Source: Sphingomicrobium sp.
GTDB taxonomy: Bacteria; Pseudomonadota; Alphaproteobacteria; Sphingomonadales; Sphingomonadaceae
Direction of reading: 5' to 3'
Assembly: GCA_036563485.1 (NCBI GenBank)
Contig: DATCMI010000001.1
Location: forward strand, 2,109,501 to 2,173,500
DNA: 64,000 nt
Under the pieces are notes generated by a model. It saw only the letters and a list, made by a program, of their open reading frames with translations. It searched no databases and was not told the DNA's origin. This document shows positions 1 to 64,000 of the stretch, piece by piece. A program made the position numbers and the translations under genes. Every line of letters starts with the position of its first letter. The first letter of the stretch is position 1.

Positions 1-2
1 CC

Positions 3-1001
3 CGCAAGACGAACATGCTGGCGCTCAACGCCACCATCGAAGCCGCGCGCGCCGGCGATGCCGGGCGCAGCTTTGCGGTCGTTGCCGCCGAAGTGAAGAA
101 GCTGGCGCACGACACCCGTGCGGCGACCAGCCAGATCGCCTCGACCATCGGCGAGCTGACCCGGGAAGCGAGCGCCGTCACCAACGAAATCAAGACCGGC
201 GTCGAGCGCAGCCGCGCCGCCCAGTCGGGCTTCGGCACCATCAGCGACACGGTTCGCGAAGTCAGCGAGATCGTCGGCATGGTCGACCGCCAGACCGAAG
301 GCATCGCCCACTCGACGAGCATGATCCAGACCAGCGTCGATCGGGTGAAGGCGGGCCTGACCGACTTCGCCGCCGACGCCCGCGACAACGGCCAGGAACT
401 GAAGACCGCCGAAAAGCGGCTCGGCCACCTCGAGCTTTTGTCGAACACCATGCTGGACACGCTTGCGAATTCAGGCGCGGAGATCGACGACACGCCGTTC
501 ATCCTCAAGGCGCAGGACGCCTGCCGCCAGATCCGCATCGCCATCGAGCGGGCGATCGACAGCGGCGAGGTCAGCGTCGAAGATGTCTTCGACCGCGATT
601 ACAAGATCGTCGAAGGCTCCAACCCGGTGCAGTACGACGTGCGCTTCAACGGCGCGGCAGACCGCCACGTTCAGCCGATCCTCGACCGCATCAAGGGCAG
701 CGACAGCCGCATCATCGGCTCCGCGATCGGTGACATGAACGGTTACCTGCCGACCCATTTATCGGAGCGCAGCCATCCGCAGGGTCCCGACCCGGTGTGG
801 AACGACGAACATTGCCGCAACAAGCGGATCCTGATCGACGACACGACGCGCATGGCGCTCGCCAGCGAGAAGCCGGCGACGCTCGCCACCTATCGCATGG
901 AGCTCGGCGACAAGTTCATCCCGGTGAAGAACGTGTTCGTGCCTTTGTTCGTGAAGGGCCGCCGCTGGGGGAATTTCGAACTGGCTTACCGGGACGATTG
1001 A
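3..1001 (+). CDS. Methyl-accepting chemotaxis protein, C-terminal part (5' end outside window)
   Basis: The reading frame is open from the first complete codon at base 3, so the gene begins before the window. The first residues, [18 protein letters not shown], are the conserved hairpin tip of the MCP cytoplasmic signalling domain, which contacts CheA and CheW. A coiled-coil stretch follows to about residue 150, with alternating hydrophobic and charged residues. The last ~180 residues form a separate globular part (contains [13 protein letters not shown] and a final [10 protein letters not shown]) that I do not recognise with certainty; it looks like a PAS/Cache-type sensory or dimerisation module placed after the signalling hairpin. 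No other chemotaxis genes lie in the window, so its ligand cannot be inferred. The MCP call is secure; the role of the C-terminal module is unknown. Confidence 0.9.
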
Positions 1002-1176
1002 TCGCCTGGAGCTAGTCCGGGGAACTAGCGAAGCCGATCAACGGCGCGTGCGGGTAATCGGCCGGTGAACCAACAGGGTTCCCGAAAGCTTACCTCCCCA
1101 TAAACCCGGTCTTTACGCCCTCGGCGCTAGGATCGTCGCCTTGAAGACAGTTCCGCGGAAGCACGAGGGGAGATGG

Positions 1177-1851
1177 ATGGCGAGTAACCGGTCAGTCGAA
1201 ACGAGCCCGGTGATCAGCGTTGCCGCGAGCCAGCTCGCCCGCGTCGCCGGCGAAGGCTCGGCGCGGCACCCGCATCTTGCCGCCTTGCTCGAAGGCACCG
1301 GTCCGCACACCGCGCGCGACCTGTCCGACGCCGTCCACCTGCTGTGCAGCCTTCACGGCCGCTATCCTGGCCTCATCGAACTGGCGCTTCAGCGCTGCCC
1401 CAAGGGCAGTGTCCACGATTGGCTTTCCCGCGCATCCGACGGCTTCGAGCGCGAGCGCCTGTACCTGGTTCGCTTAACGTCGGCAGTGGGGCCGCTTCCG
1501 AGCACGCCCGGCGCCATGGAGACGGAGACGAGCCTCGCGACGGCGCGCAATGCGCTGGAGACTCTCGCCAATTCGGAACGCGACGGCTGCTCGATCGGCG
1601 CCGCAACGGCGCTGGTCTGCGACTGGTGGCCGGTGCGCCGCCTGCTCGACCGCGCTGCTGCAAGGGTAGGCACGGAGCCGCCGGCGCCATCGCTGCCCGA
1701 CGAGGCTTCGGTCTTGGATGTGGTGGACGCCGCGGCCGAGACGCCGGGAAGCGCTCGTGCGCTTGCGTTCGGCGGAGAGCAGTTGCTGCTCCAGCACCGC
1801 GCCTTGTTCGATCTTCTCGAAGCGCGGGCGGAAGCGCGCGGCGACTATTAA
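1177..1851 (+). CDS. Hypothetical protein (224 aa), Sphingomonadales-type
   Basis: I do not recognise a characterised family. The frame stays open upstream to a TTG at 1141, but the ATG at 1177 is preferred because a purine-rich ribosome site (GAGGGGAG, 1165-1172) sits just in front of it. The protein is probably cytoplasmic: there is no signal peptide or membrane segment. It is rich in Ala and Leu, with predicted helices such as DLSDAVHLLCSLHGRYPG and a C-terminal ALFDLLEARAEARGDY. A central segment has WWPVRRLLDRAAARVG. It stands alone between the chemotaxis receptor and a convergent PspC-domain gene. Codon use and GC match the neighbours, so it is probably native. Confidence 0.7.
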   Translation: MASNRSVETSPVISVAASQLARVAGEGSARHPHLAALLEGTGPHTARDLSDAVHLLCSLHGRYPGLIELALQRCPKGSVHDWLSRASDGFERERLYLVRLTSAVGPLPSTPGAMETETSLATARNALETLANSERDGCSIGAATALVCDWWPVRRLLDRAAARVGTEPPAPSLPDEASVLDVVDAAAETPGSARALAFGGEQLLLQHRALFDLLEARAEARGDY

Positions 1852-1869
1852 GCCGCCGCGGCTGCCGGA

Positions 1870-2175
1870 TTAAGCGGCCTTCGCCAACTCCCGCTGTTCG
1901 TTCGCCGCAACCGGCGCCGCTTCGGCGACGCTCGTTTCCACGGCGGCCGAGGGCTGCGCCTTCGCCTTCGGGAAGAGCAAGCGCGAGATCAGCACGATGA
2001 CGCCGAGCGCCAGATAAGTGCCGACGGCGATCTGCGGGGAGAGAATCACCGAGGCGGCAAGCGGCGCGCGCAGGTAGACGGGGTTGAAGCCGAAATCCTC
2101 GCCGATCGCCTCGCACACGCCCAAAATCGTGTGGGACCGAAAGGGCAGGGCGACCTGATTCTGTTGCGCTTCCAT
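1870..2175 (-). CDS. PspC-domain small membrane protein
   Basis: This 101-residue protein starts with MEAQQNQVALPFRSHTILG, then a PspC-like core (ILGVCEAIGEDFGFNPVYLR), one strong hydrophobic segment (about residues 45-65, VGTYLALGVIVLISRLLF) and a charged and alanine-rich tail. PspC proteins sit in the inner membrane and, in enterobacteria, sense envelope stress with PspB. There is no pspA or pspB next to it, so this is a stand-alone copy. The open frame runs further upstream to 2340, but GGAG eight bases before the ATG at 2175 and the loss of family-like sequence beyond it decide the start. It converges with the unknown gene ending at 1851. Confidence 0.75.
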   Translation of the reverse strand: MEAQQNQVALPFRSHTILGVCEAIGEDFGFNPVYLRAPLAASVILSPQIAVGTYLALGVIVLISRLLFPKAKAQPSAAVETSVAEAAPVAANEQRELAKAA

Positions 2176-2424
2176 TTGCTCACTCCATGGCAAAAATCTT
2201 GTGCCCAATGCTGAGCAAGACCCGTGCCAAATTCGAAAAGTGAAAGAATCCAACGCGGTACTGACGACGACTAGCGCCGGGTTCGGAAAACCCGCCAAGT
2301 CGCGCAGCTGACAGTTGGGAATTTGCACCGCGTGCTGCAAGTGCGATATTGCAATGCAGCATATGGTTTCGACGAACAGTCCCTATATACAGGCCAACAT
2401 GGGGACCATTGGAGCGCTATTCCG

Positions 2425-2862
2425 ATGATGCGGATCATGATGAAGTCGAAGATCCACCGGGCAACGGTGACGCAGGCCGACCTGCATTATGTCGGGTCGG
2501 TCACGCTCGACTCCGACCTGATGGAGGCCGCCGACCTGCTTGAAGGCGAGCAGGTGGCGATCGTCGACATCACCAATGGCGCCCGCATCGAGACTTATGT
2601 GATCCCCGGCGAGCGCGGCAGCGGCGTGATCGGCATCAATGGTGCCGCGGCGCACCTCGTCCACCCGGGCGACCTCGTCATCATCATGAGCTATGCGGTG
2701 CTCGACAATGCCGAGGCCAAGGCGCTGAAGCCGACGGTGGTCCATGTCGACGAGCAGAACCGCGTCGTGAAGATCGGCAACGACCCGGCCGAACCCGTGC
2801 CCGGCACTAACGATCAGCAGCGCGGGGACGTCGTGGCGCTTGCGGGACATCGCCCGTCGTAA
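2425..2862 (+). CDS. panD: Aspartate 1-decarboxylase
   Basis: PanD makes beta-alanine from L-aspartate for pantothenate and coenzyme A synthesis. It is translated as an inactive proenzyme that cleaves itself between Gly and Ser to form the pyruvoyl cofactor; here this is Gly24-Ser25 in [10 protein letters not shown]. Other family landmarks are the N-terminal [28 protein letters not shown] and [16 protein letters not shown]. At 145 residues it is slightly longer than the usual ~126, with a polar C-terminal tail. The start at 2425 (two in-frame ATGs follow each other) has GGAG at 2411-2414. The last 56 bases overlap the convergent protease gene. Confidence 0.95.
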
Positions 2863-4024
2863 GCAGCCGCCACGGCTGCGGCAGATAATCCGTCGACATA
2901 TAATAATAAAAGACGCAGCGGCCGCCTTCGTTGCGGTTGATGCCCTTGGCGATGCCGAAGGCGACGTCACCGCTGAATACCGGGCCGCCGCTGTCGCCGG
3001 GCATGCATGACGGGCCTTTGACGGTGACCCAGGTTGGCGAGCAGGGGCCGCCGCACAGGTCGCCGGGCGGCGCATAGTCGGTCAGCTCGACGATAGAACA
3101 ACTGTAGCCGGTGCTCTCCCCATAATGGCAGACGAACTCGCCGGCGCGGGTGCTTGCGACGTTGCGCCAGGTGGCGAGCCGCCGGGCGGCGTCTGCGCCG
3201 CGGTCGGCGTGAAAGATCGGCTCGGGTGAATTGTCGCTGCCGTTGATCTGCACGTCTTGGTACGCCGCACCCCAAGACCCGATCATCGGCAGCTCGGCAG
3301 TATCGCCGCCACGCGACACATAGGTCAGCTGGTCGGGGCAGTGGGCGGCGGTGGTGATCGCGTTCGTTTCGCCATTGGTCACGACGAAAGCCGTGGTGCA
3401 GCGGCTGCGCTTGCCGGTTACGGCGCTGACGCCTTCGACCCGGCTTCCGCCGTCGATGGTCATGTTGCTCTCGTCGAGTTCGTTCACCGCGATCGAGACC
3501 GGCACGCCACTAATCTTCTCGGCACGGGCGCGCAGTTCGTCGATGCCGAACCGCGTCGCGTCGGCTGGCGTGACGAGCAGGACCACCTGTCCCGTGCGCT
3601 GATCATAACCGGCGCCTCGCGCGCCTGGCAGGTCGGTGCGGATGTCGATCAGGTGGCGGCGCATGGCGGCGACGGCTTCGGCATGCGTCGCCTTGGCGCC
3701 TGTCTTGAAGACGACCGGGACGCCGGCCGCACGCCGCTCCGCGACGGGCTCGTCGCCCTTCAGCAGCACGATGATCCGGTATTCGGGCGCATGTTCGATC
3801 GAGATGCCGGCCAGGCGATCGGCAAATTCAGCAGCTAGGGCAGTCGTCACGGCAACGCTCGCCTGCTGCGCCTTGAGGCGGCGAAGCGCCTCGGCCGGGC
3901 TGACCCGGAGCTGGAGCGCATATTCCTCGGCATCGCGTGCAAGCGCCTCTCTGCCGGACAGCGGCGACTGTGCGGCCGCGGCCGCAGAAACGGCGAACAG
4001 AAGCAAGGCGAGGATCCAGCGCAT
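2807..4024 (-). CDS. Exported trypsin-fold (S1 family) serine protease with propeptide
   Basis: The protein of 405 residues opens with a signal peptide ([19 protein letters not shown]). Residues about 30-190 form a propeptide-like region resembling those of streptogrisin-type proteases, and the C-terminal half carries an S1 catalytic triad: His228 in TTAAHC, Asp257 in YQDVQ and Ser345 in PGDSGGP. Several cysteine pairs suggest disulfides in the periplasm or outside. The open frame extends to 4102, but the signal peptide begins at the ATG at 4024. It diverges from msrB with only 56 bases between the starts, and its 3' end overlaps panD. Substrates are unknown. Family assignment is confident at fold level, subfamily is inference. 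Confidence 0.85.
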
Positions 4025-4080
4025 CGACAGACGCCCATCGCATTCCCATGTTAAACGGCAACTGAAGGAGAAGCCGATCC

Positions 4081-4569
4081 ATGGCCGACACCGCGACGAC
4101 ATCCGCGTTCGATCTCACACCCCCGAGCGAACAGCAATTGCAGGAGTTGGTCGCCGACCTGAGCAGCGAGGAGCGGCACGTCCTGCTCGAGCACGGGACC
4201 GAAGCGCCGTTCTGCGGCACCTTCCTGCACGAGAAGCGCGCCGGCGTGTTCACCTGCCGGCTGTGCGGCCTGCCTTTGTTCAACGGCGGCACCAAGTTCG
4301 AAAGCGGCACCGGCTGGCCGAGCTTCACCCAGCCGTTCGCGGAAGGGCACCTCGAATATATCCGCGACACGAGCTACGGCATGGTGCGCACGGAGATCGT
4401 CTGCGCTCGCTGCGGATCGCACCAGGGCCATGTGTTCGACGACGGACCGCCGCCGACCGGGCAGCGCTACTGCATCAACTCGGTCAGCCTCGACTTCACG
4501 CCCAACGGTGAGAACCTTCCCGACAAGCTCGGTCGGGGAGCGCCCGAGGGCGAGCCGGTGCAGGGCTGA
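4081..4569 (+). CDS. msrB: Peptide-methionine (R)-S-oxide reductase
   Basis: MsrB reduces methionine-R-sulfoxide in oxidised proteins. The 162-residue sequence shows both zinc CxxC pairs (Cys59/Cys62 in CRLC and Cys108/Cys111 in CARC), the substrate-pocket motif GTGWPSF, the GHVFDDGP loop and the catalytic Cys131 in RYCINS. A resolving cysteine could be Cys45 in PFCGTF or thioredoxin could act directly. Length fits the family, with a short N-terminal extension. It is followed nine bases later by a membrane-anchored protease, so the two may be co-transcribed as a small protein-quality-control unit. No signal peptide is visible, so it acts in the cytoplasm. Confidence 0.96.
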   Translation: MADTATTSAFDLTPPSEQQLQELVADLSSEERHVLLEHGTEAPFCGTFLHEKRAGVFTCRLCGLPLFNGGTKFESGTGWPSFTQPFAEGHLEYIRDTSYGMVRTEIVCARCGSHQGHVFDDGPPPTGQRYCINSVSLDFTPNGENLPDKLGRGAPEGEPVQG

Positions 4570-4577
4570 CGCAGTCG

Positions 4578-5417
4578 ATGAATGAGCGTCCGGGCGTCGC
4601 GCCCAAGTTCCCGTTCCTGCTGCTGTTCGTCTTCCTGCTGATCGCCGCGGTGATCGGCGGCGTCGTCTCGCGGCTGCTGCCGATCGGCGGGACTGCGCCC
4701 GCCGAGCCGCGGGTGCTCGCCGGGCCGGCAGAGGAAAGCCTCTCGCCCCTGGTCAAGAAGACCGCGCCGGCGGTGGTGAACATCGCGACCATCCAGCCGT
4801 CGCCGGCGGAGCAGAATCCCTTGCTCCAGGATCCGTTCTACCGCCGCTATTTCGGCATTCCCGACGCGGCGCTTCAGCCGACCGTCGCTGCCGGCTCGGG
4901 TGTGATCGTCGACGGTGCACGTGGACTGGTGATCACCAATTTCCACGTCATCCAAAATGCCCGCGCGGTGCAGGTGGGCCTCAAGGACGGGCGGCAGCTT
5001 GCCGCGGTGCCGGTCGCGATGGCGCCGCAGCTCGACCTTGCGGTGCTTCGGATCGAGGGACGCGACCTGCCGTCGATTGCGCTCGGCGACAGCAGCAAGC
5101 TCGAGGTCGGCGACTATGTCGTCGCCATCGGCAATCCGTTTGGGCTCGGCCAGACGGTGACCAGCGGCATCGTCAGCGCCACCGACCGTCCGATTGCGCA
5201 GGGCGATCCGCGGCGGATGATCCAGACCGATGCGCCGATCAACCCGGGGAATTCCGGCGGCGCGCTGATCGACCTCAACGGGCGCGTGATCGGCATCAAC
5301 TCGGCCCTGTTCAGCCCCAGCCGGAACGAAGCCGGCGCCGGCAATATCGGCATCGGCTTTGCGATCCCGAGCAACGACGTGCGCAAGGTTCTTGCCGAGG
5401 CCGAACGGGCGCGCTGA
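4578..5417 (+). CDS. Membrane-anchored Do/DegP-like serine protease lacking a PDZ domain
   Basis: This 279-residue protein has one N-terminal transmembrane anchor (about residues 11-32) and then an HtrA-type protease domain facing the periplasm. The triad is complete: His123 in TNFHVI, Asp153 in QLDLAVL and Ser226 in GNSGGAL. HtrA relatives normally end with one or two PDZ domains; here the chain stops at FAIPSNDVRKVLAEAERAR, just where a PDZ domain would begin. It therefore resembles a DegS stripped of its regulator, so its activity is either constitutive or controlled in another way. It sits nine bases behind msrB, suggesting joint expression. I see no frameshift at its 3' end that would restore a PDZ domain. 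Confidence 0.9.
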   Translation: MNERPGVAPKFPFLLLFVFLLIAAVIGGVVSRLLPIGGTAPAEPRVLAGPAEESLSPLVKKTAPAVVNIATIQPSPAEQNPLLQDPFYRRYFGIPDAALQPTVAAGSGVIVDGARGLVITNFHVIQNARAVQVGLKDGRQLAAVPVAMAPQLDLAVLRIEGRDLPSIALGDSSKLEVGDYVVAIGNPFGLGQTVTSGIVSATDRPIAQGDPRRMIQTDAPINPGNSGGALIDLNGRVIGINSALFSPSRNEAGAGNIGIGFAIPSNDVRKVLAEAERAR

Positions 5418-5596
5418 GGGGGTTTCGTCGGCGCGCCCTTACAATCCGGCCGCCAATGGCCTACATAGTCTTCGCTACTAGTCGCAAATGGACGGTCTTC
5501 AGGCGCTTTGCGGCTCCTCTCTTCCTTCTCTCTGGGCTCCTAGCCGCCACGAAGCGGACGGCACTTCTTCGCCGCCCGTGCACTGAAGGAATGACT

Positions 5597-5812
5597 ATGA
5601 CGACCGGAACTGTGAAATTTTTCAACGAGAGCAAGGGCTATGGCTTCATCGCGCCGGATGGCGGCGGAAATGATGCCTTCGTCCACATCAGCGCCGTCGA
5701 GCGCTCGGGGATGCAGAGCCTGCGCGAGAACCAGCGCGTGACTTTCGACCTCGAGGAAGACCGCCGCGGCAAGATGGCCGCAGTGAACCTCAAGTCCGCC
5801 GACGGCGAATAA
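5597..5812 (+). CDS. Cold-shock protein (CspA family)
   Basis: The 71-residue protein is a single cold-shock domain that binds single-stranded RNA/DNA and melts mRNA structure. It contains RNP1-type KGYGFI and RNP2-type DAFVHIS, and starts MTTGTVKFFNESKG. Two in-frame ATGs lie six bases apart (5591 and 5597); the ribosome site GAAGGA at 5585-5590 touches the first but is six bases from the second, so 5597 is chosen. The 179 bases between the upstream gene and this start hold no other gene and could be the long leader common in cold-shock mRNAs, but I did not identify a cold box. Confidence 0.93.
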   Translation: MTTGTVKFFNESKGYGFIAPDGGGNDAFVHISAVERSGMQSLRENQRVTFDLEEDRRGKMAAVNLKSADGE

Positions 5813-5814
5813 TC

Positions 5815-6084
5815 TTGGCCGGACCGATCATCCGCAGCTCCAACCTGCAATTCCTGCTCGATAGGGCGGAAGAAGCACGAGGGCAGGCGGAAGCGGCAAC
5901 GCTCGACCATGTGCGAGAGCGTTGCCGCCGGTCCGAAGCCGCGTGGCAGGCGCTCGCCGACAAGGCTCGGCGAAGCGAGACGCTGCGCAACGAACTAGCA
6001 GAAAGGAAAGCGGCGATTGCCGCACCAGATACGAATGAAATCGACAACCAGTCCGACGAGCTGGAAACGCCGGCCGTCCCTTAG
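5815..6084 (+). CDS. Small hypothetical helical protein (89 aa)
   Basis: The gene starts with a TTG two bases after the cold-shock gene stops, so the two are probably one transcript. The product begins MAGPIIRSSNLQFLLDRAEEAR and continues as a charged helix (residues about 10-70, rich in Ala, Glu, Arg) that looks like a coiled coil, ending in an acidic tail. No signal peptide or membrane segment is present. I do not recognise a characterised family. The lack of a clear ribosome site and the TTG start leave some doubt, but position and composition support a real gene. It might act with the cold-shock protein; this is inference only. Confidence 0.6.
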   Translation: MAGPIIRSSNLQFLLDRAEEARGQAEAATLDHVRERCRRSEAAWQALADKARRSETLRNELAERKAAIAAPDTNEIDNQSDELETPAVP

Positions 6085-6172
6085 ACCGTTCTACCCCAAG
6101 CCGGCCGATGCGGCCGCGCAGCCGCGCTTCGACGCGGTAGCCTATGCCGCCGCACTCGAAGTGCTCGGCTAA
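6035..6172 (+). other. Possible small ORF (45 codons), out of frame with the preceding gene
   Basis: An ATG at 6035 opens 45 codons that overlap the end of the preceding gene by 50 bases and run 88 bases past it. The translation contains SLRPFYPKPADAAAQPRF and ends AYAAALEVLG. The part beyond 6085 reads like normal protein with high-GC codon use, so this may be a real tiny gene or the leftover 3' end of a lost gene. No ribosome site is obvious. Confidence 0.3.
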
Positions 6173-6226
6173 CCCACCCTACAGCCAGGCAAGCCGCCTC
6201 GTTTCCGCCGTTCGGTCCTGATCGGG

Positions 6227-6832
6227 TCAGTCGACCCGCTGGGCGAGGCCGCGGCTGAGCGCGTCGGCGACGAGCGCGCGGAGCCGATCGCTGGCGATGT
6301 GGCTGAGCCGAGCCTGCTCGCGGCCGAGGTCGCCCTGCTGGCGCCCGAGCGCTGCCTGCTGCGCCCCGAGCGCGGACTGCTGGCGGCCGAGTTCCGACAG
6401 CTCGCTGAGCCGCGCATTGGCCATCAGCTGCCCCAAGGCAGCTTGGCGGCGGCCGAGCGCCGATTGCTGCTCGCCGAGCGCCGACTGGCGCGCCCCAAGC
6501 GCACGCTGCGGCTCCATCAACTCATTGGCGCGGCGCAGCGTCGCGGCGTCGCGGATGACGTAAGCGGAACCGCCGTTACGGAAGTAGAGCAGGGGTTCGC
6601 CGGCGGTGCGCAGCGCCTTGGCGCGCGCCCAGTCGCCGCTGCCGCCGTTCATCGTCGACGAGCTGTCGCCCGATCCGAACAAGACATAGCTGAACCGGTC
6701 GGCGGATTCGCCGGCTGGATGCGCCCAAGCCGGACCAGCGGTCGCGGTCAGGGTCAGAGCGGAAACGGCGAGCGCGGCAGCAGCGGCGACGCCGCGGGCG
6801 TTGAAGCGCAAAGAAGCGATCGGCTTGGTCAT
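6227..6832 (-). CDS. Exported heptad-repeat (A/D-LGxxQ-x) protein, BlaR1-tail-like
   Basis: The 201-residue product has a signal peptide cleaved after AWA (residue 37), a central segment (DRFSYVLFGSGDSSSTMNG and GEPLLYFRNGGSAYVIRD), and then seven-residue repeats of the form (A/D)LGxxQ(S/A/G) at residues 111-135 and 148-174, broken by a linker. The central segment plus LG-Q repeats reminds me of the periplasmic tails of some BlaR1/M56-type sensors, but no protease or membrane sensor domain is present, so it may be a detached soluble partner. The start at 6832 has AGGGA nine bases upstream. Two BlaI/MecI-like operators lie 39-85 bases upstream. No blaI or blaR gene is in the window. Function unknown; probably periplasmic. 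Confidence 0.75.
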   Translation of the reverse strand: MTKPIASLRFNARGVAAAAALAVSALTLTATAGPAWAHPAGESADRFSYVLFGSGDSSSTMNGGSGDWARAKALRTAGEPLLYFRNGGSAYVIRDAATLRRANELMEPQRALGARQSALGEQQSALGRRQAALGQLMANARLSELSELGRQQSALGAQQAALGRQQGDLGREQARLSHIASDRLRALVADALSRGLAQRVD

Positions 6833-6870
6833 GGTCGAAGTCCCTTGTTTTCCCGAGTCGCACATGATGT

Positions 6871-6884
6871 GCTACAATTGTAGC
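6871..6884. promoter_or_regulatory. BlaI/MecI-like operator 1
   Basis: Perfect 14-bp palindrome GCTACAATTGTAGC, upstream of the repeat protein that starts at 6832 on the minus strand. It contains the TACA-N2-TGTA core bound by BlaI/MecI/CopY-type winged-helix repressors. A further short palindrome (CACATGATGTG, 6861-6871) abuts it. Confidence 0.65.
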
Positions 6885-6903
6885 GCTGCTGCAAGCAAAA
6901 TCC

Positions 6904-6917
6904 GCTACAAATGTAGC
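6904..6917. promoter_or_regulatory. BlaI/MecI-like operator 2
   Basis: Second 14-bp dyad GCTACAAATGTAGC, differing from operator 1 only at the centre. It is offset from operator 1 by exactly 33 bp, about three helical turns, so both face the same side of the DNA, which fits paired repressor dimers. Confidence 0.65.
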
Positions 6918-7058
6918 GTTAGCCTGGTTGCGGGGCGGCGCGGTGAAGCGGCGGGCTTGAGGCTCAAGGGGGGAAATGAAGAGCAGCGAAACCTGATCGA
7001 GATCATTTCGCGTTCATGAAAAGCCTTATATTCCAGCCGCATAACCATGGGGTGGGGA

Positions 7059-7271
7059 ATGCAGGAATATCGTTTGTACGTGCTCGACGGGTCGGGCACG
7101 CTTCAATTTCCGCGCGAGATCGTCGCGCCGGACGACCATGAGGCGATCGCGCTTGCCGACGCCGAATGCGGCGAGGGGCACCAGATGGAGCTTTGGCACG
7201 CCAAGCGCAAAGTTCATTGCTGGGGCTTTGCAGCCTGCCCGTCCAAGTGCGAGCGCCCCGCCGCGCATTAG
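7059..7271 (+). CDS. Small hypothetical protein (70 aa), sphingomonad type
   Basis: The product begins MQEYRLYVLDGSGTLQFPRE and contains DDHEAIALADAECGEGHQMELW, the pattern of a small uncharacterised protein common in Sphingomonadales, with a C-terminal CWGFAACPSKC. An in-frame ATG lies 12 bases upstream at 7047, but the GGGG at 7049-7052 is better spaced for 7059. It is probably soluble. It converges with the 59-residue gene on the other strand, the two overlapping by four bases. No function can be assigned. Confidence 0.65.
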   Translation: MQEYRLYVLDGSGTLQFPREIVAPDDHEAIALADAECGEGHQMELWHAKRKVHCWGFAACPSKCERPAAH

Positions 7272-7447
7272 CGCGACGGGTGCCCTTGCGGCTGCGGCAG
7301 CCGCCGGTCGGCTTCGTCGATGGCCGCGATGAGACCGCCGAAACGCGGCGTTTTGTCCACGGGCCACAAATTTTCGAACGACGGCGTCAACAACCGCGCG
7401 TCCATTCTTTCAAGCGAACCGACGGCTACGAACTGGTCGTAGTCCAT
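7268..7447 (-). CDS. Small hypothetical protein (59 aa)
   Basis: The frame is open far upstream (to 7681), but the upstream part is Pro/Arg-rich and not protein-like. The ATG at 7447 has GAGG eight bases in front and starts MDYDQFVAVGSLERMDARLL, followed by PSFENLWPVDKTPRFGGL. The product is soluble and of unknown function. It overlaps the convergent small gene by four bases at the 3' end. Confidence 0.55.
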   Translation of the reverse strand: MDYDQFVAVGSLERMDARLLTPSFENLWPVDKTPRFGGLIAAIDEADRRLPQPQGHPSR

Positions 7448-7737
7448 CGTAAACCTCACAACTTCTTTTGCCGAAACAACGCGCTGGCCTCGCGCCGGTT
7501 GCCGCGGCGGGCGGCAGTGCGCGGCCAGTCGGGCGTCCCGAGCGACGGGGCGCGACGCCCTGGAAACTGTCATTGTTGCGCCCTCGGCCCCTTCGCCGAA
7601 GCGGGGGGAGGGGGGGTGTGTCGGCTTTGTCGGTTTCGGTCCGGACGGCTCGGCTCTCGCATCGACGAGCTTAAGCCACAAAAGGGGTGATGTAGGACAG
7701 CGAAATTGCGGGCTGGGCTGGCTTGGAGAGGGCAGCC

Positions 7738-7800
7738 GTCACGCGAGTGAATCGCGTGACGTCAGTCGGGCTCTGCTTGCGCAGCCCCGCTGGCCGGCTC
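7738..7800 (+). repeat. Intergenic repeat family A, copy 1
   Basis: The unit opens with a dyad (GTCACGCG ... CGCGTGAC, 7738-7760), continues GTCAGTCGGGCTC and ends near GCTGGCCGGCT. Related units occur inverted at 8523-8610 and in the same orientation at 13467-13545. Copies 1 and 2 face each other around the SRAP gene. Confidence 0.7.
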
Positions 7801-7815
7801 TCACCATCTCTTCGA

Positions 7816-7852
7816 CATAAGCCGATATTCGCGACGCGAATTTCGTCTTATG
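7816..7852. promoter_or_regulatory. 37-bp near-perfect dyad just upstream of the SRAP gene
   Basis: The left arm (7816-7833) and the reverse complement of the right arm (7835-7852) match at 16 of 18 positions around a single central A at 7834. The inner part is ATTCGCG-A-CGCGAAT and the outer ends are CATAAG and CTTATG. It ends 17 bases before the ATG at 7870, a place where a bound repressor would block expression. It does not look like the direct-repeat LexA box of alphaproteobacteria. Confidence 0.6.
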
Positions 7853-7869
7853 CTCGGTGGCTCAAGGCT

Positions 7870-8490
7870 ATGTGCAACCTCTACAAACTCAAGCAATCGG
7901 CCGAGGAAGTCGCGCAGCTGTTCGACGCGGTTGCCGACAAGGGCGGCAATGCCGGCGACACCGTTTATCCCGGCTACCCGGGGCTGGTGGTCGCGCCGGA
8001 CCTCGGGATCGGCGGCTTGCGGGTCCGGCAGATGAGCTGGGGCTTCCCGCTGACGCTGAAGGGCAAGAACGGCCAGCCGCTGAAGCCCAAGCCGGTCAAC
8101 AATTGCCGCACCGACAAGCTCGACAGCTTCATGTGGCGCCACAGCTTCCGCGAGCGCCGCTGCCTGATCCCCGTCACCGCCTTCTGCGAAGCGGAAGGGG
8201 AGAAAGGATCAAAAACGCGCACCTGGTTCTCCCTGCCCGATGAAGAGCTGTTCGCCGTCGCCGGCATCTGGCGCGACACGGCGGAATGGGGGCCGGCTTA
8301 CTCGATGGTGATGACCGAGGCGTGCGAGCATGTGCGGGGCGTCCACGATCGCATGCCGGCGATACTGCCGCGGGAGGATTGGGGGGACTGGCTCGACGGG
8401 CCGCCGGATGCTGCCGGGTTGCTGTGCCGGCCTTGGGAGTTGGGGATGACGGTGCTCCGAACCGAAGAACCCTGGGTTCGTCGGGCGTAG
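7870..8490 (+). CDS. SOS response-associated peptidase (SRAP/YedK/HMCES family)
   Basis: SRAP proteins crosslink covalently to abasic sites in single-stranded DNA through Cys2, shielding them during replication. The 206-residue product starts MCNLYKLKQS, so Cys2 is present after removal of Met1. Other active-site landmarks are Asn78 in NNCRTDK, Glu107 in AFCEAEG and His159 in VHDRMPAIL. The usual start is MCGRY, so MCNLY is a mild variant. The ATG at 7870 is fixed by the need for Cys at position 2; the open frame upstream to 7723 is non-coding. The gene is flanked by inverted copies of repeat family A and preceded by a strong dyad. Confidence 0.92.
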   Translation: MCNLYKLKQSAEEVAQLFDAVADKGGNAGDTVYPGYPGLVVAPDLGIGGLRVRQMSWGFPLTLKGKNGQPLKPKPVNNCRTDKLDSFMWRHSFRERRCLIPVTAFCEAEGEKGSKTRTWFSLPDEELFAVAGIWRDTAEWGPAYSMVMTEACEHVRGVHDRMPAILPREDWGDWLDGPPDAAGLLCRPWELGMTVLRTEEPWVRRA

Positions 8491-8522
8491 GCCGAGCCTG
8501 AGCTAAGCGGGGCAATGCGAGC

Positions 8523-8610
8523 GCAGCTTAGGCCGAAGAGCCGTTGAGCACCCGGCCAGCGGGTCGGCGCAGCCGAGCCCGTCTGACGTCACGGCATTTA
8601 CTCCCGTGAG
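8523..8610 (-). repeat. Intergenic repeat family A, copy 2 (inverted)
   Basis: On the minus strand it reads CTCACGGGAGTAAATGCC, then GTGACGTCAGACGGGCTC and GCTGGCCGGGTGCTCA, matching copy 1 block by block. It lies in the 159-base gap between the SRAP gene and the helicase gene; nothing else is visible there. Confidence 0.65.
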
Positions 8611-8649
8611 ACCTGCGCTACTCTCTAAGGGCTCGGGTTAGGGGGGGAT

Positions 8650-11600
8650 GTGGGACTATTTCCGAAGTGGCGTGGAACGGTTTTCCTTCCAGCTCTTCCG
8701 GATCGCAAAAAGAAGATCGGGCAAAACTGGATCTATCAGGAGGTTTTTCGCGGGATTGTTCGCAAAGCCGAGCTGTCGGATTCGCAGTACAAAGGGCATG
8801 ATGAGTTAGTTCTTCGTGACATCTCTGCGCCCTTCGATCGCCTGCTTGTCCGTCACAAAGGTGCGCGAAGGTTGGAGACTTCGCAGCCAGTGGTCAAAAT
8901 CCACGGTTCCGCAGACGGCGACCATTTGGAACTTAGGTGGGAAGCCCTTGGCCGCCTCGAAACCTATGCCGATACTCCCGAGAAGGTGTTGGCTAGTTGG
9001 ACCAATGCGTTCGCTTTTCGTGAGGAGGACGAGGACGCCGGTTCAGCAGGACTACGCAGGCCCCAAGTTGGCGCACTTCACGCGATCTCTGCCCATTTCG
9101 CAGTGGGCCGCACATTCGACGCCGCTACAGTCGTGCTCCCGACTGGGACCGGCAAAACAGAGACTATGCTTGCGGCGCAAGTTTATCGACGCCCAGCACG
9201 AACACTCGTGCTCGTTCCGAGCGACGCGTTGAGAACTCAGATCGCTCGAAAGTTTGTCTCGCTCGGCGTGCTTCCCACTGCCGAAGTTGTCCCAGAGGAG
9301 TTGCCAGGGCCGCGGGTTGCCGTCGTCAGCGGGGGTTTGAAGAACTTAGACGAGGCTCGAGAGCTCCTGAACGAAGCGAACGTAATTGTTACTCTACCGA
9401 ACACTCTGCGAGCTAGTAATCCTGACGCCCTCGTCGCACTTACGGATGGTTGCTCCGACCTTTTCGTCGACGAGGCGCACCACGTGACAGCTGCTAGCTG
9501 GGCGACGATCAAGTCTCAGTTCGCAGACAAGCGCATCGTTCAGTTCACGGCTACTCCGTTTCGGCGCGATGGGAAGCGCGTCGATGGCAAGATCATCTTC
9601 AACTACAAACTTGGCGATGCTCAAGCGGCTGGCTATTATCGCCCCATCCATCTCCACACCGTCGAGGAGTATGGGGATCAGCACGACCGCGACCGGGCGA
9701 TTGCGATAGCTGCCCTGAAAGCGCTGCGGGATGACTTGTCGGCTGGCTACGACCACTTGATTATGGCTCGCACCGAGACTCGGGAACGTGCGGATGAAGT
9801 AGGAAACATCTATCGCGAACTAGGCGCCGAATTTCATCCCGTGGTTGTGTATTCCGGCACGGGGCAAGCAAGCGCGAACAAGAAGGCGTTAGATGCGATC
9901 CGCTCCAACGCGTCAGACAAGTCGCGGGTCGTTGTTTGCGTCGACATGCTCGGCGAGGGGTTCGACCTGCCTAATCTGAAAATTGCTGCTCTTCATGATG
10001 CTCACAAATCGCTGGCAATTACTCTGCAATTCATCGGGCGATTCACGAGAAAAGGTGCCTCGGGCACCGTCGGCGATGCGACAGTAGTCACGAACATCGC
10101 CGACCCGGTGGCAGAGAAGAAGCTCTCAGATCTGTACGCTGAAGGGGCAGATTGGGATCAGCTAATCCAGCGCCTGAGCGAGGAGCGGATCGAGACGGAA
10201 GTCGACCTGCAGGAGGTGGTGTATGCGCTTCGCGAAAAGGGCGACCTGCACGGGCTCCTTTCGCTCTGGAATCTACGACCCGCACTCTCGGCCCAGTTTT
10301 ACCGAACAACATGCGACGAATGGAATCCTGAAGCATTCCGTTCTGTGCTTCCGAAGAGCGCCGAGGCTTGGTTTTCGCTCAATGAGGAGAGGGCGCTTCT
10401 CGTCGCCGTCGTTTCATTGGAAAGGAAGGTTGGTTGGGGCGACTATGATGACCTTCTAGATAGAACCTACGACCTACTTATCCTGAAGTGGGATAAATCC
10501 GATGGCTCCCTGTGTCTCTTCGCTAGCGACTACAACGGCTTAAACTCCGAGAAGATGGCGCAAGCGGTCACGGACGAAAGCACGGAGTTGGTGAAGGGCT
10601 CGCCGATATTTCGCATCCTGAACAACGTTGAGCTGCCGCTCGTGAAAAGCCTCGGGTCGTCACGGATCGGGGCAATTAGCTTTACCTCGTATTTCGGCCC
10701 AAACGTGACTGAAGGCTTGGCTCTGATCGAGAAAGCTCAGTCCGAACTGAACAACGTAGCTTGCCTTGGATACGAAGACGGAGAGCGTGTCCTTTGGGGC
10801 GGGACGCAGCGTCGAGGTAAGGTCTGGCAGCAAAGACGAGGAACAATCACTGAATGGATGGACTGGGCTGCCCGTACCTTCTCCAAGATTTCTACTGAAA
10901 GCGAGGACGTCGCAAACATCATCAAAGATTTTCTGCGACCAGTGCTCCTCACGAGTCCCCATGAATCGCATCCGATTTCCGTGCAGTGGGGCGAGCAAGC
11001 CCAGATGCGCTTCGGCGATAGGCAGGTGCTCTTTGGGTCACGAGAGGTGCCACTGTTCTTAATCGATCTTGATATCGAGGCAGTGGCCGATGACGGCGCG
11101 ATTGACTTCCGTCTATCGACGGACGGAATCCACGCGACTTATCGACTAACGATCTCCAGTTCCCTGCCGGGCGGATATCGACATGATCAGATTTCGGGCC
11201 CGCCGGTGCAATTCGTCCGACGAGGTGCAGGGGCGGTGCCCATCATCGACTATTTCAAAATTGATCCGCTTATCATGCGCTACGCGGACGGCACTTACTC
11301 GTACAATTGCTATCATATTCCTGCACGGCTCAGTGCAGGTGAATACCCAGTTGAGCGACTTGAGGTCTGGGATTGGAAGGGTATTCCGCTCAATAGAGAA
11401 TCGATGGGTAAGTCGAGGGACGCTGACACCATCCAGTTTAGGGCGTTCGAAAAGATCAACGACGACTTTGAACTCGTTTTCAACGACGATGGTCCCGGGG
11501 AAGCTGCCGACCTAGTTGCCCTCAGGAATGTTGATGAATCGACGATCCGGCTATGTTTAGTCCATTGCAAGAACGCTCATGAGGGGCGGATCTCTGGCGA

Positions 11601-11931
11601 TATCCGCAATTTTTATACATTGTGCGGTCAAGCGCAAAAATCCATTGCTGTTAAGCACAGCGGCATGACGGCGCTCTATCTCGATCTCAAGCGGCGCCAG
11701 GACCTGTGGGGAAAGCAGGGTTACTCAAGATTTCTCAAAGGTGGCATGAAGGAGCTTTCATTCTTCAAGGAAAAAGCGAGAAGATCGAAAGTCGAGTTCG
11801 AAGTCATCATAGCTCAACCAGGCGCCTCCGCGGATTCAATCAGCCACGACGCCCGCAAGCTTATTGCGACAACGGATCTGTTCCTTCGGAAAACGACCGA
11901 GGCAATTTTTCGCGTGGCAGTGTCGCCGTAG
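8650..11931 (+). CDS. SF2 DEAD/DEAH-box helicase with possible C-terminal PD-(D/E)XK-like nuclease
   Basis: The product has 1093 residues. After ~140 N-terminal residues of unknown type comes a ResIII-like SF2 motor: Walker A PTGTGKT with Lys169, DEAH box at 274-277 (VDEAHH), motif III TAT at 300-302, and motif VI QFIGRFTRKG around 460-469. The next ~480 residues are unfamiliar. The C-terminus holds GEAADLVAL (Asp954) followed by LVHCK (Lys974), a spacing that resembles a PD-(D/E)XK nuclease with HxK in place of ExK; this is inference. The start is a GTG at 8650; an overlapping ATG at 8648 opens a different frame of 53 codons. Base composition is clearly lower in GC than the neighbours (28 of 60 in 9361-9420), suggesting transfer. 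It stands alone. Single-gene SF2 helicase-nuclease proteins such as Hna protect alphaproteobacteria against phage, a possible parallel. Confidence 0.85.
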   Translation: MGLFPKWRGTVFLPALPDRKKKIGQNWIYQEVFRGIVRKAELSDSQYKGHDELVLRDISAPFDRLLVRHKGARRLETSQPVVKIHGSADGDHLELRWEALGRLETYADTPEKVLASWTNAFAFREEDEDAGSAGLRRPQVGALHAISAHFAVGRTFDAATVVLPTGTGKTETMLAAQVYRRPARTLVLVPSDALRTQIARKFVSLGVLPTAEVVPEELPGPRVAVVSGGLKNLDEARELLNEANVIVTLPNTLRASNPDALVALTDGCSDLFVDEAHHVTAASWATIKSQFADKRIVQFTATPFRRDGKRVDGKIIFNYKLGDAQAAGYYRPIHLHTVEEYGDQHDRDRAIAIAALKALRDDLSAGYDHLIMARTETRERADEVGNIYRELGAEFHPVVVYSGTGQASANKKALDAIRSNASDKSRVVVCVDMLGEGFDLPNLKIAALHDAHKSLAITLQFIGRFTRKGASGTVGDATVVTNIADPVAEKKLSDLYAEGADWDQLIQRLSEERIETEVDLQEVVYALREKGDLHGLLSLWNLRPALSAQFYRTTCDEWNPEAFRSVLPKSAEAWFSLNEERALLVAVVSLERKVGWGDYDDLLDRTYDLLILKWDKSDGSLCLFASDYNGLNSEKMAQAVTDESTELVKGSPIFRILNNVELPLVKSLGSSRIGAISFTSYFGPNVTEGLALIEKAQSELNNVACLGYEDGERVLWGGTQRRGKVWQQRRGTITEWMDWAARTFSKISTESEDVANIIKDFLRPVLLTSPHESHPISVQWGEQAQMRFGDRQVLFGSREVPLFLIDLDIEAVADDGAIDFRLSTDGIHATYRLTISSSLPGGYRHDQISGPPVQFVRRGAGAVPIIDYFKIDPLIMRYADGTYSYNCYHIPARLSAGEYPVERLEVWDWKGIPLNRESMGKSRDADTIQFRAFEKINDDFELVFNDDGPGEAADLVALRNVDESTIRLCLVHCKNAHEGRISGDIRNFYTLCGQAQKSIAVKHSGMTALYLDLKRRQDLWGKQGYSRFLKGGMKELSFFKEKARRSKVEFEVIIAQPGASADSISHDARKLIATTDLFLRKTTEAIFRVAVSP

Positions 11932-11944
11932 ATTCAAGCAGCTT

Positions 11945-12195
11945 TTGGTCGAGGACCGACCGCATCTTCCGTGACCGCGACGGATGCTTCAGCTTCCGCA
12001 GCGCCTTGTCCTCCGGCTGGCTGCACCAGCCTACGTTCGTCTTCGACTCCGCCTCGATCTACCGAATAGCTCACGCGTAACGCTGAACTGCTGCCCAACC
12101 TCCTCCAGCGTATGATCTGCACCATCCTCGCCAGTGCCCCGCACTGGCTGCGCGTGGAGCATCATGCCGTACCAAGCGCATGCGCAGCGGGGGTT
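11945..12195 (-). pseudogene. Decayed 3' fragment of a divergent rpoD
   Basis: On the minus strand the fragment encodes [17 protein letters not shown] and, after an insertion and frame change, [19 protein letters not shown], the end of sigma-70 region 4. The resident rpoD (13594-15648) ends with nearly the same residues. A weaker block near 12166-12195 matches the codons for LRMRFG. Two insertions of roughly 40 bases and small deletions break the frame, and the stop codon is gone: the match ends at the final Gln codon, 13 bases from the helicase stop. The rest of the gap up to 12353 holds no gene apart from a promoter-like box at 12275-12299. Confidence 0.85.
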
Positions 12196-12274
12196 ATTCC
12201 CGGACGCTCGGCGGCTCGCTGACAGCACCTCAACGCACCACAGCATCGCCTTGCCTGCACGCGGCTTCAGGAGA

Positions 12275-12299
12275 GGAACGGGCGCCTCTTGCGACTGTT
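12275..12299 (+). promoter_or_regulatory. EcfG-type general stress promoter (GGAAC-N17-GTT)
   Basis: GGAAC at 12275-12279 and GTT at 12297-12299 are separated by 17 bases, matching the alphaproteobacterial EcfG consensus. It lies 54 bases upstream of the start of the general-stress-like gene at 12354. Confidence 0.55.
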
Positions 12300-12353
12300 G
12301 GGTGAGGGCGGGCGAAATGCCCCGACCCCCGATCATCATACAGGAGGATTTCC

Positions 12354-12896
12354 ATGAGTGAGCGTATTGCATCGGCCGTGTTCGACAGCCGTGAAGAAGC
12401 CGAGCGCGCGCTGAGCGAGCTGCGGTCGGCCGGCGTCCGCGACGACGCCATCTCCGTCATCGGCCGCCACGGCGAGCATAGCGACACCAGCGGCGGCATT
12501 AACGACGACGATGGCGACGGCGTGAACGGCAGCGGCGCGGTCAAGGGTGCGATCGGCGGCGGCATCGCCGGCGGCCTGCTCGGCCTTGCAGCGCTCGCCA
12601 TTCCCGGCGTCGGCCCGCTCGCCGCTGCCGGCGCGATCGCGGCCTCGGCGGCTCCCGAAGCGGCCGGGCTCGGCGCGGCGATCGGCGCCACTGCCGGCGG
12701 CCTGTCGGGCCTGCTGAGCAAGCATGGCGTCAGCGACGACGATGCCAAATATTATGAAGAGCGCATCAACCAGGGCGGCTATTTCGTGTCGGTCGACGCG
12801 AGCGACGCCGGCGTGCCGATCGAGACGGCGCGCGAGATCCTGTTCCGCAGCGGCGGCCACAATTCGAGCCGCCAGCGGGAGAGCGCCAGCTTTTAA
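12354..12896 (+). CDS. General stress protein 17M-like protein with glycine-rich hydrophobic core
   Basis: The N-terminus MSERIASAVFDSREEAERAL with ELRSAGVRDDAISVIGRH is the pattern of the general stress protein 17M / YflT-like fold. An acidic Asp-rich linker follows, then a long Gly/Ala-rich hydrophobic stretch (about residues 60-115), which could insert in a membrane like a glycine zipper, and a C-terminal DDAKYYEERINQGGYFVSVD module. A strong ribosome site (AGGAGG) precedes the ATG. An EcfG-type promoter lies just upstream and a hairpin terminator just downstream. The biochemical role of this family is unknown. Confidence 0.8.
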   Translation: MSERIASAVFDSREEAERALSELRSAGVRDDAISVIGRHGEHSDTSGGINDDDGDGVNGSGAVKGAIGGGIAGGLLGLAALAIPGVGPLAAAGAIAASAAPEAAGLGAAIGATAGGLSGLLSKHGVSDDDAKYYEERINQGGYFVSVDASDAGVPIETAREILFRSGGHNSSRQRESASF

Positions 12897-12938
12897 GCCG
12901 AAGCGAAGGGCTGCCGCCGAGGCGGCCTGAGAAGGTGA

Positions 12939-12973
12939 GGGCCCGGCGGCGAACCGGGCCCTCTTTTCATTTT
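12939..12973 (+). terminator. Rho-independent terminator
   Basis: Stem GGGCCCGG (12939-12946) pairs with CCGGGCCC (12954-12961) over a seven-base loop, followed by TCTTTTCATTTT. It ends the stress gene and could serve the convergent gene as well. Confidence 0.85.
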
Positions 12974-13337
12974 AAAGGCGGGTGCCGGTGGTGCCGCGCG
13001 TGGTGCCCATGTCGCGGTCGATATGATCGTGATGATGGTCGCGGTCGCGGCGCTTGAGGCCGAGCAGGCCGGCAAGGCCGAGGAGGCCGAGCAGGCCCCA
13101 CTTGCCGCTGTCGTCGTCGTCATCATCGCGGTTGCGGTCGCCTTCCGTGGTCGCGCGGTCGTTCGTGTTCTCGGTGGCGGCGACGCTGTTGTCGAGCTGC
13201 GCAACGCTCTGCTGAAGCTCTTCGGCCTGCTGCGCGACCTCGTTCGCCTGGGCGGCGACATTGTCCTGGGCGAGCGCGGCGGCGGGAAGCGCGAGCGCGG
13301 TGGCGGCAAGCAAAGCGTGCTTGATCTTGATGGTCAT
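12972..13337 (-). CDS. Exported protein with WGxxGxxG-type C-terminal membrane tail
   Basis: The 121-residue product has a signal peptide (cleaved after ALA in LPAAALAQ), a helical segment rich in Gln, Ala and Glu, an Asp run, then WGLLGLLGLAGLLGLKRRD and a His/Asp-rich end. A Trp-Gly repeat hydrophobic helix followed by basic residues is the signature of WGxxGxxG-CTERM tails, proposed protein-sorting signals. It therefore probably sits in the inner membrane facing the periplasm. The ribosome site AGGAGG is well placed. A GGAAC-N18-GTT box on the minus strand (13395-13420) is one base too long for the EcfG consensus. No dedicated processing enzyme is adjacent; a rhomboid gene lies 11 kb away. 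Confidence 0.75.
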   Translation of the reverse strand: MTIKIKHALLAATALALPAAALAQDNVAAQANEVAQQAEELQQSVAQLDNSVAATENTNDRATTEGDRNRDDDDDDSGKWGLLGLLGLAGLLGLKRRDRDHHHDHIDRDMGTTRGTTGTRL

Positions 13338-13466
13338 GGTTTTTTTCCTCCTGTTCGTCCTCGCTCGGCAGGGCCCGCGAGGTGCAGGCGGAACAACGGG
13401 CGCCCAAGCACCGCTGTTCCAACCGGCCCGGATCAGGACAGGAGGGGCGGGAGAGGGGGAAGCGCC

Positions 13467-13545
13467 GTCACGGAGTGAATCCGTGACGTCGGACGCGTCT
13501 GCGCAGCGCGGCTTAGGCCGCTCGCTTGCGCGCCGGCCGGCTGAA
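13467..13545 (+). repeat. Intergenic repeat family A, copy 3
   Basis: The unit starts with the perfect dyad GTCACGG ... CCGTGAC (13467-13487), then GTCGGACGCGTCTGCGCAGC and ends GGCCGGCTGA. It fits copy 1 in order and orientation. It lies in the 238-base gene-free gap between the WGxxGxxG protein and rpoD. Confidence 0.65.
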
Positions 13546-13550
13546 TGACG

Positions 13551-13576
13551 CCCTTCGACTTCGCTCAGGACGAACG
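13551..13576 (+). repeat. Sphingomonad palindromic repeat family B, copy 1
   Basis: Core CTTCGACTTCGCTCAGGACG. Four further copies lie at 17509-17549, 17579-17619, 17643-17668 (inverted) and 17969-17994. Confidence 0.75.
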
Positions 13577-13593
13577 ATCAGTAAGCCGCAGGC

Positions 13594-13602
<9 letters not shown>
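13576..13602 (-). terminator. Hairpin overlapping the rpoD stop codon
   Basis: A perfect 12-bp stem (GATCAGTAAGCC and its complement) with a three-base loop begins inside the last rpoD codons and includes the stop. There is no U-run, so it may stabilise the mRNA end rather than terminate by itself. Confidence 0.5.
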
Positions 13603-15648
<2,046 letters not shown>

Positions 15649-15661
15649 AAGTTTTCGCCGC

Positions 15662-17500
15662 TTAGTCGGTGCCGGCAAGCTGCGCCAGCCTCTGTGTCAA
15701 TCCACGCCGCGCCGCCATCAGGCGCTGCTGCTCCTCCAGGGCTTCTTCGGTGAAATCCCGCTTCAGCCGCTCCGTTGCATCCTCCAGCGCGCGGTCGACC
15801 TCCTCGGCCGCCGAAATGATCTCGACGGCTGCGGCCAGATCGCTTCGGGCGCGGTCCGGGTCGCTGTCGCGGCGGGTGAATGAAAAACCCATGGTTCGCT
15901 GGGCGGTTCGGCCCGTCGCTCCATCGGCGCCTAATATGGTGGCAAGGCTGTCGCGATCAAGCGTGGCGCCGGAGAAGGCGGCGTTGACCAGCTCGTCGCG
16001 CATCTCCGCGGTCGACTTGTCGGGGATGGGAAGCGCCGCCAGCTGCTCGCAATGGGCGGGCAGTTCCTCGGGGAAAAAGGCGAAGCCGAGGATCAGGGCG
16101 CGGGCGGTGGGCGCATCGATGCCGGAGCTGGCGATGCCGCGGGCTTCCTGGCCGACCGGCGGGGCAGGGGGCACGAAGCGGCCGTTCTTGAAGCTGCCGC
16201 GGGGGCGCGGGGTAAAGGCGCCGCCTTGGGGTGCGCCCTGCGGCCGGCGCTGCGCGTAGAAGCGATTCAGCCAATCCTCGCGGTACATGCGGCTGAGGTC
16301 CGGGTGCTGGATGGCCGCGGCATGGTCGATGAGGCGCTGCTTGAGCCCGGCCCAGGCTTCGGGCGTGGTCAGCGGCTCGGCCTCGAGCTCGTGGCGCCAC
16401 AGGCGGGCGTCGAGCGGCTCAGGCGTGGCGAGGAGCGCTTCGATCGCCTCGCGGCCGCCGGCCTTGACGACATCGTCGGGATCCTGGCCGGCGGGCAGCT
16501 CGACGAAGCGCAGCGTGCGGTCGGGGCGGAGGTGGGGAAGGGCGCGCGTCGCGGCACGGATCGCGGCCTTGCCGCCGGCGCTGTCGCCGTCGAAGCAGAG
16601 GATCGGCGAGGCGTCGAGGCGCCATAGCCGCTCGAGCTGGGCCTCGGTGAGCGCGGTGCCGTTCGGCGCGACCGCTTCGGAAATGCCGGCGCGGTCGAGC
16701 GCGATGACGTCCATATAGCCTTCGACGACGATCAGGCGCTTGGCCTGGCGGCTCGCGGGCGCGGCGCGGTCGATGTTGTAGAGCGTTCGGCCCTTGTCGA
16801 AGAGCGGCGTGTCGGGGCTGTTGAGATATTTGGGCTCGCCTTGCCCGAGGATCCGCCCGCCGAAGCCGATCACCCGGCCGCGCGGGTCGCGGATCGGGAA
16901 CATCAGGCGGCCGCGGAAGCGGTCGTAGCTGGCGCCGCCGTCCTCGGGCCGGATCAGCATGCCGGTTTCGACCAGCCTGTCCTCGCCGAGCTTGTCGAGC
17001 GCGCTCTTGAGCTTGGCGCGGCCTTCCGGTGCGAAGCCGATGCCGAAGCGCTTCACCGTCTCCGCGTCGATGCCGCGGGTCTTCAGGTAATCGCGGGCCG
17101 TCGCGCCTTCGAGGCCGTGAAGCTGCTCGCCGTACCATGTGGCGACGTCGGCCATAACATCGGTCAGCGAGGCGGTGCGGTCGGCGCGCTCCTTGGCTTG
17201 CGGGTCGGGCGCGGGCACGTCCATGCCCGCCTTGGCCGCAAGCTCCTTCACTGCATCCATGAAGGGCATGCCGCGATGGTCGGTCAGGAAGCGGATCGCG
17301 TCGCCATGCGCGCCGCAGCCGAAGCAATGGTAGAAATGCTTGTCGTCGTTGATGGTGAAGCTTGGCGTCTTCTCGTTGTGGAAGGGGCAGCACGCTTTCC
17401 ACTCGCGCCCCGCGCGGACGAGTTTCACCGAAGGCGCGATGATGGCGCTGAGCACGGTCCGCGCGCGCAGTTCGTCAAGCCAGGCGGGGGAGAGGGTCAC
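15662..17500 (-). CDS. dnaG: DNA primase
   Basis: DnaG makes the RNA primers for chromosome replication. The 612-residue protein has the CHC2 zinc ribbon (Cys38, His41, Cys59, Cys62 in [12 protein letters not shown] and HCFGCG), the RNA polymerase domain, a Toprim motif ([11 protein letters not shown]) and a C-terminal DnaB-interacting region. The start is a GTG at 17500 whose bases overlap the TGA of the upstream GIY-YIG gene, so the two are translationally coupled. It is followed by rpoD with only 13 bases between, as in many bacteria. Confidence 0.97.
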
Positions 17501-17952
17501 CGGCGGCGCCCTTCGACTACGCGCTTCGCGCTCCGCTCAGGACGAACGGGCTGCCGGTCGGACGCTTGGGCTTCGCGTCTATCGACTACGCGCTTCGCGC
17601 TCCGCTCAGGACGAATGGGTTCGTCTGTGCAGGTCGCCTCATCGTTCGTCCTGAGCGAAGTCGAAGGGCGCTCGCGCGGCGCTCGTGCAAGCCAACTGAT
17701 GCGATCCCAGTCGCTGGCGATCAGCGCTTCCTTCTTTGCCCGCGTCCAACCTTTTACTCGGCGTTCAAACGCGAGCGCTTCATCGCGCGTCGGGGCGGCT
17801 TCGCACCAAACGAGTTCAACGGGGCGCCTCCGGCGCGTCCAATCGCAGCAAAGCCCTTGCTCATGCTGCGCAAGCCGCGCTTCCAGATTGTCCGTTTGGC
17901 CTGTGTAATATGAACCGTCGGCGCAGCGCAGGAGATAGACCCAGAATTGCAT
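17497..17952 (-). CDS. GIY-YIG nuclease-fold protein with repeat-derived C-terminus
   Basis: Residues 1-94 form a complete single GIY-YIG domain (WVYLLRCADGSYYTGQT at 4-20, then LEARLAQHEQG and ALAFERRVKGWTRAKKEALI), as in small UvrC-like nuclease-fold proteins. From residue ~95 to the end (151) the sequence is encoded by three copies of intergenic repeat family B, giving repeated peptides such as RPERSAKRVV and RPSTSLRTND. The ancestral gene probably stopped near residue 95 and was lengthened by repeat insertion. The stop TGA overlaps the GTG start of dnaG. The catalytic role of stand-alone GIY-YIG proteins of this size is unclear. Confidence 0.85.
   Translation of the reverse strand: MQFWVYLLRCADGSYYTGQTDNLEARLAQHEQGLCCDWTRRRRPVELVWCEAAPTRDEALAFERRVKGWTRAKKEALIASDWDRISWLARAPRERPSTSLRTNDEATCTDEPIRPERSAKRVVDRREAQASDRQPVRPERSAKRVVEGRRR
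17509..17549 (+). repeat. Repeat family B, copy 2 (long variant)
   Basis: Core with an extra internal palindrome: CTTCGACTACGCGCTTCGCG continuing to GCTCAGGACGAACGG. It lies inside the GIY-YIG coding region. Confidence 0.75.
17579..17619 (+). repeat. Repeat family B, copy 3 (long variant)
   Basis: Same long variant as copy 2, with ATCGACTACGCGCTTCGCGC and GCTCAGGACGAATGGG. Also inside the GIY-YIG coding region. Confidence 0.75.
17643..17668 (-). repeat. Repeat family B, copy 4 (inverted)
   Basis: Reads TTCGTCCTGAGCGAAGTCGA on the plus strand, the reverse complement of copies 1 and 5. It marks the point (residue ~95) where the GIY-YIG protein changes from domain to repeat sequence. Confidence 0.75.
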
Positions 17953-17968
17953 CGATGTTGTGCCAGCG

Positions 17969-17994
17969 CCCTTCGACTTCGCTCAGGACGAACG
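17969..17994 (+). repeat. Repeat family B, copy 5
   Basis: Core CTTCGACTTCGCTCAGGACG, just upstream of the GIY-YIG start on the minus strand. Confidence 0.75.
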
Positions 17995-18046
17995 AAGGGG
18001 TGAGATTGGCACCGGGGCACACCGAGTCGCAAGCGAATCGGCCGAT

Positions 18047-18055
18047 TTATCCACA
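18047..18055 (+). promoter_or_regulatory. DnaA-box match
   Basis: A perfect TTATCCACA lies 95 bases upstream of the GIY-YIG-dnaG-rpoD transcription unit and next to the 3' end of yqeY. A single box occurs often by chance. Confidence 0.3.
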
Positions 18056-18057
18056 GG

Positions 18058-18513
18058 TCAGCTGACCAGCGCCGCCTTCACCAGCGCACTCGCCCTTGCC
18101 GGTTCGATCGCGGGGCCGAGGCGTTCTTTCACCAGCGCCATAACCTTGCCCATGTCCTTCATCGAGGTGGCGCCGGTTTCGGCGATGATGTCGCGGATCT
18201 GGGCGCTCGCTTCTTCGTCGCTGAGCTGCTGGGGGAGGAAGCGTTCGATGACGGCGATTTCGGCTTCCTCGGCGGCGGCGCGGTCTTCGCGGTTGCCCTT
18301 GCGGTAGACCTCGGCGCTTTCGCGGCGTTGCTTGATCATCTTCTGCAGCACTTCGGTGACCAGCGCGTCGTCGTCCTTCGGGGCGCCGCCGGTGCGCGCT
18401 TCGATGTCGCGGTTCTTGATGGCGGCGGAAACCATGCGCAGCGTCGCCGTGGTTTCCTTGTCGCCGCCTTTCATCGCGGCGACGGTCGCGGTCTTGATGT
18501 CGTCCCTGATCAT
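18058..18513 (-). CDS. YqeY/GatB-tail domain protein
   Basis: The 151-residue product begins MIRDDIKTATVAAMKGGDKE and contains TLRMVSAAIKNRDIEAR and ERFLPQQLSDEE, typical of YqeY. The family shares the helical tail domain of the GatB subunit that recognises tRNA in the amidotransferase, but YqeY is a free protein of uncertain role. The open frame upstream to 18594 is not family-like, so the ATG at 18513 is used. YqeY often lies beside dnaG and rpoD, as here. It diverges from carA. Confidence 0.9.
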   Translation of the reverse strand: MIRDDIKTATVAAMKGGDKETTATLRMVSAAIKNRDIEARTGGAPKDDDALVTEVLQKMIKQRRESAEVYRKGNREDRAAAEEAEIAVIERFLPQQLSDEEASAQIRDIIAETGATSMKDMGKVMALVKERLGPAIEPARASALVKAALVS

Positions 18514-18653
18514 GGCCAGCTCTTTTGAAGAAAGCGCGTGACTAGCTGTGGATTCTTGCGCTGACCAGCATTGACGGCCCCTCGCGAAGTGCATAGCGGG
18601 AATGGCTTAGCGACATCGCTGGCAAACCTAGAGACGGAAGGCTTCTCCCGCCC

Positions 18654-19823
18654 ATGGCCGACGCACATCTCACGCGCGCCCAACAACCCGAGGGCGCGAC
18701 GGGAGTCGTGGTGTTTGCCGATGGCCGGACGGTGTGGGGAAGCGGGTTCGGCGCAGAAGGCGAAGCGGTCGGCGAGCTGTGCTTCAACACCGCCATGACC
18801 GGCTACCAGGAAGTGATGACGGACCCGAGCTACGCCCGGCAGGTCATCGCCTTCACCTTCCCGCACATCGGCAATGTCGGCGCCAACGACGAGGACGTGG
18901 AAGCGGGCGAAGCGCACGCGCTCGGCTGCCTGGTGCGCGAGGTGGTGACCGATCCCAGCAATTACCGCGCGAACGGCGGGTTTGCCGACTGGATGGGGCG
19001 GTCCGGCCGGATCGGCATCTGCGGGGTCGACACGCGCGCGCTGACCAAGCTGGTGCGCGAGGAAGGACCGCCGAACATCGCCATCGCGCACAATGCCAAG
19101 GGCGAGTTCGACCTCGACACGCTGCAGCGGATGGCGGCCGAATGGGCGGGGCTCGAGGGAATGGACCTCGCCAAGCACGTCAGCCGTGAGCAGGTCGAAC
19201 GGTGGACCGGCGGCAAATGGGCGTGGGGGCAGGGCTACGACCTCGGCCCCGAGGACGAGGGGCGGCCTCACGTCGTCGCGGTCGATTATGGCAACAAGCG
19301 CAACATCTTCCGCCTGCTCGTCGAGGCCGGCGCGCGGGTGACGGTGGTGCCGGCGACCGCCAGCTTCGACGAGATCATGAGCCACGAGCCGGACGGATTC
19401 TTCCTGTCGAACGGCCCGGGCGATCCGGCGGCGACGGGTGAATATGCAATTCCCGTGATCCGGCAGATGCTGGAGACGAAGAAGCCCTTGTTCGGCATCT
19501 GCCTCGGCCACCAGCTTCTCGCGCTGGCGGTTGGCGGCATGACGTCAAAGATGTTCCAGGGCCACCGCGGCGCCAACCATCCGGTCAAGCGCCTCGCGGA
19601 CGGCCGGGTCGAGATTACAGCCATGAACCACGGCTTCGCGGTCGCGCGCGAGGGAATGCCGGACAATGTGCGCGAGACCCACGTCAGCCTGTTCGACGGC
19701 AGCAATTGCGGGATCGAGCTGACCGACCGCCCGGCGTTCAGCGTGCAATATCACCCCGAGGCGAGCCCGGGGCCGATGGACAGCTTCTATCTGTTCGAAA
19801 AGTTCGTCGGGGCGATGAAGTGA
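18654..19823 (+). CDS. carA: Carbamoyl-phosphate synthase, small (glutaminase) subunit
   Basis: CarA hydrolyses glutamine and passes ammonia to CarB to make carbamoyl phosphate for pyrimidine and arginine synthesis. The 389-residue protein shows the N-terminal CarA domain (ELCFNTAMTGYQEVMTDPSY) and the class I glutamine amidotransferase domain with FLSNGPGDP, the nucleophile cysteine in FGICLGHQLLAL, and the His-Glu pair in QYHPEASPGP. It is followed by a small lipoprotein gene that overlaps its stop, then carB. Length fits the family. Confidence 0.97.
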   Translation: MADAHLTRAQQPEGATGVVVFADGRTVWGSGFGAEGEAVGELCFNTAMTGYQEVMTDPSYARQVIAFTFPHIGNVGANDEDVEAGEAHALGCLVREVVTDPSNYRANGGFADWMGRSGRIGICGVDTRALTKLVREEGPPNIAIAHNAKGEFDLDTLQRMAAEWAGLEGMDLAKHVSREQVERWTGGKWAWGQGYDLGPEDEGRPHVVAVDYGNKRNIFRLLVEAGARVTVVPATASFDEIMSHEPDGFFLSNGPGDPAATGEYAIPVIRQMLETKKPLFGICLGHQLLALAVGGMTSKMFQGHRGANHPVKRLADGRVEITAMNHGFAVAREGMPDNVRETHVSLFDGSNCGIELTDRPAFSVQYHPEASPGPMDSFYLFEKFVGAMK

Positions 19824-20086
19824 GGGCTTTGCTTGTGGCAGCGCTTGTCGCTGGGCTCTCCGCCTGCGTGACGCCGGCGCGGATGCATGATGAGGCGCAG
19901 CTCAACACCATCGCGACCGGGTGCGGGATGGCGCTGGGCGAGCTGATCCAGGACGAGGAGCAGAAGAAGTTGCTGCTGGTCATCCGGCAGGAGCCGACGG
20001 CGCAGCAGCGTGCCTGCGTCGCGAAGTGGGCCAAGCGCAACGGCCTCAAGACCGTATTCGTCGCCATGAACTTCCCGGAGGGCTGA
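19820..20086 (+). CDS. Small putative lipoprotein between carA and carB
   Basis: An 88-residue product starting at a GTG whose bases overlap the carA stop (GTGA). The N-terminus RALLVAALVAGLSAC is a short signal peptide ending in a lipobox with Cys15. The mature part is soluble, with QLNTIATGCGMALGELIQ and AKWAKRNGLKTVFVAMN. The stop is directly followed by the TTG start of carB, so all three genes are translated from one message. It is not a known partner of carbamoyl-phosphate synthase and should be exported, so its link with pyrimidine synthesis is unexplained. No family recognised. Confidence 0.75.
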   Translation: MRALLVAALVAGLSACVTPARMHDEAQLNTIATGCGMALGELIQDEEQKKLLLVIRQEPTAQQRACVAKWAKRNGLKTVFVAMNFPEG

Positions 20087-23000
20087 TTGCCGAAGCGTAC
20101 CGACATCTCCTCCATCCTGATCATTGGCGCCGGGCCGATCGTCATCGGCCAGGCGGCGGAGTTCGATTATTCCGGGAGCCAGGCCGTCAAGGCGCTGAAG
20201 GAAGAGGGTTACCGGGTCATCGTCGTCAATTCGAACCCGGCGACGATCATGACCGACCCGGAGCTTGCCGACGCGACCTATATCGAGCCGATCACGCCTG
20301 GGATCGTCGCCAAGATCCTGGAGAAGGAGCGGCCCGATGCGGTGCTTCCGACGATGGGCGGGCAGACCGGGCTCAATACTGCTCTGGCGCTGTTCAAGGA
20401 CGGCACGCTCGACCGGCTCGGCATCGAGCTGATCGGCGCCAATGCCGAGGCGATCGAGAAAGCCGAGGATCGGCAGAAATTCCGCGACGCGATGGACAAG
20501 ATTGGGCTGGAAAGCCCGCGCTCGGCGATCGTCCATACGATGGAAGAAGCGGCCGAGGCGCTGGAGACGGTCGGGCTGCCGGCGGTGATCCGTCCGAGCT
20601 TCACGCTGGGCGGGACGGGTGGCGGCATTGCCTACAACCGCGCCGAATATGAAGCGATCGTGCGCAACGGGCTCGACGCATCGCCGACTACCGAAGTGCT
20701 GATCGACGAGTGCCTGGTCGGGTGGAAGGAATATGAGATGGAAGTCGTGCGCGACCGCGCCGACAACGCCATCATCATCTGCTCGATCGAGAATATCGAC
20801 CCGATGGGGGTGCATACCGGCGACAGCATCACCGTCGCCCCGGCGCTGACGCTGACCGACAAGGAATATCAGCGCATGCGGTCGGCGAGCATTGCCGTGT
20901 TGCGCGAAATCGGCGTGGAAACAGGCGGTTCCAACGTCCAGTTCGCAGTCGATCCAAAAACCGGGCGGATGATCGTCATCGAGATGAACCCGCGCGTGTC
21001 GCGGTCTTCGGCGCTGGCGTCGAAGGCGACCGGCTTTCCGATTGCCAAGGTCGCGGCGAAGCTGGCGGTCGGCTACACGCTCGACGAGATCAGGAACGAC
21101 ATCACCGGCGGCGCGACGCCGGCGAGCTTCGAGCCGACCATCGATTACGTCGTGACCAAGATCCCGCGCTTCGCCTTCGAGAAGTTCAAGGGGGCGGAAG
21201 CGGCGCTGTCGACGGCGATGAAGTCGGTCGGCGAAGTGATGGCGATCGGCCGCAGCTTCTCGGAAAGCCTCCAGAAGGCGCTCCGCGGCCTGGAGACGGG
21301 GCTGACCGGGCTCGACCGCGTGCGCGAGCTCGAGGACGCCGATCCGGCGACGATCGAAAGCCGCCTGGCGCGGCAGACGCCCGACCGGCTGCTGGTCGCG
21401 GCCGAAGCGCTGCGCCAGGGGTTCACGGTCGAGCGGATCAACGAGATCGCCGGCTTCGACCCGTGGTTTTTGAAGCGCTTGGAAGAGATTGTTCGCGCCG
21501 AGGAGGAAGTGCGGCTGAACGGGCTGCCGACCGATGCACGCGGCATGCGGCGGCTCAAGGCCATGGGCTTTTCCGACGCGCGGCTTGCCGAGCTGGCGCT
21601 CCGCTCGGCGCGGATCGACCGCCGGATGGGCGAAGCGGTGGCGGCGGGCGGTTCCGGTACGGTGCACAGCGCGGTGCGGGCGATGACCGGCGGCATTACG
21701 GAAAGCGAGGTGCGCGAGCATCGGCTGAAGCTTGGCGTGCGGCCTGTGTACAAGAGGATCGACAGCTGCGCGGCCGAGTTCGATGCCGCAACGCCCTACA
21801 TGTATTCGACCTATGAAGCGCCCTTGTTCGGCGAGGCCGTCGACGAGGCGGAGGTCTCGGACAAGCGCAAGGTGATGATCCTCGGCGGCGGGCCGAACCG
21901 GATCGGCCAGGGGATCGAGTTCGACTATTGCTGCTGCCACGCGGCCTTCGCGCTCGGCCGCGACCGAGGGGCGCAGAAGGGCGCCGGCTTCGAAGTCATC
22001 ATGGTCAATTGCAATCCGGAGACGGTCTCGACCGACCCGGACACGTCCGACCGCCTCTATTTCGAACCGCTGACGGTCGAGGACGTACTGGAGATCGTCC
22101 GGCGCGAGGCTGAGAAGGGCGAGCTGCTGGGCGTGATCGTCCAGCTCGGCGGGCAGACGCCGCTGAAGCTGGCCGCGGAGCTGCAGGCGGCGGGCGTGCC
22201 GATCCTCGGCACTTCGCCCGACAGCATCGACCTGGCCGAGGACCGCGAGCGCTTCGCGGCCCTTGTCGCCAAGCTCGACCTCAAGCAGCCGGCGAACGGC
22301 ATTGCGCGGAGCCGCGAGGAGGCGCTGCGGGTCGCCGAGCGGATCGGCTATCCGGTGCTGCTGCGTCCGAGCTACGTGCTTGGCGGGCGCGGCATGGAGG
22401 TGGTCGACGGGCCGCAGCAGCTCGAACATTATATCGCGACCGCAGTGCAGGTGTCCGGCCGCAGCCCGGTGCTGATCGACCGCTATCTCCGCGACGCGAT
22501 CGAGGTCGACGTCGACGCCATTTGCGACGGCAAGGACGTGGCGGTGTGCGGCGTCCTCCAGCATATCGAGGAGGCGGGCGTCCATTCGGGCGACAGCGCT
22601 TGCGCGATCCCGCCGCACAGCCTCGACAAGAGGATCGTCGCCGAGATCGAGCGGCAGACGCGGGCGCTGGCCCTTGCGCTTGGCGTGAAGGGACTGATGA
22701 ACGTCCAGTTCGCGGTCAAGGATGGCGAAGTCTATCTGATCGAGGTCAATCCGCGCGCCAGCCGGACGGTGCCGTTCGTCGCCAAGGCAGCGGGGCGCCC
22801 GATCGCCAAGATTGCTGCGCGAGTAATGGCGGGCGAGCCGCTGGCGAGCTTCGGCGAGATCAACGAGAAGCTCGACTATATTGCGGTCAAGGGGCCGGTC
22901 TTCCCGTTCGCGCGCTTCCCCGGTACCGATCCGGTGCTTGGACCGGAAATGAAGAGCACCGGCGAAGTGATGGGAATCGATCGGGATTTCGACATCGCCT

Positions 23001-23449
23001 TTTCCAAAGCGATGCTCGGCTCGGGGATGATCCTGCCGCAGAGCGGGACGGCGTTCGTGTCGGTCAAGGATGCCGACAAGGACAATATCATCCCGGCGGT
23101 GCAGAAGATGGTGGAGCTCGGCTTTTCGATCATCGCCACGGGCGGCACCGCGGCGCACCTGCAGTCGAAGGGGCTGCCCGTCGAGACGGTGAACAAGGTT
23201 GCGCAGGGGCGGCCGCACATCGTCGACAAGCTGTCGGACGGGGACGTGGATCTGGTGTTCAACACCACCGAAGGCTGGCAGTCGCTGAAGGACAGCCATT
23301 CGATCCGGGCGACCGCGCTGGCGAAGAAAGTGCCCTATTTCACGACGGCTGCGGCGAGCCTTGCGGCGGCCCGGTCGATCGAGGCGGTGCGGGGCCACGC
23401 GCTTGAAGTCGCGAGCCTGCAGTCCTATTATTCCGCCTCCGAAAGCTAG
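20087..23449 (+). CDS. carB: Carbamoyl-phosphate synthase, large subunit
   Basis: CarB joins bicarbonate, ammonia and two ATP into carbamoyl phosphate. The 1120-residue protein contains two homologous ATP-grasp halves ([17 protein letters not shown] in the first, [17 protein letters not shown] in the second), metal-binding ends such as [19 protein letters not shown] and [17 protein letters not shown], and a C-terminal MGS-like allosteric domain ([12 protein letters not shown]). The start is TTG immediately after the lipoprotein stop ([21 protein letters not shown]). It is slightly longer than the E. coli enzyme. A 1234-codon open frame on the opposite strand is a shadow. Confidence 0.97.
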
Positions 23450-23526
23450 GCTTCCACGACATTCTGGCTGCTGAGCGGGCCTTTTGGGCACGCCGGGGCA
23501 GGTTTTGAGAAAAAGGATTTGAGAAC

Positions 23527-24003
23527 ATGGCGAGCGCCGAAAAGGTACCGATGCTCGAAGAGGGCTACCGCAAGCTCAGCGACGAGCTGAAGCGGCTCAA
23601 GACCGAGCGGCCGGAAATCGTCGAGGCGATCGAGACGGCGCGCGCGCACGGCGACCTCAGCGAAAATGCCGAATATCATGCCGCCAAGGAGCGCCAGGGC
23701 CAGATCGAGGCGAGCATTGCCGACCTCGAGGACAAGCTCAGCCGGGCGATGGTCATCGATCCCAAGTCGCTGTCGGGCGACAAGGTCGTGTTCGGCGCCA
23801 CGGTCACGCTGATCGACGAGGACGACAAGACCGTCCGGTACCAGCTCGTCGGCTTGGCGGAAGCGGACGCGAACCAGGGGCGGATCAGCTATAATTCGCC
23901 GCTCGGCCGGGCGCTGATCGGGCGCCAGAAGGGCGAGGACGTCGAAGTGTCGACGCCGTCCGGCGACCGCTATTACGAGATCGCCAAGATCGAATTCATC
24001 TAG
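23527..24003 (+). CDS. greA: Transcription elongation factor GreA
   Basis: GreA rescues backtracked RNA polymerase by stimulating cleavage of the transcript. The 158-residue protein shows the N-terminal coiled coil ([17 protein letters not shown]) with the acidic tip residues in [16 protein letters not shown] and the C-terminal FKBP-like domain ([20 protein letters not shown]). AAGGA is found upstream of the ATG. It lies 77 bases behind carB, in the same direction, and is followed by a rhomboid protease gene eight bases later. Confidence 0.97.
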
Positions 24004-24011
24004 GCCGCCGC

Positions 24012-24641
24012 GTGGAGCGCCTGGCCCGCAATCTCACGACCATCATCGCCGCGGTCACGGCGCTGGCGTGGCTGTTCGCGGTGCTTGCCGGCTATCAGGA
24101 GCAAGCGGCGCTGGCGCTCGGGTTCATCCCGCTTCGCCTGAGCGGCGGGGCGGTGCCCTGGCCGGCGGTGCCGGCATGCCTGACGCCGCTGACGGCGACG
24201 CTGGTCCATGGCGGCCTGCTGCACCTGGTCTTCAACCTCGTCGTGTTCCTGTGGTGCGGGGCGCAGGTCGAGCGAGTGCTCGGCAAGTCCGGGCTGCTGA
24301 CGCTGTACCTGGTCGGCGCCTATGCGGCCGCGCTGGCGCAATGGGCGACCGACCCAATGAACGCGGTGCCAATGATCGGCGCGAGCGGTGCGATCAGCGC
24401 CGTGATGGGCGCCTTTGCGCTCAGCTTCGGGCGAGCGAAGCAGGTCACGCGCTCGGCGCGGCTCAACCGGTGGATCAATGCCCTCTGGCTGCTTGCCGCC
24501 TGGGTCGTGCTCCAGCTGATGATGGGCTTCATCGCCGGCGGGCAGGGCTATCTGCTCGCCACGCCGGCACATATCGGCGGGTTCGTCGCCGGGCTGCTGC
24601 TTCAGCGGCCCCTGCTGCTGTGGCGGTATCGGACGGCTTAG
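24012..24641 (+). CDS. Rhomboid-family intramembrane serine protease
   Basis: The 209-residue protein has about six hydrophobic segments. The rhomboid signature is present: HGGLLHLVFNLVVF with Asn75, the nucleophile Ser125 in GASGAISAVMG, and His187 in AHIGGFVAGL. Rhomboids cleave transmembrane helices inside the inner membrane. The start is a GTG eight bases after greA. Its substrate is unknown; the WGxxGxxG-tail protein at 12972 is one candidate of a type that related enzymes process, but they are not adjacent. Confidence 0.9.
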   Translation: MERLARNLTTIIAAVTALAWLFAVLAGYQEQAALALGFIPLRLSGGAVPWPAVPACLTPLTATLVHGGLLHLVFNLVVFLWCGAQVERVLGKSGLLTLYLVGAYAAALAQWATDPMNAVPMIGASGAISAVMGAFALSFGRAKQVTRSARLNRWINALWLLAAWVVLQLMMGFIAGGQGYLLATPAHIGGFVAGLLLQRPLLLWRYRTA

Positions 24642-24656
24642 TCGCCTGACCCCTCC

Positions 24657-24699
24657 ACCATGCTGCGCATGGTCCCCCTCCCCAGCGGCGGCTGGGGAG
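24657..24699. terminator. Double hairpin between convergent genes
   Basis: Two adjacent dyads: ACCATG-CTGCG-CATGGT (24657-24673) and CTCCCCAGC-GGCG-GCTGGGGAG (24678-24699). They lie between the convergent rhomboid and DUF4170 genes and resemble repeat elements common in sphingomonads; they may act as a two-way terminator. Confidence 0.55.
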
Positions 24700-24703
24700 G
24701 ATA

Positions 24704-24946
24704 TTACTTCGGGCGGGCGATGCCGCCGACGCCGCCTTCGAGGTCCGGCTCGAGGAGCCGGTGAAGGTGGACGACGACATATTTCATCTCGGCATCGTCG
24801 ACGGTGCGCTGGGCGGCGCTGCGCCAGGCATCCTCGGCGGCCGAATAGCTGTCGTACAGGCCGACCATGTCGATCGTGCCCATGTCGAAGTCGAGGCCGC
24901 GCGGATCCTTGACGCGCCCGCCGAAGACGAGGTGAAGCTTGCTCAT
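24704..24946 (-). CDS. DUF4170 domain protein
   Basis: The 80-residue product, MSKLHLVFGGRVKDPRGL with DMGTIDMVGLYDSYSAAEDAW and KYVVVHLHRLLEPD, matches the small DUF4170 family of alphaproteobacteria. It is soluble, of unknown function. It follows the four-gene stress/envelope operon in the same direction with a 38-base gap, so it may be read through from it. Confidence 0.85.
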   Translation of the reverse strand: MSKLHLVFGGRVKDPRGLDFDMGTIDMVGLYDSYSAAEDAWRSAAQRTVDDAEMKYVVVHLHRLLEPDLEGGVGGIARPK

Positions 24947-24984
24947 GCGGGTCTCGCTAGCCGATTTGCCGCCGGGCGTCAGCC

Positions 24985-25392
24985 TTAAGCGCGCTTTTGT
25001 TCGTCGGCGTTGCGCGCGGCGTCGAGCGCTGCGGTCGCCGAGGCCTTGGCGGCTTCGGTGACGTCGCGCAGCAGGTTGCGGATCGTTTCTTCCGCTTTCT
25101 CGCGCGTGAAGCCGATTTCCTCGAGGCGCTGGGTGCCGGTGTCGCGCGCCGCGCCGATGGCTGCCTGGGCGCCAGCCTTGGCCCGGCGGGCGCCGGGGCG
25201 GATCGCGCGGGTTTCGGCGTCGGTGCGGGGAAGCAGCGCCGCGATCAGCGCGCCGGCCGCGAGGCCGCCGGCAAGGGCGATCAGCGGTGCCTGGCTGAGC
25301 GTATCGGCGGCGCTGTCGCGGGCGCCTTCATAAGCTTCGATCGCGCGCTGGCGGGTGCCGGGGGTGGCGGTGCTGTTGCTGTCTTCGGTCAT
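24985..25392 (-). CDS. Small membrane-associated protein with one hydrophobic segment (135 aa)
   Basis: The product has an N-terminal helix (RQRAIEAYEGARDSAADTL), one hydrophobic segment near residues 37-55 (PLIALAGGLAAGALIAALL) and a long Ala/Glu-rich amphipathic helix. This resembles the ElaB/YqjD or YtxH type of small envelope protein, without a firm assignment. It is the last gene of a four-gene operon: the preceding stop and this ATG are directly adjacent. Probably inner-membrane associated. Confidence 0.7.
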   Translation of the reverse strand: MTEDSNSTATPGTRQRAIEAYEGARDSAADTLSQAPLIALAGGLAAGALIAALLPRTDAETRAIRPGARRAKAGAQAAIGAARDTGTQRLEEIGFTREKAEETIRNLLRDVTEAAKASATAALDAARNADEQKRA

Positions 25393-25749
25393 TCAAACAG
25401 TCTCCGTCTTCTTGTCCTCAGGCGCGGCCTTGCGCGCCTTCGACTTGGTTTTCGCAGGCTTGTCCTTGCCGCTGCCGACGAGCTTGCCGGCGAGGTTGAT
25501 CAGCGGTTCGCGCGCGAGGAACATGGTGATCGCAGCCACCACGCCGGTGGCCGTCAGCGGCCGCGCCTTGACGGCGTCGACCGCATCTTCGGCGAGATCG
25601 GCGCCTTTCTCCTTCGCGCCCTGCCAGGTGTTCCTGGCGAGGGTGCTGGGAGCCAGGCGGCCCTGCAGCTCGTGCGCGACGGCCATCAGCCGCGCCCGGC
25701 GGCGCTCCACCTCGATCCGCGCGGCGGTGATTTCCGGCGTATCGGTCAT
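25393..25749 (-). CDS. DUF3618 family protein
   Basis: The 118-residue product begins MTDTPEITAARIEVERRRAR, the typical opening of DUF3618 proteins, followed by a helical region, a hydrophobic segment (TATGVVAAITMFL) and a Lys-rich tail. The ATG at 25749 overlaps the stop of the upstream holin-like gene (ATGA). DUF3618 genes are commonly found next to Holin-X family genes, as here. Function unknown; probably peripheral or single-pass membrane protein. Confidence 0.8.
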   Translation of the reverse strand: MTDTPEITAARIEVERRRARLMAVAHELQGRLAPSTLARNTWQGAKEKGADLAEDAVDAVKARPLTATGVVAAITMFLAREPLINLAGKLVGSGKDKPAKTKSKARKAAPEDKKTETV

Positions 25750-26084
25750 AAGGTCCGCTTCAGCCGCTCGACGCCCCACCAAACCAGGCCGCCGGCGATC
25801 GCCGCAAGGATCAGCATCCCCGCGACTCCCGCGGCGAGCGGGCCGATGAACCGTGCAAGCGCCAGGACGAGGCCGACAGCGAGCGCATTGAGCGCCGCCA
25901 TGCCGATGAAGAGCGCGACCCCGAACAGCGCCGTCGGCAGCGCAAGCGCCTTCGCCTTGGCCGCGGCGATGGTCTTTGCGAGACCAGCCTCGGCCCGGGC
26001 ATAGGCTTTCCCTTCCTCGACGAGCTCATGAACGAGCTCGCCGATCGGGCGCTCCGACGGCGTCGGCTCCGCCGGTTTGCGCAT
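25746..26084 (-). CDS. Phage-holin superfamily (Holin-X/DUF1469-like) membrane protein
   Basis: The 112-residue product starts with an amphipathic helix (PIGELVHELVEEGKAYARAE) and has two strong membrane segments (about 48-70 and 80-105, including GVALFIGMAALNALAVGLVL and AAGVAGMLILAAIAGGLVWW). This is the Holin-X type of chromosomal protein; despite the name it is not evidence for a prophage. The start overlaps the previous stop by one base (TGATG), and its own stop overlaps the next start (ATGA). Confidence 0.8.
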   Translation of the reverse strand: MRKPAEPTPSERPIGELVHELVEEGKAYARAEAGLAKTIAAAKAKALALPTALFGVALFIGMAALNALAVGLVLALARFIGPLAAGVAGMLILAAIAGGLVWWGVERLKRTL

Positions 26085-26707
26085 CAGGCGCGGTCGCCCT
26101 CGCCATCGCGGTCGCCGTCGTCTTCGTCATTGCCGCTGACGCCCGAGATGCCGCTCTTGACGAGCCGGGCGACGACGAAGCCCACCACGGCGGCGCCGGC
26201 GAGCGCGATGCCCGGGCTGTTGCGCACGAAGTTGCGGGTGTCGTCCATCAGCTCGTCCGGGTTCTTCTCGGCAAGGCTGTTGGCGACGTTCTCGATGGCG
26301 CCTGCAGCACGGCGGGCATAGTCGCCATATTCGGCGCCGAGGCGCTCCTCGATGCCGGCGGCGGTGTCGCCGACCATGCGCGAGACGTTGGCGAGCGCTT
26401 CGGACGAGCGCTCGAGGCCCTGACCGACAAGGCCGCGGGCCTTTTCGCCGGCCTGGCTGGTCAGCTGTTCACGGCCGCTGCGAAGACGCTCGGTGATCGT
26501 GCCCGAGCTGCCGGTGCTGGTGCCGCTGCTGCCGGTGCTGGTGCTGCCGGTGCTGGTGGCGGTGCCGCTTTCGGACGCGCTGCCGAGCATGCTGTCCTCG
26601 GAAGCCGCAGCCATGCCGGTCGGATCCGCACCGCCGCTGGTGTTCGCGGCGCCTTCGATAATGGTGTCGGTGCCCTCGGGCAGGTCGTCAGTGCGTTGGT
26701 CAGCCAT
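26084..26707 (-). CDS. Low-complexity Ser/Gly/Thr-rich membrane-anchored stress-type protein
   Basis: First gene of the operon, 207 residues. Residues 1-75 are of low complexity with GSTSTGSSGTSTGSSG, followed by a helical region (ERLRSGREQLTSQAGEKA), a YtxH-like part, a C-terminal hydrophobic segment (GIALAGAAVVGFVVARLV) and a very acidic end. An EcfG-type promoter box lies just upstream, suggesting general stress control for all four genes. The function is not known. The start ATG has an AGGAGG-type site (revcomp of TCCTCC at 26714-26719). Confidence 0.75.
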   Translation of the reverse strand: MADQRTDDLPEGTDTIIEGAANTSGGADPTGMAAASEDSMLGSASESGTATSTGSTSTGSSGTSTGSSGTITERLRSGREQLTSQAGEKARGLVGQGLERSSEALANVSRMVGDTAAGIEERLGAEYGDYARRAAGAIENVANSLAEKNPDELMDDTRNFVRNSPGIALAGAAVVGFVVARLVKSGISGVSGNDEDDGDRDGEGDRA

Positions 26708-26731
26708 TCAAGTCCTCCTTTTCGCCCTCTC

Positions 26732-26756
26732 AACCCGGCGCGCGGGCGCGCGTTCC
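26732..26756 (-). promoter_or_regulatory. EcfG-type general stress promoter (GGAAC-N17-GTT)
   Basis: On the minus strand GGAAC (26756-26752) and GTT (26734-26732) are 17 bases apart, ahead of the four-gene operon starting at 26707. Confidence 0.55.
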
Positions 26757-26764
26757 GGGGATAA

Positions 26765-28138
<1,374 letters not shown>

Positions 28139-28217
28139 TCCACAACTTATCCCCGGATTGTCCACCAAATCATTCTTTTTGCTTGCAACTGTGACTCACT
28201 CGTGATTCTTTGACGTC

Positions 28218-28529
28218 ATGCGGGGTGGGAACCGGATTTTCGGGATGATCAGGCGTTCGGCGATGCCGGCGCTGGCGTTGATCGTCGTCGGCACCTTTGC
28301 CGGTCACGCGGTTGCCGGGCCGAACGGCATCCTCGCCTGGGGCGGCTATCACCGGGCGCTCAAGGAGCGGCAGGCTGAGCTTGCGCAGCTCGAGGCGCAG
28401 AAGGCGCAGCTGAAGCATCGCTCGCAGCTGCTCGACCCGCGCAAGGCCGACCCGGACATGGCCGACGAGCTGGTGCGCAAGGACCTCGGCCTAGTGCGCG
28501 CCGACGAGGTGATCGTCCCCCTCAACTAA
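28218..28529 (+). CDS. ftsB: Septum formation initiator / FtsB-like cell division protein
   Basis: The 103-residue product has an N-terminal membrane segment (ALALIVVGTFAGHAV), then a periplasmic coiled coil (ALKERQAELAQLEAQKAQLK) and an end with ADELVRKDLGLVRADEVIV, typical of DivIC/FtsB. These proteins bridge FtsL and FtsQ in the divisome. Position behind eno supports this. An alternative start lies at 28245 (MIRRSAMPAL); neither has a strong ribosome site. Confidence 0.85.
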   Translation: MRGGNRIFGMIRRSAMPALALIVVGTFAGHAVAGPNGILAWGGYHRALKERQAELAQLEAQKAQLKHRSQLLDPRKADPDMADELVRKDLGLVRADEVIVPLN

Positions 28530-28583
28530 GCTGGCTGGTTGCCGCATGCCGCACCGCCACTTATAGGCGGGCGCGCTTCAGTC

Positions 28584-29650
28584 ATGAGAGAGATTGCCGT
28601 GGCGCGTTCCGCGAAGAAAAGTGCCGTTCCGCAAGCGTCCGAGACCCGCAACGAGGAGCGGCCGCCGCAGCCGCAGCGCTACGAAGCGTTGAAGGACGAG
28701 CTGCTCGCTCTCTACCGCGAGATGCTGCTGATCCGCCGCTTCGAGGAGCGGGCGGGGCAGCTCTACGGCCTCGGCCTCATCGGCGGCTTCTGCCACCTCT
28801 ACATCGGCCAGGAAGCGGTCGCGGTCGGGCTGCAGAGCGCGATGACGGTGGGCAAGGACAGCGTCATCACCGGCTATCGCGACCACGGGCACATGCTGGC
28901 GTACGGCATCGACCCCAAGGTCATCATGGCCGAGCTGACCGGCCGCGAAGCCGGCATTTCCAAGGGCAAGGGTGGCTCGATGCATATGTTCAGCGTCGAG
29001 CATGGCTTTTACGGCGGCCACGGCATCGTCGGCGCGCAGGTGCCGCTGGGCACCGGCCTCGCCTTCAAGCACAAATATAGCGAGGATGGCGGCGTGTGCC
29101 TCGCTTATATGGGCGACGGCGCGGTCAACCAGGGCCAGGTCTACGAGGCCTTCAACATGGCCAAGCTGTGGGACCTGCCGGTCATCTTCGCGATCGAGAA
29201 CAACCAATATGCGATGGGCACGAGCATCAAGCGCTCGTCCGCCGAGCCGGAGCTGTTCCGCCGCGGCCAGGCGCACCGCATCCCCGGCCTACAGGTCGAC
29301 GGCATGGACGTGCTCGCGGTGCGCGGCGCGGCGGAAGTGGCGCTCGAATGGACGCGGAGCGGCAAGGGCCCGATCATCATCGAGTTCCTGACCTATCGCT
29401 ATCGCGGCCATTCGATGTCCGACCCGGCCAAATACCGGACGCGCGAGGAAGTGCAGGACATGCGCGAGCACCGCGACCCGATCACTCATGCCGAGCGCGA
29501 GCTCATCGCCCTCGGTGTCAAGGAAGAAGAGCTCAAGGCAATCGACAAGGAAATCAAGGACGTGGTCGTGGGTGCTGCGAAGTTCGCTGAAGAAGCGCCG
29601 GAGCCGGGGCCCAGCGAACTTCATACCGACGTGCTGGTGGAGAGCTATTG

Positions 29651-29651
<1 letters not shown>
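28584..29651 (+). CDS. pdhA: Pyruvate dehydrogenase E1 component, alpha subunit
   Basis: Together with the beta subunit it decarboxylates pyruvate using thiamine diphosphate and feeds the lipoyl arms of the complex. Landmarks are [19 protein letters not shown], the TPP/Mg motif [17 protein letters not shown] ending in ENN, and the phosphorylation-loop-like [15 protein letters not shown]. The ATG at 28584 lacks a clear ribosome site; a GTG at 28599 preceded by GAGAGAG is an alternative start (MARSAKKS). The stop overlaps the pdhB start (TGATG), so the pair is coupled. Confidence 0.96.
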
Positions 29652-31057
<1,406 letters not shown>

Positions 31058-31130
31058 GCGTCGCCTAGACGCCGACCGCCAGATCGCGCTTGATGCGCTG
31101 CCTGCCGCCATTGGCCCGGCGATCGGCGCA

Positions 31131-31706
31131 TTGTGGGATCTCGATCTCGCCTTTGCCGACGTCATCTCCAGCAGCAGCGACCCGCGGCTGGGCGCCATAA
31201 GACTAGCCTGGTGGCGCGAGCAGCTTCAGCAGCTCGACGATCCCGAAGCCCCGCCGCCGGCCGAGCCGCGGCTGCAGGCCGCTGCGCGCGAGTTGGTGAG
31301 CCGCGGCATCAGCGGGCAGTCCCTGTCGTTCCTCGAAGATGCGTGGGAGCCGCTGCTCGAGCCATTTCCCTGGGACAGCCTGAGGGCAGGGGCTTTCCGG
31401 TTACGCGGGCGGCTGCTGTTCGGCTTTGCGGCGCGCCTGATGGGGGCCGACGAGAAAGACGCAGACCATGCCGGCGCGCTCTGGTCACTGCACGACGGCG
31501 CCACGCACTGCAGCGATAGCCCGTCGCGCGCCATGCTGGAGGCGGCGGCGCGCGAGCAGCTGCCTTATCTGCCGAACAAGGTGGAGCGCAGGTTCCGCCC
31601 GATCAGCGTGCTTGCGGCGCTCGCCGCCCATGACCTTCTAAAGGGCCCGCGCGGGCGGGGCAAAGCGGCGCTTGCGCATCGGCTGTTCGGCACCTTTCCG
31701 CGCTAG
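31131..31706 (+). CDS. Squalene/phytoene synthase-like protein, 5' end uncertain
   Basis: The translated region contains DVISSSSDPRLGAIRLAWWR, a helix typical of squalene/phytoene synthase-fold proteins, including NDUFAF6-like members that lack the metal-binding DxxxD motifs; I see no such motif here. At 191 residues it is shorter than true synthases. Protein-like sequence in the same frame continues upstream to about 31056 (DADRQIALDALPAAIGPAIG), overlapping the pdhB stop, but contains no ATG, GTG or TTG there, so the TTG at 31131 is only the first ordinary start codon. A rare start codon or loss of the original start is possible. Probably a non-catalytic or assembly-factor type protein. Confidence 0.65.
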   Translation: MWDLDLAFADVISSSSDPRLGAIRLAWWREQLQQLDDPEAPPPAEPRLQAAARELVSRGISGQSLSFLEDAWEPLLEPFPWDSLRAGAFRLRGRLLFGFAARLMGADEKDADHAGALWSLHDGATHCSDSPSRAMLEAAAREQLPYLPNKVERRFRPISVLAALAAHDLLKGPRGRGKAALAHRLFGTFPR

Positions 31707-31776
31707 TTGACAGGAACAGCTCCGAAACGGATGGATGCGGCCGTGCCGAATCTCCTTGAGTTGAAGGAGATTCCCA

Positions 31777-32268
31777 ATGTTTCGCTTCCTCGCAGGCGCC
31801 GCGTCCTGCTTCCTGCTGCTGACCGGCGCCTTCCTGTTCTGGCAGTCACGTGCCGAAAAAGCGCCCGGCCTGCCGCCGGCGCCGGCGCCGCGCGCCTACA
31901 CGGCGTCGCTCGTCAGCGGCCAGGAAGTGCTCGAAGCGCCGGAGGCGACGCCCAAGAGCCGCGAGCAGAAGCGTTTCAGCCGCGCCGACAAGAACAAGAA
32001 CGGGCGGATCGAAGCCGAAGAGCTGCTCGCCGCGCGGCGCAAGGCGTTCGCCAAGCTGGACGTGAACGGCAACGGCACCTTGTCGTTCGACGAATGGGCG
32101 GTGAAGACGATCACCAAGTTCAAGGGCGCCGATCGCGACCGCAGCGGCTGGCTGACGCCTGCGGAATATGCGACGACCGCGCCCAAACCCACCAAGCGGA
32201 AGAGCTGCAGCTGCGCGCCGACCTTCGCCTCGCGATCGGCTCCGGCTGCCGAGACCAGCGACGATTGA
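31777..32268 (+). CDS. Membrane-anchored EF-hand protein
   Basis: The 163-residue product has an N-terminal hydrophobic anchor or signal (residues 4-22), a Pro/Ala linker and three EF-hand loops: Asp71-Glu82 (DKNKNGRIEAEE), Asp95-Glu106 (DVNGNGTLSFDE) and a third at Asp119-Glu130 (DRDRSGWLTPAE) with a less typical seventh position. It ends with a Lys- and Cys-containing tail (KRKSCSCAPTF). The site AAGGAG precedes the ATG. It probably binds calcium in the periplasm; its partner is unknown. Confidence 0.85.
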   Translation: MFRFLAGAASCFLLLTGAFLFWQSRAEKAPGLPPAPAPRAYTASLVSGQEVLEAPEATPKSREQKRFSRADKNKNGRIEAEELLAARRKAFAKLDVNGNGTLSFDEWAVKTITKFKGADRDRSGWLTPAEYATTAPKPTKRKSCSCAPTFASRSAPAAETSDD

Positions 32269-32315
32269 GACCCGCCTCTCTTGCCTAACATAAATTAGGA
32301 TGTACGAGCGAGGCT

Positions 32316-32729
32316 GTGCTTAAGTCTTTGACATATACCAGCCTTGCCCGGCTCGACCTCGATACCGCCGACATTGAGGCGATCCACCGTACCGCCCGCG
32401 ACCTCAATGCCCTGGACGCCATCACCGGGCTGCTGATCTTCAACGGAACGCACTTCCTGCAGATCGTCGAGGGCACGGCGCCGCGCCTCGACAGCCTGCT
32501 TGCGCGGTTCCGCGCCGACCCGCGCCACAGCGGCCTGGAGATCAGGGAAGAGCGGCGGATCGACCAGCGCAGCTTCCCCGGCTGGTCGATGGAGCTGGTA
32601 CGTGTGAGCGCGAGCTATTTCGAAGCGCGCGAGACGGTGGCGGAGCGGATCCCGGTGGCGACGTCGAGCGACGTGCGCGACCGGATCATCAGGATGACGG
32701 AGGCGATCTCCGGAACCGTGGCGCTTTAA
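32316..32729 (+). CDS. Stand-alone BLUF blue-light photoreceptor
   Basis: BLUF proteins bind FAD and sense blue light through a hydrogen-bond switch. All key residues are present with the canonical spacing: Tyr7 in LTYTS, Asn31, Gln49 in FLQIVEG, Trp90 and Met92 in FPGWSMEL. The 137-residue protein has no output domain beyond a short C-terminal helix, so it must signal by protein contact. The start is a GTG. It lies alone; no GGDEF/EAL or anti-sigma gene is adjacent to suggest a partner. Confidence 0.92.
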   Translation: MLKSLTYTSLARLDLDTADIEAIHRTARDLNALDAITGLLIFNGTHFLQIVEGTAPRLDSLLARFRADPRHSGLEIREERRIDQRSFPGWSMELVRVSASYFEARETVAERIPVATSSDVRDRIIRMTEAISGTVAL

Positions 32730-32749
32730 GCGGCGGCGACGAGCATCGA

Positions 32750-33334
32750 CTAAGCGTAGACGGTCCCCGCGGGATCATCGATCCGTTCACCGGGGACGAC
32801 ATAGTCGGCGATGAGGTGGACGCGCCCTTGCTCGCTCAAGTTGCGAACTTCGTGCGGCTGCCGGTTGTTGATTTCCCAGATTTCCCCCGCCGCGAAGTGA
32901 TGCTTGCGATCGCCGACATAGAATTCGACGAGGGGGTTGGTGGTGACCGCCAGATGGTGCCGGTGGGAGCGCGCCAGCGACTCTCCGCCGTCGCGGTGGC
33001 GCGGAATGGCGCCGCCGGGAACGAGGCGGGTGAGAATGATCCGGACGAAATAGCCCGGCTTGTCGCTGACCGGCGGATAGTCGCCGCGGATGAGATCGAG
33101 GGCAGGGCGGAGCGCCGGCTCAAGCGCGGCAAGGCGCGGCCACTCCGTGGGATCCGTGTGGCGGGAGTCCTCGTCGAAGAGGAGCGGGATCGTCTCGGTG
33201 GCGGAATGAACCTTAAACTGCTGCTGCCGCTTCTGGTACTCGCCCCAGGCGTCCTCGCCGAGCGCGTCGATGGCATCGGCGAGCGGCTTGGGGTCAACGG
33301 CGCCTAGCCGGCGGCACAGGCCATCGAAGTGCAT
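32750..33334 (-). CDS. Aspartyl/asparaginyl beta-hydroxylase family protein
   Basis: The 194-residue protein shows the double-stranded beta-helix iron motifs of this Fe(II)/2-oxoglutarate family: RHRDGGESLARSHRHHLAV, a central GEIWEINNRQPHEVRN and the second His in RVHLIADYV. The family hydroxylates Asp/Asn in proteins or free substrates. The target here is not known. The gene faces the BLUF gene tail to tail and diverges from a sulfotransferase-like gene, whose open frame overlaps its start by six bases. Confidence 0.85.
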   Translation of the reverse strand: MHFDGLCRRLGAVDPKPLADAIDALGEDAWGEYQKRQQQFKVHSATETIPLLFDEDSRHTDPTEWPRLAALEPALRPALDLIRGDYPPVSDKPGYFVRIILTRLVPGGAIPRHRDGGESLARSHRHHLAVTTNPLVEFYVGDRKHHFAAGEIWEINNRQPHEVRNLSEQGRVHLIADYVVPGERIDDPAGTVYA

Positions 33335-33484
33335 AAAGTCGACTCTTTGCTGATGGGCGGCAAGCGCCTCAAAAGGATGCGCTTTCGCACGGCATCTTAC
33401 CGGGCGCGCAAGCGCTGCGCAACGCGCCGGTCAGAGCGCCGGTCCGAATGGACGGTGGTTCAAGCGGATGCTAGCCGCGCCGCC

Positions 33485-34186
33485 ATGATCGTCACCGACC
33501 GAATGGTGTTCCTGCACCTGCAAAAGAGCGGCGGGACCTTCCTCAACAAGATGCTCGAACATTGCGTTCCGGCCGCTCGGCGGATCGGATATCACCTCCC
33601 GTATCGCGAGGTTCCTGACGAGGGGCGGCACTTGCCGGTGGTCGGGACAGTCCGCAGCCCGTGGGCCTTTTACGTCTCCTGGTTTCATTTCCAGCTTGGC
33701 TTGCCAAAGCCCAATCCGCTGTTCGTGATCGTGTCCGACGCAGGCGTGCTGAATTTCGATGCGACAATTCGAAACCTCGTCGCCCTGGGATCCGACGAGC
33801 AGCGGCTGGCGCGGCTCGAGGCTGCGCTTCCGGAGCAATATCAACGCGGCGGCATCAATCTGATCAAGGCCGACATAGCCGACCTGCGGCGCTGGGACGG
33901 TGGCTTCTACAGCTTCCTTTATGACCGGCTCTATTCCGGAGCAGCCGACCCGGTGATCGTCCTCACCGAGCAGTTACGAAGCGACATCAAGCCAGTGCTC
34001 GAGCGGCTTGGCCATTTGCCCGACGCCTGCATCAGCAGCTTCCTTGCCGACGCGCCGCCCTTCAACGTTTCGAAGCACGGTGCCCCGGCCGCTTATTACG
34101 ACCAGGCCCTTGCGGAGCTAGTTGGACAGCGCGACCGGATCGTTGTCGAGCGGCACGGCTACACCTTCGGTGCCGATCTCTCCTGA
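33485..34186 (+). CDS. Sulfotransferase-like protein
   Basis: The 233-residue product has a PAPS-binding-like loop near the N-terminus ([18 protein letters not shown]) and a second motif [16 protein letters not shown], which together suggest the carbohydrate or protein sulfotransferase fold. The frame is open from 33329, but upstream sequence is Arg-rich and not protein-like, so the ATG at 33485 is preferred despite a weak ribosome site. The 3' end overlaps trmFO on the other strand by 69 bases. Substrate unknown; possibly a surface polysaccharide. Confidence 0.7.
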
Positions 34187-35503
34187 GCCCAGCCAACGGG
34201 CCAGCGCCGCCCGGGCGCGGTCCGTGTAGGCTTTCTTGCGGTCGGCCTTGCGGAAGCGCTGGGGTAGCGGCGGCATCAGGCCGAAGTTGACGTTCATCGG
34301 CTGGAAGGTCTCGACGTCGGCGCCACCGGTGATGTGGCCAAGGAGAGCGCCCAAGGCGGTTTCGACCGGCGGCGGCGCTAGCGTTTGGCCAGCCAGTTCC
34401 GCCGCGGCGAAGCGGGCGGCAAGGATGCCGATGGCGGCGCTTTCGACATAGCCTTCGCAGCCGGTAATCTGGCCAGCGAAGCGGATCCAAGGTTTCGACT
34501 TCAGGCGAAGTTCGCCGTCCAGCAGCTTGGGCGAGTTGATGAAGCTGTTGCGGTGAATGCCGCCGAGGCGCGCGAACTCGGCATTTTCAAGACCCGGAAT
34601 GGTGCGGAAGATGCGCACCTGCTCGCCATGCTTCAGCTTGGTCTGGAAGCCGACCATGTTCCACAAGGTGCCGAGCGCATTGTCTTGGCGCAGCTGGACG
34701 CAGGCATAGGGCCAGCGTCCGGTTTTCGGATTGTCGAGGCCGACGCCCTTCATCGGCCCGTAGCGCAAGGTTTCGCGTCCGCGCTCGGCCATGACTTCGA
34801 TCGGCATGCAGCCTTCGAAGTAGGGCGTGTCCTTCTCCCAATCCTTGAACTCGGTTTTCTCGCCGGCATTCAGCGCGGCGACGAAATCCTCATATTGCGC
34901 CTTGTCGAGCGGGCAGTTGATGTAGTCCTTCCCGCCCTTGTCCCAGCGCGCCGCCATCCAGGCGACGTCCATGTCGATGCTGTCGCGGTGGACGATCGGC
35001 GCAATGGCGTCGAAGAAGGCGAGGGCGTCCTGGCCGGTTTCCGCGGCGATACTCTCGGCGAGCCTGGAGCCGGTGAGCGGGCCGGTGGCGATGATCGTCG
35101 GGTGATCGGGCAAGGCGTCGATCCGTTCGCGGACGACGGTGATATTGGGGTGCCGCTCGATGGTGCGGGTGACTTCGGAAGCGAAGGCCTCGCGGTCGAC
35201 CGCGAGCGCTGAGCCGGCAGGCACCCGATGCTTGTCGCCGGCGCTCATGATCAGGGAGCCGAGCGCGCGCATTTCCTGATGGAGCAAGCCGACCGCGTTG
35301 TTTTCCGGATCGTCCGAGCGGAAGCTGTTGGAGCAGACCATTTCGGCGAGGCGGTCGCTTTCGTGTGCCGGCGTCATGTCGCCGCCGCCGCGCATCTCGC
35401 TGAGGCGCACGCGGTAGCCGGCCTCGGCAAGCTGCCAGGCGGCTTCGGAGCCGGCGAGGCCGCCGCCGATGATGTGGATGTCGAACGACATGAGGGCGCC
35501 CAT
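34118..35503 (-). CDS. trmFO: Methylenetetrahydrofolate-tRNA (uracil-5-)-methyltransferase
   Basis: TrmFO makes m5U54 in tRNA using methylene-THF and FAD. Landmarks are the FAD fold [20 protein letters not shown], the conserved [17 protein letters not shown], the catalytic Cys region [17 protein letters not shown] and TPNTG-like [16 protein letters not shown], and a C-terminal [18 protein letters not shown] lies five bases before the ATG at 35503 (MGALMSFDI); the ATG at 35491 is the alternative. The open frame continues to 36031 through repeat sequence and is not coding. Length (~461 residues) fits. Confidence 0.95.
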
Positions 35504-35520
35504 AGCCGCCTCAGTCTGAT

Positions 35521-35601
35521 CCGTCATGCCGGGCTTGACCCGGCATCCGCCTTTTCCCCAATCGCGGGAGGAAAGCAGACCCCGGATCAAGTCCGGGGTG
35601 A
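35521..35601. repeat. Sphingomonad palindromic (REP-like) repeat pair
   Basis: Two hairpins: ATGCCGGG-CTTGA-CCCGGCAT and CCCCGGA-TCAAG-TCCGGGG, separated by about 35 bases and framed by GTCATGCC and GGGTGACG. This is a common alphaproteobacterial repeat type. It fills the gap between the divergent trmFO and DUF488 genes. Confidence 0.75.
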
Positions 35602-35611
35602 CGAGGCAAGA

Positions 35612-36043
35612 ATGCGCATCTTCACCATCGGGTATGAGGGAACGACGGTCGCCGAGTTCCTCGCGGCGCTCACCGCGGCGAAGGTCGAGCGGGTGATCGA
35701 CGTGCGGGCGCTGCCGCTTTCGCGCAGGCCCGGCTTTTCGAAGAGCGCGCTGCGCGGTGCGCTCAAGGAGGCTGGGATCGAATATGCGCACCTCAAGGCG
35801 CTGGGCACGCCGGCCGACGGGCGGGCGGCGGCGCGGGCGGGGCGGCATGCCGACTTGGAGCGGATCTATGCCGGGCAACTGGAGCTGCCGGAGGCGATTG
35901 CGCAGGGTGCGCAGATGATCGAGCTCGTGAAGGAGCGGCCCAGCGCCTTGCTGTGCTACGAGCGCGAGCCGGCGCATTGCCACCGCATGCTGTTGATCAA
36001 TGCGGTCGCGCCTGACGCCGAGGTCGTGCACCTCTACACATGA
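35612..36043 (+). CDS. DUF488 family protein
   Basis: The 143-residue product begins [20 protein letters not shown] and contains [30 protein letters not shown] and [16 protein letters not shown], all diagnostic of DUF488. The conserved Cys-His-Arg motif suggests a catalytic or metal role, but no activity is established. GAGG precedes the ATG. The start lies directly after the REP-like repeat. Confidence 0.9.
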
Positions 36044-36062
36044 CTACGGTAGATCAGCTGTA

Positions 36063-36087
36063 GGAACTGCCGCCCGTTCAGGCGGTT
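36063..36087 (+). promoter_or_regulatory. EcfG-type general stress promoter (GGAAC-N17-GTT)
   Basis: GGAAC at 36063-36067 and GTT at 36085-36087 are 17 bases apart, 38 bases upstream of the DUF4142 lipoprotein start. Confidence 0.55.
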
Positions 36088-36125
36088 ACCCTTGCGCAAC
36101 AATCGCGAAAACAAGGGAGATCGAG

Positions 36126-36716
36126 ATGAAGAAATTTGCCATGCTGGTTGGCGGGGCGCTCGCGCTTGCTGCCTGTTCGACGACACCGCAGACCGCCGCG
36201 CCAGTCGACCTTACGAACCCGATGATGGCGCCGGGCTATCTCGCGATGGCGGCGAGCAGCGACATGTTCGAGATGCAATCGGCGCAGCTGGCGCACCAGA
36301 TGACGCAGAATCCGGCGATCCATAGTTTCGCGTCGATGCTGCAGACGGATCATACCCAATCGACGCAGATGCTGATGGCGACGGCCCAGGCCGCGCGGAT
36401 CACACCGCCTGCGCCGACGCTGATGCCGCAGCACCAGGCGCTGCTCGACCAGCTGCGCGCCGCGGGTACAGGCTATGCGTTCGACCAGGCGTTCAAGGAC
36501 GTTCAGGTCCAGGCGCACCAGCAGGCGCTCGGCCTTCACCAGGGCTATGCGACGGGCGGCGACGTGCCGGCGCTGCGCACGACCGCGGGACAGATCGTGC
36601 CCGTGATCCAGAAGCACCTGAACATGGCGCAGTCGATGAGCGTGATGGCGCCGCCGCCGCCGCCCGCTCCGCAGATGACCCCGCCATCGACTCGCGGCGC
36701 CGGTGAACGCGGCTAA
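36126..36716 (+). CDS. DUF4142 lipoprotein
   Basis: The 196-residue product has a lipoprotein signal (MKKFAMLVGGALALAAC, lipid Cys17) and a four-helix DUF4142 region with YLAMAASSDMFEMQSAQLA and FASMLQTDHTQSTQMLM; the family has a ferritin-like fold of unknown activity, often linked with stress. It ends in a Pro-rich tail. The site AGGGAGA precedes the ATG, an EcfG-type box lies upstream and a strong terminator downstream, so it is a single-gene transcript. Confidence 0.85.
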   Translation: MKKFAMLVGGALALAACSTTPQTAAPVDLTNPMMAPGYLAMAASSDMFEMQSAQLAHQMTQNPAIHSFASMLQTDHTQSTQMLMATAQAARITPPAPTLMPQHQALLDQLRAAGTGYAFDQAFKDVQVQAHQQALGLHQGYATGGDVPALRTTAGQIVPVIQKHLNMAQSMSVMAPPPPPAPQMTPPSTRGAGERG

Positions 36717-36737
36717 GGTTTAAGCCCCGACGAGAAA

Positions 36738-36766
36738 GGGCCCGGCTCATCACCGGGCCCTTTTTT
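36738..36766 (+). terminator. Rho-independent terminator
   Basis: Stem GGGCCCGG (36738-36745), loop CTCATCA, stem CCGGGCCC (36753-36760) and six T residues. It closes the DUF4142 gene and may also serve the convergent gene ending at 36786. Confidence 0.9.
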
Positions 36767-36785
36767 GTTGGGGTTGCAGGGCAGC

Positions 36786-37268
36786 TCAGACGGTCGGCAG
36801 TTCGGCGGCCTGGGTCGCATTCTCGATCAAGGCTTCGATGTCGGGCACGGGACGGCCGCTCATCTCCTTGTTGATCGTGCAGATCACGCGCTTTTCGACT
36901 TCCTTGTGGAGCTCCTTGCGAAGCACGCCGAGCGCCTTGGGCGGGGCGACGATCGCTAGCGCCTCGAAATCGTTGCGAAGAACCCTCTTCTTGAGCTCTT
37001 CGGCCGCTTCCTTGATCCAGCGGTCTTCCTCCTGCTGGTGGAAGTCGGTTTCGCTATAGGCGGGCCGGTGGACGTCGGCGCCGCCCGACGCGCCGGCGGC
37101 CGCAGCGGTGCCGGGCGCATCGGTCCTCAGCTCGCGGTCCTTATAGTCTTCCCGTTCGTCATGCGCCTCGGTGCGCAGATCGATCTGCTGCGCGTCCCCT
37201 TCGTTGCGGAAGAACAGCATCTTGCGACCGTCGGCGACCAGCACGAGCGCATTGTGGGGAAGGGGCAT
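36786..37268 (-). CDS. Host attachment protein family (baeRF-like)
   Basis: The 160-residue product starts MPLPHNALVLVADGRKMLFF and contains FEALAIVAPPKALGVLRKEL and the C-terminal GRPVPDIEALIENA, the pattern of the host-attachment/AtsA family, which structurally resembles the peptide-release-factor-like baeRF group. The open frame upstream is not family-like; AGGAG in front of 37268 supports the start. A near-match to an EcfG promoter (GCAAC-N17-GTT on the minus strand, 37299-37323) lies upstream. Confidence 0.8.
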   Translation of the reverse strand: MPLPHNALVLVADGRKMLFFRNEGDAQQIDLRTEAHDEREDYKDRELRTDAPGTAAAAGASGGADVHRPAYSETDFHQQEEDRWIKEAAEELKKRVLRNDFEALAIVAPPKALGVLRKELHKEVEKRVICTINKEMSGRPVPDIEALIENATQAAELPTV

Positions 37269-37367
37269 CGATTTCTCCTTTTCTGGTTCGAACAAGAGAA
37301 CGCCGATGCCCGCGCCCGGTTGCCGATAAACCGGTCCAGCCATGCCCCCGGCATGGCCGGCTGCGGT

Positions 37368-40205
<2,838 letters not shown>

Positions 40206-40401
40206 GAAATGGTCCTGTCTTTTGGGTGCGCGAATGGGAAGGCGGCATGTGCCGCGCCCCCCGCTTCCTACCTAGGGCATGGGACCGCCTAGCGCCACCC
40301 CGCGCGCGTGCGCACGCGAGGGCATCTGTGGAAAACGGCTAAAGTTCCGCGGAAGCTGGTCGGTTCGGCCGCGCCGCGGGCGCTGTGCCGTTTCGGGATG
40401 G

Positions 40402-40416
40402 TTAACGAATTCTTAC
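40402..40416 (+). promoter_or_regulatory. CtrA-box-like site
   Basis: TTAA-N7-TTAC, one base off the CtrA consensus TTAA-N7-TTAA, with another TTAA directly after (40417-40420). It lies 63 bases upstream of the kinase start. Confidence 0.35.
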
Positions 40417-40478
40417 TTAAGCTGGATTGAACAGGTGCGTAGAGACGGCGAACTTGCCTGAAGAGGATATGAGTTCGC

Positions 40479-41978
40479 GTGCGCTTCGACGACCGCCTGA
40501 TGACGGTTCTGAACCAGCCCGGCGACGACGCCCGGGACCTGGCTGTGCGCTGGCGCCAGCTAGTCGACCTCGTCGCGCGCGCCGGGGGGCAGGCGGGCAC
40601 TCCCGCCGTCGGTGAAGCGCTGGAGACGATCAGGGCGGATGCGCCGCGCGTCGACGAGCCTCTGCGGGCCGCCGCGGCCCGCGCCGTAGCCGCGCTTCCG
40701 CTGCCGCTCGGCCTGCTGGAAGTCTTCGCGTCCGACCGCTTATCGGTTTCGGCGCCGGTGCTTGCCGCCGCGACCCTCGATGCCGAGCAATGGTCGGCCC
40801 TGCTCGAGGTCGCGGACGAGGAGACGCGGCAGTTCATCCTGGCGCTCCATCCCGAAGTCCGGCCGCATGCCGCGCCAGCCGAGGAGCCGTCCACATCCCC
40901 CGCCGAAGAGCCGGAGTCGCTTGCGCCATCGCTTCACGACGTCGTCGAGCGGATCGAACGGCGGCGGCGGACCCGCGCGGCGATGCGCGCGGCTGCCGCA
41001 CCTGCAGGAGACGCAGAGCCGGGCCTGTTCCGCTGGGAATGCGGGCCGACGGGTGAGATCGCTTGGGTCGAAGGCGCGCCGCGCGGGGCCCTCGTGGGGC
41101 GGTCGATCGCCAAGGCGCAGACAGGGGCAGGGGACCGGATCGACGCCGATGTCGTGCGGGCATTCGCGCTTCGCGCGCCGTTCCGTGACGCGGCGCTGAC
41201 CTTCAGCGGCGAAGGGGCGCTGGCCGGCGAGTGGAAGATCAGCGGCGTGCCTGCCTTCGAGCCGAGCGACGGCCGGTTCGCGGGGTATCGCGGCATCGCG
41301 CTGCGTGATCAGGAGCCGGATGTCGGGGGAGGTGCCGACCCCAAGTCGGACGCGGATTCGGTCCGCGAGCTGGTCCACGAGATCAAGACGCCGCTGAACG
41401 CGATCATGGGGTTCGCGGAGATCATCGAGGGCCAGTATCTCGGCCCTGCGGAGCAGGCCTATCGCGAACGCGCGCAGGAGATCGTGCGCCAGGCGCGGCT
41501 GCTGCTGATGGCGATCGACGATTTGGATTTCGCCGCGCGGGTGCAATCGGCTGCGGCGGGCACGCAGTCGCGCACCGAGCTCGGTGAGCTGCTCGAGCGG
41601 CTGACGCCTGCGCTTCGCGAGACTGCAAGCGAGCAGGGGGTGGAGATCGATGCCTCGCCGCCGACGCGTGAAGCGCTCGCCGCCGCCGAGCCGGAGCTTG
41701 CCGACCGGCTGATCTTCCGCCTGTGCAGCGCGGTGCTCGAACAGGCGAGCGCCGGCGAGCGGCTCCGCCTGGCGGTCGAGCAGGCCGGCGATCGCTGGCG
41801 GGTTTCGATCGGGCGGCCCCGGCGGCTGGCGGGAACATCGCAAGAGCAGCTGTTCGGTCCGGCCGAGCCGTTCGGCTTCGCCTTTCCGCTGCGGCTCGTG
41901 CGCGGGCTTGCCCGAAGCGTCGGCGCGGATGTCATTGCTGCCCCGGCTGCGCTGGCGGTGAGCTTTCCGCGCGCCTGA
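40479..41978 (+). CDS. Histidine-kinase-like protein with degenerate ATPase domain
   Basis: The 499-residue soluble protein has a helical N-terminal half (EETRQFILALHPEVRPH), a PAS-like middle and a HisKA dimerisation box with His300 in ELVHEIKTPLNAIMGFAEII. The following ATPase region is poor: the expected N-box Asn is missing in LIFRLCSAVLEQASAGERL and only a weak final F/G-box-like GPAEPFGFAFPLRLV remains. It may be a phosphotransfer or pseudo-kinase protein like alphaproteobacterial ChpT/DivL-type components. No response regulator is adjacent. The start is a GTG. A CtrA-like box upstream would fit a cell-cycle or motility link, as inference. Confidence 0.75.
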   Translation: MRFDDRLMTVLNQPGDDARDLAVRWRQLVDLVARAGGQAGTPAVGEALETIRADAPRVDEPLRAAAARAVAALPLPLGLLEVFASDRLSVSAPVLAAATLDAEQWSALLEVADEETRQFILALHPEVRPHAAPAEEPSTSPAEEPESLAPSLHDVVERIERRRRTRAAMRAAAAPAGDAEPGLFRWECGPTGEIAWVEGAPRGALVGRSIAKAQTGAGDRIDADVVRAFALRAPFRDAALTFSGEGALAGEWKISGVPAFEPSDGRFAGYRGIALRDQEPDVGGGADPKSDADSVRELVHEIKTPLNAIMGFAEIIEGQYLGPAEQAYRERAQEIVRQARLLLMAIDDLDFAARVQSAAAGTQSRTELGELLERLTPALRETASEQGVEIDASPPTREALAAAEPELADRLIFRLCSAVLEQASAGERLRLAVEQAGDRWRVSIGRPRRLAGTSQEQLFGPAEPFGFAFPLRLVRGLARSVGADVIAAPAALAVSFPRA

Positions 41979-42022
41979 CTTGGCGCGCGGCGCGCCGGCG
42001 TCTATCGACCAGGCGCCGGGCA

Positions 42023-42094
42023 GGGCCTGTAGCTCAACGGTAGAGCCGGCCGCTCATAACGGCTAGGTTGCAGGTTCGAATCCTGCCGGGCCCA
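42023..42094 (+). tRNA. tRNA with anticodon CAU (Met or Ile2)
   Basis: A full cloverleaf folds: acceptor GGGCCTG with CGGGCCC, D-arm GCTC/GAGC, anticodon stem GGCCG/CGGCT with loop CTCATAA (anticodon CAT), T-arm GCAGG-TTCGAAT-CCTGC. The discriminator is A and CCA is not encoded. A CAU anticodon can be elongator Met or lysidine-modified Ile2; sequence alone does not settle this, but it is not the initiator type. Confidence 0.9.
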
Positions 42095-42141
42095 CCGGTA
42101 TTCGGCGAGGATTTGCGAAGCACCGCTTCGCCTGAGATCGT

Positions 42142-42221
<80 letters not shown>

Positions 42222-42284
42222 TTTCGAACGACTAGGCCGTAATCCGGCGCCACCTCGACGCCTGCGATGGTTCGAGCTAGGTTC

Positions 42285-42296
42285 GACACCGTTGTC
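42285..42296. promoter_or_regulatory. LacI-type operator 1
   Basis: GACACCGTTGTC, a match to GACANCGNTGTC with a central CpG typical of LacI-family sites, 22 bases upstream of the regulator start. It suggests autoregulation. Confidence 0.6.
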
Positions 42297-42318
42297 GGAA
42301 GGGAAAGGCCGGGGGGCT

Positions 42319-43350
42319 ATGCGGAGCGGGGAAGGCAGGCGGGTGACGATCCGCGAGGTTTCCGCCGCCGCGGGCGTGTCGATCAAGACAGTGTCGCGGG
42401 TGTTGAACCGCGAACCGCACGTCAAGGACAAGACGCGAAAGAAGGTCGAGGCGGCCGTCGAGCGCCTGAACTTCCGGCCGAGCAGCGTCGCAAGAACGCT
42501 GGCGGGCCATCGCTCCTTCCAGGTCGCGCTGCTCTACGACAATCCGAGTCCTTATTATATCAACGAGGTGCAGACAGGAGCGCTCGAGCGCTGCGCCGAG
42601 GAAGGGTTCAGGCTGATGTTCCAGCCTTGCGATTCTTCGAGCCCGACGCTCGTCGATACCGTCCTCGACTTCATCGAGGAAACGCATGTCGACGGGCTCA
42701 TCCTGACGCCGCCGGTCGGCGACAATTTTCCACTCCTCGATGAACTGCAGCGCCGCAATGTGAGGTTCGTCCGGGTGGCGCCGGGGGACGACCGGCCGAT
42801 CGCACCGGCGGCCGCGATGGACGACGTCGCGGCGGCGCGCGAAATGACCGAGTTCCTTCTTTCCTTAGGGCACCGGCGGGTGGGGTTCATCGTCGGCCAT
42901 CCGGCGCACGCGGCGAGCGGACAGAGGCTTGCCGGCTACCGGTCGGCCTTTGCCGCCAACGGCATGCGCGTCGATCCGTCGCTCATCCAGCCCGGGCATT
43001 TCGACTTCGAGTCGGGGAAGGCGGCAACGGCCAAGCTGCTCGACCTGCGCAACCCGCCAACTGCGATCTTTGCCAGCAACGACGACATGGCTGCGGGAGC
43101 ACTCGCGGTCGCCCATGAGCGCGGGATTTCGGTCCCGGACGAGCTGGCGATCGCCGGTTTCGACGACACCAACCTCGCCAATGCGGTCTGGCCGCCGTTG
43201 ACGACTGTGCACCAGCCGATGCGCGCGCTGGCCCGTGAAGCTGCGGACCTCCTGCTTGCAAAGTCCGGTTCGGCCGAGCGCCGGATCTTGCGTCACGAGA
43301 TCGTCGTTCGCGGCACCACCGGCGTGTCGATCAAGCAGCTTGACAGATGA
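42319..43350 (+). CDS. LacI-family transcriptional regulator
   Basis: The 343-residue protein has an N-terminal helix-turn-helix (TIREVSAAAGVSIKTVSRVL) and hinge, then a periplasmic-binding-protein fold with GHRRVGFIVGHPAHAASGQR, ASNDDMAAGALAVAHERGIS and IAGFDDTNLANAVWPPLTTV. It probably represses the following TonB receptor and downstream glucosidase genes until a beta-glucoside or derived sugar binds. The start at 42319 follows a G-rich site; GTG at 42343 is an alternative. Operator-like dyads lie before this gene and before the receptor. Confidence 0.92.
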   Translation: MRSGEGRRVTIREVSAAAGVSIKTVSRVLNREPHVKDKTRKKVEAAVERLNFRPSSVARTLAGHRSFQVALLYDNPSPYYINEVQTGALERCAEEGFRLMFQPCDSSSPTLVDTVLDFIEETHVDGLILTPPVGDNFPLLDELQRRNVRFVRVAPGDDRPIAPAAAMDDVAAAREMTEFLLSLGHRRVGFIVGHPAHAASGQRLAGYRSAFAANGMRVDPSLIQPGHFDFESGKAATAKLLDLRNPPTAIFASNDDMAAGALAVAHERGISVPDELAIAGFDDTNLANAVWPPLTTVHQPMRALAREAADLLLAKSGSAERRILRHEIVVRGTTGVSIKQLDR

Positions 43351-43369
43351 TCCATTTGCCGAGAACCTA

Positions 43370-43381
43370 GACAGCGTTGTC
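43370..43381. promoter_or_regulatory. LacI-type operator 2
   Basis: GACAGCGTTGTC, same consensus as operator 1, in the 225-base gap ahead of the TonB receptor. Confidence 0.6.
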
Positions 43382-43533
43382 ATTACGCGCAGGGGGTTTG
43401 CAGGGAAGCAGTGGCTAAAGCGGCGGCGCGTGCGGTGCCGTTTACACCCTGAAAGCTTCATCTTTTATCGACCACCTCGGGTTCGGCGGATGCTTAGCCG
43501 GAGTGTCTTAAATCGGATTTTTTTCCTCGCCGC

Positions 43534-43547
43534 TGACACCGATGTCA
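43534..43547. promoter_or_regulatory. LacI-type operator 3
   Basis: TGACACCGATGTCA, the fullest copy of the consensus TGACANCGNTGTCA, 28 bases before the receptor start. With operator 2 it could hold a repressor loop. Confidence 0.65.
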
Positions 43548-43575
43548 GACGCGAGCTAAGAGGGGAGCATCGCAC

Positions 43576-46236
43576 ATGAGAAAGGGTTCAACCGCCGCGC
43601 TGTCGTTTTCGGCGCTGATGCTGGCGAGCGCGGCAATGTCGCCTGCCTATGCGCAGTCGGTCGAGAAGAAAGACCAGCAGCCCGCAGCCGAGACTGCTGA
43701 AAACCCCGATGCGATCATCGTCACCGCGAACCGGCGCGAGGAGCGCCTTCAGGATGTGGCGGGCGTCGTCCAGGCACTGACCGCGGACGAACTCCGCCGC
43801 CTCGGGATCGGCAACGACATCCGCAACCTTCAAGCGGCGGTCCCGGGACTGAACATTGCGAACCAGGAAGGCAATATCGAGATCTTCATCCGCGGCGTCG
43901 GCTCGGCGAACAATACGGAGCTTGGCGACCCGGCGGCGGCGCCGCACATCAACGGCGTTTACATCCCGCGTCCGCGCGGCCTTGGCCTCCAATTCTACGA
44001 CCTCGACCGTGTGGAGGTGAACAAGGGCCCGCAAGGGACGCTCTACGGTCGCAACGCGCTCGCCGGCACGCTGAACATCGTCACCAAGGAACCGGTGCTC
44101 GGTGAACTCGGCGGCTTCGTCCAGGGGCAGATCGGCACGCGACACAGCTATGGCGGGGAAGCGGCCCTCAACGTGCCGATCGGCAGCACGAGCGCTCTTC
44201 GCTTCGCCGGCTATTTCGACAAGCAGGGATCGTCGTTCAAGAATGCCGGGATCGACAAGACGCTGAAGCCCGCGGGCATTCAGGACAATGTCGCCGGCCG
44301 CGTTTCGTTCAAGAGCAACATCAACGAGCGCCTGTCGATCTTCCTGATGGGCGATTACGGCCAGGAAAGCGGAACCGGCTATCCGGGCGCGAACATCTAT
44401 TCGGCCGTACGTGCGACCGGTGACCGCGCTGAGGACCTGCCGATGCGCGACGTCGTCTATCGCGGGTGGCAAGGCGACCTCGATAATGTGATCTGGGGCG
44501 TGCAGGGCCGCGTCAGCTACGACTTCGGGCCGTTCACCGCTCAATATCTCGGCAGCTACCGCAAGGTCGACTTCGAGCAGACGAACTCGGGCCAGGACGG
44601 CATCGCGTGGGAGGGCCGCGACGTCAGCGAGGACGGCGTCCAATACGACAATTACTCGACGCAATTCTGGCAGACTCGCTCCAAGGCGCAGACCCATGAA
44701 ATCCGCCTAGTCGGCGACACCGCCCAGCGGCTGCGCTGGACGGTCGGTGCGTTCATGTTCGACGAGAAGCAGCAGGTCGGTTTCCTCAGCCTCGTTGACC
44801 GTGGTTACTGCTGCTATTCGGGCACCGAGTTCACGATGCCTGACGTGCGCGGCAAGTCGAAGGCGGCTTATGCGGACGGAACGTTCGACATCACCAAGCA
44901 GACCCGGCTGACTGCCGGGCTTCGCTACACGGACGAGAAGAAGTCGCGCTACGGGATCGGCGGCAACTGGGCGCTGGTGCTTGGCGGCGAAGATTTCGCC
45001 TGCTGCTTTGCCACGCGGCTCGGCACGCCGGGCTTCCGCCCCTCGCTGCTCGACCGTCCGAATTTCAATGTCGGCGCGCTCGACACGCCGCAGGAGCTCG
45101 CGAACTTTCTCATCGAAGGTATCGCCAGCATCGGCTCGCGCGACACATTGGTCGACCAGATCGGGTCGATTGCGGCGGGCACCAATCCGCTCGGCACCTG
45201 TTTCGTGCGCAGCGACATCGACAACGGCTTCGTCCGCTGCCCGGCCAACAATCCGAACAACACCAATGGCGGGTTCAGCTACGCGAACCTGACCATCCCG
45301 GGTCAGCAGGTCGGCAGCAGCAAGTTCAATTATTGGGACTGGCGGCTTGTCGGCGAGCACGACCTGACGCCCAACAACATGCTCTATGCGAAGGTCTCGA
45401 CCGGTCACAAATCGGGCGGCTTCAACGACAGCTTCGACGCCGATTTGATCCCGGAAACCTTCAAGCCTGAAAAGCTGGTGGTTTACGAGGTCGGCTCGAA
45501 GAACAGCTTCAGCTTCCGCGGCCGCCGCGCAATCGGCAATGTCAGCGCCTTCTACTACGACTATAGCGATCAGGTCTTCCAGGACCTGACGACAATCGCG
45601 GTGGATCCGCAGACCGGCAATGCGACCGGCTTCTCGCTGGTCAACCGCAACGTCGGCAAGTCGCGCCTGTGGGGCATCGAAGGCGAGGCGATCCTGCCGC
45701 TTTCGGCGATGACCCGGCTGCACCTCAACGCCGTCTATCTGGATACGGAGATCACGAAGGGCCAGGTCGCCGACGCGCGCGCCCAGGACTTCAGCATCGG
45801 CGGGTTCGCACCGCTGATCGATCTGAAGGGGAGCCGCCTGCCGCTCGCGTCCAAGTGGAACCTCACCGGGCGGTTGCAGCATACGGTCAAGCTGCAGCGC
45901 GGGAGCGTCGATGGCCAGGTGCTCGCCAGCTATCGTTCGTCCTTCTACCTGACGCAATACAACGAACTGCCGGTCGTGTTCGCCACGCCGGATGGAACGG
46001 TGACGCGCGTCGAGACGGCGCTGGAAGCGGGCTTCCCGGACCGACAGGAAGGCTTCGTCACGGTCAACCTCGGCGTCGGCTACACGTCGGAGGACGGCCG
46101 CTGGCGCGTTGAAGGCTATGCCACCAACCTGTTCGACGTCGATGCGTCGCAAAAGGCGCTGGTCGGATCGGGCATCAACGTGCGCTTCCTCAACGAAGCG
46201 CGCTCCTTCGGCGTCCGCGTGCGGAGCTCGTTCTAG
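43576..46236 (+). CDS. TonB-dependent outer-membrane receptor
   Basis: The 886-residue protein has a signal peptide (cut near AYAQS), a plug domain with IIVTANRREERLQDVAGVVQ close to a TonB-box region, YIPRPRGLGLQFYDLDRVEV and LYGRNALAGTLNIVTKEP, and a C-terminal 22-strand barrel ending RSFGVRVRSSF. It belongs to the sugar-type TBDRs common in sphingomonads. Lying behind a LacI regulator and ahead of glucokinase and a GH3 glucosidase, it most likely imports oligosaccharides. GGGGAG precedes the ATG. Two operators sit in its promoter. Confidence 0.93.
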   Translation: MRKGSTAALSFSALMLASAAMSPAYAQSVEKKDQQPAAETAENPDAIIVTANRREERLQDVAGVVQALTADELRRLGIGNDIRNLQAAVPGLNIANQEGNIEIFIRGVGSANNTELGDPAAAPHINGVYIPRPRGLGLQFYDLDRVEVNKGPQGTLYGRNALAGTLNIVTKEPVLGELGGFVQGQIGTRHSYGGEAALNVPIGSTSALRFAGYFDKQGSSFKNAGIDKTLKPAGIQDNVAGRVSFKSNINERLSIFLMGDYGQESGTGYPGANIYSAVRATGDRAEDLPMRDVVYRGWQGDLDNVIWGVQGRVSYDFGPFTAQYLGSYRKVDFEQTNSGQDGIAWEGRDVSEDGVQYDNYSTQFWQTRSKAQTHEIRLVGDTAQRLRWTVGAFMFDEKQQVGFLSLVDRGYCCYSGTEFTMPDVRGKSKAAYADGTFDITKQTRLTAGLRYTDEKKSRYGIGGNWALVLGGEDFACCFATRLGTPGFRPSLLDRPNFNVGALDTPQELANFLIEGIASIGSRDTLVDQIGSIAAGTNPLGTCFVRSDIDNGFVRCPANNPNNTNGGFSYANLTIPGQQVGSSKFNYWDWRLVGEHDLTPNNMLYAKVSTGHKSGGFNDSFDADLIPETFKPEKLVVYEVGSKNSFSFRGRRAIGNVSAFYYDYSDQVFQDLTTIAVDPQTGNATGFSLVNRNVGKSRLWGIEGEAILPLSAMTRLHLNAVYLDTEITKGQVADARAQDFSIGGFAPLIDLKGSRLPLASKWNLTGRLQHTVKLQRGSVDGQVLASYRSSFYLTQYNELPVVFATPDGTVTRVETALEAGFPDRQEGFVTVNLGVGYTSEDGRWRVEGYATNLFDVDASQKALVGSGINVRFLNEARSFGVRVRSSF

Positions 46237-46244
46237 GGCGCCAG

Positions 46245-46281
46245 GGGGGGAGTCGCGGCGACCAGGCCGCGACTCCTCCCC
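46245..46281 (+). terminator. GC-rich hairpin after the TonB receptor
   Basis: GAGTCGCGG pairs with CCGCGACTC, extended by a G-run and CCTCCCC, around a short loop. No U-run follows, so it may be an mRNA-stabilising or partial terminator between the receptor and the enzymes. Confidence 0.5.
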
Positions 46282-46403
46282 GCCATCGAGCTCATCGATC
46301 CGCCGCTGCCGGGAAGGAACCTGATGCTTCCTATTCGCGCCTTCGAAGCGCCTTGCGATGCTCCGCGCCATGTAGGATGCGGTGCGCGCCGCAACGGCCG
46401 CCC

Positions 46404-47372
46404 ATGACCGATATCGTCGTCGCCGACGTCGGCGGCACCAACGCCCGTTTCGCGATTGCGACCCTTGATGGGCCTGAACCGCGATTGAGCGAAATCCGCC
46501 GCTACGACACGGCCGATCACAGCAGCCTCGCGTCCGCCTGGCGGAGCTTTGCGTCCGACCTCGGCCGCAGCCTTCCGCGAGCGGCCTCGATCGCGGTCGC
46601 CGGCGGTCTCGGCGGCGACGTCGTGAAGCTTGCCAATTGTCCGTGGATCGTTCGCCCAAGCACGCTTGCGGATGAGCTCGGGCTGGACCGGCTAACGCTC
46701 GTCAACGATTTCGGCGCGATGGCTCATGCCGTCGACGCCTTGGCGGACGATTCTCTCGAATGGATCGCGGGTCCGCGTTCCGGCCGGCCTGCGGAGGGGG
46801 TCATCAGCGTCATCGGCCCGGGGACCGGCCTCGGCGTCGCCATGGTGCTGCGGCGCGCCGGGCATCACCACGTGATCGAGACCGAGGGCGGTCATATCGA
46901 TTTCGCTCCGCTCGATACGCTCGAGGAGCAGATCCTTGCCCGGCTTCGCAGCCGCCACTTGCGGGTGTCGGTGGAGCGGATCGTTTCCGGGCCGGGGCTG
47001 GCCAACATCTATGAAGCCATTGCCAGCATCGAAGGGACGCCGGCGCGGATCCGCGACGATGCGAGCCTTTGGGCAGCGGCGACCGACGGGTCCGACCCGC
47101 TCGCTTCGGCGGCGCTCGACCGGCTGTGCATGAGCTTCGGCTCCGTCGCGGGCGATCTTGCCCTGGCGCAGGGAGCGAGCGCGGTGGTGATCACCAGCCA
47201 GCTTGCGCGCCGGGTGGTCGATCGCTTGCGCGGCGGCGCCTTCGTCGAGCGCTTCCTCGCCAAGGGCCGCTACCGCAGCCGGATGGAAGCGATGCCGGTC
47301 CTGCTCTGCCGTCACCCCGAGCCGGGGCTGTACGGCGCCGCGGCTGCATTTCAGAAAGAGCATATGAGCTGA
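46404..47372 (+). CDS. glk: Glucokinase
   Basis: The 322-residue cytosolic protein phosphorylates glucose with ATP. It shows the ATP site DIVVADVGGTNARFAIA, the substrate region LTLVNDFGAMAH, the second phosphate loop IGPGTGLGVAMV and the EGGHIDFAP motif of bacterial Glk. The open frame begins at 46353 but the ATG at 46404 begins the domain. It probably uses glucose released by the next gene product. The stop is 26 bases ahead of the GH3 start, so they are likely one transcript. Confidence 0.94.
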   Translation: MTDIVVADVGGTNARFAIATLDGPEPRLSEIRRYDTADHSSLASAWRSFASDLGRSLPRAASIAVAGGLGGDVVKLANCPWIVRPSTLADELGLDRLTLVNDFGAMAHAVDALADDSLEWIAGPRSGRPAEGVISVIGPGTGLGVAMVLRRAGHHHVIETEGGHIDFAPLDTLEEQILARLRSRHLRVSVERIVSGPGLANIYEAIASIEGTPARIRDDASLWAAATDGSDPLASAALDRLCMSFGSVAGDLALAQGASAVVITSQLARRVVDRLRGGAFVERFLAKGRYRSRMEAMPVLLCRHPEPGLYGAAAAFQKEHMS

Positions 47373-47397
47373 TGGTCGGCTCACGGGAGGCTTGTTG

Positions 47398-49935
47398 ATG
47401 GCTTATCGCGCATTGGTGCTGACGATCTTGCTGGCGTCTTCCGCCTGCACCGCGCCGCAACAGATGGCGGAGCAGCCCATCGCCGCCGCTGCGCCTCGTG
47501 CGCCGGGCGAGTGGCCGAGAGCGGCAAGCGCGGTCCCCAGGGACCCGGCGCAGGAGGGCCGCATCGACGCGCTTCTCGCGCGGATGACGATCGAGGACAA
47601 AGTCGCGCAGATTATTCAGCCGGATATCGCCAGCATCACGCCGGCGGACGTCCGCAAGTACAAGTTCGGCTCCGTCCTCAACGGCGGCAATTCGTCACCC
47701 GGCGGCAACGAGACCGGCCCGGCCTCCGAATGGTTGAAGCTTGCGGACCAGTTCTGGGCGGCGTCGATGGACGGCCCGGAAAGCGCGCTGAAGATCCCCG
47801 TGATGTGGGGATCCGATGCCGTCCACGGGCACAGCAACATCGTCGGCGCGACGCTGTTTCCCCACAATATCGGCCTCGGGGCGACCCGCAATCGCGAGCT
47901 CATCCGCAAGATCGGCGAGATCACGGCGCTGGAGATGGTCGTGACCGGGCTCGACTGGGATTTCTCGCCGACCCTTGCGGTGGTCAGGGACGACCGCTGG
48001 GGACGGACGTACGAGGGTTTCTCCGAAGATCCGCAGATCGTCGCCAGCTTCGCCGGAGCGATGGTCGAAGGTTTGCAGGGGAAGGCCGGCACGCCGGGGT
48101 TCCTTGGGCCTGGCAAGGTAATCGCGACGGCCAAGCATTTCGTCGGCGACGGCGGAACGCTCGGCGGGAAGGACCAGGGCGACAATCCGTCGACGGCCGA
48201 GCAGCTAATCACCATTCACGGCGCCGGCTACCCGCCCGCGATCGAAGCCGGCGTCCAGGCGGTGATGGCGTCCTTCTCCAGCGTTCGCGGCGAGAAGGTC
48301 CATGGCGACGCCGATTTGCTTACCGGCGCGCTCAAGCAGCAGATGGGGTTCGACGGGCTGCTCGTCGGCGACTGGAACGCCCACGGGCAAGTCCCCGGCT
48401 GCTCGAATACATCCTGCCCGCAGTCGGTCAACGCCGGGCTCGACATGTTCATGGCGCCGGACAGCTGGAAGGGCCTCTACGACAGCACGCTCGCACAAGC
48501 GCGCTCCGGCGAAATCCCGGCTGAGCGCCTGAACGACGCGGTGCGGCGCATCCTCAGGGTCAAGATGCGCGCCGGACTGTTCGAGAAGGGACCGCCGTCG
48601 TCCCGCCCGTTCGCCGGCAGGTTCGAGCTTCTCGGCGCTCCGGCGCACCGGGCAGTCGCGCGGCAAGCCGTGCGGGAGTCGCTCGTGCTCCTGAAGAACC
48701 AAGGCAAAATCCTGCCGCTCCGTGCCGACGCTCGGATCCTGGTCGCAGGAGACGGCGCCGACAATATTGCCAAGCAGGCGGGCGGCTGGACGCTCACCTG
48801 GCAGGGGACGGGCGTCACCAACAAGGACTTCCCCAACGCCACCTCCATCTATGGCGGGATCAAGGAAGCGGTGAATGCGGCGGGCGGCACCGCGGTGTTG
48901 AGCGCCGACGGCAGCTATACCGCCAGGCCCGACGTCGCGATCGTCGTCTTCGGCGAGGACCCTTATGCCGAGTTCGTCGGCGACCGGCCGACGCTCGAAT
49001 ATAGCCCTGCGGACAAGAAGGATTTGAAGCTGCTGCAGCGGCTCAAGGCGGCGGGGATACCAACGGTTGCCGTGTTCCTGTCCGGGCGGCCGATGTGGGT
49101 GAACCCCGAACTCAATGCGTCGGACGCCTTCGTCGCGGCCTTTCTGCCGGGCTCCGAAGGCGGCGGCGTCGCCGACGTGCTCTTCCGCGCAAAGGACGGC
49201 GCCGTCCGCCACGACTTCAAAGGCAAGCTTTCCTACTCCTGGCCGAAACGCGCCGACCAGACGCCGCTCAACAAGGGCGACGCCGACTACGATCCGCTCT
49301 TCGCTTATGGTTACGGGCTGACCTATGCCGACGCTGGCGACCTTCCCCGGCTGTCGGAGGAGAGGCCGGTCGGCGTCGCCGCTGCAAGCGACGGAATCAT
49401 CTTCGGGTCGGGCAAGCTTCCGGCCGGGTGGAGCCTTGGGCTGCGCGAAGAAGGCGGCGTGGTCGTGCCCGTCGACGGCAATTCCGGCGCAACCGGAAGC
49501 GGACGGCTTCGCGTCGCCGGCGTCGACCGGCGCGCGCAGGAGGATGCGCGGCGCTTCACCTGGGACGGGAGCGGCGGAGCGGCCGCGGTCATTTCTGCAG
49601 CGCAGCCGCTCGACATTTCGCGTGAAGCGAACGGCGAACTCAGCCTCGTCGTGGATTATCGTGTCGATGCGCGGCCTGCGGGGAACGTCACCCTCGGGCT
49701 CGAGTGCGGGCCGGGCTGCACGGCCTCTGTCCCGGTCGCGGGCACATTGCGGGCGGCCAAGATCGGCGAGTGGCGGACGCTTGCCGTTCCGCTGCGCTGC
49801 TTCGCCACCACAAGCGTCGACATGCGGCGCGTCAGTGCGCCGGTGGTGATTAGCAGCAGCGGCGCCCTTACCCTGTCGATTTCCGACGTGAGGATCGCCA
49901 GCGCGAACGTGCCGCAAAGTCAGTGCCAGCAGTAA
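47398..49935 (+). CDS. GH3 family exo-beta-glucosidase lipoprotein
   Basis: The 845-residue protein has a signal peptide with lipobox (LLASSAC), a GH3 N-terminal barrel (IPVMWGSDAVHGHSNIVGAT, RWGRTYEGFSEDP, KHFVGDGGT), the nucleophile Asp325 in LLVGDWNAHG, the GH3 C-terminal domain (ESLVLLKNQGKILPL) and an extra C-terminal carbohydrate-binding-like domain (about 650-845). It probably removes terminal glucose from cello-oligosaccharides or beta-glucans in the periplasm or on the outer membrane. The ATG at 47398 has GGGAGG seven bases upstream. It closes the sugar locus. Confidence 0.95.
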   Translation: MAYRALVLTILLASSACTAPQQMAEQPIAAAAPRAPGEWPRAASAVPRDPAQEGRIDALLARMTIEDKVAQIIQPDIASITPADVRKYKFGSVLNGGNSSPGGNETGPASEWLKLADQFWAASMDGPESALKIPVMWGSDAVHGHSNIVGATLFPHNIGLGATRNRELIRKIGEITALEMVVTGLDWDFSPTLAVVRDDRWGRTYEGFSEDPQIVASFAGAMVEGLQGKAGTPGFLGPGKVIATAKHFVGDGGTLGGKDQGDNPSTAEQLITIHGAGYPPAIEAGVQAVMASFSSVRGEKVHGDADLLTGALKQQMGFDGLLVGDWNAHGQVPGCSNTSCPQSVNAGLDMFMAPDSWKGLYDSTLAQARSGEIPAERLNDAVRRILRVKMRAGLFEKGPPSSRPFAGRFELLGAPAHRAVARQAVRESLVLLKNQGKILPLRADARILVAGDGADNIAKQAGGWTLTWQGTGVTNKDFPNATSIYGGIKEAVNAAGGTAVLSADGSYTARPDVAIVVFGEDPYAEFVGDRPTLEYSPADKKDLKLLQRLKAAGIPTVAVFLSGRPMWVNPELNASDAFVAAFLPGSEGGGVADVLFRAKDGAVRHDFKGKLSYSWPKRADQTPLNKGDADYDPLFAYGYGLTYADAGDLPRLSEERPVGVAAASDGIIFGSGKLPAGWSLGLREEGGVVVPVDGNSGATGSGRLRVAGVDRRAQEDARRFTWDGSGGAAAVISAAQPLDISREANGELSLVVDYRVDARPAGNVTLGLECGPGCTASVPVAGTLRAAKIGEWRTLAVPLRCFATTSVDMRRVSAPVVISSSGALTLSISDVRIASANVPQSQCQQ

Positions 49936-49987
49936 AGGCCGAGGGGAAGCGGCCGCAGCGCGGCAAGCTGCTGGCGCTGCTGCGCCT

Positions 49988-50413
49988 CTAGGCGGCGATG
50001 TCTGGCAGCGTCTTCGCGGTGTCGATCATCCGGTTGCTGAGGATGCCGTAAGCTGTCTCCCAGGCTTCACGGGTTTCGCCCGTGAAGCTTTTGCCGAGCG
50101 CGAGTGCGAGCGTGTCGATCAAGGCTCGGCCAACGACCGGATAATGCTGATCCTTGACGCCATAGCCGTTGTGGCGGCGGGCCAGGTCGTCGATCGAGGG
50201 CAGCAGCGAGGCGAGGTTGGTGAGATTGCGGACGACGACGGCAAGCACCTGCATCAGCTTGGTGCCCTGATCGCTAAGGTCGCCCTTGAACATCGAGCGG
50301 GTTTCCGGCGCCAGCTCGAACAGGCGCGCGTAGAAGAGCGTGGCGGCCTGCTCGCGGTTCGGAACGACGAGGGCAAAGCTGTCCTGAACCAATTCGATCT
50401 GGCGAGGGGTCAT
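49988..50413 (-). CDS. Single-domain haemoglobin (Vgb-like globin)
   Basis: The 141-residue protein has the globin fold with proximal His81 in RRHNGYGVKDQHYPVVG, B10-type Tyr28 and distal Gln49, similar to Vitreoscilla haemoglobin and the haem domain of flavohaemoglobin. No reductase domain is fused or adjacent. It probably binds O2 or NO under low oxygen or nitrosative stress. The ATG at 50413 is preceded by GGAG; a GTG lies one codon earlier. It diverges from a response regulator gene. Confidence 0.9.
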   Translation of the reverse strand: MTPRQIELVQDSFALVVPNREQAATLFYARLFELAPETRSMFKGDLSDQGTKLMQVLAVVVRNLTNLASLLPSIDDLARRHNGYGVKDQHYPVVGRALIDTLALALGKSFTGETREAWETAYGILSNRMIDTAKTLPDIAA

Positions 50414-50526
50414 CACTCAGGTCTCCTGTCTACATGCAGGAGAAATCGCCGGTGCCGGTCAGAACCTCATGTTGAGGTCGGCAGAGAATTGTTTCAAATG
50501 TTTCAGCCGGCACAAGGGGAGGGCAT

Positions 50527-51237
50527 GTGGCGTACAGTGCGCATCTGGTCGTCGTCGACGACGAACCCGACATTCGCGACCTCCTTCAGAACTATCTGTC
50601 CCGTCACGGTTTCGCCGTAAGCGCGGTCGAAAGCGGCAAGGCGCTTCGGGCGCTGATGGCCGAGCGGCCGGTCGACCTCGCCATCCTCGATGTGAACATG
50701 CCCGAGGAAGACGGGATCAGCATCGCGCGGGAGCTTCGCTCGATGGGGCGGATCGGCATCATCATGCTGACCGCCAACAGCGACGGCGTCGACAAGGTCG
50801 TCGGGCTGGAGGTCGGCGCGGACGACTATGTGACAAAGCCCTTCGACCCGCGCGAACTGCTTGCGCGCGTGCGGAGCGTCCTACGCCGGGCGAGCCTCGA
50901 GGAAGAGGCGCCCGCGACGCTGGGCCGGGAAGTCGTGATCGGGACCGCGCGGCTGAACCTCGACAGCCGCAAGCTGTTCGCGGCGGACGGCAGCGAACTG
51001 CCGCTGACCGCCATGGAGTTTGACCTGCTGCGAACCTTTGTCGAGCATCCCAACCGGGTGCTGAACCGCGACCAGCTGCTCGACCTCGCCCACAACAAGG
51101 AGGCGGACGTGTTCGATCGGTCGATCGACACGCGGATCGTGCGCCTGCGCAAGAAGATCGAGGCCGATCCGCGGCATCCGCAGGCGATCAAGACCGTCCG
51201 CGGCGGCGGTTACCTGTTCACGCCCGCAAAGGCGTAG
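50527..51237 (+). CDS. OmpR/PhoB-family response regulator (orphan)
   Basis: The 236-residue protein has a receiver domain with acidic pair Asp11/Asp12, phospho-acceptor Asp55 in ILDVNMP, TAN and the Lys in VTKPFDP, and a C-terminal winged helix (LPLTAMEFDLLRTFVEHPNR and IKTVRGGGYLF). The start is a GTG with GGGGAGG upstream. No histidine kinase is adjacent, so its sensor is unknown. It may control the divergent globin gene; inference only. Confidence 0.93.
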   Translation: MAYSAHLVVVDDEPDIRDLLQNYLSRHGFAVSAVESGKALRALMAERPVDLAILDVNMPEEDGISIARELRSMGRIGIIMLTANSDGVDKVVGLEVGADDYVTKPFDPRELLARVRSVLRRASLEEEAPATLGREVVIGTARLNLDSRKLFAADGSELPLTAMEFDLLRTFVEHPNRVLNRDQLLDLAHNKEADVFDRSIDTRIVRLRKKIEADPRHPQAIKTVRGGGYLFTPAKA

Positions 51238-51246
51238 CGAAGCCGA

Positions 51247-51492
51247 TTACTTGTTCTCGGCGGCGTTCGCCGGAGCATCACCGTCGCCGTCGGTGCGCGC
51301 GTCGACCTTGTCGGCGGTTTCGCTGACATCGTTGCTGATGTGGCCGGCGATATTCCCGGCCGTGTTGCTGACGTCGGCGACCGCATTTTCCGCGGTGTTC
51401 TGGTCGTACTGAACGGAAACCCCGTTTTCGTCCTTGTTGACGTTGCAGGCGGCGAGCGCGAGCACGGCTGAAGCGGCGATCAAATAGCGCAT
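51247..51492 (-). CDS. Small lipoprotein (81 aa)
   Basis: A lipoprotein signal MRYLIAASAVLALAAC with lipid Cys16 is followed by a helical, Asn/Asp-rich mature part (TAENAVADVSNTAGNIAGHI) and a Glu/Ala end. AGGAGG lies in front of the ATG at 51492; the longer open frame is not used. It is 22 bases behind the M28 peptidase and probably co-transcribed. Function unknown. Confidence 0.8.
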   Translation of the reverse strand: MRYLIAASAVLALAACNVNKDENGVSVQYDQNTAENAVADVSNTAGNIAGHISNDVSETADKVDARTDGDGDAPANAAENK

Positions 51493-51514
51493 AGTCGTTC
51501 CTCCTCGATTGAGA

Positions 51515-52906
51515 TCAACGCCGCCGGCGCGGCTTCGGCTCCGGTGCGATCGGGCCGGCAAGCACCGCCAGCATCGCCGTCCACGCCGCGACGTTCTGCC
51601 GCAGCTCCTCGCGGTCGACCTTGTCGAGCGTGTCGTCCGGCGTGTGGTGAAGGTCGAAATATTTGGTGCCGTCCTGGCTGAGCCCGACACCCGGCATGCC
51701 GGACTGGAGCATCGGCCCGATGTCGGAGCCTTCCGCTTCGTCGAGCGCGCCCGGGACGATGCCGAGCGGCGCCAGCGCGCTCTGGATCATCCGCGCCTCC
51801 GCTTCACGGCCTTTCCCGAGATTGCTGTTCACGCGCCAGATGCGGCCGGCGCCGAAGTCGCTTTCGGCGAGCGCATGGTGCGGCTCCTTGCCGTGCCGCT
51901 TCATATAATCGAGGCCGCCGTAGAGGCCGGTTTCTTCCGATCCGAACCAGACCACGCGAATGGTGCGGAGCGGGCGCCCGGCGTCCATGATGCGCTTGGC
52001 CGACGCAGCCGCGATGGCGACGCCGCTCGCATCGTCGATGGCGCCAGTGCCGAGATCCCAGCTGTCGAGGTGGCCGCCGACGAGGACCGGCGGCAGCGAG
52101 GGATCGCGGCCGGGGACCTCGGCGATGACGTTGCCCGACTCTCCCTGACCTTTCTGCGACACCAAAGTCAGGCGCATCGTGACCGGCTGGCCGCGTTTGA
52201 GGATGCGCTGAAGCTGTTCGGCGTCGGGCAGGCTGAGCGCGCCGGCGGGGATCGGGGTCACGCCCTCGGCGAAGCTCATGACGCCGGTGTGCGGATTGCG
52301 GTGATAGTCGGTGCCGATCGAGCGGATAACGATCCCGATCGCGCCCTTGGCGCTGGCGATGCTCGGCCCCTGGCGGCGCGGGCCGCCGAAATAGCCGTAG
52401 CCGGAGCCGTCCTGCGTGCGCGGCATCGCGTGGCTGACGAAGACGATCTTTCCGCGAACGGCGGATTCGGGCGCGTTCTGAAGGCCGGCCAGGGTGTCGA
52501 AGCCGACTACCTGGCCGGTGATGCCGGTTGCGCTCGTCGAAGCGCTGTTGCCGAGCGCAGCGACGGTCAGCCTCTGCGGGAAAGGCCCCAGGATCTCGGC
52601 GCCTTCCGCGCCGCGCGTCCAGGTCGGGATCGGGAAGGTTTCGACCCGCACGTTCGAAAAGCCGAGCGCCCGGAGCTTGGCGACGGCCCAGGTCCGGGCC
52701 CGGGCTTCGGCTTCGGTGCCGGCGAGGCGCTGGCCGACTTCGGTGGTCAGGCCTTCAGTAATGTCCCAGGCGATGTCGTCTTGGAGCGCAGCATCGCGCA
52801 AGGCGGCGACGGCGGCGGGCACGGGCGCGGGCGGAGCGGGCGGCTGCTGCGCCATCAGCGGAGCGGCGGCGACAAAGGCGAGGAGCGGGAGGAGGCGAGC
52901 TTTCAT
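51515..52906 (-). CDS. Exported M28-family zinc aminopeptidase
   Basis: The 463-residue protein has a signal peptide (ending PLMAQ), a PA-type insertion (about 140-250), and the M28 two-zinc catalytic domain: GGHLDSWDLGTGAIDDASG (His and Asp ligands), SEETGLYG (catalytic and ligand Glu), ESDFG (Asp ligand) and HHTPDDTLD (last His ligand). It would release N-terminal amino acids or split dipeptides in the periplasm. The Arg-rich tail KPRRRR is unusual but short. Confidence 0.93.
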   Translation of the reverse strand: MKARLLPLLAFVAAAPLMAQQPPAPPAPVPAAVAALRDAALQDDIAWDITEGLTTEVGQRLAGTEAEARARTWAVAKLRALGFSNVRVETFPIPTWTRGAEGAEILGPFPQRLTVAALGNSASTSATGITGQVVGFDTLAGLQNAPESAVRGKIVFVSHAMPRTQDGSGYGYFGGPRRQGPSIASAKGAIGIVIRSIGTDYHRNPHTGVMSFAEGVTPIPAGALSLPDAEQLQRILKRGQPVTMRLTLVSQKGQGESGNVIAEVPGRDPSLPPVLVGGHLDSWDLGTGAIDDASGVAIAAASAKRIMDAGRPLRTIRVVWFGSEETGLYGGLDYMKRHGKEPHHALAESDFGAGRIWRVNSNLGKGREAEARMIQSALAPLGIVPGALDEAEGSDIGPMLQSGMPGVGLSQDGTKYFDLHHTPDDTLDKVDREELRQNVAAWTAMLAVLAGPIAPEPKPRRRR

Positions 52907-52946
52907 CCCGCTTTGCTAGGCAAAGACCAAGCCAGAGTCACGCCGA

Positions 52947-54017
52947 TCAAAGGAGGCGCATCTGGGCTCCCTCCGGCGGGCGGAACAGGTCGGTGCGAAG
53001 ACCGAACTTCGACTGCGGCAGGCCGTACTTCTTGGCGGCGATTTCGAACCGCGTCTTGAGAAGGTCGGCCCAGGCACCCTGGCCACGCATCCGGCTGAAG
53101 AAATTGGGGTCGTTGTCGCGGCCGCCGCGGAGCGAACGGATCGTCGCCATCACCTTGTCCGCGCGGTCCGGATAATGTTCGCGAAGCCAGGCGCGGAACA
53201 AGGGCGCGACCTCGTGCGGCAGGCGCACGGGCAAGTAGAAGCCGCCCCGCGCACCGGCTTCGGCAGCGGCCTGGACGATGTCCTCGAGCTCATGATCGGT
53301 GATCTGGGGTACCACCGGAGCGATCGCGACGTGGCAGGGTACGCCCGCGTCGTTGAGCGCCTTGACGGCGGCAAGCCGCTTGCGCGGCTGCGGCGCACGG
53401 GGTTCGAGCGTGCGGGCGACCTTCGAGTCGAGCGACGTGATCGAGATTGCCACCGAGGTCAGCCGGAAGTCGGCAGCCTGCTTGAGAAGGTCGAGATCGC
53501 GGAGCACGCGGTCCGACTTGGTGGTGATGGAAAAGGGGTGGCGCGTTTCCACCAGCAGCTCGATGAGCGATCTCGTGACTCGCCAGCGCTCCTCGATCGG
53601 CTGGTAGGGGTCGGTGTTGGTCCCCATCGCGATTGAGCGGCATTCGTAGCCGGGCCGCGACAGCGCCGCATGCAGGAGTTGCGCAGCATCGGGCTTCACG
53701 AACAAGCGGGATTCGAAGTCGACGCCGGGGGAGAGGTCGTGGAAGGCGTGGGTCGGGCGCGCGAAGCAGTAGATGCAGCCGTGCTCGCAGCCGCGATAAG
53801 CGTTTACCGAACGGTCGAAGCCGATGTCCGGCGAGCTGTTCCTGGTGAGGATGGTTTTGGGTCGCTCAACCGTGACCGTCGTGCGCCGCTTGGGCACGCC
53901 GTCCAGCGCTTCGACCTGGTCGAGCCATTCGCCCTCGACGATCCGCTCCTTTAGGTTGAAGCGGACAGGTGTCGGATTGCGGGTCGCCCCGCGTCCATGG
54001 TTCGACTCGACTGGCAT
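52947..54017 (-). CDS. PA0069-family radical SAM protein
   Basis: The 356-residue protein has an N-terminal basic region and the radical SAM cluster motif CxxxCxxC at Cys77, Cys81 and Cys84 (YRGCEHGCIYCFARPTHAF), followed by a TIM-barrel pattern with IAMGTNTDPYQPIEERW and SITTKSDRVLRDLDLL. It belongs to the splB/PA0069-like group; its substrate is unknown. A GTG 21 bases upstream (54038) is an alternative start. It lies just before the lytic transglycosylase, in the same direction. Confidence 0.9.
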   Translation of the reverse strand: MPVESNHGRGATRNPTPVRFNLKERIVEGEWLDQVEALDGVPKRRTTVTVERPKTILTRNSSPDIGFDRSVNAYRGCEHGCIYCFARPTHAFHDLSPGVDFESRLFVKPDAAQLLHAALSRPGYECRSIAMGTNTDPYQPIEERWRVTRSLIELLVETRHPFSITTKSDRVLRDLDLLKQAADFRLTSVAISITSLDSKVARTLEPRAPQPRKRLAAVKALNDAGVPCHVAIAPVVPQITDHELEDIVQAAAEAGARGGFYLPVRLPHEVAPLFRAWLREHYPDRADKVMATIRSLRGGRDNDPNFFSRMRGQGAWADLLKTRFEIAAKKYGLPQSKFGLRTDLFRPPEGAQMRLL

Positions 54018-54059
54018 GCCGAAAGCATAGCGGCACACGAGAACAAAACAAGAACTTAG

Positions 54060-55844
54060 CTAATGAGCTAGCCGCGATGTACCCGTCGGGAAGGCGGGCC
54101 AATGGTGCTGGACCATGCTGCGCAAGGTCGCCTGGTCCTGATGGTTGAGGCCTTGGTAGACCCACATGTTCCGGAGCACCGACGGCACGTAGTAGCGCGT
54201 TTCCCAATAAGGCAGGGATTCGATCCACAGCAGCGGATCGCCCTTGTCGTTGATGGTCGTCCAGCGGCTGACCGGCGTCGGTCCTGCGTTGTACGAGGCG
54301 ATCACCCGCGGGAGCTGCCCTCCGGTGGACGAGAAGCGCCGCATGCGCTCGATGAAGCTCTGCCCGAATTCGAGATTGTAGCGATGATCGGTCAGCGATC
54401 CGCGCGAGAACGGAATGCCGCGCGTGCGGGCCTCGTCGGAGGCGGTGCCGGGAACGACCTGCATGAGCCCGACGGCGCCGGCGGAGCTCACCGCCGTTCG
54501 GCGGAACGACGATTCCTGGATGATGTGGCCGAAGGCGAGCGCCGGATCGACGCGCCAGCCGGTCAGCGGCTCCCACTTTGGATTGGGGAAGCGGTCGGTG
54601 GCGTCGGCGCGGGCACCGGCCTGGCCATATTTGGCGAGCCAGAGCTGGGCGGCCGGGAGGTCGAGCCGCTTGGCGAGCTGGATCAGCGCATGATGCTCCG
54701 TCGACAGGCCGATCATCGCCTGATGCTGGATCATCTCCTCGGCGCGCGCGGTCTCACCGATCCTGACGAACTCGATCGCGCGCCTGACATTGGGCAAATG
54801 GTCGACCGGCGGGTCGAAGCCGATGAAGGGGTCGTTGCCGAGCTTGGTCGGCATCCCGAGCGCCTCGCGGGCGAGAAGCCCGTAGAAGCTTTCCTGCGCC
54901 TGCCACGGGGTCGCGGCGGCACGCAGCAGCCCCTCGACGGCGGCGGGGCGGCCGGCGGCCTGTTCCGACCGTGCGGCCCAATAATAAGCGCCGGCGCGAA
55001 GCTCGCGCTGGTCGGCGAGGCTGGCCGCCTGGCGGAAGGCGACGGACGCGGCGTTGAAGTCGTTGAGCCGCCACGAGGCGAGGGCGGAGATCCAGGCCGC
55101 CTGGCTCGACCATTCGCCGGTCGCGCCCTGGCGCCAGGTGTCAGCGACCCGCCGCGCGTCCATGTCGAGGCCGCGGACATAATACATGAAGGCGACGCGG
55201 GTCCCGGCTTCGGCACGAGCGTTCGCCGACAGCATCGGTCCCTGCGTCGCGAGAAGGGCTTCGGCGCCGGCGGCATCGTCGGCTTTCACGAAGGGGTCGA
55301 TGGCGGCGCGCAGCTGGTCGGCCGCGGGTTCGCCCGTCACCGGCTTGGCTCGGTAGCGCACGGGGGAGAAGCCGAGCACGACCTGTGGTTTCTTGCCGTA
55401 GATTGCCGGCGTGTTGGTCGCGCCGCGCTTCAGGGCCATGCGGGCGAGCTGGTCGGCCTGCGGCAGTTCCGGCGCCTGGGCGAGCAACGTCAGAAGCGAG
55501 CCCAAGTCCACGACCGGCGAGCCCTTGGCAGTATAGAGTTCGGCTTTCGCCGCGGCCGTCAGGACACTCGGCGGAAGCGCGGCAATCCCGGCCTGCGCGG
55601 AGGCCCAATTGCCAAGGTCGATCGCATCGAACACGCCGCGCCAGTCGCGAGGCACCGGAACGGTGGCGGCGGGCGCCGGCAGCGGCACTTGCGGAATGGT
55701 TTGGATGAGCGCCGGCTGCTGCGGCAGCGGCTGCGTGCGGACGGTCGGAAGCGGGGCCAGCGGATCGGCGCCCGGCTGCGCGGTCTGCGCGGCGAGCGGC
55801 GCCGAACATAGCAAGGTTCCGAAGGCGATCAGGCGAGAGTTCAA
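54060..55844 (-). CDS. Soluble lytic murein transglycosylase
   Basis: The 594-residue periplasmic protein cleaves peptidoglycan to form anhydromuropeptides. It has a signal peptide (SRLIAFGTLLCSAPLAAQ), a long helical solenoid region, and the SLT catalytic domain with Glu444 in HIIQESSFRRTAVSSAGA, GLMQVVPGTA and a final ASYNAGPTPVSRW. The start is a TTG with GGAGG upstream, overlapping the stop of the uracil-DNA glycosylase gene (TTGA). The open frame continues upstream but is not family-like. Confidence 0.93.
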   Translation of the reverse strand: MNSRLIAFGTLLCSAPLAAQTAQPGADPLAPLPTVRTQPLPQQPALIQTIPQVPLPAPAATVPVPRDWRGVFDAIDLGNWASAQAGIAALPPSVLTAAAKAELYTAKGSPVVDLGSLLTLLAQAPELPQADQLARMALKRGATNTPAIYGKKPQVVLGFSPVRYRAKPVTGEPAADQLRAAIDPFVKADDAAGAEALLATQGPMLSANARAEAGTRVAFMYYVRGLDMDARRVADTWRQGATGEWSSQAAWISALASWRLNDFNAASVAFRQAASLADQRELRAGAYYWAARSEQAAGRPAAVEGLLRAAATPWQAQESFYGLLAREALGMPTKLGNDPFIGFDPPVDHLPNVRRAIEFVRIGETARAEEMIQHQAMIGLSTEHHALIQLAKRLDLPAAQLWLAKYGQAGARADATDRFPNPKWEPLTGWRVDPALAFGHIIQESSFRRTAVSSAGAVGLMQVVPGTASDEARTRGIPFSRGSLTDHRYNLEFGQSFIERMRRFSSTGGQLPRVIASYNAGPTPVSRWTTINDKGDPLLWIESLPYWETRYYVPSVLRNMWVYQGLNHQDQATLRSMVQHHWPAFPTGTSRLAH

Positions 55845-56560
55845 GATTCGTCCTCCATGAGGAGCAAAAGGTCTTTCCATGCCAATGACTTGTCTGCCGG
55901 TCTTTTGATGAGGTGACGGGGGTGGAAGGTAGCGACGGCGCGCACGCCTTCGACCTTGTGAAGGTGGCCGCGGGCCTGGGCGATCGGCTTGCCGAGCAAG
56001 GCCTGCGAAGGACCGTCGCCAAGCAGGAGCAGGCGCTTCGGCCTCGCAAGCGCGATGTGGCGGCGCGCGATCTCGGCGCAATCCTCGCGGTCCTTGGCGC
56101 TCATCCGCACGCCGGGCGCGTTGAAGCAGGAAAGCGACGCGCAATAAGCATGATCCGCCTTGATGCCGATCGCCGCTAACATACGCTGCGCAAGCGCCCA
56201 GGAGTCGCCGCCGATCGGCTGGCCCGCGGCATAATCTTCCAGCGTCGGAATGTCCGTCAGCAGCATCACGGGAGCCTCTTCGGGCCCCTGCGGAAGAATA
56301 CGCTTGGAGGTCGATGACGCGAGCGGCAGATGGGCGCTGGTGGCGAGCCACTCCTGGAGCTCGGCGAGCGTCTCATGGCTTGGCCGGGTGACGTTCGGCG
56401 CTTCGGCGGGGGCTGCGGCGGAAACGGCTTGCTTTGGAACGGGCGGCTTCAGCCAGTCGCGCGCGTCTTCCTGGATTGCGATATCGACGCCGGACTCGAG
56501 CCACCAGGCGAGCGCGCTGCGCGCTTCGGCAATCCCGATGCTGTCCAACTCCCCACCCAC
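55841..56560 (-). CDS. Uracil-DNA glycosylase family protein (family 4/5-like)
   Basis: The 239-residue protein has a helical N-terminus (EARSALAWWLESGVD), a linker and a UDG-fold domain with MLLTDIPTLEDYAAGQPIGG, an AAIGI loop, LLLLGDGPSQALLG and the ATFHPRHLIKRPADK loop. Family 4 enzymes carry four Fe-S cysteines; only two cysteines (YCASLSCF) are clear here, so the cluster may be missing. It would remove uracil from DNA. The GTG at 56560 has GAGG eight bases upstream. The long open frame upstream (to 57988) lies antisense to ETF-QO and is a shadow. Confidence 0.85.
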   Translation of the reverse strand: MGGELDSIGIAEARSALAWWLESGVDIAIQEDARDWLKPPVPKQAVSAAAPAEAPNVTRPSHETLAELQEWLATSAHLPLASSTSKRILPQGPEEAPVMLLTDIPTLEDYAAGQPIGGDSWALAQRMLAAIGIKADHAYCASLSCFNAPGVRMSAKDREDCAEIARRHIALARPKRLLLLGDGPSQALLGKPIAQARGHLHKVEGVRAVATFHPRHLIKRPADKSLAWKDLLLLMEDES

Positions 56561-56683
56561 GCGACTTTCCTCTCCGCCATTGACGCCACGGTCAAGGAAT
56601 TGGCAGGGCAGGCAGGGCCAAACCGAGTCAGAAGCGCGACGAATTTCGTGGATAACCCGCTTGGGGCACATCGAGGGAGGAAC

Positions 56684-58333
56684 ATGAGCCAGCGCGAGTC
56701 CATGGAATATGACGTCGTGATCGTCGGTGCCGGCCCTGCCGGGCTGAGCGCGGCGATCCGCCTGAAGCAGCTGGCAAGCGAGGCCGGGCGCGAGCTTTCC
56801 GTCTGCATCCTCGAGAAGGGCAGCGAGGTCGGCGCGCACATCCTTTCGGGCGCCGTTGTCGACCCCCGCGCGCTCAACGAGCTGATCCCCGACTGGAAGA
56901 ACAAGGGCGCGCCGCTGACGGTGCCCGTCACCGAGAACCACCATTGGGTACTGAGGAAGAATGGCGGCAAGTTCGCGATGCCGCACATGCTGATGCCCCC
57001 GTTCATGAACAACAAGGGGACCTATACGCTCAGTCTCGGCAACCTCTGCCGCTGGCTTGCGGGCCAGGCGGAGGAGCTCGGGGTCGAGATCTTCCCGGGC
57101 TTTCCGGCCGCCGAGATCCTGTTCCACGACGACGGGTCGGTGAAGGGCGTCGCGACCGGCGACCTCGGCATCGCCCGCGACGGCAGTCATCGCGCCGACT
57201 ACCAGCCTGGCATGGAGCTGCACGCCCACTACACCTTCTTCGCCGAAGGGGCGCGAGGCCATCTGACCAAGCGGCTGACCGAGCTGTTCGGCCTTCGCGA
57301 CGAGAGCGGACCGCAGGTTTACGGCATCGGAATCAAGGAATTGTGGGACGTTCCTGCCGACAAGCATAAGCCCGGGCGAGTGATCCACACGCAGGGCTGG
57401 CCGCTCGAGGACGCGTGGGGCGGGGGGTTCCTGTACCATCAGGAGAACGGGCAGGTCGCGCTCGGCTTCGTCGTGTCGCTCGACTACAAGAATCCCTATC
57501 TGTCGCCGTTCGACGAGATGCAGCGCTGGAAGACCCATCCGGCGATCCGCGCCGAGATCGACGGCGGCCGCCGCGTTTCCTACGGCGCGCGGGCGATCAA
57601 CGAAGGCGGCTACCAGGGCGTGCCGAAGCTGGTGTTCCCCGGCGGGGCGCTGATCGGCTGCTCCGCCGGCTTCGTGAACGTGCCGCGGATCAAGGGCACG
57701 CATACGGCAATGAAGACCGGGATGATGGCAGCGGAAGCGGCGTTCGAAGCCGTCGCTGCCGACCGCTCGGGCGATGTGCTCGACGCTTATCCCGCAGCCT
57801 ACGAGACGAGCTGGGTGAAGAAGGAGCTGAAGGGCGTCCGCAACGCACAGCCCTCGGTCGCCCACTTCGGCGGCGTGATGGGCACGCTCTACGCCGGGCT
57901 CGATCTGTGGCTGAACCAGCTCGGCATCGGCGTGCCGTGGACCTTGAAACTGCGGCCCGACCACAAGGCACTGCGCCGCCGCGATCATGCGCGGCCGATC
58001 GACTATCCCAAGCCCGACGGGGTTCTAACCTTCGACAAGCTGTCGTCGGTGTTCATTTCGAACACCAATCATGAGGAGGACCAGCCGGTTCACCTGACGC
58101 TCAAGGACGCGGACATACCGACGGCGATCAACCTGCCGGTCTATGCGGGACCCGAGCAGCGCTACTGCCCGGCTGGGGTGTACGAATATGTCGAGGACAA
58201 TGGTGCGCCGAGGCTTCAGATCAACGCCCAGAACTGCGTCCACTGCAAGACGTGCGACATCAAGGACCCGACCCAGAACATCAACTGGGTCACTCCCGAA
58301 GGCGGCGGAGGCCCCAATTACCCGAACATGTAG
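56684..58333 (+). CDS. Electron-transfer-flavoprotein:ubiquinone oxidoreductase
   Basis: ETF-QO passes electrons from fatty-acid and amino-acid dehydrogenases via ETF to ubiquinone at the inner membrane. The 549-residue protein has the FAD fold (YDVVIVGAGPAGLSAAIRL), the quinone-binding regions and a C-terminal [4Fe-4S] motif (YCPAGVYEYV and CVHCKTCDIKDPTQNINW). GGGAGG precedes the ATG. ETF subunit genes are not in the window. It diverges from the uracil-DNA glycosylase gene. Confidence 0.97.
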   Translation: MSQRESMEYDVVIVGAGPAGLSAAIRLKQLASEAGRELSVCILEKGSEVGAHILSGAVVDPRALNELIPDWKNKGAPLTVPVTENHHWVLRKNGGKFAMPHMLMPPFMNNKGTYTLSLGNLCRWLAGQAEELGVEIFPGFPAAEILFHDDGSVKGVATGDLGIARDGSHRADYQPGMELHAHYTFFAEGARGHLTKRLTELFGLRDESGPQVYGIGIKELWDVPADKHKPGRVIHTQGWPLEDAWGGGFLYHQENGQVALGFVVSLDYKNPYLSPFDEMQRWKTHPAIRAEIDGGRRVSYGARAINEGGYQGVPKLVFPGGALIGCSAGFVNVPRIKGTHTAMKTGMMAAEAAFEAVAADRSGDVLDAYPAAYETSWVKKELKGVRNAQPSVAHFGGVMGTLYAGLDLWLNQLGIGVPWTLKLRPDHKALRRRDHARPIDYPKPDGVLTFDKLSSVFISNTNHEEDQPVHLTLKDADIPTAINLPVYAGPEQRYCPAGVYEYVEDNGAPRLQINAQNCVHCKTCDIKDPTQNINWVTPEGGGGPNYPNM

Positions 58334-59981
58334 GTTCCTTGGCGCTGTAGCGGTCGCCGCTTTGCTCGTTCCTGCGGCGCCTGCGGCGGCCGCGCTGTCG
58401 ACCCGCAATCCGGCGCTGACCTATGTCGAAGCGCGTGCGGCGGCGATGAACGGCGAACATGCGCGAGCCGCCGAACTGCTGGCGGCGCTCGCCGGTTCAC
58501 GGCCCGACCAGGCGCAGTTCGCACAGCAGGCGCTGAGCGAAGCGATCGGCGCTGGGCGCATGGACCTGGCGCTGCGCCTGATCCCCAATGTTCCGGCGGG
58601 GAAGCTGAGCACCGACGCCCGGCTGCTGATGGTCACCGAAGCGGTGAAGCAGCGGCGGGTCGACCGTGCGGTCCAGTGGCTCGGCGGGGGCGGGCCGGGC
58701 GGCCTCGGTTTCCTCGCCCCGCTGCTGACGGGCTGGGACGCAGCCGAGCGGGGCGACGCGGCGAAGGCGCTGTCGGCGATCGGCGAAATCCCGGAGAAGG
58801 GGCTGCTGTCGCCGCTCAAAGACGAAGAGACGGCGCTGATCCTGCTGAAGCTGCGCCGCCCTGCCGAGGCGGAGCCATACGCGCGACGGGCGATCGGCAA
58901 TGCCGGCAGCCGAGAGGGACGAGTTCGCCTTGCGCTCGCCGACGGCTTCCTTGCTGCCGGCGACCGCACGCGCGCGGCGGCAATGATCGAAGGCATGGAC
59001 AGTGACGGCATTGCCGCGCGGCAGCGCATCCTTGCCGGCCGGATGAGCGGGGAAGGGATCGATACGGGCGCGAAGGCGCTCAGCGTTGTGCTGACGGCGC
59101 TAGCCGGGGACGTGATGCGCGCGCAGCAGGGGGCCGCTCCTGTGGGCCTGGTGCAAGTTGCCCGTTACGCCGACCCGAAGAACAGCAGCGCGACGGGGCT
59201 GCTCGCAATGCTCCTCGACAATCGCGACCGGACCGCGGAGGCGCTTGCGCTCCTCGCTTCGGTTCCGCGCGAGGACGCGCTGATCTCCGCGATCCGCGAC
59301 GCACAGGTGCGCATCCTCGCCGGGAGGAAGCGCTACGACGAAGCGCTCGCGATCGCCTCCGCTGCGGTGCGCGGCGCCGATGCCGGGATGACCGATTTTG
59401 CGCGCTATGGCGACGTGCTCGAGGCGATGGGCCGCCACCTCCCTGCGGCGGAGGCCTATCAGCGGGCGATTGCGATTGGCACGGCGCAGGGCCTCAAGGG
59501 CGAGCTTTGGACCTTGCGCTTGCTTCACGCCGGCGCGCTGGAAGAGGCGAACCGCTGGCCCGAAGCCAAGGTCGTGCTCGAACAGGCGCTGCTGACCAAC
59601 CCGGACCAGCCGCTGCTGCTCAACTTCTTGGGTTATGCGAAGCTCGAGCGCGGCGAGGATGTCGCTGCCGCCGAAGCGATGATCCGCAAGGCCATCGAAA
59701 TGGCGCCGGACAATGCTTCGATCATCGACTCGCTGGGGTGGGCTCAGTTCAAGCTCGGCCGGACCGATGAAGCGATTGCGACGCTCCAGTCGGCGGCGGA
59801 GAAGGACCCCGGGCAGGCCGAAATCCACGAGCATTTGGGCGACGCCTTGTTCAAGGCGGGGCAGCGGATCCAGGCGCGGTTCGCGTGGAGCGCTGCGCTG
59901 GTGACGGCCGAGGACGAGATCGCGACGCGGGTGAAGGCAAAGCTGCAGTCCGGCCTGACCAGCGCCAACGCCGCACCTTGA
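58317..59981 (+). CDS. Exported tetratricopeptide-repeat protein, start uncertain
   Basis: The coding region starts with a clear signal peptide (RFLGAVAVAALLVPAAPAAAA) and continues with many TPR-like helical pairs, strongest at the C-terminus (NFLGYAKLERGEDVAAAEAM, IIDSLGWAQFKLGRTDEAIA and IHEHLGDALFKAGQ). The frame shows no ATG, GTG or TTG at the natural beginning: an ATT at 58317 would give the signal peptide, TTG at 58362 would cut it short, and an ATG at 58143 lies deep in ETF-QO. The start is therefore approximate, and overlaps the ETF-QO end. The stop overlaps ispE (TTGA). Such proteins organise envelope complexes; no specific role is known. Confidence 0.8.
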   Translation: MTRTCRFLGAVAVAALLVPAAPAAAALSTRNPALTYVEARAAAMNGEHARAAELLAALAGSRPDQAQFAQQALSEAIGAGRMDLALRLIPNVPAGKLSTDARLLMVTEAVKQRRVDRAVQWLGGGGPGGLGFLAPLLTGWDAAERGDAAKALSAIGEIPEKGLLSPLKDEETALILLKLRRPAEAEPYARRAIGNAGSREGRVRLALADGFLAAGDRTRAAAMIEGMDSDGIAARQRILAGRMSGEGIDTGAKALSVVLTALAGDVMRAQQGAAPVGLVQVARYADPKNSSATGLLAMLLDNRDRTAEALALLASVPREDALISAIRDAQVRILAGRKRYDEALAIASAAVRGADAGMTDFARYGDVLEAMGRHLPAAEAYQRAIAIGTAQGLKGELWTLRLLHAGALEEANRWPEAKVVLEQALLTNPDQPLLLNFLGYAKLERGEDVAAAEAMIRKAIEMAPDNASIIDSLGWAQFKLGRTDEAIATLQSAAEKDPGQAEIHEHLGDALFKAGQRIQARFAWSAALVTAEDEIATRVKAKLQSGLTSANAAP

Positions 59982-60799
59982 CCGCAGCGAAAGAGATCGC
60001 GCCGGCCAAGATCAACCTGGCGCTCCATGTCCGGGGCAAGCTGCCCGACGGCCGCCACGCGATCGAGACTCTGTTCGCATTCTGCACCGACGGCGACCGG
60101 CTCGAAGGCGAGAGCTTCGAGGCGGAGCGGACTGGCTTTTCGCTGGCGGTCGGGGGTGAGTTTGGCGGCGACCTCTCCGGCGACGAGCAGAACCTGGTCG
60201 AAAAAGCATGGGCTGCGCTGACCGCGGCCGCGGGCTTGCCCCGGCAGACCTTCCTGAAGCTCGATAAACGGCTTCCGATTGCCTCCGGGATCGGCGGCGG
60301 TTCGGCCGATGCCGCGGCGGCACTGCGCCTTCTTACCAGCTTGTGGGGCACCGACCCGGCGCTCGCGAGCGCGGTTGCGCCGAAGCTCGGCAGCGACGTC
60401 CCGGCCTGCCTGCTGAGCCTGCCGTGCCGAGGCGAGGCCGCGGGGGACTTATTGTCGCCGGTTGACCTGTCGGGACTTTCGGGAAAGCCGGTTCTGCTCG
60501 TCAATCCCCGGGTGCCGCTGTCGACCGCTTCCGTGTTCGCGGCGTGGGACGGCGTGGACCGGGGGCCGCTCAGCGACTGGCGCGAGGGACGCAACGACCT
60601 GGAGGAGCCGGCCATCGCACTGGTTCCGGAGATTGCCGAGGTGCTCGACTGGCTTCGCCAGCGCGAAGGCGTGTCCTTCGCGCGGATGTCCGGGTCCGGC
60701 GCGACCTGCTTTGGCTTGTTCGACAGCGATGAGGCCCGGGATGCTGCCGCCGAAGCCGTGCCCGACGGCTGGTGGCGCCTGGCGACCTACCTGCGCTAG
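59978..60799 (+). CDS. ispE: 4-diphosphocytidyl-2-C-methyl-D-erythritol kinase
   Basis: IspE is the fourth enzyme of the non-mevalonate isoprenoid pathway. The 273-residue GHMP kinase shows APAKINLALHV, the ATP loop PIASGIGGGSADAAAALRLL and the end motif ARMSGSGATCFGLF. The start is a TTG overlapping the TPR stop. The next gene follows after nine bases, forming a four-gene run with nnr and the RNA methyltransferase. Confidence 0.95.
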   Translation: MTAAKEIAPAKINLALHVRGKLPDGRHAIETLFAFCTDGDRLEGESFEAERTGFSLAVGGEFGGDLSGDEQNLVEKAWAALTAAAGLPRQTFLKLDKRLPIASGIGGGSADAAAALRLLTSLWGTDPALASAVAPKLGSDVPACLLSLPCRGEAAGDLLSPVDLSGLSGKPVLLVNPRVPLSTASVFAAWDGVDRGPLSDWREGRNDLEEPAIALVPEIAEVLDWLRQREGVSFARMSGSGATCFGLFDSDEARDAAAEAVPDGWWRLATYLR

Positions 60800-60808
60800 G
60801 GAGCCGCG

Positions 60809-62167
60809 ATGAGCGGACGCCCGATCCTGACTGCCGACGCGATGCGTGCCGCCGAACAGGCGGCGATCGATTGTGGGGTGAGCGTCGACGCGCTGATGGA
60901 CCGGGCTGGGGCGGGGCTTGCCGAAGCGGTCTACCGCTTTGCGGGGCCGATGCCGGTGTTGGTGCTCTGCGGGCCGGGCAACAATGGGGGCGATGGCTTT
61001 GTCGCAGCGCGCGTCCTCGCCGAACGCGGTGTGTCCGTTCGTGTCGCGGCACTGGCCGAGCCGGCAAGCGAGGCGGCAAAGGCCGCGCGATCGCGCTGGC
61101 GCGGCGAAGTAGAGACGCTGGATAGCGACACGACCCCGGCACCGATCGTCATCGACGCTTTGTTCGGGACCGGTCTCAAGCGCGGGCTTGAAGCGGCTGT
61201 TCAGGAACAGCTTTTTCGCCTCTGCAATGCCGCGGTGGTGCGCGTGGCGTGCGACCTGCCGAGTGGCGTCGACAGCGACAGCGGGGCGGAGCTCAGCGAG
61301 GTCGCCGCGTTCGACCTGACGGTCGCGTTCGGCGCGCTGAAGCCGGCGCACCGCCTCATGCCCGCGATGCGCAAGTGCGGCCGCGTCGTGCTTGCGGAGA
61401 TCGGCATCGAGGCTTCAGCGCCCTGGCATGAGATTGCGGCGCCGCGGCTGCCGGTCCTCGCGCCCGATGCGCACAAATACACACGCGGGCTCGTTCATGC
61501 GCTCGCGGGAAAGATGCCGGGGGCGATCGCACTAGCGGCCACTGCCGCGGCCACCGCCGGCGCCGGCTATGTCCGAGTCAGCACGTCCCGCAGCATCGAC
61601 GGTTTGCCGGCGTCCATCGTGCAGACGGACACGGCGGTGCTCGCCGATGAGCGGATCGGCTGCATCCTCGTCGGGCCGGGCATGGGCGATATCCCCCAGG
61701 TGCTGACGCTGGCACTGACGTCGCGCGCGCCCAAGGTGATCGATGCCGATGCGATCGGCCATCTCGGCGAGCCGGAGCGGCTGAAGGGGCAGGACGCAAT
61801 CCTGACGCCGCACGAAGGCGAGTTCGTCCGTCTGTTTGGCGATCTGCCTAGAAGCAAGGCGGATCGTGCGCTGGAGGCGGCGCGGCGCTCAGGTGCGGTC
61901 GTCGTGTACAAGGGAGCGGACACCTTGGTGGCTGCCCCTGACGGACGGCTCGGGTTCAGGGCGCCGGCCCCGGCATGGCTGGCGACCGCCGGAACCGGCG
62001 ACGTGCTCGCCGGCGCGATTGCGGCCCTGCGCGCGCAGGGCATGCCGGCGTTCGAGGCGGCCTGTGCGGGCGTATGGCTGCAGGCGAAAGCCGCTGAGCT
62101 GGCGGGTGCTCAGATGATTGCCGACGACCTCGCCCGAGCGATCCCTAAAGCCATCGCGTCCCTATGA
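60809..62167 (+). CDS. nnr: Bifunctional NAD(P)HX epimerase / ADP-dependent dehydratase
   Basis: Nnr repairs hydrated NADH and NADPH. The 452-residue protein joins a YjeF N-terminal epimerase domain (residues 1-200, with VLCGPGNNGGDGFVAARVL and ACDLPSGVDSDSG) and the C-terminal dehydratase domain (AHKYTRGLVHALAGKMPGAI, LVGPGMG, ILTPHEGEFVRLFGD and ATAGTGDVLAGAIAAL). Length is normal for the fused form. The stop overlaps the start of the next gene (ATGA). Confidence 0.96.
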   Translation: MSGRPILTADAMRAAEQAAIDCGVSVDALMDRAGAGLAEAVYRFAGPMPVLVLCGPGNNGGDGFVAARVLAERGVSVRVAALAEPASEAAKAARSRWRGEVETLDSDTTPAPIVIDALFGTGLKRGLEAAVQEQLFRLCNAAVVRVACDLPSGVDSDSGAELSEVAAFDLTVAFGALKPAHRLMPAMRKCGRVVLAEIGIEASAPWHEIAAPRLPVLAPDAHKYTRGLVHALAGKMPGAIALAATAAATAGAGYVRVSTSRSIDGLPASIVQTDTAVLADERIGCILVGPGMGDIPQVLTLALTSRAPKVIDADAIGHLGEPERLKGQDAILTPHEGEFVRLFGDLPRSKADRALEAARRSGAVVVYKGADTLVAAPDGRLGFRAPAPAWLATAGTGDVLAGAIAALRAQGMPAFEAACAGVWLQAKAAELAGAQMIADDLARAIPKAIASL

Positions 62168-63333
62168 ACGAGCTGGTCGTGCGCATCGCAGCGCGCGGCG
62201 ACGGCGTGACGTCATCCGGACGCCACGTCGCGTTCGGCGTGCCGGGCGACGCCTTGCTCGAAGACGGCGCGCTCGCGCCCGGACCGCACCATCAGCAGCC
62301 GCCTTGCCGCCATTTCCCGGAATGCGGCGGGTGCCAGCTGCAGCATGCGGACGACGAGGCCTATCGCGCATATCTGACGTCGCGCATCGAGACGGCGCTC
62401 GCGCAGCACGAGCTTGCAGCCGACATTCGTCAACCGCATCTGTCGCCGCCATGCTCGCGCCGCCGCGCGACCCTGCGCGCGCTGAAGGCGGGCAAGGGAG
62501 CCGTAATCGGTTTCAACGCCGAGAAGTCGCACAGCATCATCGACATGCGCGAGTGCCATATCCTTCGGCCCGAGCTGTTCGCGCTGGTCGCGCCGCTGCG
62601 CGCGCTGTTGTCAGGGCTGCTGACGCCAAAAAGGACGGCAGAGGTGCAGCTGACGCTCGTCGACCAAGGCGTCGACGTGCTGCTCAAGGGCGTCTCGGCC
62701 GACGGGCTCGAAGCGCATGAGCTGTTGACGTCATTTGCGATCGAGCATCGCCTCGCGCGGCTCAGCCTTGACCAGGGGCTCGGTCCCGAAGCCTGGTTTG
62801 AGCCGCAGCCGGCGACAATCACTTTGTCGGGACGTGCCGTCGGCTTCGCGCCCGCCAGCTTCCTTCAGGCGACGGAAGACGGCGAAGCGGCCCTGGTAGC
62901 ATGTGTTCGCGAGGCGCTCGGCGAAGGACAGCCGATCGCTGACCTGTTTGCCGGCCTTGGCACCTTCGCGCTCGCTACCGGCGCCGCTTACGCCGCCGAG
63001 GCGTCACGCGACGCGGCGGCAGCCCTCAAGCGGGCCGCGCCCAACATGGCAGTCGATCATCGTGACCTGTACCGGCGGCCGCTCGATTCCGCCGAGCTGT
63101 CCAGGTTCGCCGGCGTGGTCCTCGATCCGCCGCGCGCCGGCGCGGCCGAGCAGGTCGCGGCGCTCGCCGGCTCGTCAGTAGCGCGGATCGCTTATGTCAG
63201 CTGCAATCCGGCAACCTTCGCGCGGGATGCCAAGACGCTGACGCAAAGCGGCTACACGCTCTCGTGGGTGCGGCCTGTCGGACAGTTCCGCTGGTCCACC
63301 CACGTCGAACTGGCGGCCTGCTTCAGTCGATGA
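62164..63333 (+). CDS. Class I SAM-dependent RNA m5U methyltransferase (RlmC/RlmD/TrmA family)
   Basis: The 389-residue protein methylates uracil C5 in rRNA or tRNA. Four Fe-S cysteines are visible (Cys48, Cys54, Cys57 in CRHFPECGGCQLQ and Cys131 in MRECHIL), the SAM site is IADLFAGLGTFALATG, VVLDPPRAG follows, and the nucleophile is the Cys in YVSCNPATFARD. The N-terminal TRAM domain of RlmD is missing or reduced, so the exact target is not fixed. The end overlaps the MAPEG gene by 11 bases. Confidence 0.93.
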   Translation: MNELVVRIAARGDGVTSSGRHVAFGVPGDALLEDGALAPGPHHQQPPCRHFPECGGCQLQHADDEAYRAYLTSRIETALAQHELAADIRQPHLSPPCSRRRATLRALKAGKGAVIGFNAEKSHSIIDMRECHILRPELFALVAPLRALLSGLLTPKRTAEVQLTLVDQGVDVLLKGVSADGLEAHELLTSFAIEHRLARLSLDQGLGPEAWFEPQPATITLSGRAVGFAPASFLQATEDGEAALVACVREALGEGQPIADLFAGLGTFALATGAAYAAEASRDAAAALKRAAPNMAVDHRDLYRRPLDSAELSRFAGVVLDPPRAGAAEQVAALAGSSVARIAYVSCNPATFARDAKTLTQSGYTLSWVRPVGQFRWSTHVELAACFSR

Positions 63334-63757
63334 GGCGCAGCGCGGCGTGCACCGTAAGGCCGAGCAGGCACAGGCTCGCCAGCAGGAACAGCAGGAAGCG
63401 GTAGCGGACGACGTTGACCGTCGCCTGGACAAGGCTGTGGAGGATGCGGAAGCCCACATAGGCCCAGGCGAGATAGACGTTGATCGGCGCATCGAAGCGC
63501 ATGAGGATCAGCGCGAAGACGATCGCGTAGAAGACCGTCGGCTGCTCCATCAGGTGCATGTAATTGTGGGCGGGCCACTGCCCTTGCGGCGTGGCTTTGC
63601 CTTCGAGGTCGGCCCCGCGCGAGCCGTTCGGGATATTCGAGCGAGTGACGCCCAGGCGCTTGAACTCGCGACCCCGCGCGAGCGCCATCCACACCATCAT
63701 GACAAGCGACCATGCGACCAGCGCGACGACTGGCCCGAGCAGCGGACTATGTTCCAT
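63323..63757 (-). CDS. MAPEG-family membrane protein
   Basis: The 144-residue protein has four membrane helices (including LVAWSLVMMVWMALA, TVFYAIVFALILM, YLAWAYVGFRILHSLVQA and FLLFLLASLCLLGLTV) and the MAPEG-type motif NYMHLMEQPTVFYA. MAPEG enzymes act on eicosanoids or glutathione conjugates; in bacteria the substrate is usually unknown. GGGGGA precedes the ATG. Confidence 0.85.
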   Translation of the reverse strand: MEHSPLLGPVVALVAWSLVMMVWMALARGREFKRLGVTRSNIPNGSRGADLEGKATPQGQWPAHNYMHLMEQPTVFYAIVFALILMRFDAPINVYLAWAYVGFRILHSLVQATVNVVRYRFLLFLLASLCLLGLTVHAALRLID

Positions 63758-63815
63758 CGATCCCCCCTTTAAGAACGCTCCAGCCTAGCAGCAGCAATGG
63801 CCTACGTCAGGGCCC

Positions 63816-64000
63816 CTAACGTGCGAGGGTGAAGCGGATTGCGGCGCCGGCATCGGGACGGCTGTCGCGGATATTGCCCGGCTGCAGCCGCGCGAAGCTA
63901 TGCAGGCCGAGGAAGCCGCCGAATGCAGGCCTTGTGTAGGCGACCTCCACGTCGCGCTCACGTCCCTTTGGAGCAAGCCCCAGGAAGAGGTTGCCGTAGC
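63816..64000 (-). CDS. C-terminal end of a probable outer-membrane protein (5' part outside window)
   Basis: About 61 in-frame codons reach the window edge and end with a TAG at 63818-63816. The translation, with GNLFLGLAPKGRERDVEVAY and final AAIRFTLAR, looks like the closing strands of a beta-barrel, as at the end of autotransporter-like or other outer-membrane proteins. The identity cannot be fixed from the fragment. Confidence 0.6.
   Translation of the reverse strand, partial: YGNLFLGLAPKGRERDVEVAYTRPAFGGFLGLHSFARLQPGNIRDSRPDAGAAIRFTLAR

Follow-up and report, generated by a model that had tools for sequence, protein, structure and literature searches.

Decayed rpoD 3' ends behind rpoD in Sphingomicrobium suggest displacement of the gene's former end

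The window, the whole stretch of 64,000 nucleotides that was analysed, comes from a Sphingomicrobium genome in a single contig of 2.33 Mb (G000) and contains the sigma factor gene rpoD. Behind this resident gene, and on the same strand, lies a decayed copy of the rpoD 3' end, referred to here as the scar (positions 11945-12201, minus strand), which blastn aligned with the resident gene over 63/75 and 52/62 nucleotides (E 1e-16 and 2e-13; 84% identity each). The direct orientation, and the disruption of the copy by two insertions and small deletions (Table 1), agreed with an earlier sequence-only reading of this DNA. That reading had placed the copy at 11945-12195, ending at the last codon and touching the neighbouring helicase gene. 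The copy does end at the last sense codon (11945), but it is slightly longer than first stated because a short damaged block is present up to about 12201, and 13 bases separate it from the stop codon of the helicase gene. When the window was compared with itself, the other repeats were an 85-bp inverted repeat and repeats of 29 to 42 bp, and no direct repeat of the length of the scar was found besides the rpoD copy.

Table 1. Features around the rpoD end in the window
Feature	Position	Strand	Remarks
DEAD/DEAH helicase gene, probably foreign	8650..11931	+	GC 0.53-0.58 over 9-12 kb
Putative displaced rpoD end, block C (63 bp)	11945..12007	-	Reaches last sense codon
Second insertion, about 36 bp, hairpin-capable	12008..12043	-	Splits blocks B and C
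Putative displaced rpoD end, block B	12044..12117	-	48 bp clean at 12070-12117
42-bp hairpin element, insertion in scar	12119..12160	-	Dispersed repeat of the genus
Putative displaced rpoD end, block A	12161..12201	-	Damaged, short; about codons -60 to -48
YflT-domain protein, presumed incoming DNA	12354..12896	+	PF11181, E 2.3e-8
Small protein, signal-peptide-like start (by eye), presumed incoming DNA	12972..13337	-	Between rpoD and scar
Last 71 codons of resident rpoD, end presumed to be exchanged	13597..13809	-	Genus-wide silent-site decoupling and downstream-neighbourhood link
Resident rpoD	13594..15678	-	694 amino acids as listed, TTG start (true start may be downstream); Pfam sigma-70 regions 1.1 to 4

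A Pfam search with the small protein encoded between rpoD and the scar gave no match. The DNA of its gene (12972-13337) matched a site 3.7 kb behind rpoD in a relative, in the same orientation (G086:C117:5657-5986). Among the matches listed, a YflT match lay 4.1 kb behind rpoD in another relative (G015) and further YflT matches lay elsewhere in relatives, and these matches revealed no donor in relatives for the DNA that separates rpoD from the scar. A palindromic intergenic repeat (GACGTCACG..TTCACTC) occurs at window positions 7739-7822, 8526-8609, and 13464-13490; it has five exact matches in the genome, three of them within 6 kb in the window, and two form an inverted pair flanking an SRAP gene. 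The hairpin inserted in the scar belongs to a repeat dispersed through the genus (GCCAGT, loop region CGGGG, ACTGGC), and four of five further copies that were checked lay directly 3' of a tRNA gene, with the tRNA 3' end forming the outer stem. An Rfam search gave two matches, both at chance level and far under the gathering scores.

On the other side of the scar, the helicase gene is probably foreign, judging from its composition and distribution. The 70 other genomes of the genus gave no match to it at E 1e-30. Among the 396 genomes of the order, 7 others had a match, with the helicase gene and rpoD on separate contigs or at least 73 kb apart. Its nearest plasmid relatives, from Rhizobium and Agrobacterium, were about 62% identical, and its similarity to PbeA and type IV restriction models was weak.

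Re-alignment of the scar with the resident gene gave the same counts as the sequence-only reading for the clean 48-bp block (41/48, with all seven mismatches at third positions) and for the 63-bp end block, in which 10 codons differed, nine of them synonymously and one as a change from F to V. Over both clean blocks, 17 codons differed, 16 of them synonymously. The expected synonymous share per unconstrained change is 0.22, or 0.28 with a transition bias of 4, and the probability of such an excess by chance was 4.8e-10 and 2.0e-8, respectively. These results support the earlier view that the copy diverged silently under constraint before it decayed; both ends appear to have diverged while encoding the same protein, and the decay of one came later. 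A donor in another genus, which had also been suggested, was not supported: rpoD ends from within the genus matched the scar better (G030, 98/111; G033, 97/111; G022, 96/111) than the resident end did (93/111). Ordinary tandem duplication of rpoD, which would make the copy most similar to the gene of its own genome, was not supported, as the resident gene ranked 22nd and 19th of 62 rpoD genes for the two blocks of the copy.

In order to place the scar in the context of the genus, 71 genomes were compared. A full-length match to the rpoD end was present in 61 of them and missing from 10, and two matches were present only in G033 (contigs C18 and C219) and G061 (C1 and C51), which are fragmented assemblies with two rpoD contigs each and perhaps mixed strains. 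This distribution of paralogues, which the earlier reading had named as a check, argues against ordinary duplication. With G008 left out (contig edge), 62 rpoD loci from 60 genomes remained, two each from G033 and G061, and 59 loci had more than 3 kb of downstream sequence. A profile of the rpoD end detected decayed ends downstream of rpoD in 7 of the 62 loci (G000, G075, G034, G064, G032, G082, and, weakly, G036) and no scar in the other 55. All nine profile matches had the same orientation as rpoD and lay +0.52 to +3.28 kb from it, with E values of 3.9e-21 to 0.019.

The genes between rpoD and the scar differed from genome to genome: genes for a YflT protein and the small protein in G000, an FkbM-type methyltransferase in G034, a pyridoxamine-oxidase-like protein in G075, a BLUF protein in G032, a PAS histidine kinase in G036, and a hybrid kinase in G064. 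Scar starts were scattered over the rpoD profile (positions 7, 41, 50, 50, 74, 169, and 193 of 228), with decay blurring the junctions, and the scars of G064 and G036 had no rpoD stop end. In G064, DNA shared with relatives resumed about 24 bp past the scar, in G032 after 50 bp, and in G036 within 0.2 kb; the DNA just past the scars of G000, G034, and G075 was not clearly shared backbone. The DNA before the scars had no strong match in the close relatives compared, among the matches listed. The hairpin occupies the same place in the scars of G000 and G034, and the second insertion is similarly placed in G000 and G075. These scars may therefore go back to a single ancestral one, but the differences between the G000 and G034 end blocks are largely silent, as judged by eye.

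Most scars did not resemble the rpoD of their own genome more closely than that of other genomes. Leaving out mis-registered fits (the end blocks of G075 and G082, and G032), the own rpoD ranked, among 62, 22nd and 19th for G000, 25th and 42nd for G034, 18th for G064, 37th for G036, and 6th for G075. The scar of G082 was nearly identical to its own rpoD (32/33).

The protein encoded by the rpoD end does not vary in the genus; the last 75 residues did not differ among the 63 full-length matches, which came from 61 genomes. Codon comparisons, made on sets of 57, 50, and 56 loci, showed that silent differences in the last 71 codons hardly followed those in the rest of rpoD (r 0.17; 57 loci), whereas end and core were well correlated in control groups of 17 loci each, assembled by record names (r 0.77 in Sphingomonas sensu stricto and 0.81 in a Sphingorhabdus-rich set). 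The mean silent difference in the last 71 codons was 0.34-0.54 in each band of core divergence (57 loci). In 50 genomes, the end had a correlation of 0.18 with the rpoD core and 0.23 with dnaG, the weakest phylogenetic signal among segments of like length; nine dnaG segments gave 0.31-0.52 against the rpoD core, and the rpoD core segments tested were also above the end. Tests of tree topology did not discriminate because the species tree was rejected for all eight segments, seven controls included, although the loss was largest for the end (310 versus 127-236). The codons directly before the presumably exchanged end (about -116 to -77; window 13825-13944) have low silent variation throughout the genus.

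The silent divergence of the end was that of ordinary genes (mean, 0.41, compared with 0.42 for dnaG), so that much of the contrast with the core reflects the low silent divergence of the core, and rate alone proves nothing. The argument that the ends had been swapped because they are more divergent than the core was weakened by this result and was replaced by a test of the downstream neighbourhood. Two loci were counted as sharing if a gene was common to both at a like offset within 1.5 kb behind rpoD. The 42 sharing pairs out of 1,540 had more similar ends than the rest (difference, 0.311 versus 0.422; 0 of 5,000 permutations), with similar core divergence (0.263 versus 0.268), and the adjacent upstream segment of rpoD (-149 to -78) showed no effect of the neighbourhood (3,173 of 5,000 permutations). 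Only 19 of the 56 loci contributed sharing pairs, which leaves relatedness in part uncontrolled by the permutations. In a percentile comparison of 43 sharing pairs, the median was 0.114, and three pairs in which a gene was shared but the ends were very different (G025/G064, G003/G024, and G002/G024) stood at 0.88-0.90. In the first of these, similar hybrid histidine kinase genes (75% identical) directly follow rpoD. On balance, the rpoD end appears to travel with the downstream DNA. It is very improbable that no exchange took place at all, the rpoD end of this genus merely being without the silent-site constraint of the core and the scars being unrelated partial duplications. The ordinary divergence of the end and the close match of the G082 scar to its own gene would fit such an account, but the account was already weakened and leaves aside the link between end and neighbourhood, which the adjacent segment does not share, as well as the fact that most scars are not nearer to the gene of their own genome than to those of other genomes.

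In pooled close pairs, silent divergence jumped between codons -72 and -71, and the bin that gathered the most supported change points was -70 to -61, with 14 of 48 pairs. Integration of mobile DNA into the 3' ends of genes leaves displaced gene ends. One possible reading is that small elements enter rpoD at a single position, about 72 codons ahead of its stop, each bringing a new end and leaving the old one behind, while the recombinase is provided in trans; the jump, the cluster, and the displaced ends themselves would all be in keeping with this. However, relative to 12 conserved-neighbourhood loci, which were hand-picked after the percentile comparison and include one (G065) from outside the sharing list, the excess climbed gradually from about codon -76 to the end, and part of the step at -71 is intrinsic. 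Change points were also supported at -50, -42, -29, and -12. The recombinase gene that an integrase-borne island would have in or beside its insert was not found: neither of the two open reading frames of the window's insert encodes one, and no tyrosine recombinase lay within 100 kb of rpoD among the matches listed, which covered 41 of the 71 genomes. Nor was an intact second end found behind any rpoD among the 63 full-length matches in the 61 genomes. A fixed crossover at codon -71, which the step had suggested, is treated as a rival reading in view of the intrinsic part of the step and the gradual excess, and site-specific integration seems unlikely.

The reading that we prefer, at a probability of roughly 0.6, is that the copy is the displaced former 3' end of the genome's own rpoD, and that a foreign rpoD 3' part came in together with downstream DNA by one-sided, homology-anchored recombination. 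It starts from direct observations, namely, the presence of decayed ends in several genomes, the orientation and position of these ends, the decoupling at silent sites, and the link to the neighbourhood; from these we infer the one-sided mechanism, the uptake of linear DNA, and, for this genome, a scar rather than a resident end that is native. The incoming DNA would consist of the 3' part of the rpoD of another species and the region downstream of it. Homologous recombination would take place in the final part of the resident gene, roughly its last 80 codons, and the other end of the incoming DNA would join without homology, inside or past the old 3' end. The outcome would be a hybrid rpoD with an unchanged protein and one or two new genes behind it. 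The old end would be either lost with its old neighbour, as at most loci, or stranded behind the new genes, as at the seven loci with scars, and would decay there. Events of this kind, exchanging the rpoD end along with downstream DNA, would have recurred in the genus. The scattered starts of the scars, the small inserts, and the lack of a tyrosine recombinase near rpoD among the matches listed for 41 genomes fit one-sided recombination. For an anchor in homologous rpoD sequence, the co-variation of the end with the DNA downstream is indirect evidence; no junction was seen. No near-identical ends were found between pairs of loci (minimum difference, 0.15), and thus no donor was caught.

The sequence-only reading had taken the broken copy as the foreign one. 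The pattern across the genus is in line with the opposite, with the direction for this genome a matter of inference: most probably the copy is the old end, displaced and not imported, and the intact end would have arrived with the intervening DNA. The six nearest relatives by rpoD core all matched the scar slightly better than the resident end, and among the nearest 20, 13 matched the scar better, four matched the resident end better, and three were tied, which is a weak hint that the scar is native. That reading also had the copy touching an imported helicase gene. In its extended form, the broken end would have been imported with the helicase from another lineage and then decayed, the resident rpoD remaining untouched, a history that the 13-base distance from a foreign-looking gene and the silent differences from the resident end would suit. 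Against it, rpoD is not a neighbour of the helicase gene in the 7 other genomes that carry it, no rpoD was among the genes listed for the one plasmid region inspected, the six other scars are in genomes without this helicase, and the nearest relatives favour the scar. Import with the helicase is decidedly unlikely. The helicase was not supported as the vehicle of the copy, given its distance from rpoD in the other carriers and its lack of a match in the genus relatives.

Parallels to the proposed displacement of the former rpoD end have been described. In Rhs genes, core and 3' end evolve separately, and laterally acquired ends displace old ones, which are kept as dissociated fragments (Jackson et al. 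2009, PMC2935791). The rpoD locus is similar in that core and 3' end are decoupled and old ends, displaced downstream in direct orientation at 7 of 62 loci, persist as fragments. Unlike the variable tips of Rhs proteins, the gene here encodes an essential sigma factor, and its C terminus is not altered by exchange; with the last 75 residues identical, exchange would be silent and presumably carried by the neighbouring genes. For type VI secretion system (T6SS) effector genes of Vibrio cholerae, sequential displacement by homology-facilitated illegitimate recombination has been proposed (Kirchberger et al. 2017, PMC5361080). A homologous upstream anchor, an illegitimate downstream join, and the shifting back of older parts would be common to both, but anchor and cargo are effector and immunity genes in that system, whereas here the anchor would be rpoD and the cargo mixed. 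For transfer hotspots that lack mobile elements, exchange has been attributed to homologous recombination within the core genes that flank them (Oliveira et al. 2017, PMC5635113). The rpoD locus resembles these in that a core gene beside a variable region would recombine with it, an integrase being unnecessary; however, clean double crossovers would presumably leave no displaced ends, and seven loci here keep them. Rhs and T6SS displacement therefore appear nearest in their working, and core-gene hotspots would cover a mosaic end without scars. Titles and abstract openings in the open-licence literature contained nothing suggesting rpoD as a site of insertion or integration.

A bolder version would make the rpoD end a docking site of the genus, at which units of one or two genes use the silently recoded end as a recombination arm, insert repeatedly, and strand the previous end, in an integron-like accretion without a recombinase of its own and with an essential gene as anchor; we consider this quite unlikely. 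If the preferred reading of displacement is right, even the gene for the housekeeping sigma factor is mosaic in this genus, its end being exchanged with neighbouring DNA while the protein is unaltered. The scars would then be a readable record of past insertions and would allow tests of how hotspots gain genes without the help of integrases, and caution would be needed where the rpoD end serves in phylogenies or typing schemes.

A second set of 72 named loci, genus members included, was also searched. Two scars in this set were weak, each detected by one of two profiles only (L137 and L134). In a Sphingopyxis assembly (L169), a clear displaced rpoD end was found at +0.56 kb; the first 650 positions after rpoD contain a BrnT toxin gene and what looks by eye like a BrnA-type antitoxin gene, and then the displaced end.
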